Made by a program: the position numbers and the translations under genes | Shown: positions 1 through 48,616 of the stretch, one piece after another | How positions within the stretch are numbered: the stretch's first letter is position 1 | How the letters are laid out: each line of letters opens with the position of its first letter | Notes under the pieces: generated by a model | Told to the model about the DNA's origin: nothing | What the model saw: only the letters and a program-made list of their open reading frames with translations | Databases searched by the model: none | NCBI GenBank assembly: GCA_011048835.1 | Contig: DSDF01000033.1 | Location: 1-48,616, forward strand | Origin: Methanoculleus sp. | GTDB taxonomy: Archaea > Halobacteriota > Methanomicrobia > Methanomicrobiales > Methanomicrobiaceae | Direction of reading: 5' to 3' | Length of the DNA: 48,616 bases

Positions 1-1
1 C

Positions 2-445
2 CCCGCCGTGCTTGATGCCGACCATATCATCGCCAGCAACGGGTTCCGTGTCGAGATCATCCTCGCCTGCACGGGCATCCAGAGCATCGCGATCATGCTC
101 GGCGTTGCGGCGGCGGTCCCCACAACCACGAGGCAGAAAGTGCTCGCCCTGCTGGTCGTCGTGCCGGTGATCTATCTCCTGAACCTCGGCCGCAACGTAT
201 TCGTCATTCTCGCCTACACGGGGCAGTGGTTTCCCTATCTCCCGGAAATTGCATCGAACGGCGAGTATGGTTTTGAGAGTTTTTTCTGGGCCCACAATGT
301 CATCTGCGAACTCCTTGCGCTGGTGGCCCTGATCGCCATTGCCTATGGGTTGTTCCTTCTCATTCCCCGCCTTGGATCACTGGCGGACGACCTGTTCTCC
401 CTCTACCGGGCCGAGCTTATGAGAGTTGCCGGTAGAGGTAGATGA
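2..445 (+). CDS. artA: Archaeosortase A, C-terminal part (cut by window edge)
   Basis: Membrane transpeptidase-like enzyme that cleaves C-terminal PGF-type sorting signals of surface proteins such as the S-layer glycoprotein and links them to lipid. The visible part holds the expected catalytic set: Cys in ACTGIQS (residue 21 counted from the GTG at 8), Arg in NLGRN (62) and His in WAHN (96), each next to a hydrophobic membrane segment, with a third hydrophobic segment after the His. The frame is open to the left edge and archaeosortase A is roughly twice this length, so the N-terminal half lies outside the window and the GTG at 8 is not a credible start. Its 3' end overlaps the converging phosphatidyltransferase gene by 29 bp. 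Confidence 0.85.
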   Translation, partial: PAVLDADHIIASNGFRVEIILACTGIQSIAIMLGVAAAVPTTTRQKVLALLVVVPVIYLLNLGRNVFVILAYTGQWFPYLPEIASNGEYGFESFFWAHNVICELLALVALIAIAYGLFLLIPRLGSLADDLFSLYRAELMRVAGRGR

Positions 446-1049
446 TCCGCTGGATCGCGGAAAGATTGGTGCAGAGCGCAATGATAAGGATGGAAACCCA
501 CATCAGCCCGGTCACCCCGCCGACGATCAGGACGAGAAGTGTTTCCGGGCGCCCGAAAAACCCGACTCCTTCGAGCGGATCGTTGATTTTGCCCTGTACA
601 CGTTCTGAATAACCCACTTCCGCATAGACGACGGGTTTGATAAAGGTATTCATCATCGATCCGATGATGGCGAGCGCCGCCACCCCTGCATCCGCGATTT
701 CGGCCACGGGCAGGATGAGGCTGATGCTGGCCATCCCGGAGATGCCGATGCCCAGAAGTGCGAGGCCGTCCACGTACTTGTCAACAATCCAGTCAAATAC
801 CGCCCCGAACTGGCTTTCCCTGTCCATTTTCCGGGCGACGGTCCCGTCGATAAGATCGAGGACCCCGGAGAGGAACAGCAGGATGCTGCCCGCCAGGAAC
901 GCCTGGATGGAGAAGAGATACGCGCAGGTGATGCCGAAGAGAAGGGAGATGAGGGAGATCTGGTTGGGGGTCATCCCTATCCTGATGAAGACTCCGGCAA
1001 GCGGCTCCAGGCGCTCAATGACGTAGGGACGGAGGGCGGTAATATTCAT
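417..1049 (-). CDS. CDP-alcohol phosphatidyltransferase family membrane protein
   Basis: Transfers a phospho-archaetidyl group from CDP-archaeol to an alcohol acceptor at the membrane. The family signature is complete: D65, D68, G69, A72, R73, G82, D86 and D90 in the D-x2-D-G-x2-A-R-x8-G-x3-D-x3-D pattern, surrounded by about five to six hydrophobic segments over 210 residues. Which acceptor is used (inositol phosphate, serine or glycerol) cannot be read from the sequence; the N-terminus and size look closest to archaetidylinositol phosphate synthase. It converges on archaeosortase A. In haloarchaea a serine-type member of this family is needed for ArtA-dependent lipid attachment, so the neighbourhood hints at a shared lipid-anchoring role, which is inference. 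An AT-rich stretch at about 1079-1100 probably holds its promoter. Confidence 0.82.
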   Translation of the reverse strand: MNITALRPYVIERLEPLAGVFIRIGMTPNQISLISLLFGITCAYLFSIQAFLAGSILLFLSGVLDLIDGTVARKMDRESQFGAVFDWIVDKYVDGLALLGIGISGMASISLILPVAEIADAGVAALAIIGSMMNTFIKPVVYAEVGYSERVQGKINDPLEGVGFFGRPETLLVLIVGGVTGLMWVSILIIALCTNLSAIQRIIYLYRQLS

Positions 1050-1164
1050 GCGTCTTCATTGCAACAATTGGCGTAAACGCCATTAAATCTTGTTTTTATT
1101 TTGTCTCTCCGCACGCTCCGGGCGAAGAGTGGTGCGCCGGTTTCGGACTGCGCTGCAGAACTAC

Positions 1165-1173
1165 TTTAAATAT
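1165..1173 (+). promoter_or_regulatory. TATA box of the RibD-type reductase gene
   Basis: TTTAAATAT lies about 30 bp before the start codon at 1203 in an otherwise GC-rich context. Archaeal transcription starts about 25 bp after the TATA centre, which gives a leader of only a few bases. Confidence 0.55.
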
Positions 1174-1202
1174 GCACAATATACCCTTAGGCAAGGGGTT
1201 TT

Positions 1203-1886
1203 ATGTCATTCCAGCGCAACAGGCCGTACGTTCTCATCATGTCGGAAATAACCGTGGACGGCAAGCTGACCTTGCAACGCGGCGCATCCAGTAAAATTCT
1301 CATGCAGTATATGGATCACGAGACCGAGCTCCTCCTTCATGCGACGCGTGCGGAATATGACGCCATCATGGTCGGGTCACGCACTATCGCCATCGACAAC
1401 TCGTATCTCACCGTTCGACTCGTCGAGGGAACGCAGCCGGTGCGGGTTATCCCGAACAGCATGGCCGACATTTCACTCGATGCCAATGTCCTGAACCGTG
1501 ACGCGCCCACCCTGATCGCGGTGTGCGCGCAGGCGCCTGCCGACCGGGTCGGTGCGATCCGGGAGCGGGGTGCCGACGTGGTGGTGGCAGGCGAGACGAG
1601 GGTCGATCTGCCGCTCCTGATGCAGATCCTCGCCGAGACCTACGACGTGAAGAGGCTTATGGTGGAAGGCGGCCCGACCCTGAACTACCACATGCTGCAC
1701 CACGGCCTTGTGGATGCTGTCCGCCTCATCCATCTCCCCTTTATCGTGGGCGGGGAGGATACGCCTTCACTGGTCGGCGGACCGCATATTGAGTCCGTGG
1801 AGGAGATGTACCGCCTCCAGCTGACGGCCCACTACCTCTGCGGGAGCAATCTGGTGACAGAATATTCCGTCCTGTACGGGGAGTGA
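1203..1886 (+). CDS. 2,5-diamino-6-ribosylamino-4(3H)-pyrimidinone 5'-phosphate reductase (RibD C-terminal family)
   Basis: Reduces the ribosyl side chain to ribityl, an early step of riboflavin (and, in methanogens, F420 precursor) biosynthesis, using NAD(P)H in the cytosol. The 227-residue protein is a stand-alone RibD C-terminal (dihydrofolate reductase-like) domain, the archaeal arrangement in which the deaminase is separate. Visible hallmarks are the early MSEITVDGK strand, DAIMVGSRT for the nucleotide pocket, VEGGPTL near residue 154 and the late FIVGGEDTPS segment. The ATG at 1203 fits a TATA box 30 bp upstream. The sppA-like gene follows after 4 bases, so the two are probably cotranscribed although their functions look unrelated. 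Confidence 0.85.
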   Translation: MSFQRNRPYVLIMSEITVDGKLTLQRGASSKILMQYMDHETELLLHATRAEYDAIMVGSRTIAIDNSYLTVRLVEGTQPVRVIPNSMADISLDANVLNRDAPTLIAVCAQAPADRVGAIRERGADVVVAGETRVDLPLLMQILAETYDVKRLMVEGGPTLNYHMLHHGLVDAVRLIHLPFIVGGEDTPSLVGGPHIESVEEMYRLQLTAHYLCGSNLVTEYSVLYGE

Positions 1887-1890
1887 CCCG

Positions 1891-2715
1891 GTGGCATGGC
1901 TCGATGACGAAGTCCGGCGCATACAGTCCCGCGAGAAATCAAAAAAGCGCAGAAAGTTGATTGGTGCACTCGCGGTTGTATTCGTGATCATCGTAGCACT
2001 CGCGATTGCCGGACTCCTCGTCACCTATGCCGAGGAGCGAAAGATCACGGTGATCAGGATCGAGGGAACGATGGTCACCGGCAATTTCTACGGTGACGGC
2101 TTTGTGGGGAGCGAGTTCGTGGGGATGGAGCTCAGACGAGCCGCCGACGACCCTCTCGTCGAGGCCATCGTGCTCAGGGTGAACAGCCCGGGCGGGTCGC
2201 CTGCCGCTGCGCAGGAGATTATCCGTGATCTTGAGTATGCACGGGCGCGAAAACCGGTGGTCGTGTCCATGGGGGATATGGCGGCATCGGCCGCCTACTA
2301 TGTCAGTTCCCACGCCGATCGCATTTATGCCAGCCCCGACACCATCACGGGAAGCATCGGCACCGCCTGGACGTTCTACGATCTCAGCGACTACCTCGAG
2401 GAGGAGGGGATTGGTGTCGATGTGGTGAAATCCGGTTCGAAGAAGGATATGACGTCTGGCTATCGCCCCCTCACCGAGGAGGAGCGCGCATATGCCCAGG
2501 AGCTCGTCGATCGGAGTTACGAGGCGTTTATGGCGGATATCGTGGCGCAGCGGGAGATCTCTCCCGATATTCTCGAGGACGCCCGGCTCTTCCGGGGCGA
2601 GGAAGCACGTGCCGTCGGGCTCATCGATGATCTGGGCAACCTCTATGATGCCATCGAGGGTGCCCAGGTCCTCGCCGGGACCGCTAGATCATCGCTTCCG
2701 GCGGTGCTTTCATGA
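1891..2715 (+). CDS. sppA: Signal peptide peptidase SppA, S49 family
   Basis: Membrane-anchored serine protease that degrades released signal peptides and other membrane-buried fragments. A basic N-terminus is followed by one membrane segment at about residues 28-50. The S49 dyad is visible: Ser133 in DMAASAAYY and Lys185 in SGSKKDMT, 52 residues apart as in the short bacterial SppA enzymes. NSPGGSPAA before the serine is the usual oxyanion region. At 274 residues it is a single-domain (short) form. GTG start, 4 bases after the upstream stop. The last 32 bp overlap the 3' end of truD on the other strand, so no room remains for a terminator between them. Confidence 0.88.
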   Translation: MAWLDDEVRRIQSREKSKKRRKLIGALAVVFVIIVALAIAGLLVTYAEERKITVIRIEGTMVTGNFYGDGFVGSEFVGMELRRAADDPLVEAIVLRVNSPGGSPAAAQEIIRDLEYARARKPVVVSMGDMAASAAYYVSSHADRIYASPDTITGSIGTAWTFYDLSDYLEEEGIGVDVVKSGSKKDMTSGYRPLTEEERAYAQELVDRSYEAFMADIVAQREISPDILEDARLFRGEEARAVGLIDDLGNLYDAIEGAQVLAGTARSSLPAVLS

Positions 2716-3952
2716 ATTCCCTGCACACCGTGGTGGCGTAGGTTCCGGGGGGGAGGGTAAACCGGAGCCCGAGGGTGCGGTCCGCCGCATCGACGCCGAT
2801 CGCCGTTGTGATCAGCGCGGGGCGGAACGCTCCTGCGAACCGCACGCCCACCACGGCGGAGATGCGCGCAAAATCGCTCTTCTGTACGCCGTCATCCTCC
2901 ATGCTGCCCACCGCGAAATCCTCCATGCGGCCTCGCACTGCCGGCGCCTCCCCGCCAGGGATGCCGAGGGCGATGACGCAGCGTTTGCGGCGGAGGTGGA
3001 CGGCGGCGGTATGCCGGTTCTGTTCGGTGACGAGATCTGCCTTGCCGTTTCCAAAGAGCAGCACATCGCCCGGGACGGGCTCTTGCATGGGCCATGCCTC
3101 CTCCATCCTCCTGCTGAGCGTCATGTTGAAGAGGTACGACTGGTAGGCGCTCACGAACATGGACAGCAGTTTGGGAGGGAGGGTCTGCAGGGCCCCCCTG
3201 TAGTCGTCCTGGTGGCCGACGAGGTGGTGCAGCAGGGCCCGTTCGTACCTGAGCTGGACAGGAAACACCCCGAGCACCTCCCGCGCATCCATGGTCTCTG
3301 CATAGAGCGTCCGTGCCGTCCTCGTCTCTTCGGGCTCGATTGCGTGCGCTTCCCCGACATATACCCGCACTGCGTCCTTGAATTCGCCCCGCAGCATGTG
3401 CAGGCCCACCTTATGGGTGACCGGGCGAAGGCCCCCGAACCGCTGGATGCCGAAGTAGTTGGGAAGGCCGGATGCCGCGGCAGCCGCGACGATCGCTGTC
3501 TCCGCTTCGAGGTCCTCCGCCCGGCAGTCGCGGATGGTGATGGCGAAGCGGTTGCCCTCGAGGTCGCCGAGGTTGAGAGGGGTGCGGGCGCGGCCCACCG
3601 CCTCGATTGCAAGATCGCGCAGGGTGATCCGTTCGAGGTCGTCGGGCGATGCGTCGTAGATGGAAATATACTGGGTCGTCACCGCGCGCCGGTCTTTGGT
3701 GCCCGCCCAGCCGATGCGGCGGTGGCTGATCCCGAGCGCCCGGGCAATTTCCTTGACCGCCCGCTGGGTCTCCCAGTTTCTCTTGGTCAGGCGGCAGATG
3801 AGGTGGGCCCCCTCGTCGCCGATGGCGAGCGGCAGTTCCTCGACCACGAAATCCTCCGGCGCGGTGCGGAGCACGCCCCCGATCCCTGGCGTGTCGGTTG
3901 CGTAGTAGCGCATGCCGAGGTCGTGCTCGAGGGGGTGGGGCGTGGGTTTCAT
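2684..3952 (-). CDS. truD: tRNA pseudouridine(13) synthase TruD
   Basis: Converts uridine 13 of tRNA to pseudouridine. The catalytic aspartate is D87 in AGTKDRRAVTTQ, and the second family motif NYFGIQRFGG is present; the long insertion after it matches archaeal TruD. The start is the ATG at 3952, because everything upstream in the same frame lies inside pth2 and shows no family similarity; this gives 422 residues. Its ATG overlaps the TGA of pth2 (ATGA), so translation is probably coupled and both genes serve tRNA. The 3' end overlaps sppA. Confidence 0.92.
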   Translation of the reverse strand: MKPTPHPLEHDLGMRYYATDTPGIGGVLRTAPEDFVVEELPLAIGDEGAHLICRLTKRNWETQRAVKEIARALGISHRRIGWAGTKDRRAVTTQYISIYDASPDDLERITLRDLAIEAVGRARTPLNLGDLEGNRFAITIRDCRAEDLEAETAIVAAAAASGLPNYFGIQRFGGLRPVTHKVGLHMLRGEFKDAVRVYVGEAHAIEPEETRTARTLYAETMDAREVLGVFPVQLRYERALLHHLVGHQDDYRGALQTLPPKLLSMFVSAYQSYLFNMTLSRRMEEAWPMQEPVPGDVLLFGNGKADLVTEQNRHTAAVHLRRKRCVIALGIPGGEAPAVRGRMEDFAVGSMEDDGVQKSDFARISAVVGVRFAGAFRPALITTAIGVDAADRTLGLRFTLPPGTYATTVCREFMKAPPEAMI

Positions 3953-4311
3953 AGCAGGGAGAGACCGCCGCATATCCGGTCGAGATCCTCCGTTTTCGCC
4001 GGTCCCAGCCCGAGTGCGGTCACGGTGCCCGGGGGGATCTCCGTCAGTCCCGCGTCGCTGATGAGGGATGCGGCGATGCCCGCCTGTTCTGCAATGACCT
4101 TGAGCTCGTAGAGCTCCCGCGCACTGGTCACTTTCAGCACCACTTTTTTCTGTCCCTCGGCAAGCCATTGCTTTTTGAGCGTCCTGTCCGCCTTTTCACA
4201 GGCGCCGACCGCTGCATGGGCGATCTGTGCGCATTTTTTCCCGCAGCTCATTTTAATATCGTTTCTGATGATAAGGCACTGCTTCCACCTGAATTCGGGA
4301 TCGGCTGTCAT
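3949..4311 (-). CDS. pth2: Peptidyl-tRNA hydrolase, archaeal/eukaryotic type (Pth2)
   Basis: Releases peptides from prematurely dropped peptidyl-tRNA. The protein matches Pth2 over its whole length: WKQCLIIRNDIKMSCGKKCAQIAHAAV at the N-terminus is split here only for description and contains the catalytic Lys and the CGKxxAQ-AHA motif; DAGLTEIPPGT and AxGLGP follow. Three starts are possible, ATG 4311, ATG 4317 and TTG 4341. The 4311 start gives 120 residues, close to the family norm of about 115-120. It shares a short promoter region with the divergent reductase gene and forms an ATGA overlap with truD. Confidence 0.9.
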   Translation of the reverse strand: MTADPEFRWKQCLIIRNDIKMSCGKKCAQIAHAAVGACEKADRTLKKQWLAEGQKKVVLKVTSARELYELKVIAEQAGIAASLISDAGLTEIPPGTVTALGLGPAKTEDLDRICGGLSLL

Positions 4312-4371
4312 CTCCATATCATGTGAGGACTTCTGCAACAAATAGGTTATTTGGCTCCTTTGCGAACCTTG

Positions 4372-5547
4372 ATGTCAAGGATGGACGGGCGACGGGTGTA
4401 CGATGTGGTCGTGGTCGGCGCGGGGCCCTGCGGGAGCGCAGCGGCCCGGGCATGTGCGGACCGGGGGCTGGCGACCCTTGTTGTCGAGGAGCACGCCACC
4501 ATCGGCCACCCGGTCCAGTGCGCGGGCCTGCTCAGCTGCGCGGCGTTCGCCGCGTGCGGGGTGTCCGGGCGATCGGTGATCCAGCAGGTGCGCGGGGCCC
4601 GGGTGGTCACGGAATTCGGCTCAGAGCTGGTATTCGATGCCAGGGCCCCGAAGGCGGTGGTGGCGGACCGGGGTGAGCTCGATCGCGAGATGGCGGAGGC
4701 GGCGGCCCGATCGGGCGCGGCGATCCGGCTCAAGACCGCGGTGGTGGGCAGACACGACGGGGAGCTCGTCACGAGGGGGGTCGACGGGACGGGGCGCATC
4801 CGGTCGCAGCTGGTGATCGCCGCCGACGGGCCCCGGAGCAGCATCGCCCGCATGCTGGGACTGCAGCGGGCGCCGGTCTATCTCTCCGGGATTCAGGCGG
4901 ATATCGTGCGCCCCATGGACGGGCGCTACGTGGAGCTCTATCCTGACTGCTCGCCGGAATTCTTCGGGTGGGCCATCCCCGCAGGGCACCATCGCGCCCG
5001 GGTCGGGCTCTGCGGGACGCAGGACGTGAAGGAGCGGTTCATGCATCTTCTCACGACCGTCGGGGGGGGTGGCTGCCTTCATCTTGTCACCGGGACCATC
5101 CCCCTCGGCGTGATGCCGCAGACCTATGGAAGCCGCACCCTGTTCGTCGGGGATGCGGCCGGGTTCGCGAAGCCCACCTCGGGCGGCGGGATCTACACGG
5201 GGGTGCGGTCGGCCAAGCTTGCCGCAGAGGTTGCCGCACAATGCTGCGATGAGGGAGATTTTTCCGACCATGCCCTGAGCCGGTACGAGAAACACTGGAA
5301 GGAGGATTTCGGGCACGAACTTGCGCTCGGGTTCCGGCTGTTCCGGCTACGGCAGCGCCTCGGTCCGGCCCGGACCGATCAGCTGGTCCGCACCCTCAAC
5401 GATCCAGACCTGATCGCGGAGATCGTGCGCCACGGCGACATGGACCGGCCCGGGGCGCTGGTGCACCGCCTCGCCAGAAATCCCGTACTGGTCAAACATT
5501 TTTTCTCATTCTGTGGGAACGAATTGAAAAATGTAATAATCAAGTAA
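4372..5547 (+). CDS. Geranylgeranyl reductase family protein (digeranylgeranylglycerophospholipid reductase-like)
   Basis: FAD-dependent enzyme that saturates the isoprenoid chains of archaeal lipids. Dinucleotide-binding motif VVVVGAGPCGSAAA lies at the N-terminus, VQCAGLLS follows as in the family, the substrate-channel signature appears as YPDCSPEFFGWAIP, and FVGDAAGFAKPTSGGGIYTG is the second FAD motif. Length is 392 residues from ATG 4372; ATG 4381 and TTG 4351 are alternatives. An AT-rich stretch at 4341-4354 sits at TATA distance from 4372, favouring a leaderless message starting there. The stop codon overlaps the first half-site of the repeats before cbiM. Confidence 0.85.
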   Translation: MSRMDGRRVYDVVVVGAGPCGSAAARACADRGLATLVVEEHATIGHPVQCAGLLSCAAFAACGVSGRSVIQQVRGARVVTEFGSELVFDARAPKAVVADRGELDREMAEAAARSGAAIRLKTAVVGRHDGELVTRGVDGTGRIRSQLVIAADGPRSSIARMLGLQRAPVYLSGIQADIVRPMDGRYVELYPDCSPEFFGWAIPAGHHRARVGLCGTQDVKERFMHLLTTVGGGGCLHLVTGTIPLGVMPQTYGSRTLFVGDAAGFAKPTSGGGIYTGVRSAKLAAEVAAQCCDEGDFSDHALSRYEKHWKEDFGHELALGFRLFRLRQRLGPARTDQLVRTLNDPDLIAEIVRHGDMDRPGALVHRLARNPVLVKHFFSFCGNELKNVIIK

Positions 5548-5602
5548 CACTGTTAATAGATTTTAACACATAGGGTAAGATATATAATCAATAAAGTGTT
5601 AC
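5544..5602 (+). promoter_or_regulatory. cbiM promoter with candidate operator repeats
   Basis: A TATA box (GATATATAATC, 5579-5589) stands about 38 bp before the cbiM ATG. It is bracketed by a perfect 8-bp inverted repeat, GTAACACT (5544-5551) and AGTGTTAC (5595-5602). A second inverted repeat, TGTTAA (5551-5556) and TTAACA (5563-5568), sits just upstream of the TATA box. The repeated word GTAACAC/GTGTTAC resembles NikR sites reported in deltaproteobacteria, but the half-site order and spacing here differ. A metal-responsive repressor site is plausible for a metal uptake operon; the identity of the regulator is inference. Confidence 0.5.
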
Positions 5603-5621
5603 AGATCGCTCAGGTGTATGT

Positions 5622-6263
5622 ATGCACATTCCTGATGCGTTTCTACCGATTGGCCAGGCGATCGTCTACTGGATTATCGCCCTCGTATTTTTTGCGCTTG
5701 CCCTGCGATGGGCGAACCGTGAACTGAATGAAGCCCGGATCCCGCTGGTAGCCGTTCTGGCGGCGGGCATTTTCGCCCTGCAGGCGTTCAACCTCCCCAT
5801 CGCCATGGGGACCAGCGGGCACCTGGTGGGCGGAGCGCTCGCCGCAATCGTGCTCGGCTCGCCGTACGGGGCCGTGTTCATCCTGACCCTGGTGCTGATT
5901 ATCCAGGGATTCATCTTCGGTGACGGCGGCATCACCGTCATGGGGGCCAACATCATCAATATGGGGGTCATCGGCGGTTTTGTTGGGTTCTATTCGTACC
6001 AGGGCCTGAAAGCCGCATTCGGCTCGCCGTACATGTCCGCGGGGATCGCCGCATGGCTTGCGTGCGTTATCCCCGCCCTCGCTGCATCGGTGGAGCTGTT
6101 TTTCGCCGGCACATTCCCGCTCGTCCCGGGACTGATCGCCATGGGGACGTACCATGCGGTCATCGGGGTCATCGAGGGCGCTATCACGGCGATTGCTCTC
6201 TACCTGATCGCAACCGTGCGCCCGGATATCCTTGCAATGCCGGCAGGGGCGGTGGCGTCATGA
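5622..6263 (+). CDS. cbiM: ECF-type cobalt/nickel transporter substrate-binding membrane protein CbiM
   Basis: Metal-binding membrane component of an energy-coupling factor transporter. It begins with MHIPDAFLP: in this family the amino group, His2 and neighbouring residues hold the metal, which fixes the start at ATG 5622. GTSGHLVGGALAAIVLG supplies the second metal-binding His, and about six to seven membrane segments fill 213 residues. First gene of cbiM-N-O-Q; its TGA overlaps the cbiN ATG. Cobalt (for cobamides) and nickel (for F430 and hydrogenases) are both plausible in a methanogen, and the sequence alone does not decide between CbiM and NikM. Confidence 0.92.
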   Translation: MHIPDAFLPIGQAIVYWIIALVFFALALRWANRELNEARIPLVAVLAAGIFALQAFNLPIAMGTSGHLVGGALAAIVLGSPYGAVFILTLVLIIQGFIFGDGGITVMGANIINMGVIGGFVGFYSYQGLKAAFGSPYMSAGIAAWLACVIPALAASVELFFAGTFPLVPGLIAMGTYHAVIGVIEGAITAIALYLIATVRPDILAMPAGAVAS

Positions 6264-6595
6264 TGGAGACGCGGCAGCTGGTCGTTGCCGGGGTGGCACT
6301 CGCCCTCGTCATCGGCGTGACCGCGGTGTTTTTCGCCTCCGGGGATCCCGACGGCCTTGAGAGCTCTGCATTCTATGTTCAGGGGGAAAAGACCCTGACC
6401 GGCGACGCTCCCGAGGAGGGAGATCCGGAGGCCATCGGTGCGGGGACATTCGCGTACGAGGCGCCGATGCCTGACTACACGCTCGGGGAGGAAGCCGGAA
6501 AGGCCGGGGAAGTCATGGCGATCATTGCCGGTATCGTGCTATCGATGGTTGGGGTCTTTGCCGTTGCCAGGGTTGCAGCGGCAGGAAGAGCCTGA
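6260..6595 (+). CDS. cbiN: CbiN/NikN-like small membrane component of the metal ECF transporter
   Basis: A 111-residue protein with one N-terminal and one C-terminal membrane segment and an extracytoplasmic loop containing GDPDGLESSAF, the PDGLE motif typical of CbiN/NikN and PDGLE-domain proteins. These small partners are needed with CbiM for metal loading. The start ATG at 6260 overlaps the stop of cbiM (ATGA), giving tandem ATG codons; the open frame upstream lies inside cbiM. A T-rich stretch (6598-6606) follows in the 30-bp gap before cbiO and might cause partial termination. Confidence 0.85.
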   Translation: MMETRQLVVAGVALALVIGVTAVFFASGDPDGLESSAFYVQGEKTLTGDAPEEGDPEAIGAGTFAYEAPMPDYTLGEEAGKAGEVMAIIAGIVLSMVGVFAVARVAAAGRA

Positions 6596-6625
6596 CTTTT
6601 TCTTTTCCGGGAGATACCTGTATCC

Positions 6626-7462
6626 ATGCACATCCTGGAGACGAGGGATCTCAGCCACTCCTACGGGGAGGGAATACACGCGTTGTGCGGGGTGAATTTC
6701 ATTGCCCCGAGAGCCTCGACCATTGCCGTGCTGGGCCCGAACGGCGCGGGCAAGAGCACGCTGTTCAAGCACTTTAACGGTCTGCTCTTCCCGACGTCCG
6801 GGGAGGTGCTCTATCGGGGGGAGGCGGTCTCCCGGGCAACCGTGCGCGAGGTGCGCAAGCAGGTGGGCATCGTCTTCCAGAATCCCGATGACCAGATCTT
6901 TTCGCCGACGGTCCGGGAGGATGTGGCGTTCGGCCCGGTGAACCTCGGGCTCGATGCCGAAACGATCGAGCACCGGGTCAGCGGGGCACTGGATCTTCTG
7001 GGGATCGAGCACCTTGCGGATCGGCCCCCCCATCACCTCTCCGGCGGGGAGAAGAAACGGGTCGCCATCGCCGGGGTCATCGCCATGGAGCCGCAGGTGC
7101 TCGTCCTCGACGAACCGAGCTCAGGACTCGACCCGCAGGGGGTGGATACCCTGACGGCGTTCCTCAGGACCCTCCCCCGGCGGTTCGGGATGACGATCAT
7201 CTTCTCCACGCACCACGTTGATCTCGTCCCCGAACTCGCTGACTATATCTATGTGCTCGACCGTGGAGCGGTCATCGGGAAAGGAACGGTCGAGGAGCTG
7301 TTTCTGAGGAATGACCTCCTCCAGAGGGCGAGGCTGCGGGAACCCCCCATGATGCGGCTCGTCCGCATCCTGCGGGAGAATGGCGTCGATATCACCACCG
7401 GCTATGCGCAAGAGGAGATCGAGGACGCGATCGTGAACCTGCTACGGGAAAGGACATGTTAG
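6626..7462 (+). CDS. cbiO: ECF transporter ATPase CbiO
   Basis: Cytoplasmic ABC ATPase that energises metal uptake through CbiQ. Walker A is LGPNGAGKST (residues 36-45), the Q-loop is VFQNPDDQIF, the signature is HLSGGEKKRVAIAG and Walker B is VLVLDEPSSGLDP, followed by the switch His in STHHVDLV. A C-terminal extension of about 50 residues is usual for CbiO. GGGAG at about 6608-6612 may serve as ribosome binding site. Its stop codon overlaps the first bases of cbiQ by 7 bp. Confidence 0.93.
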   Translation: MHILETRDLSHSYGEGIHALCGVNFIAPRASTIAVLGPNGAGKSTLFKHFNGLLFPTSGEVLYRGEAVSRATVREVRKQVGIVFQNPDDQIFSPTVREDVAFGPVNLGLDAETIEHRVSGALDLLGIEHLADRPPHHLSGGEKKRVAIAGVIAMEPQVLVLDEPSSGLDPQGVDTLTAFLRTLPRRFGMTIIFSTHHVDLVPELADYIYVLDRGAVIGKGTVEELFLRNDLLQRARLREPPMMRLVRILRENGVDITTGYAQEEIEDAIVNLLRERTC

Positions 7463-8274
7463 AGCTGCTCGCCTCGATCGAGCGCGATGCCGGGCGTTGT
7501 AGCGCTATCCACGCCCTCGATGCACGCGTGAAGCTGATCATGTCGGTCGCGGTCATCGTCGCCGCGGTCGCCTACCCGTATACGGTCTCGGTGTACTGGC
7601 TCGGCCTGCTCTTCGGTGCGTTTTTCATCGTTCTCTGGGCGGCGTCCCGGCTCTCCCCCCGCACGTATCTCAGGCGCTTTCTCATGGTGCTGCCATTCGG
7701 GTTCTTCCTGATCGTCCTGCAGATCTTTTTCGAAAATCCCCACTACGAATCGTTCTCCCCGATTCGCATCCTGCCCTTCGGGATCACGGTCTATGCGGAA
7801 TCGGTCGAGTTTGCATCGATCCTCATGGTGAAATTCCTCGTCTGCATCTCTTTTATCATCCTTCTCTCTTCCACTACGCCCGTTCAGGATCTTCTCGGGG
7901 GGGCACGGAGGCTGGGCCTCCCCTCGATCATGGTGCTCTCGCTCGGCATGATGGTGCGCTATCTCTTCGTCTTCGCCGGCATGTATGACCGGGTGAGCGC
8001 TGCCCTTGCCGCGAGGAGTTTCCACCCCCTCGATGCAGATCTCCCCTACCGCTACCGCATCCGCACGCTGGGCTATACCATGGGGATGTTCTTCCTCCGG
8101 AGTTTTGAGCAGGGGGAACGGACATATGCGTGCATGCTCTCCCGTTGCTACGGGGCGGACTACTTCGACTCGCTCCCCCCAAAACCGCTCACCGGACAGG
8201 ACCTCTCTGCATTGATCTCCTCGACACTGGTCGTGGTCGCAGGATCGGTCGCCTGCTGGGTGCTGACTGCATGA
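7456..8274 (+). CDS. cbiQ: ECF transporter transmembrane component CbiQ
   Basis: Membrane T-component that couples CbiO to CbiM. It has about five to six hydrophobic segments and the coupling-helix region with the Ala-Arg-Ser/Gly pattern, visible as SAALAARSF near residue 190, plus a second MLSRCYG motif near residue 230. The N-terminal HALDARVKL is the conserved T-component start. ATG 7456 lies within the end of cbiO, consistent with translational coupling. Last gene of the cbiMNOQ operon. Confidence 0.9.
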   Translation: MLELLASIERDAGRCSAIHALDARVKLIMSVAVIVAAVAYPYTVSVYWLGLLFGAFFIVLWAASRLSPRTYLRRFLMVLPFGFFLIVLQIFFENPHYESFSPIRILPFGITVYAESVEFASILMVKFLVCISFIILLSSTTPVQDLLGGARRLGLPSIMVLSLGMMVRYLFVFAGMYDRVSAALAARSFHPLDADLPYRYRIRTLGYTMGMFFLRSFEQGERTYACMLSRCYGADYFDSLPPKPLTGQDLSALISSTLVVVAGSVACWVLTA

Positions 8275-8324
8275 GCTGAGGGAAAGGCGCACTCTTTTTG
8301 TAGATCCCCGTAGTATTGCATGGC

Positions 8325-8633
8325 ATGGAGAGCCAGTTCGGTCGCGGGTTTGTCACCAATCTTGTTCTGATCGCCAAACATTTCGGGCTCCCTCCCGACG
8401 AGGCATGGGTCGGGGTTGCCGACCATATCACCGAGATGGAGCTGCCCGGCCGGTTCAGGGGGACCCCTGTCGAGGAGCTGACCACGAATTTGCGCAAGCG
8501 CATCCTGTGGCACCAGGCCGGGGTGATGGACAGGGAGGACGCGGCCGAGGTGGTCAGGGCCCTGAACCGTCTCGTGGTTGCCATCGACCGGGAACTGGGT
8601 ATCGAGGACCCGCAGGTGGGCAAATATGACTGA
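8325..8633 (+). CDS. Small conserved-looking protein of unknown function
   Basis: I do not recognise this 102-residue protein. It is soluble, rich in charged and aliphatic residues, predicted largely helical, and has no cysteines, signal peptide or membrane segment. The region around PPDEAWVGVADHITEME and a later helix with DREDAAEVVRALNRLVVAIDRELG suggest a compact helical fold. I chose ATG 8325 over the TTG at 8316 because the leading three residues look non-native. It lies alone between cbiQ and gyrB, 50 bp after the former. Codon use matches neighbours, so it is probably a real resident gene. Confidence 0.6.
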   Translation: MESQFGRGFVTNLVLIAKHFGLPPDEAWVGVADHITEMELPGRFRGTPVEELTTNLRKRILWHQAGVMDREDAAEVVRALNRLVVAIDRELGIEDPQVGKYD

Positions 8634-8705
8634 GGCGGAACCTCTTTCCACAGATTAATGGTGTGGCAGAACCAATTACTACTGTGATTGTCTATCCGAA
8701 CGTAA

Positions 8706-13158
<4,453 letters not shown>

Positions 13159-13245
13159 TCCCCTCTTTTCCCCTCCCCCGGTCCGGCACCCACCGGCACA
13201 CCTATTAGGACGCGGCGGGTCCCATACTCCCGTGGAGTGTGTGGC

Positions 13246-13677
13246 ATGTACCAGACAGACATTTCCCTGACGACGCACGGGGAGGGCGATATCATTGACC
13301 TGACGCCGGCGGTGCGCTCGGCGGTTGCGGAGAGCGGGCTGCGTGAGGGGCTCGTGAACCTCTTTATCCCCGGCTCGACCGCGGCCCTGACCACCATCGA
13401 GTTCGAGCCGGGCGTGCTCAGCGACCTGCGGCGCGCCCTTTCGGTGCTGGCGCCGGACGCCATCCCCTACGAGCACGACCGGGCATGGGGCGACGGCAAC
13501 GGTCGATCACATGTAAAAGCGGCTCTCGTCGGCCCTTCGCTGACCATCCCGCTCCGGAATGGATCGATGCTCACCGGAACGTGGCAGCAGATCGTGCTGC
13601 TGGAGCTCGACGTACGCTCGACGCGGCAGCGGACGGTGCACGTCACCGTGCTCGGGCCGGAAACAACCTCCCCGTAG
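13246..13677 (+). CDS. YjbQ family protein (UPF0047)
   Basis: Small trimeric family of about 140 residues; some members show weak thiamine-phosphate synthase activity in bacteria, but the cellular role is unsettled. The family core is clear: LVNLFIPGSTAALTTIEFEPG, the cluster of conserved polar residues in YEHDRAWGDGNGRSHVKAAL, and GTWQQIVLLELD. GGAG at 13234-13237, 8 bases before ATG 13246, decides for this start over the GTG at 13237. It follows gyrA by 87 bp and probably has its own promoter. Confidence 0.85.
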   Translation: MYQTDISLTTHGEGDIIDLTPAVRSAVAESGLREGLVNLFIPGSTAALTTIEFEPGVLSDLRRALSVLAPDAIPYEHDRAWGDGNGRSHVKAALVGPSLTIPLRNGSMLTGTWQQIVLLELDVRSTRQRTVHVTVLGPETTSP

Positions 13678-13693
13678 GGTGGACGCGAACGAG

Positions 13694-13713
13694 AAAAAGG
13701 GTGGGAGAAAAAA
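13694..13713 (-). terminator. Oligo-T terminator of the UPF0147 gene
   Basis: Read on the minus strand, six T (13713-13708) and five T (13698-13694) follow the UPF0147 stop codon within a few bases. Tandem T tracts are typical archaeal terminators. Confidence 0.55.
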
Positions 13714-13717
13714 TCAG

Positions 13718-13981
13718 TCAGTCAAGCGGCACTGTTTCGAGCTGGGAGACCAGCTCCCAAATCCTGGTCCGTGCATGGACCGGCATATTGGGGTCGTTGC
13801 TTATTTCATCGATCATGGAGATGGCGGTTGCTGCACGCAGGCTGAGCCCCTGCGAATCGTCCATAAGCACCTTGCGTGTTTCATCTGCAACCCGGCGGAT
13901 ATTCCGCGGAATGGTGCTATCCTCCATAATATGCTGCAACATCTGGATACACGTATGGATTGTGTTTTCCGGATTTGTCAT
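13718..13981 (-). CDS. UPF0147 family protein
   Basis: Short helical archaeal protein (87 residues) of unknown function, conserved across Euryarchaeota. The family pattern is visible: a first helix with the motif [17 protein letters not shown], then [21 protein letters not shown] and [14 protein letters not shown]. No catalytic residues are known. GGGAGGG about 8 bases before ATG 13981 is a good ribosome binding site. It is divergent from the p27-like gene and both appear to use one symmetric TATA box. Confidence 0.88.
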
Positions 13982-14016
13982 AGGTTCAACCCTCCCAGTA
14001 TTAATTAGGTACAGCC

Positions 14017-14026
14017 CTATATAAGG
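14017..14026. promoter_or_regulatory. Shared bidirectional TATA box
   Basis: CTATATAAGG on the plus strand reads CCTTATATAG on the minus strand. It lies about 32 bp before the start of the p27-like gene (14053) and about 40 bp before that of the UPF0147 gene (13981), proper TATA distances in both directions; no other TATA-like sequence is seen between the two genes. Confidence 0.55.
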
Positions 14027-14052
14027 TGATTGAGAATTCCGGTGAATTATGC

Positions 14053-14412
14053 ATGAAAAAGCCCGATGAGATCATGGCCGATTACCTCCTGAAGGGAGGA
14101 AAAATGCTGTCGAAAGCGTGCCCCGCCTGCGGCTCCCCCCTCTTTGAGTACAAGGGGGAGACCCTCTGCGTGGTCTGTGCCGAACAGGGCGGCGGGAGCA
14201 CAGAAGAGTCCGTCGCCCCCGCCCCCAGAGAAGCGCCCCCTGCTCCGGAACTGCCGACGCCCCCGGGCAGCGGTGCATCGGCCCTTGCCGCGGAACTCGA
14301 CCGCACGCTCGTGTACCTCTGCGAGCGCATCCGCAGCGAAGCGAGAACCGAGGACTGCTGCACGCTCATGGAGTGCGTGGCGCAGGGCATCGAGGTGCGC
14401 CGCCACCTCTGA
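14053..14412 (+). CDS. Zinc-ribbon protein of the autoantigen p27 / SSSCA1 family
   Basis: A 120-residue protein: N-terminal [23 protein letters not shown], with a zinc ribbon of two CxxC knuckles (CPAC and CVVC), then a Pro/Ala/Ser-rich linker and a C-terminal helical segment. The opening motif with one or two helices followed by the ribbon matches the archaeal relatives of Sjogren syndrome/scleroderma autoantigen 1, whose function in archaea is unknown. GGTGAA 6 bases before ATG 14053 supports this start over the GTG at 14026. Confidence 0.82.
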
Positions 14413-14424
14413 TGCCGGTATCCC

Positions 14425-16665
14425 TCACCCCCAGGTGCGCCGCGAGAGTTCCCAGATGGTCCGGGCGGTCTTCTCTCCGATCCCGGGCACACCCTGCAAC
14501 GCTTCCTTCTCGGCGGTGATCACGGCGTGGAGGCTCCCGAAGTGGGCGAGCAGCAGGCGGGCGTGGCGGGGGCCGATCGCAGGATAGGCCGAAAGGATGT
14601 ATTCGATCTGCTCCTGTTCCGACCGGTATAACTTTTTCGGGTGCGCGCTCCCCTCCGTTCTGCCGCCCTCCGCTCGCCGGGCGAGCACGAAGATCATCTC
14701 GGCGGTCTCCTCGGCCGATGCGGTATACAGCAGGGTGACCCCCATATCCACGGCGATCGCAGCGAGGGCCCCCCGCACGGCGTTGGGGTGAATGTTACGC
14801 TGCCCGTAGAGGTCGGCGCCCTCGATGATGAGGACGGGGCGCGGGGCGGCGTCGGCGAGCCTCCGGATCTGCCCGAGCAGGTCGCGTTCCACGAGCGTGT
14901 CCATGAAGTCCCGCGTGGTCTTCCGCTCGATGAGGATGCGGTCGCCCACGGCATAGTCCCCCTGCGCGAGCCGCCGGATCTCGAGGGTTGCCCCGATTGC
15001 GTGGAGACGCTCGACCACCCGTGATGAGGTCTCACGGTCGTCGGCCGCGATACGCGGCCCTGCAGCCACGAACCGGTCGATGGAGGTCTGGCCTTCCGGT
15101 GCCTGCGGCGCAGGCGGGGCCTTCGGGGCGCCTGCCATGCTCTTAATCCCACTCTGCATGGCCTTTTCGCGGGAGATGCTGACGTAGCTGAACGCTTCAT
15201 CGGAGGTCCCGGCGGTCACGAGCACCACGATCCTCCCGCTCCCGTGCCTGCCGGTCCTCCCCTTTCTCTGGATGCTCCTGATCTCGGAGGGGACGGCTTC
15301 GTAGAAGATCACCATGTCGGTCGAGGGGACGTCGAGCCCTTCCTCGCCCACCGAGGTGGCGATCAGCACCTTGAACGCGCCCTCCCTGAACTGCTGGAGG
15401 GTTTCCAGCTGTTTCTTCTGGGTAAGGCCCTTTTCCGCGTCGCGGGATGCCTGTCCCACGAACCGCCTGCACTCGATCCCTCCGGCGTTGAGGTGGTCGA
15501 CGAGCACCTGGACCGTGTCCCGAAAGGTCGCGAAGATGATGATGCGGCTCTCGGGGAACGAGGCGAGCTGGATGCGGACGAGGTTCCGGGCGAGGTTCAG
15601 TTTCGGGTGGAGTTCCTCCTCCCACCCGAGCGCGGCATGCAGGACCTGCTGGAACCGGATATCCTGCACCAGCCGTTTGCTTGCCTTGGTGGCCGCGGCG
15701 CTGCCCGCCTCGGAGGATATCTTCTCCAGGTAATGGCGCAGCGCGGTGCTCCCCTGCGATTCTGCGAGGGAGACGGCGTGGCGCAGTTTCATGATCTCGG
15801 CATACACCGACGCGGCCATGTACCCTGATGCGTCCCGCTGCTGTATGCGGCGCTGGATCGATGCATTGAGGGCGTTGAGCGCTTTCATGGAGAGTTTTTC
15901 CGCGGGGGGCACCTGGTAGCCGACGGCGGAGAGTTTCTTGAGGCGGGCGTCCATGAGCGCAAGCAGCGTGTCCCGCGCGTGCACCAGCGCCGCAGGCAGC
16001 TCGACGCTCATGTACTGGATCTCGCGCTCGTGGATATAGGGGCGGACGTCGGCATCGTCCTCGGTGCGCGATTCGACGGCGGCGATGGCGAGGTGCTCGC
16101 AGACCTCATCCACCCGTTCGCGGTTGCTCCCCGGCGACGCTGTCATGGCAAGGACCAGGGGGGCAGTTGCCGTCTCCATGTAGTGGCGCCCAAGGAAGAC
16201 ATACGAATAGTTGCCGACCGCACGGTGGCATTCGTCGACGATGAGCAGGCTCACGTCCGCGAGGTCATAGCGCCCGGCGATGCAGTCGTTTTTCACCACC
16301 TGCGGGGTTGCGCAGATCACCCGCGTCTCCCGCCAGAGGCGCGTGCGTTCCTCGACGTTGGTCTCGCCGGTGAACATGGCGCATCCCGACCCCGCGCCGT
16401 CAGCGGTGCCGGGATCGAGAAGATAGGTGCCGAAAAAACGGTGGTGCTGCTCCACCAGCGGTTTGGTGGGGGCGAGCATCAGGATCTTGCCGCCCCGGTT
16501 GTGAAGCCGCGATGCGGCCGTGAGCAGGGCGACAGCGGTCTTCCCGAGGCCCGTGGGGAGCACAACCATCGTGTTGCCGTCGAGGGCTTTGAGCGCGATG
16601 GAGATCTGGTAGGACCGCTCCTCGAGGGAACCGGGGGCGATGAGGGGGTGGCGGACATACTTCAT
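14425..16665 (-). CDS. hef: Hef helicase/nuclease (FANCM-XPF type)
   Basis: Processes stalled replication forks and branched DNA. N-terminal superfamily 2 helicase: Walker A LPTGLGKT (36-43), motif II VDECHRA (about 145), motif III TASPG, and motif VI QRKGRTGRHG. C-terminal XPF-type nuclease: the ERKxxxD active site appears as IERKTTRDF near residue 578, followed by two helix-hairpin-helix units ending in GVPGIGEKTARTIWE. Both halves are intact, unlike many archaea that keep only one, and the 746-residue length matches Pyrococcus Hef. The ATG at 16665 overlaps the glyS stop (ATGA); the longer frame upstream is inside glyS. Confidence 0.93.
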   Translation of the reverse strand: MKYVRHPLIAPGSLEERSYQISIALKALDGNTMVVLPTGLGKTAVALLTAASRLHNRGGKILMLAPTKPLVEQHHRFFGTYLLDPGTADGAGSGCAMFTGETNVEERTRLWRETRVICATPQVVKNDCIAGRYDLADVSLLIVDECHRAVGNYSYVFLGRHYMETATAPLVLAMTASPGSNRERVDEVCEHLAIAAVESRTEDDADVRPYIHEREIQYMSVELPAALVHARDTLLALMDARLKKLSAVGYQVPPAEKLSMKALNALNASIQRRIQQRDASGYMAASVYAEIMKLRHAVSLAESQGSTALRHYLEKISSEAGSAAATKASKRLVQDIRFQQVLHAALGWEEELHPKLNLARNLVRIQLASFPESRIIIFATFRDTVQVLVDHLNAGGIECRRFVGQASRDAEKGLTQKKQLETLQQFREGAFKVLIATSVGEEGLDVPSTDMVIFYEAVPSEIRSIQRKGRTGRHGSGRIVVLVTAGTSDEAFSYVSISREKAMQSGIKSMAGAPKAPPAPQAPEGQTSIDRFVAAGPRIAADDRETSSRVVERLHAIGATLEIRRLAQGDYAVGDRILIERKTTRDFMDTLVERDLLGQIRRLADAAPRPVLIIEGADLYGQRNIHPNAVRGALAAIAVDMGVTLLYTASAEETAEMIFVLARRAEGGRTEGSAHPKKLYRSEQEQIEYILSAYPAIGPRHARLLLAHFGSLHAVITAEKEALQGVPGIGEKTARTIWELSRRTWG

Positions 16666-18383
16666 TGCACAAGAGCGCTGAACTCGACCGAGCCGTCGAG
16701 CAGCGACGCCAGCAGGACGGGCAGGTCGTCGATGCCGCACCGGATCTGCTGCATGGTGTCGCGGTCACGGACGGTCACCGTGCGGTCGTCTTTCGTCTCG
16801 TAGTCCACCGTCACCGCAAACGGTGTCCCGATCTCGTCCTGGCGCCGGTAGCGGCGTCCGATGGCACCGTTATCGTCGTACTGGGTGAGCACCCCCCGCC
16901 CACTGAGCGTCTGCACGATATCGCGGGCGATTGCGTCGAGGCCGTCGCGGGTCATGAGCGGAAAGACCGCCACCTGGACGGGTGCGATGCCCGGGGGAAG
17001 GCGGAGCACACGGCGGACCTCCCCGTCCACGATCTCCTCGTCGTAGGTGTGCTCGAGGATGCTGTAGAAGATCCGGTCGATGCCGTAGGAGGGCTCGATC
17101 ACGTGGGGCATGACCTCGTCGCCCCGGACCTCCACCTCCTCCTCCCGCACCTCGTAGGTGTCCGCAGGGATGAAGATACGCTCCCCGTCCACGGTGACCT
17201 CGACCCCGTCCTCGCCAGGGTCTGCGGCGGCGAGGGCGTCGGCGATCGCTTTCGCTGTGCCGCGGTATTTCGGGCCGAGCACGCCCATGTCGGGGACGAT
17301 GCGCGTGCGGGTCTCGTAGCGCACCTCGTCGTAGGGGACAAAGACCGTGAACGAATCGCCGCTGTGCCCGGCATGCGCCCGGAGGTCGTAGTCGGTCCGG
17401 TCCGCGATCCCCACCGTCTCCACCCAGCCGAAGCGGCCCGAGTGGATCTCGGCATCCCAGCAGTCCTCGGCGTAGTGGGCGCGTTCGTCGGGCAGGTGCT
17501 GGCGGAACCGCATTTTTGCCGGGTCGACCCCGCTGCGCGCCATGAAGTCGTGGGTGAGGGCGACGTAGTAGGCGACGTACTCGTTTGCCACGAGGCCCGC
17601 GTCCACGGCTTCCCGCATGGTGGCGACCACGGGGTCCTGTCCCTTCTCCTGCTGCTCGATGCCCAGAAGCGGCACGCGGTAGTCTGCATAGGCGCCGAAG
17701 GCGGGGTGCTCCTTTTCGTCGGGATGCACGAATATCTCCGCTTCAGCCTGCGAAAACTCCCGCAGGCGGATGACGCCCTGGCGGGGCGAGATCTCGTTGC
17801 GGTAGGACTTTCCGATCTGCACGGCGCCGAAGGGGAGTTTGTTGCGGTAGAACCGGAGCAGGCGGGCAAAGTCGGTGAATATGCCCTGTGCGGTTTCCGG
17901 CCGCAGGTATCCTTTTCTCTGCGACCCGGGGCCGATGGTGGTCTCGAACATCAGGTTGAACTCGAAGACCTCCGTAAACCCGATCTGCTCCTCGCAGGCG
18001 GGGCAGGGGAGGTCCTGTATCACCCTGGCGAGCGACTCTTTCGAGAGCGTCGCTGCGTTTTCCGTGCCATGCGCCTCGGCAATGTGGTCCGCCCGCGCGT
18101 ACTCGCCGCAGTGGGGGCACTGGATCATCTTGTCGGCGAATCCCTTCACGTGGCCGGAAGCGACGTAGATCGCTTCAGTGCCGACGGTCGGGCACTCGAT
18201 CTCGTAGTAGCCTTCCCGGATGATGTAGAACTCTCTCCAGAGGTTTTCGACCCGCCGCTTCATCATGGCGCCGAGGGGGCCGTAATCGATGAACCCCGCA
18301 ACCGCCCCGTAGACTTCCGCACTCGGCCAGACAAACCCTCTGCGCCGTGCCAGTTCCATGACGTTATCGTATATATCGCCCAT
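16662..18383 (-). CDS. glyS: Glycyl-tRNA synthetase, class II, archaeal/eukaryotic alpha2 type
   Basis: Charges tRNA-Gly. The N-terminal MGDIYDNVMELARRRGFVWPS is the usual start of archaeal GlyRS and fixes ATG 18383; the frame continues upstream without family similarity. Class II motif 1 lies in GPLGAMMKRRVENLW, motif 2 in SYRNEISPRQGVIRLREFSQAE, and motif 3 in YGIDRIFYSILEHTY. An insertion with CPHC and CPAC knuckles is a zinc-binding module of this family, and a C-terminal anticodon-binding domain begins at APVQVAVFPL. 573 residues. hef starts within its stop codon, an unexpected pairing of translation and repair genes. Confidence 0.95.
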   Translation of the reverse strand: MGDIYDNVMELARRRGFVWPSAEVYGAVAGFIDYGPLGAMMKRRVENLWREFYIIREGYYEIECPTVGTEAIYVASGHVKGFADKMIQCPHCGEYARADHIAEAHGTENAATLSKESLARVIQDLPCPACEEQIGFTEVFEFNLMFETTIGPGSQRKGYLRPETAQGIFTDFARLLRFYRNKLPFGAVQIGKSYRNEISPRQGVIRLREFSQAEAEIFVHPDEKEHPAFGAYADYRVPLLGIEQQEKGQDPVVATMREAVDAGLVANEYVAYYVALTHDFMARSGVDPAKMRFRQHLPDERAHYAEDCWDAEIHSGRFGWVETVGIADRTDYDLRAHAGHSGDSFTVFVPYDEVRYETRTRIVPDMGVLGPKYRGTAKAIADALAAADPGEDGVEVTVDGERIFIPADTYEVREEEVEVRGDEVMPHVIEPSYGIDRIFYSILEHTYDEEIVDGEVRRVLRLPPGIAPVQVAVFPLMTRDGLDAIARDIVQTLSGRGVLTQYDDNGAIGRRYRRQDEIGTPFAVTVDYETKDDRTVTVRDRDTMQQIRCGIDDLPVLLASLLDGSVEFSALVQ

Positions 18384-18672
18384 TGCGACCACATTGCTCC
18401 ATGCTTGGCATACCCCCGGAGCGCATGGCAGATGTGCGCTCCGCAGTCTCCTGTATACTGGTTTGCATTTCAGACGAGTTAAGCATTCCAATACGGGATG
18501 GTGCGTTCCGGTGTTAATGCGGCTGCCACGGCATCCTGCCGCACCGCCCCGGGGCCTCCCGCCATGGCGCCGGGGGAAATGAACCTTTTTCTCGACCGAC
18601 GGCGAACTCTCTCGCGGAGATGGGGGGACGGATCTGTGCCCCCGCCGACCAGAGGGACAGGGATAGGTGGGC

Positions 18673-19572
18673 ATGGCAGGGAATTTTCGAGGCCGGGGCA
18701 CAAAAACCAGCAGATTCGGATCGTCGGCACGCATTAATCACGATTCTTCAGAATTCTATGGATCTCGCCTCTACGCCGGGCTCTCGCAGGAGGAGGGGGG
18801 TGACGACCGCGAAGTGCCCGTGGACGAGCGCATCCTCAATACCGTACAATGCGCATCGAGCGAATCGATGGATGCCCTGCCAGCGTCCTCGGTGCACCTG
18901 ATGGTCACCTCGCCCCCGTACAATGTGGGCAAGGTCTATGACGATGATCTCTCCCTTGCCGAATACCGGGCATTTCTCTCCCGCGTCTGGCAGGAGACCT
19001 ACCGGGTGCTGGTGCCGGGCGGGCGGGCGTGCATCAACGTCGCCAATCTCGGGAGAAAGCCCTACATCCCCCTGCATGCCTGTGTCATCGAGGATATGGC
19101 GAAGCTGGGATTCCTCCTCAGGGGCGAGATCATCTGGAACAAGAGTTCCAGTTCCGGGGTTTCGACGGCGTGGGGGAGCTGGATGTCGGCCGCCAACCCC
19201 ACGCTGCGCGATGTGCACGAGTACATCCTCGTCTTTTCCAAGGGGCAGTTTGGCCGCAAAAAGATGCCCGATGCGGTAAATACCATCACGAAAGAGGAAT
19301 TCCTCGAGTTCACCAAGAGCATCTGGTCGTTTCCCACCACGTCCGCAAACAAGATCGGCCACCCCGCCCCCTTCCCCGTGGATCTCCCCTACCGGTGCAT
19401 CCAGCTGTATACCTTTGCCGGCGATGTCGTGCTCGATCCGTTCATGGGAAGCGGCCAGACCGCCATTGCCGCCCTCAAGGCCGGGCGCCATTTCGTCGGC
19501 TACGAGACGAGCGATGAGTATGTCGCCCTCGCGAGAAAGAGAATTGAAGACGAATATACGGCCCGGGCATAG
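18673..19572 (+). CDS. Site-specific DNA methyltransferase, beta class, solitary
   Basis: S-adenosylmethionine-dependent DNA amino-methyltransferase. The catalytic motif TSPPYNVGK (79-87) precedes the AdoMet-binding motif DPFMGSGQT (about 255), the beta-class order. TSPPY is more usual in N4-cytosine than N6-adenine enzymes, but the base cannot be assigned. About 60 N-terminal residues form a basic, low-complexity lead that may be partly untranslated; GTG 18667 is an alternative start, and no internal methionine before residue 66 offers a shorter one. No restriction endonuclease gene is adjacent, so it is either an epigenetic or protective orphan. It diverges from glyS across a gap of 289 bp. 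Confidence 0.87.
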   Translation: MAGNFRGRGTKTSRFGSSARINHDSSEFYGSRLYAGLSQEEGGDDREVPVDERILNTVQCASSESMDALPASSVHLMVTSPPYNVGKVYDDDLSLAEYRAFLSRVWQETYRVLVPGGRACINVANLGRKPYIPLHACVIEDMAKLGFLLRGEIIWNKSSSSGVSTAWGSWMSAANPTLRDVHEYILVFSKGQFGRKKMPDAVNTITKEEFLEFTKSIWSFPTTSANKIGHPAPFPVDLPYRCIQLYTFAGDVVLDPFMGSGQTAIAALKAGRHFVGYETSDEYVALARKRIEDEYTARA

Positions 19573-19969
19573 ATTATCCGGCGAGCCGGAAACGCAGGGG
19601 CGGGGAGCAAAAGCGCTTGGTGATATCCCGATACTTTTTACATATTCTCCATGATGTCGCTGAAACGAGGTTCGTTTGCCATCCAGCGCCCTCTCGTAAG
19701 GTATTGCGGGTTGGTGTGGCTGGCAAAAAACAAGAATGTTCAATTTTGAGGGCAAAATGGCGCAATTCTGCGTAATAATAATTATAAATTTCCAGAAAGC
19801 CGAAAGGGCCGCCTGCAGGCTCCTGAATCAAATCGTCACCGTAGCGTATTCTGACGGGGTAATTATTGTATAATCTCTCGTAATTCGGGTAAATACCGCT
19901 GTATGGTAATAAAGCAATGTATTTATAATATGAGAGGTATTCTAATGCTAATTTCGCGTGGGAAGGATA
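19573..19969. other. AT-rich gap of about 400 bp with a possible decayed minus-strand reading frame
   Basis: No complete gene is seen. The stretch 19730-19955 is far more AT-rich than its surroundings. On the minus strand a frame without start codon runs from about 19960, is lost at a six-A/T run (19725-19730), and one added base there would join it to a tail ending NEPRFSDIMENM before TAA at 19638. The third-position composition is unlike the neighbouring genes, so this may be chance or an old, transferred fragment. The right end carries the promoter of the next gene, TATTTATAATA at about 19919-19929. Confidence 0.3.
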
Positions 19970-20578
19970 ATGAAACCAGAAAGAAAGAAGAAGAAGCTCC
20001 TCGAGCTTTTCACGAATATTACCAGCAAAACGACAATTGTTGAGCCGATGAAAAAGATCCACGGGACGCTCCGCGACCGCGAGGCAATCGAGCGGGAAAT
20101 CGCCCTGATCATGCGGGAAGTTCTCGATCATGGCATCTTCTCGACCAAGCTGACCCCGCGGCAGCTGGCAAAGCTCGTCATCCTCTACCATGACGGCAAA
20201 AACGACACCGAGATCGCCCGCGACATGGGCAATGAAAAGCTGGCCAAAACGGTGGCGCGTGCGAGGGTCCGGATCAAGCTCTTCAGGGATTCGGACTTCA
20301 AGATGCCGTTCGAGCGCGAGGTGCTCGAAGGCCTTCTCGCTTCGGGCAAGACCATGAACGAGGTCAGTGAGATACTGGGGATCAGCAGTTCGTCGCTGCG
20401 TGAATACCGCCACGTCATCGCCATGGAGGAGGACACCACCCTCGACCCGTACCTGGAACGCATCCAGTACGTGATGGAGGATAAGGATCTCACCGAACAG
20501 ATGACGAGCGGCGTTGCCGAGGACGGGCTCCGGGAGGCGATCGACACCACCGAAGCCGAGCTGATCGATATCTCCTGA
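19970..20578 (+). CDS. Archaeal helix-turn-helix protein resembling conditioned medium-induced protein 4
   Basis: A 202-residue soluble protein with a lysine-rich N-terminus and two likely helix-turn-helix units: LTPRQLAKLVILYHDGKNDTEI-type at about 60-95 and LLASGKTMNEVSEILGISSSS at about 120-145. Layout and wording recall haloarchaeal conditioned medium-induced protein 4, a family linked to growth-phase signalling, but this match is from memory and moderate. DNA binding is inference. ATG 19970 is preceded by GGAAGG; GTG 19958 is an alternative. TATA-like sequence lies about 45 bp upstream, and a T-rich stretch at 20591-20600 may terminate it. Confidence 0.65.
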   Translation: MKPERKKKKLLELFTNITSKTTIVEPMKKIHGTLRDREAIEREIALIMREVLDHGIFSTKLTPRQLAKLVILYHDGKNDTEIARDMGNEKLAKTVARARVRIKLFRDSDFKMPFEREVLEGLLASGKTMNEVSEILGISSSSLREYRHVIAMEEDTTLDPYLERIQYVMEDKDLTEQMTSGVAEDGLREAIDTTEAELIDIS

Positions 20579-20594
20579 AAACCCGGATCCCTTC

Positions 20595-20604
20595 TTTTTT
20601 ATAC
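20595..20604 (+). promoter_or_regulatory. TATA box of the UPF0173 gene
   Basis: TTTTTTATAC lies 24-33 bp before ATG 20628, which places the transcription start at or within a few bases of the start codon. The same T tract may terminate the preceding gene. Confidence 0.5.
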
Positions 20605-20627
20605 TATTTCCGACACACCCTGCAAGC

Positions 20628-21284
20628 ATGAAACTGACCTGGCTCGGGCATGCGTGTGTGGCGCTCGAGGGCACGAAATCCATTCTTATCGATCCTTTCG
20701 TGCCTTCCGGGGAGATCGAGATCGATCCCGATATTGTGGCGATCACCCACGCCCATGGCGATCATATGGGCGAGGTGATCGCCCTGAAGAAAACGACCGT
20801 GGCAAACAACGAGATCGCCAAGTACCTGGCGGGGAAGGGAATCGATGCCGTGGATATGAATCCGGGTGGCACCGTCGAGGTGGAGGGGGTGCGGTTTACG
20901 ATGACGCAGGCCATCCACTCAAGCTGGCTGGAGGCCGAAGGGCCGGGCTATTACGGCGGTCTTGCTGCCGGCTTTGTCATCACCCTCGACGGGATTTCCG
21001 TATACCATGCCGGGGACACCGCCCTGTTTTCGGACATGAAACTGATAGGGGAGCTCTACCACCCCGATGTTGCAGTCCTGCCGATCGGGGGCAGGTTCAC
21101 CATGGGTCCCGAAGAGGCGATGATGGCCGCGCAGTTCGTGGGTGCGCCGCTTGTCGTTCCGGTGCACTACGGCACATGGCCGAAAATCGAACAGGATCCC
21201 GTCGCCTTCAAAGCGGCGGTCGAGCGGACGACGGATATCCGGGTGACCGTCATCAAACCCGGCGAATGCATCCACATCGGGTGA
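20628..21284 (+). CDS. UPF0173 metal-dependent hydrolase (metallo-beta-lactamase fold)
   Basis: Cytosolic beta-lactamase-fold hydrolase of unknown substrate. Metal ligands are visible in THAHGDHMGEV (41-46 HAHGDH), AIHSSW, HAGDTALFSDM and VPVHYGTWP. 218 residues, full family length, close to UPF0173 members from other archaea and bacteria. The message is probably leaderless. It converges on iscU with 51 bp between the stops. Confidence 0.88.
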   Translation: MKLTWLGHACVALEGTKSILIDPFVPSGEIEIDPDIVAITHAHGDHMGEVIALKKTTVANNEIAKYLAGKGIDAVDMNPGGTVEVEGVRFTMTQAIHSSWLEAEGPGYYGGLAAGFVITLDGISVYHAGDTALFSDMKLIGELYHPDVAVLPIGGRFTMGPEEAMMAAQFVGAPLVVPVHYGTWPKIEQDPVAFKAAVERTTDIRVTVIKPGECIHIG

Positions 21285-21335
21285 GGCCGCTCGAGACGGC
21301 TGATCAGGTGACGGAGGGGGCAGCCCGCCTCCCCG

Positions 21336-21716
21336 CTACCAGGGTGCGAGGCCCCGATCGATCCGGTACTGGTTGATCGCCGTGCGGATGGCATCTTCCG
21401 CCAGCACCGAGCAGTGGAGCTTCGGCTCGGGCAGGCCGCCGAGGGCGTCCGCGACATCCGTGCGGGTGAGCGTCCACGCCTCCTCAAGGGTCTTTCCCTT
21501 GACCAGTTCGGTTGCCATGCTGCTCGAGGCGATGGCGGCAGCGCACCCGAGTGTCTGGAATTTCACATCGACGATCCGGTTGTCCCGGATCTTGAGATAG
21601 ATTTTCGTGATGTCGCCGCACCCGGGACTGCTGGTTTCCGCAACGACGTCCGCATCCTCGAGCACGCCCACGTTCCGCGGGTTGGTGAAATGGTCCATTA
21701 CCGTCTCATTGTACAT
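21336..21716 (-). CDS. iscU: Iron-sulfur cluster assembly scaffold IscU/NifU
   Basis: Scaffold on which Fe-S clusters are built from iron and sulfur delivered by the desulfurase. The ligand set is intact: C33 and D35 in SPGCGD, C58 in TLGCAAAIASSS, and C102 in KLHCSVLAEDA (numbering from ATG 21716). The sequence MYNETVMDHFTNPRNVG is the typical archaeal start; a GTG at 21722 is closer to the GGAG but adds two atypical residues. It follows the cysteine desulfurase by about 18 bases on the same strand. Confidence 0.92.
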   Translation of the reverse strand: MYNETVMDHFTNPRNVGVLEDADVVAETSSPGCGDITKIYLKIRDNRIVDVKFQTLGCAAAIASSSMATELVKGKTLEEAWTLTRTDVADALGGLPEPKLHCSVLAEDAIRTAINQYRIDRGLAPW

Positions 21717-21734
21717 ACGCACACTTCTCCTCTA

Positions 21735-22913
21735 TCAGGCCGAGAGGGGCGACATCGCCCTGAGGCGCTCCACGATCCCCGGGAGGACGGCGAGCACGTA
21801 GTCGACGTCTTCATCGGTATTCACCTCGCCGAGGGTCAGGCGCAGGGAGGTGCCGGCGAGCCGCGGCGGCACCCCCATCGCGGTGAGCACATGGGACGGC
21901 TCGCCCGAGGCCGAGCTGCAGGCGCTGCCCGTGGACCCGTAGATCCCCTGTGCGTCGAGCATCAGGAGCAGCGCCTCGCCGTCGATGCCCGCAAACGACA
22001 TGCTGGCATTGCCGGGCAGCCGCAGTTCGGGATGCCCGTTGAGGGCGCTGTGCGGCACCTCGCGCAGGACGCCGTCGATGAGCCGGTCGCGCAGGCGCCG
22101 CAGGCGGGCCGCGTGCCCCTCGATATCCGTGCAGGCGCGCTCGATGGCGGCGCCGAGGCCGATGATCCCGGGGGTGTACTCGGTGCCCGCCCGCCGCCTC
22201 TTCTCCTGCGCGCCGCCGTGGACGAACCGCTCGATCGCCACGCCGTCTCGCACGTACAGGGCGCCGATCCCCTTGGGCCCGTGGAACTTGTGGGCGGAGA
22301 GGGAGAGCAGGTCGATGTGCATGGCCTCCACATCGATGGGGAGGTGGCCGATCGCCTGCACGGCGTCGGTGTGAAAGAGGATGCCGTGCTCGCGGGCGAT
22401 CGTGCCGATGGCCCCGACGGGCTCGATGGTCCCCGCCTCGTTGTTCGCCATCATCACCGAGATCATAATGGTATCGTCGCAGATCGCATCCTCCACGGCG
22501 TGTGGGTCGACGAGGCCGTACCGGTCCACGGGGAGGTAGGTGACGCGGACGCCCTGCGTTTCAAGATATTCGCAGGTATGGAGCACGGCGTGGTGCTCGA
22601 TCGCGGTGGTGATGATGTGGCTGCCGCGGCTCCGGTGCGCAGAGACCGCGCCCTTCAGCGCCCAGTTGTCCGCCTCCGTGCCCCCGGCGCAGAAGAAGAT
22701 CTCGGCCGGCGCGGCGCCGAGCGCCGCGGCCACCTGCTCCCGTGCGCCCTCCACGGCCTTCCTTACCCTCCGGCCGATGGAATAGAGGGACGAGGGATTG
22801 CCGAACTCCTGCGTGAAATAGGGGAGCATGGCCGCGAGCACGTCGGGGTGCGTCGGCGTGGTCGCCGCATGGTCCATGTACACCTGCCGTTTCTGTGCAG
22901 ACGACCCGTTCAT
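21735..22913 (-). CDS. nifS: Cysteine desulfurase, NifS/IscS class
   Basis: Pyridoxal phosphate enzyme that removes sulfur from cysteine for cluster assembly. PLP lysine is K209 in SLSAHKFHGPKG, and the persulfide cysteine is C332 in GSTGSACSSASGEPSHVL; the short loop and SSA pattern fit the NifS/IscS class I. 392 residues from ATG 22913. A TATA-like GAAATATAC lies only about 10 bp upstream of that ATG, which would instead suit the internal ATG at 22877 (MDHAATTPT, preceded by GGTG), so the first 12 residues are uncertain. First gene of the nifS-iscU operon. Confidence 0.93.
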   Translation of the reverse strand: MNGSSAQKRQVYMDHAATTPTHPDVLAAMLPYFTQEFGNPSSLYSIGRRVRKAVEGAREQVAAALGAAPAEIFFCAGGTEADNWALKGAVSAHRSRGSHIITTAIEHHAVLHTCEYLETQGVRVTYLPVDRYGLVDPHAVEDAICDDTIMISVMMANNEAGTIEPVGAIGTIAREHGILFHTDAVQAIGHLPIDVEAMHIDLLSLSAHKFHGPKGIGALYVRDGVAIERFVHGGAQEKRRRAGTEYTPGIIGLGAAIERACTDIEGHAARLRRLRDRLIDGVLREVPHSALNGHPELRLPGNASMSFAGIDGEALLLMLDAQGIYGSTGSACSSASGEPSHVLTAMGVPPRLAGTSLRLTLGEVNTDEDVDYVLAVLPGIVERLRAMSPLSA

Positions 22914-23022
22914 TCCATGTATATTTCACGAGTGGCTACATGGGTCTTTTGCTTCCGGCATGGCTGGTTGGGCTCTGTGCGTGCAATCGGGCGGCATGTG
23001 AGGATATGGACCCCGATACGGC

Positions 23023-23039
23023 AAAAAAAAGCCAAAAAA
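23023..23039 (-). terminator. Oligo-T terminator of fae-hps
   Basis: Just after the fae-hps stop the minus strand reads six T (23039-23034) then eight T (23030-23023) in GC-rich surroundings, a strong archaeal terminator. Confidence 0.65.
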
Positions 23040-23056
23040 GATGGTGGTATTGCGGG

Positions 23057-24247
23057 TTAAAAATCGGTCATGACCCTGAACTGGTCGATCTCGGGCTTGT
23101 TCATTTCGTCGAGGAAGCCTTCCGCGGCGTTCTGGATGTTCTTGCTCGCGGTGATGGCGCGGCCCACCACGATGATGTCGGCGCCCGCCCCGAGGGCGTC
23201 CTTGACCACGTGCTGGCGGATGCCGCCGGCGGTGGCGATGAGGATCCTGTCGCCCGCCGCCTTCCTGATGGCGGGGATGTCGCCCCAGTTGTATTCCTCG
23301 CCCTCGGTATCGATGGCGCGGTGCATCTCGACGACATCCGGCAGCACGCCGCGTTCTGCAAGTTCGCTGACGATGTCGACGGGGTTGGGCACGTTGAGCA
23401 TGTCGATGACCGAGTAGATCCCGGTCTTTTTCGCCTCGGTGATGGCCTTCTCAAGGGTGGCGATGGGAGCGAGCCCGGAGATGACGACGGCGTCGGCGGA
23501 GGAATTGGCCGCCATCCGCGCCTCCAGGTTGCCGGTGTCGAGCGTCTTTAAGTCGGCGATGATGAAGGCGTCGGGGCGCATCCTGCGTATCTCGGCGATG
23601 ATGGAGAGGCCGAACTGCTTGATCAGGGGGGTGCCGGCCTCGATGAGCAGGTGGTCGTTCTTCGGCAGTGCGGTGAGCACGGCTTCCACCTGCTTCATCT
23701 CCACGAGGTCCATGGCCACCTGCAGGTAGGGCGGGTCCCAGAGGCGTGCGACCTTGAAGCCCATGACGGCGTGCGCCGCCCTGTCCTTCTCCTTGATCAG
23801 CGTGGCGGTGTCCGGGAACCCGCCGAACGCGCGGGTAATGGCGAGTTTGGTGGCCCCGTAGTTGTAGCGGTAGATCCGGTTGTAATCGGATGCGTCCGGG
23901 TGGAGGAACGCGCTGGCGAGGATGACGACGTCCTCGACATCCACGTCCCCGAATATCCCCTCCTCCAGTGCGTCGGCGACCGCCTTTGCCACCGCCGCCT
24001 GCACCGGGCCGAACATCTGGTTGACCTGCTGCTCTTTTTTGAGGGTGACCTTGGGGATGACCAGCGTCGCCGGCTTTGTCAGCAGGTTCGGGCGGACCAC
24101 CGCCAGCAGGGGCGTGTGCCCGGCGGACATCTGGGATGCCGCGTTCGCGAACGCCGTCCCCACGGCCCCTGATTTATCGCCGATCAGCAGATCGATATGT
24201 GCCAGTTCAGCGCCTTCTCCTACGAGTGCTTCTCCGATGAAATACAT
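23057..24247 (-). CDS. fae-hps: Bifunctional formaldehyde-activating enzyme / 3-hexulose-6-phosphate synthase
   Basis: Fusion protein. The N-terminal Fae domain (about 1-160) condenses formaldehyde with tetrahydromethanopterin; the C-terminal orotidine-decarboxylase-like Hps domain interconverts formaldehyde plus ribulose 5-phosphate with hexulose 6-phosphate. In archaea lacking the oxidative pentose phosphate route, this supplies ribose phosphate while the released formaldehyde is captured by Fae. Fae catalytic His is H17 in GAELAHIDLLIGDK, which supports ATG 24247 over 24286; an AGGAG 7 bases upstream agrees. Hps motifs include IADLKTLDTG and ATAGGIRQHV, plus VVGRAITAS for phosphate binding. 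396 residues. Single-gene unit with its own promoter and terminator. Confidence 0.95.
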   Translation of the reverse strand: MYFIGEALVGEGAELAHIDLLIGDKSGAVGTAFANAASQMSAGHTPLLAVVRPNLLTKPATLVIPKVTLKKEQQVNQMFGPVQAAVAKAVADALEEGIFGDVDVEDVVILASAFLHPDASDYNRIYRYNYGATKLAITRAFGGFPDTATLIKEKDRAAHAVMGFKVARLWDPPYLQVAMDLVEMKQVEAVLTALPKNDHLLIEAGTPLIKQFGLSIIAEIRRMRPDAFIIADLKTLDTGNLEARMAANSSADAVVISGLAPIATLEKAITEAKKTGIYSVIDMLNVPNPVDIVSELAERGVLPDVVEMHRAIDTEGEEYNWGDIPAIRKAAGDRILIATAGGIRQHVVKDALGAGADIIVVGRAITASKNIQNAAEGFLDEMNKPEIDQFRVMTDF

Positions 24248-24286
24248 GAACGTCTCCTGTGTTGCATAATTATGGTCGAACCTCAT

Positions 24287-24306
24287 AAAAAAACGATACG
24301 CAAAAA
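24287..24306 (-). terminator. Oligo-T terminator of tRNA-Trp, merging into the fae-hps promoter
   Basis: Five T (24306-24302) and seven T (24293-24287) on the minus strand start 5 bases after the tRNA 3' end. The second tract runs into TTTATGAGG, a possible TATA element for fae-hps. Confidence 0.5.
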
Positions 24307-24310
24307 CCAG

Positions 24311-24483
24311 TGGGGTCGGTGAGATTTGAACTCACGATCGACGGGTCTCTCCGACATGCGAGAGAGCGCTGCAATTTGCATCAGTGCTCCAACGGATCCT
24401 CATCTGGTAATCAGGAGACCCATTGTTCATCATTCGCAAAGACCGCTGGAGCCCGTCGCCATGCCGGACTAGGCCACGACCCC
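24311..24483 (-). tRNA. tRNA-Trp (CCA) with a 99-nt intron
   Basis: Acceptor arms GGGGTCG (24483-24477) and CGACCCC (24318-24312) pair fully, with A73 at 24311 and no encoded CCA tail. Exon 1 is 24483-24446 and exon 2 is 24346-24311. The anticodon stem is ACGGG/CCCGT, and the loop reads CT-CCA-G-A, giving anticodon CCA. The intron sits at the canonical 37/38 position within a textbook bulge-helix-bulge: central helix CTCC/GGAG with the 3-nt bulges AG|C and AG|A. T arm is GTGAG/CTCAC. It stands alone between fae-hps and the acyl-CoA synthetase. Confidence 0.95.
24347..24445 (-). ncRNA. Box C/D 2'-O-methylation guide RNA inside the tRNA-Trp intron
   Basis: Box C ATGATGA (24433-24427), box D' CTGA (24414-24411), an imperfect box C' (about 24405-24399) and box D CTGA (24384-24381) are enclosed by a TTTGC/GCAAA stem. 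The D guide GTTGGAGCA pairs with the anticodon loop so that the fifth base before the box faces C34. The D' guide GGGTCTC pairs with GAGACCC at the 3' splice site so that its fifth base faces C39. Methylation of positions 34 and 39 of the same tRNA is the known role of this intron in other Euryarchaeota. Confidence 0.9.
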
Positions 24484-24572
24484 TGAACCAGTAGTATAAC
24501 GCCTCCAGCGGACTTAAAAATTGTGATGTGGGATGATTAACCATAAAATAATGGACAACCCATTTTGTAAGG

Positions 24573-26273
24573 ATGGTACAGCGGAGTTACGCGAGCGGGA
24601 CCTCTGATGTGAACCTGATCGGCCAGACGATCGGTGAGATGATGCATGAAATCGCGGCGAAATACCCCGATAACGAGGCTATCGTCGACATTCACCAGGG
24701 GCTCCGGTACACCTACCGGGAGTTCGAGGAAACGGTCGACGAGGTCGCACGGGGCCTGATGGCGCTTGACGTGGGAAAAGGCGACCGCGTCGGGATCTGG
24801 GCGTTGAACTTTGCCGAATGGGTGCTCGTGCAGTTCGCGACCGCCAAAATCGGGGCCATCATGGTCAATATCAACCCCGCGTACCGCACCTATGAGCTCG
24901 AGCATGTCCTGAAGCAGGCCGAGGTGCACACGCTCATCATCATGGGACGGTTCAAGACATCCGACTACGTGGGCATGTTCTACGAGGCCTGCCCGGACGC
25001 GATCGAGGCGCGGGCGGGGCGGATCAACAGCGAGAAATTCCCGTTCCTCAAAAATGTCGTCTTTTTGGGCGATATTCCCTACAATGGCATGTACACCTGG
25101 AACGAGATGCTGGACATGGGGGGCAATATCAGCAGGGACGAGCTGATCGAGCGCGGGGAGTCCCTCTCCTTCGACGACCCCATCAATATCCAGTACACCA
25201 GCGGGACGACGGGGTTTCCCAAAGGGGTGGTGCTCACCCACCACAACGTCCTCAATAACGGGTATACCATCGGCGAAGGCATGAAATTCACCGAACAAGA
25301 CCGCCTCTGTATCCCCGTGCCGTTCTACCACTGCTTCGGCATGGTGCTCTCCAACCTCGCATGCGTCACCCACGGGGCGACCATGGTGCTCCCCGCCCCG
25401 GTGTTCGATGCGGAAGCGGTGCTGCAGGCGGTGCAGGAGGAGGGGTGCACGGCGCTGCACGGGGTGCCGACCATGTTCATCGCCGAGCTCAGGCACCCCA
25501 ACTTCACCAAATACAAGCTCGACACCCTGCGTACCGGGATCATGGCCGGCTCCCCCTGCCCCATCGAGGTGATGCGGGAGGTGAGCACCCGCATGCACAT
25601 GTCCGAGATCGTGATCGTTTACGGGCAGACGGAGACCTCGCCCGGCGTGACCATGACCACGACCGACGACCCGCTCGAGCGACGCGTCACCACGGTGGGC
25701 CGCGCGTTTCCCCACGTGGAGTTGAAAGTCATCGACCCGCTGACCCAGAAGATCGTGCCGCGGGGGATGCCCGGCGAGATATGCGCCCGTGGCTATGTGG
25801 TGATGAAGTGTTACTACAACAACCCCAGCGCCACCCACCAGACCATTGATGCCGATGGCTGGAACCATACCGGCGATCTCGCGGTGATGGACGAGGAGGG
25901 GTACTTGAAGATCGTGGGGCGCTTAAAGGACATGGTGATCCGGGGCGGGGAAAATATCTACCCCCGCGAAATCGAGGAGTTCCTCCACAACCACCCGAAG
26001 ATCGACGATGCCTACGTGATCGGCGTTCCGGACGAAAAATACGGCGAGGAGCTCATGGCATGGATCAAGACGAAAGGAAACGAGCCCCTCGCCGAAAAAG
26101 AGATCCTGGAGTTCTGCAACGGGCGCATCGCCCGCTTCAAGATCCCCCGCTACTACAAGTTCGTCGATTCCTTCCCGATGACCATCTCGGGCAAGATCCA
26201 GAAATTCAAGATGCGGGAGATCTCCATCGAGGAGCTCGGTCTCGAGACCGTTTCCTCTATTGAGACCGCCTGA
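24573..26273 (+). CDS. Acyl-CoA synthetase, AMP-forming (fatty acid-CoA ligase family)
   Basis: Activates a carboxylic acid through an acyl-adenylate to its CoA thioester. ATP-binding P-loop [16 protein letters not shown] (about 208-222), adenylate motif YGQTETSPG, hinge [23 protein letters not shown] and the catalytic lysine region [11 protein letters not shown] near residue 545 are all present. 566 residues with no fused domains. The substrate cannot be read; the closest feel is medium- to long-chain fatty acids. AT-rich ATAAAATAAT at about 24543-24552 suggests a nearly leaderless message. The 3' end overlaps the converging deaminase by 17 bp. Confidence 0.9.
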
Positions 26274-27573
26274 CCAGGTCTTCGGCCCGCTCCTCCGCTT
26301 TTTCCCGGATTTCCTCTTCCCCCGGGATCGTTTTCTCGAACATCAGGATTCTCCCGTCGCAGAGTACGGTATCCGCTGCGTGCCCGCCGCAGGCATAGAC
26401 GATGTTGGAGGTGACGTTGTGCAGCGGCGTCATGCACAGGCTGCGCCGGTCCAGCAGGACGATGTCCGCCGGTGCGCCTCTCTCGATCCTCCCGGGCCCG
26501 AAGCCGAGCGCCTGCGCCCCCGCCGCAGACGCCATGGCGAAGGCCTCCCTGGCGGGAAGGAGAGTGTCGCTGTTCCAGTAGAATTTCTGCAGCAGGGCGG
26601 CGAATTTCATCTCCTCGAAGAGGTCCAAATTGTTGTTGGAGGCGCATCCGTCGGTGCCCAGCGCGACCCGGACGCCCGCGTTCCGCAGCCAGTGGTAGGG
26701 CATCGCCCGGTTGACCGCCAGTTTCATGTTGCTCGCCGGGTTGTGGGAGACGCTGACGTTGCGCTCGCCGAGGAGGGTGCATTCCTGCTCGTCGAGCCAG
26801 CAGCCGTGTGCGGCGAGGGTGCGGGGCGATAAGCAGTTGCACCAGTCGAGCAGGGCGACCGGGCGCATCCCGGTCTGCTCGACGCAGTCCCGGACCTCCT
26901 TTTCCGTCTCGGCAAGGTGGACGTGGATGCCGATATCCTCCGCGTCGGCGTACTCGGCGCACCATTCCAGTCCTTCGACGGAGACGGTGTAGGGGGCGTG
27001 CGGGCCCACGGCGGGGCGGATGCGGGGGTTGTCCAGCGCCCTGATGTGCCGGACCAGCGCTTCCGTCGCCCGTATCTCCGCCTCCCGCTTGTCGGCGTCG
27101 CCGAGGTCGATGAACCCGTAGCAGAGCTGCGCCTTCATGCCCGTCTCATCGACCGCCCGGGCGGCCTCCTCCATGAAGAAGTACATGTCGCTGAAGCCGA
27201 TGGTGCCGGTGCGGATCATCTCGAGGCAGGCGAGTTTCGTCCCCCAGTAGACGTCCTCCCCGGTGAGATGCGCTTCCAGCGGCCAGATCCTGTCCGCCAG
27301 CCATTCCTGCAGGTGCATGTCGTCGGCATAGCCCCGCAGCAGGGTCATGGCCGCGTGGGTGTGGGTGTTGACGAGCCCCGGTATCGCCACCCGGTCGGAG
27401 GCATCGATGATGAATTCCGCCTCGCCGCGGTAGTGCTCCCAGACGTCCTCGCCGATCGCCCGGATGATCCCGTCCTCATCGATGAAGATGTCCGCGGTCT
27501 GCCCATCGAGGAGTGCGCCGACGACGAGGATCGACGCTCCTCCTTCAAATATTTCGTTCGTTTCCTGGTTCAT
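26257..27573 (-). CDS. dadD: 5'-deoxyadenosine / methylthioadenosine / S-adenosylhomocysteine deaminase
   Basis: Amidohydrolase that converts adenosine-type by-products of S-adenosylmethionine reactions to inosine forms. Metal ligands are seen in [17 protein letters not shown] (H71, H73), [11 protein letters not shown], the [10 protein letters not shown] motif and [17 protein letters not shown]. 438 residues, matching the methanogen enzyme DadD, which prefers 5'-deoxyadenosine made by radical SAM enzymes. Its ATG overlaps the stop of the upstream phosphorylase (ATGA), placing two consecutive salvage steps in one operon. Confidence 0.9.
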
Positions 27574-28241
27574 GCCATGGCCTCCAGAATGCGCTGCAGG
27601 ATGGTTTCGGTGCGTTTCCTGTGCTGGCGGGATGTTTCGAGGATGTGGGCGTAGGTGAGCACCCCTTCCCCGATCCCGTGGGCGTAGTTGTCCACGGTGC
27701 AGAGCGCCGCAAACCGCATGCCAAGCTCGCAGGCGAGCGTCGCCTCGCTGGCGAGCGTCATCCCCACGATGTCTGCCACGCGGGCGAGCACCTTCACTTC
27801 GGCCACGGTCTCGATCCGCGGCCCCTTCGTCTGCACGTAGGTGCCGCCGTGGATTGCGTCGGGGATGAGAGCGGCGAGATCACGGGTAAGCACCGGATCG
27901 ATCATCGGGCTGACGTGGTCGATCGCGTGGTCGTGGATGGAGGGGATGTCGCTCGTGCTGATATAGTCGTCGGGCACCATGAGCGAGCCGGGTGCGATCT
28001 CGGCCTTCAGGGACCCCGCCGACCCGAACGCCACCACGCGGTCCACGCCGAGGATGGCAAGGGCGGCGAGCGAGGCGCGGTAATTGATCCGGTGCGGGGG
28101 GCGGCCGTACTGGTGGCGGAGCAGCAGGGCGCATTCCCCGCAGTAGACCTCCGCCGGCCCGTAGGGTGTCGGGATGCGGCGCTTCTCAAGGGGCGGGAGG
28201 TCGGAGAAGCGCAGGCTCGTTCCCCCGATGATGCCGAGCAT
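27570..28241 (-). CDS. S-methyl-5'-thioinosine / purine nucleoside phosphorylase (MTA phosphorylase family)
   Basis: Splits a 5'-modified purine nucleoside with phosphate, releasing the base and a sugar phosphate. Family motifs are MLGIIGGTSL at the N-terminus, HQYGRPPHRINYRA, VVAFGSAGSLK, and the nucleoside site VGMTLASEATLACELGM. Pairing with the deaminase gene indicates the thioinosine form of the substrate, as established for the Methanocaldococcus pathway; the sequence alone does not distinguish it from methylthioadenosine phosphorylase. GGGAGG (28251-28256) is 9 bases before ATG 28241 but abuts ATG 28250, so 28241 is chosen (223 residues). Confidence 0.88.
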   Translation of the reverse strand: MLGIIGGTSLRFSDLPPLEKRRIPTPYGPAEVYCGECALLLRHQYGRPPHRINYRASLAALAILGVDRVVAFGSAGSLKAEIAPGSLMVPDDYISTSDIPSIHDHAIDHVSPMIDPVLTRDLAALIPDAIHGGTYVQTKGPRIETVAEVKVLARVADIVGMTLASEATLACELGMRFAALCTVDNYAHGIGEGVLTYAHILETSRQHRKRTETILQRILEAMA

Positions 28242-28588
28242 CAGGCACATCCTCCCTTCCCGCGGCACATCGCATGGCGGGGCATCCGGCGCGTGGCCAT
28301 GCGCAGGGCCTGCCATGCTGCCATCCGGTCTGGTGTCATGAGTAGCGTTTCGCGGTCGTTCTGAGAAATGTTTGGATTTTCATCTCAACGCAGGAGGTAT
28401 CCTGGGGCTTTCAGTCGTTCTGGACGAGGGGGGGCCGGCGGGAGCGGGCGGAATGCCGGGTCGCAGGGTAACGAAAAACCCGATTTCCCTCACGATTCGC
28501 CGGGTATGACGAACAGATGGCATATAGGTTCGATATTTTTCGTACTCTCCCATTCATTTATCCCTCACGTTTGCCAATATGCCGGTAT

Positions 28589-29797
28589 ATGGCACCGACC
28601 AGAAGAAGGAATTCGCCCGACATCCTCGCGTGGGTGTCGATTGCCGTCATCGTCGCCGCCTGCGTCGTCGGCGCTGGGTGCACGGCGGGCACGTCGACGC
28701 CCGCACCGGTGGCTCCTCTCACCGGGCCCTGCTGGTACCTGGACGCATACCTCGGCGAAGACGGCTCGCTCGTTGCGGTCCTGCCGGGAACGGAGATCTC
28801 AGCACGGTTCGACGACGAGGGGAAGGTCACCGGCAGCGCCGGGTGCAACGGGTATGGCGGCGACTACCGGCTCGAGGGCACGGCGCTCTCGGTCTCCTCG
28901 GTTGCCCAAACGCTGATGCTCTGCTCGGAGCCCGAGGGCATCATGGTGCAGGAGGCGCGGTTCATCGACCTGCTCGGCTCGGCGGCAGGATGCCGGATCG
29001 AGGACGACCGGCTCATTCTCACCGATGCTGCCGGCACGACGACGCTCGTTTTTGTACACGAGACCGTATATCGGGCGCTCGCCGGGACGTCGTGGACGCT
29101 CTCGAACCTCGCCGGCGGGGACGGCGGCATGGAACCGGTCCTTGACGGCACGACGGTCACGGCGGTATTCGGCGATGACGGCAGGGTCGGCGGGTCGGCC
29201 GGGTGCAACCACTACGGCGCCGACTACACCGTGAACGGAGCGTCCCTCGCCGTCGGGTTGGCCATGCGGACCGAGATGTACTGCATCGATCCGCCGGGCG
29301 TCATGGAGCAGGAGGACCGCTACCTTTCGCTCCTCGCCGACGCCGCTTCGTACCAGATCGAGGACGGCCTGCTGATCCTTGTGGACGGCGAGGGTGCCGA
29401 CCTGCTGGTCTTTGAGCCGGTGGTCCAGCCGCCCGATCTCCCGCTCACCGGGACGGAGTGGACGCTCGAGTCCGTCAGCCCGACCGGCGATGCGGTCTCG
29501 TCGTTGATCGCCGGAACCGCGATCACCGCAACGTTCTCGCCGGACGGCACCGTCACCGGCAGCGCCGGGTGCAACCGTTACGAGGCCGCCTACCGGCTCG
29601 ACGGCACGAGCATCAGCATCGATCCGCCCATGAGCACGAAGATGTACTGCACCGGGCCGGACGGCGTCATGGCGCAGGAGGCCATGTACCTCGATCTCCT
29701 CTCCTCGGCGGCAGGCTACCGCATCGACGGCGACCTGCTCGATCTCCTCGACGACGAAGGAAGGGCCCTGCTCTGGTTCCGTGCGGAGTGGCCCTGA
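28589..29797 (+). CDS. Lipoprotein-like secreted protein with three tandem META domains
   Basis: N-terminal twin-Arg-like basic stretch, a hydrophobic segment and VVGAGC (Cys31) look like a lipoprotein signal; archaeal lipid attachment here is inference. Three copies of a domain of about 120 residues follow, each with GSAGCN-x-Y (near residues 82, 201 and 323), a later M-x-C and a V-M-x-Q-E-x-x-(F/Y)-(I/L)-x-L-L signature. This is the META/HslJ fold, known from heat-inducible bacterial outer-membrane proteins; the function is unclear. Starts at ATG 28589 with TATA-like CATTTATCC about 30 bp upstream, hence a very short leader. Confidence 0.85.
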   Translation: MAPTRRRNSPDILAWVSIAVIVAACVVGAGCTAGTSTPAPVAPLTGPCWYLDAYLGEDGSLVAVLPGTEISARFDDEGKVTGSAGCNGYGGDYRLEGTALSVSSVAQTLMLCSEPEGIMVQEARFIDLLGSAAGCRIEDDRLILTDAAGTTTLVFVHETVYRALAGTSWTLSNLAGGDGGMEPVLDGTTVTAVFGDDGRVGGSAGCNHYGADYTVNGASLAVGLAMRTEMYCIDPPGVMEQEDRYLSLLADAASYQIEDGLLILVDGEGADLLVFEPVVQPPDLPLTGTEWTLESVSPTGDAVSSLIAGTAITATFSPDGTVTGSAGCNRYEAAYRLDGTSISIDPPMSTKMYCTGPDGVMAQEAMYLDLLSSAAGYRIDGDLLDLLDDEGRALLWFRAEWP

Positions 29798-30020
29798 ATC
29801 GCCCGGCACCCTCCATCACTCCGGGTGCAGGGCCCGGTGGGGACCGCCCCTCTCCCGTGTATCTTCCCTCGGGCATGGGCGGGATGCGGTGCTCGCCCTC
29901 CCGCCAGGCCTGGCAGGGGATGGGGCGATGGGGAGGATGCTCCCCCTCCCCGCGCGTGGCATCGCGCAGGCCCCGTGCAATCTCCGCAAACTGGCATGAT
30001 TTCGGAGCATGCAAACCAAT

Positions 30021-30030
30021 TCTTATATTT
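30021..30030 (+). promoter_or_regulatory. TATA box of tRNA-Ala
   Basis: TCTTATATTT lies about 30 bp before the tRNA 5' end at 30056, so the transcript would start at or just before the mature tRNA. Confidence 0.55.
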
Positions 30031-30055
30031 GATCAGGCACAACATGTGTGTGCAC

Positions 30056-30127
30056 GGGCCGATAGATCAGGGGAAGATCGCTACCTTGGCATGGTAGAGG
30101 CCGCGGGTTCAATTCCCGCTCGGTCCA
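30056..30127 (+). tRNA. tRNA-Ala (GGC)
   Basis: Acceptor GGGCCGA pairs with TCGGTCC and contains the G3-U70 wobble that identifies alanine tRNA; A73 follows. D stem is GATC/GATC, anticodon stem CTACC/GGTAG with loop TTGGCAT (anticodon GGC), and the T arm is GCGGG-TTCAATT-CCCGC. 72 nt, no intron, CCA not encoded. Confidence 0.95.
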
Positions 30128-30129
30128 TC

Positions 30130-30175
30130 CTATTTTCTGAAATAACTATTATCGCAGGCTGAATTTCAGAAATAG
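30130..30175. repeat. AT-rich inverted repeat just after tRNA-Ala
   Basis: CTATTTTCTGAAAT (from 30130) and ATTTCAGAAATAG (to 30175) form a stem of 13 pairs with a single bulged T and a loop of about 18 bases. It begins 3 bases after the tRNA. It could be a processing or termination hairpin; the symmetric sequence could also be a protein site. Confidence 0.55.
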
Positions 30176-30302
30176 CGTCTCTGGTGAACGCATATATGAA
30201 TCCAGAGGCATTACTGGGGTTTTTTCAGGAAGTCGTGGACGTCGGGCGTCACGGTGATGGGGAGCCGCCATCGTCTCTTCAGCGGCCCCGTGACCTGCCC
30301 CC

Positions 30303-31544
30303 TCACTGCTCAGGCTCGAGCAGGTGCTTCATCAATTTCATCGCGCAGAAATCCCCGCACATCGTGCAGCGGTCGTCTTCTGCCGCCAGCCTTCGTGCCC
30401 GCTCGCTATCGAAGGAACCGTCAATCTGGCCCGCTTTGTCGAATTTCGCCCGTCGCAGGGCCATTGTCCGATCCTGACCATCCATGCCGTATTTGACCGT
30501 GTCACCGATATGGGCTGCAATTTTGCAGGCAATCAGCCCCTCTTTGACATGCTCCGGTGATGGCAGCCCGAGATGTTCGGCAGGGGTGATAGAGCAGAGG
30601 TAATCTGCTCCGGCGGCGCTGGCGGCACTTGCCCCCGCGCAGGCTGCACTATGATCGTAGCCGAGGGCGATGTCGGTGGGGAGCGGGCCGGCGACAAAGA
30701 GGGGGAACGCGGACTGTTCTTTATAATACCGCACCTGCTCGGCAATCCGATCGAAGCGGATATGCCCGCCCGCCCCCTCGATGATAACCTGGACGCCATG
30801 CTGGTGCGCATATCGTGCAATCTCAACGTTCTGCCTGATCTCTTCCCTGTGGGCTCTGTCCCACCCATCGTGGATGCAGCCGCTCCTAGCGGTATTTCCG
30901 ACGGAAAGTACGATGTCGTGCTTTGCAAAGATTTCGATTATCTCGTCAATATGATCGATAAACGGATTTTCACACCTGTTCCTGTGCATAAAAACGCTCG
31001 TGATAGAACCGCCTTTTGAGACCACGCCCATGATCCGCCTTCTCTTTTTCAGGAGATCGAGCACGCCGGCGGTGACGCAGTGGAGAACCATCGAGCTCAC
31101 ACCCTCTGCCGCTTGCCGCCGGATCGTCGCGATGATCTCCTCCACGGATATCGTTCCCAGGCCGATCTCGGCAGCAGTCTGGTATATCGGTACCGTGGTT
31201 ATCGGAAGGGTCGTGTGCTGCATGATCGCCCGGCGGATTGCCGGAATGTCTCCGCCCATCGAGAGGTCGGAGAGGGTATCCGCACCGAATTTTTCCGCAA
31301 TCAGCGCTTTTTTCACCTCTTCGCCGGGGGAGATGCTGAGGTTCGACGTTCCGAGGTTCACATTGACTTTGGTTCGGAGCCCGGATCCGATACCGACGCT
31401 GCGGTCTCCCCTTTGCATGATAACGACGCTGCCGTCGGCTATCCTCCTGCACAGGAGCGCAGGATCGATCCCTTCGCCGTCAGCCACCGCCTTCATCTGC
31501 GGCGTCACGGTGCCTGCTGTTGCGGATTCGACAAGTGTTGCCAT
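30303..31544 (-). CDS. thiC: Phosphomethylpyrimidine synthase ThiC
   Basis: Radical SAM enzyme that rearranges aminoimidazole ribotide to the pyrimidine precursor of thiamine. TIM-barrel motifs NVNLGTS, TLSDLSMGGD, VPIYQT, IEGAGGH and GADYLCSITPAEHLGLP match ThiC, and the C-terminal cluster motif is CTMCGDFC, that is C-x2-C-x3-C rather than the usual C-x2-C-x4-C. ATG 31544 gives 413 residues; the frame upstream shows no family similarity. GGGGAG stands about 12 bases before the start. No thiamine riboswitch is seen upstream. Confidence 0.92.
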   Translation of the reverse strand: MATLVESATAGTVTPQMKAVADGEGIDPALLCRRIADGSVVIMQRGDRSVGIGSGLRTKVNVNLGTSNLSISPGEEVKKALIAEKFGADTLSDLSMGGDIPAIRRAIMQHTTLPITTVPIYQTAAEIGLGTISVEEIIATIRRQAAEGVSSMVLHCVTAGVLDLLKKRRRIMGVVSKGGSITSVFMHRNRCENPFIDHIDEIIEIFAKHDIVLSVGNTARSGCIHDGWDRAHREEIRQNVEIARYAHQHGVQVIIEGAGGHIRFDRIAEQVRYYKEQSAFPLFVAGPLPTDIALGYDHSAACAGASAASAAGADYLCSITPAEHLGLPSPEHVKEGLIACKIAAHIGDTVKYGMDGQDRTMALRRAKFDKAGQIDGSFDSERARRLAAEDDRCTMCGDFCAMKLMKHLLEPEQ

Positions 31545-31876
31545 ATCTGTCGGGCTCCCCGGAATGTTTCCTGAGTCTTCGATGCCGGACACAATAAAGG
31601 TTGGCGCACGGCGGTGGCAACAACGTTCAGGAGGTGGGGCACCACCCCGTGCCGTTCCGGCACCCGGTCTCGGTTCAGCCAGACCCGCTCCCCCGGCATA
31701 CACGTCGGGGGCCAGGTGTGGGTGGATCCGGGCGCCGGGAACACCCGCAAGCGCAATCGGCACCGCTGCCCATCAGCCCAGCAGGATCCTGCTCCAGAGC
31801 CCGACGGCCCGCAGCGGCAGCGCGGTGTTCCGCGCAAGACGCTCAGGGGATTGCAGGCCACTGGATCCGCATCCCC
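31545..31876. other. GC-rich gap of about 330 bp with small hairpins
   Basis: No convincing gene on either strand. Two perfect small hairpins stand close together, GGTGG/CCACC (31633-31646) and GTGCCG/CGGCAC (31649-31663). A CTTTATTG element on the minus strand near 31592-31600 may be the thiC TATA box. The remainder is GC-rich and unassigned. Confidence 0.35.
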
Positions 31877-32940
31877 TCACAGCACCAGGTACTCGAAGAT
31901 CGCGAAGCCGAACTCCAGCGCGATCAGGATGATAATCACCCACTCGAGGAAGTACGAGTGCTGGATGCGCACTTCGTCGGAGAGCATCGAGTAGTTGTCC
32001 CTGAGCATCTCGATCTTTCTGGTGACGCTCTCGCTCCACTGGTCGGCGCGAAACACCGAAAGCGCCTTCGCATACACCCTGGCGTAGTGGATATCCTCGG
32101 TGACCTTGATCAGGTTGTTGACCTTCTCGATCACGTCGGTAATCTCGGCGTTGGTCTCCATGACCCGGCCCATGATGGTGTGGTACTGGTTCATGCGCCG
32201 GAACCACGACATCCGGTCGGCGTGCTCGATATCGTCGAACATCTTCTCCACCTGCCGCATGAGGAGCCGGTCGTAGTAGCGGAGCTCGAATACCTGCACG
32301 TTGGCGTACTCGAGGAGATCGAGCAGGTCGTTGGGGGGTTCCGGGCTGCAGATGAGGGAGCTGTCGTAGGAGAGAATGATCCGGTCCTGCAGGCTGTAGC
32401 TCAGGGTGTACTTGAGCGTCTCCTCCCTGACCTGCGCGGCCACGGGGGTGGCGTCGCCGAGGAGGAGCGGCAGGGGGTCCGCCGGGTCGTCCATTCTGTC
32501 GGTGGTAAAAATCGTATAATCTTCAAAGAAGTCCGTCTCGGCGTTCAGGCCGCTGATATGCGCGGAAAGGATCTGCTGGATCGATCCGAGGCCCTCCTCG
32601 AACAGGGGGTCCAGCCCCTGCTGTGCCGCGAATGCCAGGCCGAACCTCTCGAGATCGCCGGGCTGCGCCCCGGGATTTTCGAAGACAAAACAGAGGCTGA
32701 TGACCCCGATGTCATAGAGCCGCACGAATGCCGCCATGTCGATGACGCTGCCGTCTTGTTCGGCCCGGACGGGATCCATCCTCCACTGGAGGGGGGCGAC
32801 GCCATCAGGATCGATCTCGGCTTGATGCGCTCGAATGCAGGCCTCGAGGTGGGTATGTTCCGGGCCAGCGCCTCCTGCAGGCGGTCGAGGTCGAGGTCCC
32901 TTCCTGTATCGTACATCCGGTAGAAACGGACTGTGAACAT
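31877..32940 (-). pseudogene. RMD1/DUF155 family membrane-anchored protein, frameshifted
   Basis: Two adjacent frames together make one protein of the RMD1/YagE (DUF155) family, whose mitochondrial members stabilise membrane-associated translation; archaeal function is unknown. The N-terminal frame starts at ATG 32940 (MFTVRFYRMYDTGR...) and runs to about 32797. The C-terminal frame holds the family core LRYYDRLLMRQVEKMF, the coiled segment up to IEMLRDNYSML, and one C-terminal membrane helix at HSYFLEWVIIILIALEFGF. The frames meet at a run of six G (32791-32796); one extra base would give an uninterrupted 354-residue protein. Sequencing error, recent mutation or slippage are all possible. 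The TATA box is at 32993-33002. Confidence 0.8.
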
Positions 32941-32992
32941 TCCAGAAGTCTCCCTGAAGGGGTGAATTTCCCGTACAGTATTGGAGATGGAT

Positions 32993-33002
32993 GATTTATA
33001 CT
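32993..33002 (-). promoter_or_regulatory. TATA box of the RMD1-family gene
   Basis: Minus-strand AGTATAAATC lies about 57 bp before ATG 32940, predicting a leader of about 30 bases that contains GGGAG about 9 bases before the start. A live promoter argues that the gene is, or recently was, expressed. Confidence 0.5.
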
Positions 33003-33196
33003 ATTGGAGGAGCGCAGTGCGCTGACCGTCGCACCCACCCTTCCGGCCCGGGTGTTCCGTCATGGTGCGGGTATTTCTGCTCTCGTGCGGGGTCGGCCGA
33101 TTACGCCCGCGCACCGTCCCGCAAATCCACCCGGCATGTATATGGGTAATTCCGGATGGTTTTTTGTCTCTCGTGGTGACATTGTACTGATGCGTT

Positions 33197-33826
33197 GTGG
33201 GTGTTAGAGAATGGATTGTCCCTCAGGAAAAGTTGTTTTTTGATCTCTTCGAGAAACAGGCAGCAGTACTGGTCGAGGCCTCCGATCATCTCGTTTCAAT
33301 GATCGAGGACTACCGGGATATCAAAAACAAGGTGCACAAGATGAAACAGCTCGAGCACCGCGGCGACGAGATCACCCATTCGATCTACGAGCACCTCAAC
33401 CGGACCTTCATCACACCCCTCGAACCTGAGGAAATATCCAACCTCGCATCCGCGCTGGACGATATCCTCGACTATATCGACGGCACCGCCCAGCAGATGC
33501 TCGTCTACGGCATCGGCGAGACCGATGACCATATGACCGAATTTTCCAAACTGATCGCCCTCTCCGTGCTCGAGATCCAGGGGGCCATTCACGGAATCCG
33601 GGACATGAAAAACCCGAAATATATCGAGGAACGGTGCATCGAGATCAACCGCCTGGAGAACCTCGCCGACGACGTGCTCGGCCACGCCCTCAAAGAACTG
33701 TTCCAGAGCGATGATGCGATCACGATCATCAAGTTAAAGGACATCTACGAAAACCTCGAAAATGCCACCGACAAGTGTGAAGACGCCGCAAACGTACTGG
33801 GCGATATCGCCATCCGCCATTCCTGA
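33197..33826 (+). CDS. DUF47 (PhoU-like) phosphate transport accessory protein
   Basis: Cytosolic helical-bundle protein that accompanies Pit-type phosphate transporters. Opening MGVREWIVPQEKLFFDLFEKQ-type sequence, the first metal-binding-like motif MKQLEHRGDEITHSIYEHL and the second IEINRLENLADDVLGHAL are classic DUF47/PhoU repeats (E-x-x-G-D and E-N-x-A-D). 209 residues. GTG 33197 is the start, because the typical N-terminus begins directly there. The transporter follows after 5 bases, so the pair forms an operon; regulation of the permease is the usual inference. Confidence 0.9.
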   Translation: MGVREWIVPQEKLFFDLFEKQAAVLVEASDHLVSMIEDYRDIKNKVHKMKQLEHRGDEITHSIYEHLNRTFITPLEPEEISNLASALDDILDYIDGTAQQMLVYGIGETDDHMTEFSKLIALSVLEIQGAIHGIRDMKNPKYIEERCIEINRLENLADDVLGHALKELFQSDDAITIIKLKDIYENLENATDKCEDAANVLGDIAIRHS

Positions 33827-33831
33827 GAACC

Positions 33832-35013
33832 ATGGACATCCTCGTTATTGCCGCGGGAATTCTCCTCGCTCTCCTTTTCAATTTTGTCAATGGCCTCAAT
33901 GATGCGGCAAACTCCATTGCCACCGTCATCGCCACGAAAGCCCTCTCGCCGTTCAAGGCAGTCGTCCTCGCGTCGTTTTTCAACCTGGTGGGACCGCTGG
34001 TCTTTACCACCGCCATTGCGAAGACCATCGGCAAAGGCATCGTCGATCCCCTCTTCCTCACCCCCCATGTCCTCCTCGCTGCGATGTTCGGCGCGGTGCT
34101 CTGGGTCTTTCTGTCATCCTGGTTCGGTATTCCCGTGTCCAGCAGTCATGCCCTCATCGGCGGCCTGCTCGGGGCGGGAGCTGCGGTCGGGGGGGCCGAA
34201 GCAATTCTCTGGCCTGCGGTGGAACTGGTCCGGCAGGTCGTGGTGTACGCCCTCCTCGGGGGCGTCCTCGTTGCCGCCGCCTATGGCCTGCTGCGGTGGT
34301 GGAAAGACGGAGAATGGAAAAACACGGTGGGCATCGGGTTCGTCACGGGAGTCTCCCTCACCGTCCCCCTTCTCATCATCACGGGCCTCGTGGAGATCAA
34401 GGGGATCTTCGCCGTGGTGCTGTTCATCCTGGTGTCCCCGATGCTTGGATTCGTCGCCGCCTTTGTGTTCGGGCTGCTCATCATGCGCGTCTTTTCTTCC
34501 GCAAACCCGACCCGGTTAAACCGCGCCTTCAAACCCTTACAGATTGTTGCGGGGTCGTTTCAGGCCATCGGCCACGGTTCGAACGACGCCCAGAACGCCA
34601 TGGGGGTCATCACCGCCATTCTTGTGTCCGCCGGGATCCTTTCGGATTTCACGGTTCCCCTGTGGGTGATTCTGGTGTCCTGCGGCGCCATCGCGCTGGG
34701 AACGCTCCTCGGCGGGTGGCGCGTGGTCGACAAGATGGCAAACAAGATCACCAAGATCCGGCCGTACCAGGGATTCTCGGCGTCGACAGCGGGGGGCGGG
34801 GTGCTCTCGCTCATGACCGCGTTCGGCGTCCCCGTCTCCACCACCCACGCGATGACCGGATCCATCATGGGGGTGGGGTCGACGCGAGGGTATTCCGCGG
34901 TCAAGTGGGGGATCGTGCGCGAGATCGTCGCGGCCTGGATCCTGACCATCCCCGCATCCGCCGTGGTGGCAGGGATCTGTTATATTCTCTATGCGAGCGT
35001 GCTGCTGCCCTGA
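33832..35013 (+). CDS. pit: Inorganic phosphate transporter, Pit family
   Basis: Proton- or sodium-coupled low-affinity phosphate permease. The duplicated family signature is present: FVNGLNDAANSIATVIATKAL in the N-terminal half and GHGSNDAQNAMGVITAIL in the C-terminal half, with SSSHALIGGLLGAG and STTHAMTGSIMGVG as the matching re-entrant segments. About ten to eleven membrane segments in 393 residues. Cotranscribed with the DUF47 gene. Its stop codon directly abuts the stop codon of nth on the other strand, with no bases between. Confidence 0.94.
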   Translation: MDILVIAAGILLALLFNFVNGLNDAANSIATVIATKALSPFKAVVLASFFNLVGPLVFTTAIAKTIGKGIVDPLFLTPHVLLAAMFGAVLWVFLSSWFGIPVSSSHALIGGLLGAGAAVGGAEAILWPAVELVRQVVVYALLGGVLVAAAYGLLRWWKDGEWKNTVGIGFVTGVSLTVPLLIITGLVEIKGIFAVVLFILVSPMLGFVAAFVFGLLIMRVFSSANPTRLNRAFKPLQIVAGSFQAIGHGSNDAQNAMGVITAILVSAGILSDFTVPLWVILVSCGAIALGTLLGGWRVVDKMANKITKIRPYQGFSASTAGGGVLSLMTAFGVPVSTTHAMTGSIMGVGSTRGYSAVKWGIVREIVAAWILTIPASAVVAGICYILYASVLLP

Positions 35014-35664
35014 TCACACGCCTTTCGTTTCCCGGAAATAGCGGCAGCGAGCGCGGACGATGCAGCGCTCGCATGCCGGGTTCCGGGCTTTGCAGACGTT
35101 CCGCCCGTGCAGGATGAAGAGGGAGTTGATCATCTTCCAGCACGCACCGGGAAAGACGGCCATCAGGTCGCGCTCGATCCGGTCGGCGTCGGTGTGGTCG
35201 GTGAGACCGAGGCGGCGGGAGACCCGTTTGACGTGGGTGTCCACGGCGATCCCCTCGTGGATGCCGAGGGCGTGGCTTTGGACGATGTTAGCGGTTTTCC
35301 GGCCGACGCCGGGGATGGTGAGGAGGTCTTCCATGGTCGACGGCACCCTGCCGCCGAACTCCTCCGCCACCGCCGCGGCCGCGGCTTTGATGGTCTTTGC
35401 CTTGGTGCGGTAGAGGCCGATCCTGTGCAGGATCCTCTCGAGATCCTGCCGGTCAGCCGATGCCAGCGCCTCCGGCGTCGGGTACCGGGTAAAGAGCGTC
35501 TCCCGGATCTCGTTGACCGCCCGGTCGGTTGTCTGTGCGGAGAGAATGGTGAGGATGAGGGACTGGAAGGGGTTTTCAAAATGGATGAACGTGCGGGGCT
35601 CTTTTCCTGCGGCGTATTCTGTTGCGAGGGCGCGATAGATGGCGCAGGCGTCGTCCCGTCTCAT
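35014..35664 (-). CDS. nth: Endonuclease III
   Basis: Bifunctional DNA glycosylase/lyase for oxidised pyrimidines. Helix-hairpin-helix LLTIPGVGRKTANIV carries the catalytic K123, and the conserved aspartate is D142 in VDTHVKRV. The C-terminal 4Fe-4S cluster is complete: C191, C198, C201, C207 in the C-x6-C-x2-C-x5-C pattern. 216 residues. The ATG at 35664 lies only 4 bases after the 3' end of tRNA-Pro on the same strand, so the two probably share a transcript and 3' processing of the tRNA would leave an almost leaderless nth message. Confidence 0.94.
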   Translation of the reverse strand: MRRDDACAIYRALATEYAAGKEPRTFIHFENPFQSLILTILSAQTTDRAVNEIRETLFTRYPTPEALASADRQDLERILHRIGLYRTKAKTIKAAAAAVAEEFGGRVPSTMEDLLTIPGVGRKTANIVQSHALGIHEGIAVDTHVKRVSRRLGLTDHTDADRIERDLMAVFPGACWKMINSLFILHGRNVCKARNPACERCIVRARCRYFRETKGV

Positions 35665-35668
35665 GATA

Positions 35669-35743
35669 TGGGGCAGGGCAGATTCGAACTGCCGTCAAAG
35701 CGTCCCAAACGCTCTAGGATGGACCAGGCTACCCTACTGCCCC
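35669..35743 (-). tRNA. tRNA-Pro (TGG)
   Basis: Acceptor GGGGCAG (35743-35737) pairs with CTGCCCC (35676-35670), with A73 at 35669. The anticodon loop TTTGGGA gives anticodon TGG on a GAGCG/CGCTT stem, and the T arm is GGCAG-TTCGAAT-CTGCC. 75 nt, no intron, CCA not encoded. nth begins 4 bases downstream. Confidence 0.95.
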
Positions 35744-35780
35744 GTATGTCATCAAGTATGCGCATGCCCGTTAAAAATAC

Positions 35781-36503
35781 TTAACGTCTCCCGTCTCCCG
35801 ATATGGAGAGCGGATTCCGGTCGGTTTCGCTGACCACGGTCCCCGAGAAGGTGCCCTGCAGGACCGCCGTTTTCAGGGTCTCCGGGTCGCGCCCGTCGAT
35901 TACCACGAGCGGGATGCCGCTGCGCTGGATGACCTTGGCGGCGACGATGTCGATGACCGTATTGGCCCCCGCATCGAGACGCGAGCCGATGATGATGCGG
36001 AGCAGCTCGTCCCGCGTCAGGTGCTCAAAACGGCGGGCATCCGGAACTTTTTTGGGATCCGCGCTGTAAATGCCGTCCACCGAGGTCGCATTGATCATGA
36101 CATCGGCATGCACACTCTCGGCGAGCACCGCGGACACGGCATCGGTGGTCTGCGCCGGGGTGACGCCTCCCATGACCACGATCCTGCCCTGCCCGGAGAA
36201 CATGCGCGCCTCCTCGTAATTCGTGGCGATTTTCGGGTAGGCTGCATCCCCGAGCGCCCCGATGAGCAGGGCGGCATTGAGGCGGGTGACGGCGATCCCC
36301 AGTTCGTCGGAGAACGCCTCGTCGATTCCCAGTTTGCGCGCCGCGGCGATGTACCTCCGGGCCTCCCCTCCGCCCCCGATCACCACGTACAATGCACACT
36401 CCCGGGAAATATCGATCAATGCCTCCCTGTAGCGCTGGATGGTATTGGATTCAAGAGACGGGACGAGGACCGAGCCACCGAGTGAGAGCACAATGGTTTT
36501 CAT
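35781..36503 (-). CDS. pyrH: UMP kinase, archaeal PyrH
   Basis: Phosphorylates UMP to UDP in pyrimidine synthesis. Amino acid kinase fold: the phosphate loop MKTIVLSLGGSVL at the N-terminus, VVIGGGGEARRYI for substrate binding, MGGVTPAQTTDAVSA, and the ATP-site motif TSVDGIYSADPKK. 240 residues, the shorter archaeal form. ATG 36503 is chosen, since the frame upstream is not family-like, and a TATA box (36529-36536) about 30 bp before it implies a leaderless message. Confidence 0.93.
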   Translation of the reverse strand: MKTIVLSLGGSVLVPSLESNTIQRYREALIDISRECALYVVIGGGGEARRYIAAARKLGIDEAFSDELGIAVTRLNAALLIGALGDAAYPKIATNYEEARMFSGQGRIVVMGGVTPAQTTDAVSAVLAESVHADVMINATSVDGIYSADPKKVPDARRFEHLTRDELLRIIIGSRLDAGANTVIDIVAAKVIQRSGIPLVVIDGRDPETLKTAVLQGTFSGTVVSETDRNPLSISGDGRR

Positions 36504-36528
36504 TCCACCTAAGTATGGCGCGGGCTGT

Positions 36529-36536
36529 GCTATATG
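36529..36536 (-). promoter_or_regulatory. TATA box of pyrH
   Basis: Minus-strand CATATAGC is centred about 30 bp upstream of ATG 36503; the predicted transcription start is close to the A of the start codon. Confidence 0.5.
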
Positions 36537-36678
36537 TGTAATGCTGCCCCGGATGCATGGATCAGGGGCGGCATGCCCACCGTAGCCTGCCCATCGGACA
36601 GCACCGGCGCCGGGCGGAGAGGGTATTTCCGGCGCCAAAAGTTACATCTCTCCGCAAAGCGACCAATTGTTTCACTGG

Positions 36679-37392
36679 ATGGAGATACCTCCCGGAATTA
36701 CGGATCTGCGGCTCGATTCTTTGAAGATCCCGGTGACCGTGCGCATCGGGGTAACCGGCCAGCGGAGCGTGAAGGATCAACCGGCCATCCGGGCCAGCCT
36801 GCGGCAGGTGTTCTCCCGCCTGGACCAGATCCTCGCCACCACCCCTCACCGGTACATCGCCCTGACCTCGCTGCTGGAGGGCGGAGACCGCCTTCTCGCA
36901 GAGGAGGTGCTTGGATGGCCCTCGCATGAGATGGAGGGGGGATCGGAGCTGCACCTCTTTCTCCCCCACTCGGCGGAGGCGTATCTCGAAGAGTGCTCCA
37001 CCCACGAGTCACGGCAGCGCTGTGAGCTGATCCTCAGGCAGGCCTCGAGGATCGAAATCTCAACGGTGAAGGAGCCCCGGGAGGCCGTCTGCGAAGATGT
37101 CGGCCGGACGATCGTCCAATCCTGCGATGTGCTGGTCGCCATCTGGGACGGCGCGTCCTCCGCGACCCGGGGCGGGACGGGGGAGATGGTCCGCTACGCA
37201 CGGGTGGTGGGCCGGTCGATTTTCTGGGTCCACCTCCGTACCGGCAAGATCGTCGAGGAGCGCCACGGGGACGGTATCCTTGAATCCCTCGAGTACCTCG
37301 ACGGCTTTAACCGGGAGCATATCGACGCGAATGTCCTGAAACAGGGCTGCATCGATCGTTTCGAGCGGTTCTCGCTCAAAGCCCGCATGTAG
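36679..37392 (+). CDS. SLOG-domain N-terminal half of an amber-interrupted membrane protein
   Basis: Rossmann-like SLOG domain: the first strand and loop VTVRIGVTGQRSV, LTSLLEGGDRLLAEEVL, and the late motif SCDVLVAIWDGASSATRGGTGEMVRYA, with FWV strand after it. In many bacteria this domain forms the N-terminus of a protein of about 550 residues that ends in membrane helices, a class predicted to sense nucleotides and act on the membrane in conflict systems. Here the frame stops at TAG 37390 and continues in the same frame into the membrane part. Start ATG 36679 is chosen over TTG 36667. No family partner such as a nucleotide cyclase is adjacent. Confidence 0.72.
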   Translation: MEIPPGITDLRLDSLKIPVTVRIGVTGQRSVKDQPAIRASLRQVFSRLDQILATTPHRYIALTSLLEGGDRLLAEEVLGWPSHEMEGGSELHLFLPHSAEAYLEECSTHESRQRCELILRQASRIEISTVKEPREAVCEDVGRTIVQSCDVLVAIWDGASSATRGGTGEMVRYARVVGRSIFWVHLRTGKIVEERHGDGILESLEYLDGFNREHIDANVLKQGCIDRFERFSLKARM

Positions 37393-37449
37393 GGCCTTGC
37401 AGGCGACATCCTCAACCCGCTGGGAGAGACGCTCCTGCCCCACTTCGTG

Positions 37450-38316
37450 ATGGCGCACCTTCTCAAGCGCAGGTACGAACGCCTCTACACGTGGGGCGGC
37501 GCGGCGGTCTACGCCCTTGCGGCGGCGGCGGTGGCCACCGTGACCATACAGACGCTGTTCTTCCCGGCGAACCACGAGCTGGTCTGGCTGGAGGTTGCGG
37601 AAATCGCCGCCATTCTTGCGCTCCTGATGCTCTCGCGGATCGGCGACTGGCACCGGAAATGGATCGATTACCGGTTCCTTTCAGAGCGGCTGCGGACCGC
37701 GCTCTTTCTCTCGGTGTTCTGCGTGCCGGTGGAACGGCCCGCGCTGCCCCCCCACCTCAGTCTCTCGCATACGCCCAACGACTGGCTCAATACGGCATTC
37801 GAGGCGATACTTGAAAAGCGCCCCCTCGAGTACTGCAAGCTCGATATCCCCTTCGAACCCCTGAAAAATTTCCTGATTTCTGCATGGATCGACGAGCAGA
37901 TCTCCTTTTATGCCACGAACAGCACCTGGAACCGGCGCCGGTTCATGCTGCTTTCGGAGACGGGCGACGGGCTGTTCACGCTGACGCTGATCCTTGCGGC
38001 GATCCATGCGATGGGGCTGGGGGACGGCTCTTCTGTGGGCCCTCTCGATACGACCGCCCTGCTTGCCGCCCTGACCATCATCCTCCCCGCCGTCGCCGGC
38101 ACGATGGGCGCCATCCGGATCAAGCGGGAATACCTGAGGAATTCCGAACGGTATGCCCACATGGTACGTCATCTCTCGGTCATCGGCAACCAGATCAAGC
38201 GGTCGGGGAACCATGCCGAGCTGATACGGACGCTGCGGGAGGCAAACGAGGTCACCCTCCGGGAACAGCAGGACTGGCGGGTGGTGTTCCGGTTCAGGGA
38301 GATCGATACTCCCTGA
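37450..38316 (+). CDS. Membrane-effector-like C-terminal half of the amber-interrupted SLOG protein
   Basis: Same frame as the SLOG half, 19 sense codons after the TAG at 37390. Hydrophobic segments lie near the start (about residues 15-35), at about 45-60, and as a pair in the last third (LFTLTLILAAIHAMG and LLAALTIILPAVAG). Between them, WIDYRFLSERLRTALFL resembles the D-Y-R-x-x-(A/S)-E-x-L-R signature of SLATT-type two-helix effectors and of the full-length SLOG membrane family. The open codons between TAG and this ATG read as ordinary protein (LAGDILNPLGETLLPHF), so the halves were one gene. Independent translation from GTG 37447 or ATG 37450 cannot be excluded. Confidence 0.68.
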   Translation: MAHLLKRRYERLYTWGGAAVYALAAAAVATVTIQTLFFPANHELVWLEVAEIAAILALLMLSRIGDWHRKWIDYRFLSERLRTALFLSVFCVPVERPALPPHLSLSHTPNDWLNTAFEAILEKRPLEYCKLDIPFEPLKNFLISAWIDEQISFYATNSTWNRRRFMLLSETGDGLFTLTLILAAIHAMGLGDGSSVGPLDTTALLAALTIILPAVAGTMGAIRIKREYLRNSERYAHMVRHLSVIGNQIKRSGNHAELIRTLREANEVTLREQQDWRVVFRFREIDTP

Positions 38317-38364
38317 CATCCCAGGTATGGCGGATCCTGCGCCCCTCCGGCGGTGCGGTGTGCC

Positions 38365-38372
38365 TATATAGA
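38365..38372 (+). promoter_or_regulatory. TATA box of the AmrS-type radical SAM gene
   Basis: TATATAGA lies about 42 bp before the GTG start at 38410, which predicts a leader of about 17 bases containing the GAGGGGGG ribosome binding site (38395-38402). Confidence 0.5.
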
Positions 38373-38409
38373 AGGCCATGCAATAGAGGTTTCTGAGGGG
38401 GGACGACCC

Positions 38410-39426
38410 GTGCACGAGGCGCGTTTATACGAAAAACTCGAGGACGATGCGGTGCAGTGCTCGCTGTGCAGCCACCGCTGCCGTATCAAGGACGGGCGGT
38501 TCGGCATCTGCGGGGTGCGAAAGAACGTCGAGGGAACGCTCGATGCGATGACCTACGGCAAAATCAGTGCGGAGGCGGTGGACCCCATCGAAAAGAAACC
38601 GCTCTTTCACTTTCTTCCCGGCAGCCTTTCCTACTCGCTGGGCAGCGTGGGATGCAATTTTCACTGCAAACATTGCCAGAACTGGCATATCTCCACGAAA
38701 ACATATGACGAGGGGGTTCTCCGTGACCTGGGCCCCCGGGAAGGGGTGGGAAGGGCGCTTGCCCGCGGGTGCGCGAGCATTGCGTGGACCTACAACGAGC
38801 CCACGATATGGCACGAGTACGCGCTGGACATGGGCGCCCTCGCCCGCGCGCGCGGGCTTGGCACAGTCTACGTGACGAACGGCTATGCCACCGAAGAGGC
38901 GCTGCGGGAACTGGCGCCCATGCTCAATGCGTTCAGGGTCGATATCAAGGCGTTTTCCGATTCGTTCTATCGTGAGGTCGCCGGCGCCCGCCTCGAGCCC
39001 GTGCTCGACGCGACCGTAAGCGCCCACGAGCTGGGGATGCATATCGAGACCGTCACGCTGGTCATCCCGGGCCTCAACGACTCGATGGAAGAGATGGACG
39101 CCCTCATCCGCTGGGTGTACGAGAACCTCGGGCCGGACACCCCGATGCATTTTACCCGGTTCCATCCCGACTATAAAATGCTCGATCATGCCGCCACCCC
39201 GGTGGAGACGCTGGAGAAGATCTACGAGCATGCACGCAGCGTCGGGATACGGTTCCCCTACCTCGGCAATGTCTTCGGGCACCGGTACGAAAACACCCGC
39301 TGTCCGGTCTGCGGCGCCCTGCTCATCGAGCGCAGCGGCTACGGGCTCCGGTTTGTCAACATGGAAGAGAAGCACTGCACCGAATGCGGAGAAACAATCC
39401 CCTATGTCGACCACATCCCGGATTGA
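38410..39426 (+). CDS. amrS: AmmeMemoRadiSam system radical SAM enzyme (AmrS/PflA-like)
   Basis: Radical SAM protein of the set that co-occurs with AMMECR1 and Memo proteins; its reaction is unknown. N-terminal cysteines in CSLCSHRC and GICGVR (17, 20, 24, 34) precede the cluster motif CNFHCKHC (C82, C86, C89). Barrel motifs WTYNEPT, YVTNGYA, DIKAFSDSFYR and HFTRFHPDYKM fit the family, and a C-terminal zinc ribbon (CPVC, CTEC) ends the protein. GTG 38410 with the upstream GAGGGGGG is the start (338 residues). Its AMMECR1 and Memo partners are not in this window. The Mut7-C gene begins 23 bp before its stop. Confidence 0.88.
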   Translation: MHEARLYEKLEDDAVQCSLCSHRCRIKDGRFGICGVRKNVEGTLDAMTYGKISAEAVDPIEKKPLFHFLPGSLSYSLGSVGCNFHCKHCQNWHISTKTYDEGVLRDLGPREGVGRALARGCASIAWTYNEPTIWHEYALDMGALARARGLGTVYVTNGYATEEALRELAPMLNAFRVDIKAFSDSFYREVAGARLEPVLDATVSAHELGMHIETVTLVIPGLNDSMEEMDALIRWVYENLGPDTPMHFTRFHPDYKMLDHAATPVETLEKIYEHARSVGIRFPYLGNVFGHRYENTRCPVCGALLIERSGYGLRFVNMEEKHCTECGETIPYVDHIPD

Positions 39427-39922
39427 CGATACTCCGGTGCGGTTCCTCGCCGACCGGATGCTGGGCACGCTCACCCGCTACCTGCGGTTCATGGGCTTCG
39501 ATGTGCTCAGCGCAAACAGCCTCCGGCCAGGGAGCCGCCGGGAGGATACCACCCTTCTCGAGATCGCCGGCCGCGGCCAGCGCATCCTGCTCACGCGGGA
39601 CCGAGAACTCGCCCGCCGGGGTGCGGACCGGGCGGTGCTGATCGAGTCCGAAGATGTCCTCGATCAGGTGCGCCAGCTCGTGCGGGCCGGGCTGATCGAC
39701 CCGGACATCCGGCTGCGGATGCGGCGCTGTTCGCTCTGCAACGCCTGTCTCCGGCGAGCGAGCGAGGAGGAGATCACCCGGACCGAGTATGCCCCGGCGG
39801 AGCGCACCGGTCTTGTGTTCTACTGGTGCCCCCGGTGCAGGAAGCTCTACTGGATGGGCTCCCACGGGCGGAACCTCTCCGAGCGCCTGGACGGGGTGCG
39901 GACCTTCGTGCAGCAGGACTGA
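39404..39922 (+). CDS. Mut7-C family PIN-like ribonuclease with zinc ribbon
   Basis: The N-terminal PIN-like fold has acidic residues where nucleases bind metal: FLADRMLGTLTRYLRFMGFDV (D17, D33) and LLTRDRELARRG. The C-terminal zinc ribbon has CSLCNAC near residue 107 and CPRC near 145. This is the Mut7-C layout, an RNase domain shared with animal exoribonuclease Mut-7. 172 residues from ATG 39404, overlapping amrS by 23 bp, so the two are translationally linked. The open frame further upstream is inside amrS. RNA substrate unknown. Confidence 0.85.
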   Translation: MSTTSRIDDTPVRFLADRMLGTLTRYLRFMGFDVLSANSLRPGSRREDTTLLEIAGRGQRILLTRDRELARRGADRAVLIESEDVLDQVRQLVRAGLIDPDIRLRMRRCSLCNACLRRASEEEITRTEYAPAERTGLVFYWCPRCRKLYWMGSHGRNLSERLDGVRTFVQQD

Positions 39923-39931
39923 CGACGCCCT

Positions 39932-40621
39932 TCAGGGGAGGGCGTCCCAGCCCTTCTGCTCCCAGACCTCGTACTGGTGCGCCCAGTCGTCCTTGTGGGC
40001 TCGCACCAGCCACTGCATCCGCTCCCGCATGGCTCTGTGGATCGCATCCTGTTCGGGGATGACCTCTTTTGTGATGATGGCGTCCGCGAGCCGCGCGCCG
40101 AGGGCGTGCGCCTGCAGTTCTGCGGCGGGAAGCGAGGACGCATCTGAACCCAGCACGGCGTCGACGGCGCCCACCGAGGTTGCCCCGAGGATGGTGAGCA
40201 CCTCGTTGAGGTAGGCCGCCACCCGGTCCGCCTGCGACCCGCCGGCGGTTGCCACCGCACAGCCGTACTTCCCCGTGAACTGCTGGCAGTGGATCGCGTC
40301 GGCCATGCGGTCGATCAGGGCTTTGATCTGGGCGGTGGGCCCGTTGATGTAGTTCGGCGATCCCATGACGATGCCGTCGGCGTCGAGCATGGTGTCAAAT
40401 ACCCAGCCGAAATCGTCATCATGGATGCACTCGCCCGTCGCGTAGCACACGCTGCACCCGGTGCAGTACTCGATATCGAGGTCGCAGACGTCGATGAGCG
40501 ATGTCTGCGCCCCCCGCTCCTTCGCGCCGTCGAGCACTGCCTGCACGAGCCTGCGCGTCCTGCTCTCCGCACCTCTCGGGCTCCCGTTCAGCCCGACGAT
40601 GGTCATCGCGGTCGTGTCCAT
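39932..40621 (-). CDS. Iron-sulfur flavoprotein (NADPH-dependent FMN reductase family)
   Basis: Flavodoxin-fold redox protein carrying FMN and a 4Fe-4S cluster. The flavin phosphate loop is GLNGSPRGAESRTR (10-23), the compact cluster motif is C53, C56, C59, C65 (C-x2-C-x2-C-x5-C), and GSPNYINGPTAQIKALIDR and GCAVATAGGSQ bind the flavin ring. 229 residues. Related methanogen proteins take electrons from ferredoxin and may help with oxygen and peroxide detoxification; the true partner here is unknown. Stops 10 bp from the Mut7-C stop on the other strand. Confidence 0.88.
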   Translation of the reverse strand: MDTTAMTIVGLNGSPRGAESRTRRLVQAVLDGAKERGAQTSLIDVCDLDIEYCTGCSVCYATGECIHDDDFGWVFDTMLDADGIVMGSPNYINGPTAQIKALIDRMADAIHCQQFTGKYGCAVATAGGSQADRVAAYLNEVLTILGATSVGAVDAVLGSDASSLPAAELQAHALGARLADAIITKEVIPEQDAIHRAMRERMQWLVRAHKDDWAHQYEVWEQKGWDALP

Positions 40622-40719
40622 ACATTCCTGTTCGCTCCCCGACCATAATCTCTTTTGTGCGGAACCGGCGGGCGGCGGGAAAAAACAGCAATCCCGGGGA
40701 GGCCGGGGCTATCGCCGGG

Positions 40720-41160
40720 TTACCGCTCGTACTGGGATGAGAGGATCTCCACGTCCGCCCGGTACTGGCGGCCTTGCTCCCCGTAGAGTTTGACGGTGTA
40801 GGTCTTGTGGTCGCCGGCGGAGATGCGCTCGAACCGCTCCGTGGTCCATGTTCCCTGTGTCCCGTCCTCTGCATCGATGAGGCGGACGCGCGTGACGACC
40901 TGGTAGGCATCGACGGGCCCCCTGTTGTCCACGCGCACCGTTACCATCCAGTAGGGCGGGGTGGTGATGTGCTGCTGCATGCTGAGCACGCTGGCGGAGA
41001 GGGATTCACTGACCGGTGGCGTCGCCGTCGCGGCGGGGGTGGTTGCCGGCGGCGCTGGCGTTTTCGTGGGATCGATCAGGACCGCCTCTTCGGTGCACCC
41101 GGCGGTCATGAGCAGTGCTCCGGCGAGGAGCAGGCTGATGAGGAGTAGTGCGGTTCGCAT
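40720..41160 (-). CDS. Small secreted lipoprotein-like protein
   Basis: Signal peptide of about 20 residues ends in a lipobox-like MTAGC (Cys22). A Thr/Pro/Ala-rich linker (about 32-50) follows, then a beta-rich domain with WMVTVRVDNRGPVDAYQVVTRVRL, which looks like a FxLYD or similar extracellular immunoglobulin-like fold. 146 residues. Many methanogen envelope proteins share this layout; the function is unknown. Lipid anchoring is inferred from the motif only. Confidence 0.75.
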   Translation of the reverse strand: MRTALLLISLLLAGALLMTAGCTEEAVLIDPTKTPAPPATTPAATATPPVSESLSASVLSMQQHITTPPYWMVTVRVDNRGPVDAYQVVTRVRLIDAEDGTQGTWTTERFERISAGDHKTYTVKLYGEQGRQYRADVEILSSQYER

Positions 41161-41356
41161 GGCTGGTCACCATTCGGTATGCAGTATCTCTCCGCCGGGA
41201 TAATGAATGCCCTGATTTTGATTGCTCACCCCAATGCCGGGTCCGCTCCCGGGAGGGGCGGTTTCTGGCAAAAACAGCACGCGTGCAGCACCGCGATGCA
41301 GGTTTAAGGCAGCTGGGCCCAAACCCTTATTGTCGCAGCCGGAAAGAGAGGTGGAA

Positions 41357-41974
41357 ATGCAGGAACTGCTCGCGTATGGTGCCTTCGCGTTCGTGATAGG
41401 CCTCACCGGCGCCGTTGCCCCGGGCCCCATGCTCGTGGCCACCATCGACGCGTCCGTCAGGGACGGGTGGAAGGCGGGGCCGATGGTCGTCGCGGGGCAT
41501 ATGGCTATCGAATTGGTACTGTCCGCGCTGGTGCTGCTCGGATTTGCCGCGATTGCCCTGCAGTATTTTTCGCTGGTGGCGGCCGCGGGAGGGGTTGCCC
41601 TCATCATTTTCGGGGTGCTGAGCATCAGCGGCGCCTCGGCGCGGCAGGCCTCCCCGGAGGACGCACCGCCCGCAGTCCACCCGTTCGTTGCCGGGGTGGT
41701 GACGAGCGCCTCGAACCCCTATTTCTGGATCTGGTGGCTCACCATCGGGAGTGCGTTCGTCCTCTCCGGCTACCAGACCGGCATGATCATGGCGATGGCC
41801 TTCATGGGCGGTCACTGGATGGCGGATCTCGGGTACTATACGCTGGTGGCCGCGGCGACCGAGCGGGGGCGCGAGCTGCTCCCGGAGAAGGGATATCGGC
41901 TCGTCCTCTCGGCCACCGGGGTCTTTCTCATCGTATTCGGCCTGTACTATCTTACCTCGGTGGCATTCCCCTGA
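41357..41974 (+). CDS. LysE family translocator
   Basis: Amino acid or related metabolite exporter with six membrane segments in 205 residues. The family signature GAVAPGPMLVATIDASVRDGWKAG lies in the first loop, written here in part, and the middle NPYFWIWWLTIGSAF segment is the typical C-terminal half motif. ATG 41357 is preceded by GAGGTGG; the open frame before it lacks similarity. Substrate not predictable. It stands alone, divergent from the lipoprotein gene across about 196 bp. Confidence 0.88.
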   Translation: MQELLAYGAFAFVIGLTGAVAPGPMLVATIDASVRDGWKAGPMVVAGHMAIELVLSALVLLGFAAIALQYFSLVAAAGGVALIIFGVLSISGASARQASPEDAPPAVHPFVAGVVTSASNPYFWIWWLTIGSAFVLSGYQTGMIMAMAFMGGHWMADLGYYTLVAAATERGRELLPEKGYRLVLSATGVFLIVFGLYYLTSVAFP

Positions 41975-42151
41975 CCCGCCCGCGCGGACCCGTATATCCT
42001 GCGGGGTGCGGGCGTCCTGCCGGGAATGAGAAAATAAAACGTTTATGTGCCCCTGCACGAGAGTGTTGTTCAATCCGAACAGTCTCGTTCCGGGATGTCG
42101 TGCCGGGCGCCGGTCGCCCGTCGTCCCTGCCCGCAAGGAGCACACTACTCC

Positions 42152-45100
42152 ATGGCCGTATTCGATTTTTTCAAGTCACCGTCGAAGCTCACGAAGAAAG
42201 CGTGTCCCGAAGAGGAGGCGATCCGTCGCATCCTCTCGGGCGACGCCGAAGCCCGGTGCGAGGCCGCCCGATCGTGCCATGCGATGGACGGTGCGGCACT
42301 CGCGCGCGTATGCGCCCTCATGGCGCAGATGGGCGAGGAGGACCGCCGCCGCATCGCCCGGGCGCTCACCACCTGCGCTCCCGACATCGTCCCCGCGCTG
42401 CTGCCGGTGATTGCGGATGCGCCGCCGGAGACGCAGGAGGCGTGTGCGGAGGCCATCGGCCGTATGAAGTTGTCGGTTCTCGATGCGCTCTTTTCGGCGA
42501 TGGTGCACGAGGATGCCGCAGTGCGCCGGGGATCGGTCATCGCCCTCGGCGGCATGATCCGGAGAAATCCCGATGCATTGTCCGCGGTCTGCCAGATGCT
42601 GGGGGATGCCGACCGCAGCGTGCGGACGGCCGCCGCAGAGGTGCTGCGCAGGGTGGACTGGGAGCCGGATGACGGCCCCGAAAAGGCTGCCTTTTATTTT
42701 CTGCTCGAGGACTGGAACCGCCTTGCCAGGATGAAGAAGGGCGCACTCCCGCTGCTTCTCGGGGAGGTGCGGTCCGGCGATCCGGGCACGCGGGCGGCGA
42801 TCATCCGGACGCTTGCCGGCATCCGCGACGCACAGGCCCTGCCGGTCCTCACCGGGCTGCTGGAGGACGCGGAGATTGCCATCCGGGCCGCATCGATCGA
42901 GGCGCTGGGGGCGATGGGCGATGGACGCGTGATTCCGGCTCTCGAGCCGCTGTTGCAGGACCCCTATCCGCAGGTGCGCATGGAAGCTGCTTGGGCGCTC
43001 GACCGGCTCGGGTGGCGGCCGGCGAACCCGGCGCAGGTGGCGGCGTACCTGATCGCGCTGGAGCAGTGGAACCGGCTTGCGGGGATGGGTGCCCCCGCCG
43101 TGCAGCCCCTGATCGGGGCGCTCCGGCAGGACCATTCGGGGGTGCGGGCGGGCGCCGTCGAAGCGCTGCGCACGATGGGGGCGCCGGGCCGCGAGGCCCT
43201 CGCGGGCGCCGCCCGGTCCGGGGATCCCGCGCTCGCCAGGGCCGCACGCGACGCCCTGCGGGTGATCGGGGAGAAGAATGCATCCGATGCGCGCCGGCAG
43301 CCCGCGCAGGAGGACGACGCGCAGTTCCAAAAGGAGTATGATGAGGGGATGGCGGCGCGCACCCTTCATGCGAAGGATCACCCCTGTGACACGCGGGGTT
43401 GGCGCACTGCAATGTCGCGGGAAGCAAATAGACGCTCCCGTGCCGGCGCCATCGACCCCGAAGGCCCCGGGCTGGAGCGCCTGATGGCGGAGAGCGAGCG
43501 GAAGGTGCGGGCCGGGTTCAGGGAGGCCGGCGTCTCCCCCGCGACGGCCCGGTCGGACAGCAGCGGGGAGCGACGGAGAGAGACGGTGACCGCCGAAGAG
43601 ATTACCGCCAGCGAACGCGCCGTTCGGGAGGGGCTCGCGGCCGTGCGCCGGGGCGCCCGCGCGGATAGTCGGGCGGACACGCCGGGTTCCGACGGCGGCG
43701 ATGCCACAACGACCGGTCCCGCCCCCACGGGCGACGCGGCCCTCGCCGACGCCCTGCGCAGCGCCGCAGTTTCGCACGCGCCCGCCGGTCCCGGCGACGC
43801 CCTCGCTGCCCCCGATCCCCTGCGCGACCTGCTCCGGGCCCTGCAACACGGCGACGAGGAGATAAGGGCGGCGGCGATCGATTCGCTGCGCATGAAGGGG
43901 GATGAGGCGGTCGAGTATCTCCTTACAGCCCTGCACGACGAGAGCCACGCGGTCAGGCAGGCCGCCGCGGAAGCGCTGGGGCACATCGGCACCCAGAAAG
44001 CCGCAGGCCCCCTGATCAGCATGCTGCGCGACCCCTACGAGGACGTGCGGATCGCCGCGGCAGGGGCGCTCGGAGCGCTGAAAAATATGCTCTCCATCCG
44101 TTTTCTCGCAGGGCTTTTCGAGGACGGGTACTGCGGGGTCCGCATCGCCGCCGCCGATGCCCTCGCCGCATTCGGAGAGCCCGCCCTCCCCGCTCTCACC
44201 GAAGCGCTCGGCTCTTCGGCGGTCGTCGTCCGGATCACGGCGGCGCGGGCGCTGGGTACGCTGGGCCATGCGGGGGGCATCCCGCCCCTGGTCGAGGCTC
44301 TCGCCGACGATGTCGCGGAGGTGCGCCGGGGGGCGGCGCATGCCCTCGGGGAGATCGGTGGCCCGGCGATTCCGCCGCTTGCGTGGATCGTGCAGCACGC
44401 CGGGGTGGCGGAGAAGCTCGCCGCCCTCGATGCGCTGGGTGCCATATTCGACGACCGGGCGACCGACGCCATCATGTCCGCGCTGCACGACGATGACCCC
44501 GATGTGCGGGAGAAGGCCGCGAAGGTTCTCCGGCGGAGGGAGCTTTTGCATGTGTGGCGCAGCGCATGGCTCGCGCGGGTGGCAACGGAGGAGGAGCCCG
44601 CTTCGATCGGGACGCTCCATGCCGAGGATGAGCACGCGTTTGCCGATTCCGGGGCGAAAGAGATCGACACTCTCATTACGGCGCTGAAAGAGCGGAAGGG
44701 CACGGCACAGGTCGCCGCGTCGATGCGGCTGATGATGATGGGCCGGCCTGCGGTGGAGGGTCTGATCCGGGCGCTCCGGAACGAAAACCGGGCGGTGCAG
44801 ATGGCGGCGGCGGAACTGCTCGGCGAGATGCGGGACGTGGCGGTGGACCCGCTCACGGGCGCTCTGCGGGATGCCGATCCCTTCGTGCGCTCCGTGGCGG
44901 CACGCAGTCTCGGCAAGATCGGGAGCGAGCGGTCGGTCGAGGCGCTGATCGCGTCCCTGCATCGCGAGGAGACCGCCCGGGTCCGGGCCACCGTGGCCGA
45001 GGCGCTGGGCTACATCGGCCACCGCCGGTCCATCGATCCGCTGGTCATCGCCCTGCGGGACCGCGACGAGGAGGTGCAGATCGCCGCAGCCTCCTCGCTG

Positions 45101-45568
45101 GGCTATATCGGTGACCGGCAGGCGATTGAGCCGCTCATCCAGGCCCTCAACGATGTCGATTACCGGGTGCGGCAGGTGGCCCTGCAGGCGCTGAACGATT
45201 CGTCGGGCCTGCCCCAGGAGCACCTCGTCAATGCCCTGAAGTACGGGGAGAAGGAGTTCAAGCTGGGGGTTGCCGAGGCACTCGACCAGGTCGGCTGGAA
45301 ACCGGGCGACCGGCAGGAGGAGGCCTGCTACCTGATCGCGAAGGGGCGGTGGGGCGAGCTGGAATATCTGGGGTCCGCGGCGGTCGGCCCCCTCCTCGAG
45401 GTGTATGAGGATGCGGCGAGCGACCTGCGGTTCGAGGCGGTCCGGGCTATCGCCCGCATCAGGGGAGACGAGGCGGAGCGCGCCCTTGCCCGCGTGTGCG
45501 AGGACGACAACCCCGTCCTCAGGAAACTGGCGGAACGGGCGCTCGGGCAGCGTGACGGGAGATCCTGA
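42152..45568 (+). CDS. Very large HEAT/PBS-lyase repeat protein
   Basis: 1138 residues built of short alpha-helical HEAT repeats. A first array covers about residues 25-375, a hydrophilic, low-complexity linker about 375-550, and a second array about 553-1138 with a short break near 800-830. Repeats such as AIEPLIQALNDVDYRVRQVAL and SVEALIASLH recur every 31 residues or so. Three units also carry a distinct W-N-R-L or W-G-E-L helix pair (YFLLEDWNRLARM, YLIALEQWNRLAGM, YLIAKGRWGELEYL) that suggests internal duplication. No signal peptide, membrane segment or catalytic motif, so a cytosolic protein-binding scaffold is inferred. AGGAG 11 bases before ATG 42152 decides the start. Such proteins are common in Methanomicrobiales. 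Confidence 0.85.
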   Translation: MAVFDFFKSPSKLTKKACPEEEAIRRILSGDAEARCEAARSCHAMDGAALARVCALMAQMGEEDRRRIARALTTCAPDIVPALLPVIADAPPETQEACAEAIGRMKLSVLDALFSAMVHEDAAVRRGSVIALGGMIRRNPDALSAVCQMLGDADRSVRTAAAEVLRRVDWEPDDGPEKAAFYFLLEDWNRLARMKKGALPLLLGEVRSGDPGTRAAIIRTLAGIRDAQALPVLTGLLEDAEIAIRAASIEALGAMGDGRVIPALEPLLQDPYPQVRMEAAWALDRLGWRPANPAQVAAYLIALEQWNRLAGMGAPAVQPLIGALRQDHSGVRAGAVEALRTMGAPGREALAGAARSGDPALARAARDALRVIGEKNASDARRQPAQEDDAQFQKEYDEGMAARTLHAKDHPCDTRGWRTAMSREANRRSRAGAIDPEGPGLERLMAESERKVRAGFREAGVSPATARSDSSGERRRETVTAEEITASERAVREGLAAVRRGARADSRADTPGSDGGDATTTGPAPTGDAALADALRSAAVSHAPAGPGDALAAPDPLRDLLRALQHGDEEIRAAAIDSLRMKGDEAVEYLLTALHDESHAVRQAAAEALGHIGTQKAAGPLISMLRDPYEDVRIAAAGALGALKNMLSIRFLAGLFEDGYCGVRIAAADALAAFGEPALPALTEALGSSAVVVRITAARALGTLGHAGGIPPLVEALADDVAEVRRGAAHALGEIGGPAIPPLAWIVQHAGVAEKLAALDALGAIFDDRATDAIMSALHDDDPDVREKAAKVLRRRELLHVWRSAWLARVATEEEPASIGTLHAEDEHAFADSGAKEIDTLITALKERKGTAQVAASMRLMMMGRPAVEGLIRALRNENRAVQMAAAELLGEMRDVAVDPLTGALRDADPFVRSVAARSLGKIGSERSVEALIASLHREETARVRATVAEALGYIGHRRSIDPLVIALRDRDEEVQIAAASSLGYIGDRQAIEPLIQALNDVDYRVRQVALQALNDSSGLPQEHLVNALKYGEKEFKLGVAEALDQVGWKPGDRQEEACYLIAKGRWGELEYLGSAAVGPLLEVYEDAASDLRFEAVRAIARIRGDEAERALARVCEDDNPVLRKLAERALGQRDGRS

Positions 45569-45585
45569 CTCCCGTTGCGGCGGGG

Positions 45586-45801
45586 TCACTCCAGATCGTA
45601 ATAGTTGAGGGCCTTCACGAGCGCGAGAAAGTCGGGAAGGCTGTCGCCGGGTTTTTCGCAGAAAAGGTTCCAGAGGTCGCGGGGTATGCGCACCTCGTTT
45701 CCGCAGCGGCTGCAGCGGAGGCCCACGCCGTCGCTGTCGCGGGTCATCAGCGCAAGCGACCGGGCGCTGCACGCGGGGCATTCATACGCTCTCTGGCTCA
45801 T
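45586..45801 (-). CDS. Small zinc-ribbon protein
   Basis: 71-residue protein with two knuckles, CPAC (8-11) and CSRC, and a C-terminal helix with a Trp-Leu-Phe cluster (DLWNLFCEKPGDSLPDFLALVKAL). A zinc-dependent nucleic-acid or protein adaptor is likely, with no known target. ATG 45801 gives the compact ribbon; the longer frame upstream looks non-coding. It converges on the HEAT-repeat gene with 17 bp between stops. Confidence 0.7.
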   Translation of the reverse strand: MSQRAYECPACSARSLALMTRDSDGVGLRCSRCGNEVRIPRDLWNLFCEKPGDSLPDFLALVKALNYYDLE

Positions 45802-46131
45802 CGGTTCACCGTGCTTCGGCGGGAAGGTCCTGTGCAGGCGTACGATGCGATGGCAAAAAAGCACGCGGGTTTGCACGCCGGGCATCCCGGGCCGGATCCT
45901 TCCGGGCGACGGACGATCCGGGAGTGCATCATGCTGCAGAGGGCCTCTGCAGCTGAATCCGCGCCGGGACGGGGACTGCCAGCGTTCGTGGCCGAAAATC
46001 CCGGCGGCAGCCCCCCCGCAGGAACCACACTACAGGGGGCCTGAATTATTTATTATTTTTTCCAAAATATATAATTTAAATAATTGACAATGCGGCAGTA
46101 TCGTACCGCCGTCCCTGGAGGAGAGGTAGCA
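45802..46131. other. Intergenic region of 330 bp with an AT-rich promoter block
   Basis: The left 230 bp hold no convincing gene. The block 46041-46086 is strongly AT-rich in GC-rich surroundings and contains a TATA box, AAAATATATAAT (46064-46075), facing the small zinc-finger gene at 46132, and a T-rich run (46049-46061). Transcription is expected from about 46097. Confidence 0.45.
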
Positions 46132-46332
46132 ATGACCGATGGATTGTGCGACATCTGCAAAAAGAGAGAGCGGCGTCTGGTCGCGGTGGTGAGCAAGGCA
46201 CGACTTTTCCACGTGTGCCAGGACTGTTTTTTCGAGCGGTTCATGGCCAGAAGGGAATCGGGGGTTTCAATGTTCGAGGAAGTATCGCCACCCCGGGTAC
46301 GGGAATCGCGCCTGCTGGAATACCTGCGGTAG
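46132..46332 (+). CDS. Tiny zinc-finger protein
   Basis: 66 residues with a CDIC knuckle at residues 6-9 and a CQDC knuckle at about 29-32, followed by a basic and acidic tail. The four cysteines probably hold one zinc. GGAGGAGAGGT 5-14 bases before ATG 46132 and a strong TATA box argue for real, well-translated expression. No family recognised; a transcription or RNA-related adaptor is only a guess. Confidence 0.7.
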   Translation: MTDGLCDICKKRERRLVAVVSKARLFHVCQDCFFERFMARRESGVSMFEEVSPPRVRESRLLEYLR

Positions 46333-46600
46333 CGGGCATGTACCCGGCCCGGCGGCGATCCGCTCCTGTGCGCTCGGATTGCGGCACCGCCCCGCGCCAC
46401 CGGTGTTTCCGGACTGCCGCATGCGCTCGAGCCGGGGGCGCCGCGAAGGGAATGCCCCAAAAAAAGCCCGGCACCATGGGGGGGACCCGGACCTGCCGGC
46501 CCGGGATTCCCCGCTCGTCTGCCTTGTTCCACCGGATCCTTGGCCCATCCCGCACGCTTATCACCTTCCTATGCCAGAGTTCTCCTGACAGGAGTTTCTT

Positions 46601-47476
46601 ATGCAGGTCGTTTCGTCCATCCACGCGCTCAGGCACCCGTTCAGGGTCCCGGTGGCGCCCGGCATCGCCCTCGACCGGTTCGTGTACTCGTATCTCGTGT
46701 ACGGCGAGACGATCACCCTCATCGACACGGGGGTGGCGGGGTGCGAGGCGGGGGTCTTCGCGTACATCCGGTCCACCGGCCGCGATCCGTCGGAGATTGC
46801 GCTGATCGTCCTGACCCATTCGCACCCCGACCATATCGGGGCGGCACGGGCGATCCGGCAGGCCACCGGGTGCGAAGTTGCCGCGCATCCCGCCGAGCGG
46901 GCATGGATCGAGGATGTGGAGCGCCAGAACCGCGAGCGGCCGGTGCCGGGGTTTGCGGGGCTCGTCGGCGGGCCGGTGCAGGTCGACTTCGACCTCGCCG
47001 ACGGCGATGCCATCGAGCTCGATGCTCCCGGCGGGGGGGAGCTGCAGGTGTTCCACACCCCGGGCCACTCGCCCGGATCGATCGCGCTGTTCATGCACGG
47101 TACGGGAGCGCTCTTTGCCGGTGATGCGGTGCCCGTGGCAGGCGACCTGCCGGTCTATGACGACGCCCCCGCCTCGATGCGATCGGTACTGCGGCTCCGG
47201 CGGCTTTCCGGCATCCGGGTGCTCCTCTCGGCATGGGACGAACCGCGCAGGGGTGAGGAGGCGTACCGGCAGATGGACCGGGCGGTTGCGTACCTCCGGA
47301 GGATCCACGCGACCGTGCTCGCCGGTGCCGGGTCGCCTGACCTGATGGCATTGACGCGGGATGCCGCTGCGGCGCTCGGTCTGCCTCCTGCGGCCGCGAC
47401 CCCCCTGCTCGCCCGGACCTTTGCCGCGAACCTGCGGGCCCAAAAGCAGGATTCGCAGCAGGTGTACGGTGGGTGA
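46601..47476 (+). CDS. Metallo-beta-lactamase fold hydrolase
   Basis: 291 residues; zinc ligands in LTHSHPDHIG (H73-H78), FHTPGHSPGS and FAGDAVPV, the glyoxalase II-like set. The opening VYSYLVYGETITLIDTGV is typical of the broad MBL-fold group. Substrate unknown: thiol esters, quorum lactones or phosphodiesters are all handled by relatives. ACAGGAG 7 bases before ATG 46601 is a clear ribosome binding site. The gap before it (46333-46600) shows no gene. Confidence 0.85.
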   Translation: MQVVSSIHALRHPFRVPVAPGIALDRFVYSYLVYGETITLIDTGVAGCEAGVFAYIRSTGRDPSEIALIVLTHSHPDHIGAARAIRQATGCEVAAHPAERAWIEDVERQNRERPVPGFAGLVGGPVQVDFDLADGDAIELDAPGGGELQVFHTPGHSPGSIALFMHGTGALFAGDAVPVAGDLPVYDDAPASMRSVLRLRRLSGIRVLLSAWDEPRRGEEAYRQMDRAVAYLRRIHATVLAGAGSPDLMALTRDAAAALGLPPAAATPLLARTFAANLRAQKQDSQQVYGG

Positions 47477-47787
47477 CAGGGCCCGGGACCCCGGTATGCC
47501 CCGCCGTGGCCGCGCGGACCTGTGCGGACGGATACCGGTGTGGCATGCGCATCTGGTATCGGCGGCAGGCGATCGGAACACGCGGAGAATGCCCCCTCGC
47601 TCCGGGAAAAATATTGAGAAAATTTGTTTTTATGCAGCTACGGAAATGGTGGGCGCGCAGATCATCATCGGTTTTTGCCAGTTATGTAGTGTGAGGTGCA
47701 CGCCTGCGATTGATCGGCCCTGTAGAATTCCTCTATCCGGAGTGCGAACGAATGTGAGCCAATAAAGAATCGTCAGTTGAAAAATCC
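47477..47787. other. Intergenic region of 310 bp spanning a composition change
   Basis: No gene is supported. The first 130 bp are GC-rich like the rest of the window, while from about 47610 the DNA becomes clearly AT-richer and stays so to the right edge. No inverted repeat, tRNA or integration site was recognised at the change. Confidence 0.4.
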
Positions 47788-48616
47788 TCAGAGATATGCC
47801 TTGAGTCTCCAGATAAGGTAGAGCGGAATCTCCAGAACCTCACCGTATGCATCCGAATGTCTGGCAATTGTATTGAGGCTGGTCCGGACAGCAATACGCG
47901 GACTGTATTTTTTCCTGTACTCTGAAAGGCTTCTTGAACGAGTCCTTCTTGCTGATTTCACCTCGATTGGAACGACATCAACGCCTTCCTGTATGACACA
48001 ATCAACCTCGGCAATCCCGCCGGATTTCCAGAAAAATGGTCTTTGGAAATCGTTCGCAATCAGCTCTGTCACCACGAAATTTTCCGTGAGAATCCCCCGC
48101 ATGTCGGCGGTCAGCGAAGAGGTGTCAAAAACGACATCTGCCGGAAATTTGCTCATCCTGCGTAAAAGTCCCACATCTGAGAAATAGATCTTGAAGTGTG
48201 TAGTGTCCGAATACGTTGTAACCGGAATATTCGGGCGCTCGATCTTTTCGACCTTGTAGATGAGCCCTGCCGATATCAGCCATTGCAGAGCGTCTTCCAG
48301 ATCTCGGGCACGCATCCCCTGCTTTACATGGGAGAATATGAATTTCTGATTGTCTTTTGCCAGCTGTGCAGGGATTGCATTCCAGATAAGGGTAAGTTTT
48401 GGAAATTCGGATACGGACGCATATTTCACGAAATCCTTTTCATAATTACCAAGAATCTCGCTTTGTATTGTTTCTACACGCTCGATGTCGGAGGTTTGTA
48501 TCCATGCGCTGACAACCTCGGGCATACCTCCCGTAATCAGGTATTCACGATATGCTTCTTCCAGTTTGCCGGTAAATGCAGCGGATATCTCTTCATCCGG
48601 GGACAAATTATTCAGG
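47788..48616 (-). CDS. ATP-binding protein with DUF4143, C-terminal part (cut by window edge)
   Basis: C-terminal portion of a large family of AAA-type ATPases followed by DUF4143. Visible are the linker helix motif YLITGGMPEVV, a winged-helix-like stretch (LEDALQWLISAGLIYKVEKI), KIYFSDVGLLRRM, and the terminal restriction-endonuclease-like strands GIAEVDCVIQEGVDVVPIEVKS. The ATPase half with Walker motifs must lie beyond the right edge, as the frame stays open to it. Members are scattered by transfer and often multicopy in methanogens; function unproven. The low GC of this gene differs from the rest of the window. Confidence 0.85.
   Translation of the reverse strand, partial: LNNLSPDEEISAAFTGKLEEAYREYLITGGMPEVVSAWIQTSDIERVETIQSEILGNYEKDFVKYASVSEFPKLTLIWNAIPAQLAKDNQKFIFSHVKQGMRARDLEDALQWLISAGLIYKVEKIERPNIPVTTYSDTTHFKIYFSDVGLLRRMSKFPADVVFDTSSLTADMRGILTENFVVTELIANDFQRPFFWKSGGIAEVDCVIQEGVDVVPIEVKSARRTRSRSLSEYRKKYSPRIAVRTSLNTIARHSDAYGEVLEIPLYLIWRLKAYL

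What the first reader, a model, noticed from the sequence alone, without database searches (positions are those of the whole stretch)
35664..35743. tRNA-Pro ends 4 bases before the nth start codon
Seen: A73 of tRNA-Pro is at 35669 and ATG of endonuclease III at 35664-35662 on the same strand, and no TATA box can fit between them. Inference: one transcript, with tRNA 3' processing by tRNase Z releasing an nth message with a 4-nt leader. Expression of a repair enzyme would then depend on tRNA maturation.
Basis: partly seen in the sequence, partly recalled or inferred. Interest (0 to 1): 0.6.

Follow-up and report, generated by a model that had tools for sequence, protein, structure and literature searches.

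The report
Order-wide tRNA-Pro/nth transcription unit
In an entire order of methane-making archaea the gene for a DNA-repair enzyme sits a few bases behind a proline tRNA gene with no room for its own promoter or ribosome-binding site, so its message is probably cut out of the tRNA precursor, a long-conserved, mitochondrion-like way of making an mRNA, although no transcript has been mapped.

Summary
It is not chance. In 156 Methanomicrobiales genomes (6 families, 38 genera) the same tRNA lies directly upstream of nth on the same strand in 154 of 154 testable loci. The gap is 2-19 nt (mode 6) in 141 and 26-718 nt in 13. None of 21 nth loci from other classes of the phylum has it. An AT-rich TATA-like block precedes the tRNA in 121 of 138; none lies inside the tRNA where an nth promoter would have to be. 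Only 1 of 139 short-gap nth starts has a Shine-Dalgarno match, against 48 of 123 neighbouring pyrH starts and 8 of 12 long-gap nth starts. Best reading: one transcript from the tRNA promoter; RNase Z cleavage after A73 frees the tRNA and leaves an essentially leaderless nth mRNA. Co-transcription is well supported; the cleavage-made message is inferred; regulation of repair by tRNA maturation is speculation. Exact 4-nt spacing is not conserved, tightness is. Two further tight pairs, tRNA-Gly(CCC)-DUF5612 and tRNA-Cys(GCA)-SepCysS-like, occur in parts of the order. Precedents: tRNA-Lys in the TK0306 5'-UTR of Thermococcus; mitochondrial tRNA punctuation.

The parts
35781..36503 (-). pyrH, archaeal UMP kinase, upstream neighbour; stop codon 37 nt before the tRNA
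   Evidence: TIGR02076 265.8 bits, cut-off 158; found on the same strand upstream of nth in 109 of 129 order loci, the remaining 20 having no pyrH hit in the stretch fetched
35771..35779 (-). TATA-like block TATTTTTAA, presumed promoter of the tRNA-Pro/nth unit, 28-36 nt upstream of the tRNA 5' end
   Evidence: sequence; an AT-rich octamer (7 or 8 of 8) lies in the same place in 121 of 138 relatives
35669..35743 (-). tRNA-Pro(UGG), intron-less, no encoded CCA; discriminator A73 at 35669
   Evidence: ARAGORN, Rfam RF00005; only one close copy in the genome
35665..35668 (-). 4-nt spacer TATC; predicted RNase Z cut between 35669 and 35668, so that this becomes the nth leader
   Evidence: sequence; spacer length distribution in relatives; the cut itself is inferred
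35014..35664 (-). nth, endonuclease III, 216 aa, ATG start
   Evidence: TIGR01083 above cut-off; PF00730, PF00633, PF10576

Best explanation
tRNA-Pro(UGG) and nth form one transcription unit, inherited from the ancestor of Methanomicrobiales. Transcription starts at the promoter just upstream of the tRNA, which is the genome's only close copy of this tRNA, and runs on into nth because no terminator or second promoter lies between. RNase P and then RNase Z process the tRNA. The RNase Z cut after A73 leaves an nth mRNA with a 4-nt leader here (2-19 nt in most relatives), too short for a Shine-Dalgarno, so nth is translated as a leaderless-type message. Shown: adjacency, conservation, absence of promoter-like sequence inside the tRNA, absence of Shine-Dalgarno, presence of RNase Z. 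Inferred: the shared transcript, the cut that makes the mRNA 5' end, leaderless translation. Not supported beyond plausibility: that nth output is regulated through tRNA maturation.
For: (1) tRNA-Pro(UGG) is directly upstream of nth, same strand, in 154 of 154 testable genomes of 6 families and 38 genera; the gap is 2-19 nt in 141. (2) None of 21 nth loci from other classes of the phylum has a tRNA there, and in three outgroup genomes nth and tRNA-Pro are unlinked, so the pair is a trait of this order. (3) Spacer sequences differ between genera while length stays short. (4) A TATA-like AT-rich octamer lies 20-45 nt upstream of the tRNA in 121 of 138; in the 20-50 nt upstream of the nth ATG, inside the tRNA, AT content never exceeds 6 of 8. 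(5) Shine-Dalgarno duplex of -4 kcal/mol or better: 1 of 139 short-gap nth, 48 of 123 pyrH, 8 of 12 long-gap nth; on the nth tree long gaps need about eight changes of state, at least five of them forced by well-supported branches. (6) Other tRNAs are followed by four or more T within 30 nt in 59 of 93 cases in three genomes; the window's tRNA-Pro has none, and 39 of 128 relatives do. (7) RNase Z is encoded (two fragments, at least one at a contig end). Methanogen RNase Zs cut after the discriminator and accept trailers of various lengths (PMC7479834).
Against: No transcript data exist here. About a third of relatives have four or more T shortly after the tRNA, some with six to eight T in the spacer, which in archaea may terminate part of the transcripts. 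Methanogen RNase Z was less active on a 150-nt trailer in vitro (PMC7479834) and the nth trailer is about 650 nt. Thirteen relatives have longer gaps and may use other signals. The Shine-Dalgarno comparison is partly mechanical, since the fixed tRNA 3' end fills the space where one would sit. The genomes are related, so counts are not independent events.
Confidence: 0.75

Rival explanations
1. nth has its own promoter inside the tRNA gene and is transcribed as a primary leaderless mRNA starting at or just before the ATG; tRNA processing plays no part.
For: Leaderless primary transcripts exist in methanogens (about 16% with leaders under 10 nt in Methanolobus psychrophilus, PMC5378194).
Against: The tRNA segment at the right distance is G+C-rich in every genome (best octamer 6 of 8 A/T in 9 of 139, otherwise 4 or 5), and tRNA sequence is constrained by tRNA function.
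Confidence: 0.1
2. Co-transcription without processing-dependent translation: nth is translated from the uncut precursor or from a pyrH-tRNA-nth read-through mRNA, and the tight gap is only genome compaction.
For: pyrH is on the same strand, typically 49-59 nt upstream of the tRNA, so read-through is possible; compaction bias would also give small gaps.
Against: A folded acceptor stem 2-10 nt before the AUG leaves no room for the ribosome's upstream footprint and no Shine-Dalgarno (inference). pyrH-tRNA spacing keeps room for a promoter while tRNA-nth spacing does not.
Confidence: 0.12
3. The adjacency is frozen synteny with no shared expression: the tRNA transcript ends before nth, and nth is made only by rare or unknown initiation.
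For: Some relatives have T-runs in the spacer, which can terminate archaeal transcription.
Against: nth would then have no recognisable promoter in 141 genomes; the window has no T-run between tRNA and nth; vertical inheritance alone does not explain why the gap stays under 20 nt while its sequence turns over.
Confidence: 0.05

Closest known systems
Thermococcus kodakarensis tRNA-Lys inside the 159-nt 5'-UTR of TK0306 (DEAD-box helicase), PMC4247193
   Same: Archaeal tRNA reported as apparently co-transcribed with the protein gene behind it.
   Different: One species, another tRNA and gene; conservation and leader length after the tRNA were not examined in the passages read.
tRNA punctuation of mitochondrial transcripts (own knowledge; leaderless mitochondrial mRNAs are treated in PMC9881170, listed, not read)
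   Same: tRNA excision defines the 5' end of a leaderless or nearly leaderless mRNA.
   Different: Organelle with its own translation factors; here one archaeal unit, and the cut has not been mapped.
Escherichia coli thrU-tyrU-glyT-thrT-tufB operon (own knowledge)
   Same: tRNA genes and a protein gene in one transcript.
   Different: tufB has a longer leader and a Shine-Dalgarno; different processing enzymes.
Leaderless mRNAs of archaea (Haloferax: 0-5 nt, PMC4983044; Methanolobus: under 10 nt, PMC5378194)
   Same: The predicted nth leader of 4 nt falls within both definitions.
   Different: Those are mostly primary transcripts; here the short leader would be made by RNA cleavage.

Membership tests
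Endonuclease III (nth) | Score above the curated TIGR01083 cut-off, with HhH-GPD and [4Fe-4S] signatures | tested here: met
   218.5 bits against 211.7; PF00730, PF00633 and PF10576 above their cut-offs
tRNA-Pro(UGG) | Cloverleaf with TGG anticodon over the Rfam gathering score | tested here: met
Dicistronic tRNA-mRNA unit | Same strand, close adjacency, promoter-like sequence upstream of the tRNA, none between | tested here: met
Dicistronic tRNA-mRNA unit | A single RNA spanning both genes | not testable with these tools
   no transcript data available
tRNA punctuation (tRNA cut makes the mRNA 5' end) | mRNA 5' monophosphate end mapped at the base after the tRNA discriminator | not testable with these tools
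   needs 5' end mapping
tRNA punctuation (tRNA cut makes the mRNA 5' end) | RNase Z encoded in the genome | tested here: met
   two complementary fragments of RNase Z on two contigs, one at a contig end (229 and 96.7 bits, each below the whole-protein cut-off)
Leaderless-type mRNA | 0-5 nt (or under 10 nt) before the start codon and no Shine-Dalgarno, if cut after A73 | tested here: met
   4 nt here; no Shine-Dalgarno in 138 of 139 short-gap relatives

The most novel reading that the evidence does not exclude
Methanomicrobiales use tRNA punctuation as a regular way to express protein genes: several tRNA genes (Pro-nth in all sampled genomes; Gly(CCC)-DUF5612 and Cys(GCA)-SepCysS-like in parts of the order) are read through, and RNase Z makes leaderless mRNAs from their precursors, tying the output of these enzymes, a DNA-repair glycosylase among them, to tRNA synthesis and maturation.
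Probability: 0.4. Interest if true: 0.72.

Novelty: new variant of a known kind. Interest (0 to 1): 0.55.

Why it matters
It would be a conserved archaeal case in which tRNA 3' processing, not transcription initiation, creates an mRNA 5' end, much as in mitochondria. It offers a set of natural variants (gaps from 2 to 718 nt, with and without Shine-Dalgarno) in which leaderless and leadered translation of one gene can be compared, and it makes RNase Z a candidate for control of a repair gene.

Tried and rejected
Conservation of exactly 4 nt was tested and rejected: gaps are 2-19 nt with mode 6. A promoter inside the tRNA was tested by AT content and found unlikely. A missing tRNA in four loci was traced to contig ends (L088, L322), a contig that begins inside the T arm (L147) and a run of N inside the tRNA (L154). 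Paper searches for this gene pair found nothing on it. The conserved block just before the tRNA 5' end is shared with other tRNA genes, so it is not special to this unit.

Full report
WHAT IS THERE. On the minus strand, in order of transcription: pyrH (archaeal UMP kinase, TIGR02076) ends with TAA at 35783-35781; a TATA-like block TATTTTTAA is at 35779-35771; tRNA-Pro(TGG) is at 35743-35669; then TATC; then nth from ATG at 35664 to 35014. The nth product passes the TIGR01083 cut-off.

CONSERVATION. nth-family matches were found in 226 of 232 genomes of the order. I took 156 nth loci from 6 families and 38 genera and ran ARAGORN on them. tRNA-Pro(TGG) is directly upstream on the same strand in 154. 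The other two, L088 and L322, stop at a contig end before reaching the place. The gap from A73 to the start codon is 2-19 nt in 141 loci (mode 6). It is 26-96 nt in eleven loci and 446 and 718 nt in two loci of one genus. The start codon is ATG in 151 of the 152 loci scored automatically. Spacer sequences differ between genera, so this is not just an unchanged stretch of DNA. In 21 nth loci from other classes of the phylum no tRNA lies upstream, and in three of those genomes the best tRNA-Pro match is far from nth or on another contig. Bacterial and other archaeal nth loci likewise have no tRNA close upstream on the same strand. The pair therefore arose in, or before the diversification of, Methanomicrobiales and was kept.

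PROMOTER AND TERMINATOR. An A/T-rich octamer (7 or 8 of 8) lies 20-45 nt upstream of the tRNA in 121 of 138 relatives. In the region 20-50 nt upstream of the nth start, inside the tRNA, the best octamer has at most 6 A/T and mostly 4 or 5. Among 93 other tRNAs of three genomes, 59 are followed by at least four T within 30 nt and 31 by at least five. For tRNA-Pro before nth the figures are 39 and 12 of 128, and the window's own has none. Some A+T-rich relatives do have T-runs in the spacer, so partial termination with read-through is possible there.

TRANSLATION. With 2-19 nt there is little or no place for a Shine-Dalgarno: 1 of 139 short-gap nth starts reaches -4 kcal/mol against the 16S 3' end. 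The neighbouring pyrH reaches it in 48 of 123, and the long-gap nth in 8 of 12, for example GGAGG in L209 and GGGAG in L335. On an nth tree the long gaps need about eight changes, at least five forced by well-supported branches. This natural contrast fits leaderless-type translation in the short-gap form. Part of the contrast is mechanical, because the tRNA 3' end occupies the place of the motif.

PROCESSING. RNase Z is encoded (two fragments). Characterised methanogen RNase Zs cut after the discriminator, need a mature tRNA 5' end and accept trailers of various lengths, less well at 150 nt (PMC7479834). A cut after A73 would leave UAUC-AUG. By the definitions used for Haloferax (0-5 nt, PMC4983044) and Methanolobus (under 10 nt, PMC5378194) this is a leaderless message. 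In the genomes tested the tRNA has one close copy, so its promoter must be active in growing cells. Whether nth level follows tRNA maturation in a regulatory sense is unknown.

NOT UNIQUE WITHIN THE ORDER. tRNA-Gly(CCC) lies 2-11 nt before a gene with an ACT and a DUF5612 domain in 13 of 30 loci, in three families; the loci of genus g19 have no tRNA there. tRNA-Cys(GCA) lies 3-30 nt before a long SepCysS-like gene in 9 of 11 loci of that form. The nth pair is the most widely kept of the three.

KNOWN RELATIVES. A tRNA-Lys inside the 5'-UTR of TK0306 in Thermococcus kodakarensis (PMC4247193) is an archaeal precedent for tRNA-mRNA co-transcription. Mitochondrial tRNA punctuation (own knowledge) is the closest mechanism. 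I found no paper on this pair; the library holds only openly licensed papers.

VERDICT. Co-transcription is likely (about 0.9 by my estimate); an RNase Z-made leaderless nth mRNA is likely but unproven (about 0.75); a regulatory role is open.

Noticed in passing
L356-L365, L379-L381: tRNA-Gly(CCC) lies 2-11 nt before an ACT/DUF5612 protein gene in three families of the order and not in others: a second tight tRNA-gene pair.
   Followed up: partly
L386-L390, L392-L395: tRNA-Cys(GCA) lies 3-30 nt before a long SepCysS-like gene, i.e. next to a gene whose family (SepSecS/SepCysS type) acts on tRNA.
   Followed up: partly
L145 and L239, between tRNA-Pro and nth: Two genomes of one genus carry 446 and 718 nt between tRNA-Pro and nth, possibly the trace of an insertion at the tRNA 3' end.
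   Followed up: no
upstream of tRNA genes in G000, G046, G157: tRNA genes share a TATA-like block and a second block close to the tRNA 5' end, roughly ATTGTARGGCA: perhaps a general start-site element of tRNA promoters in this order.
   Followed up: no
L329 (G137 nth locus) and SepCysS-like hits in G051, G052, G087, G118 and others: In-frame TGA (sometimes TAA) codons are reported inside these matches; sequencing errors, pseudogenes or alignment beyond the true start were not told apart.
   Followed up: no
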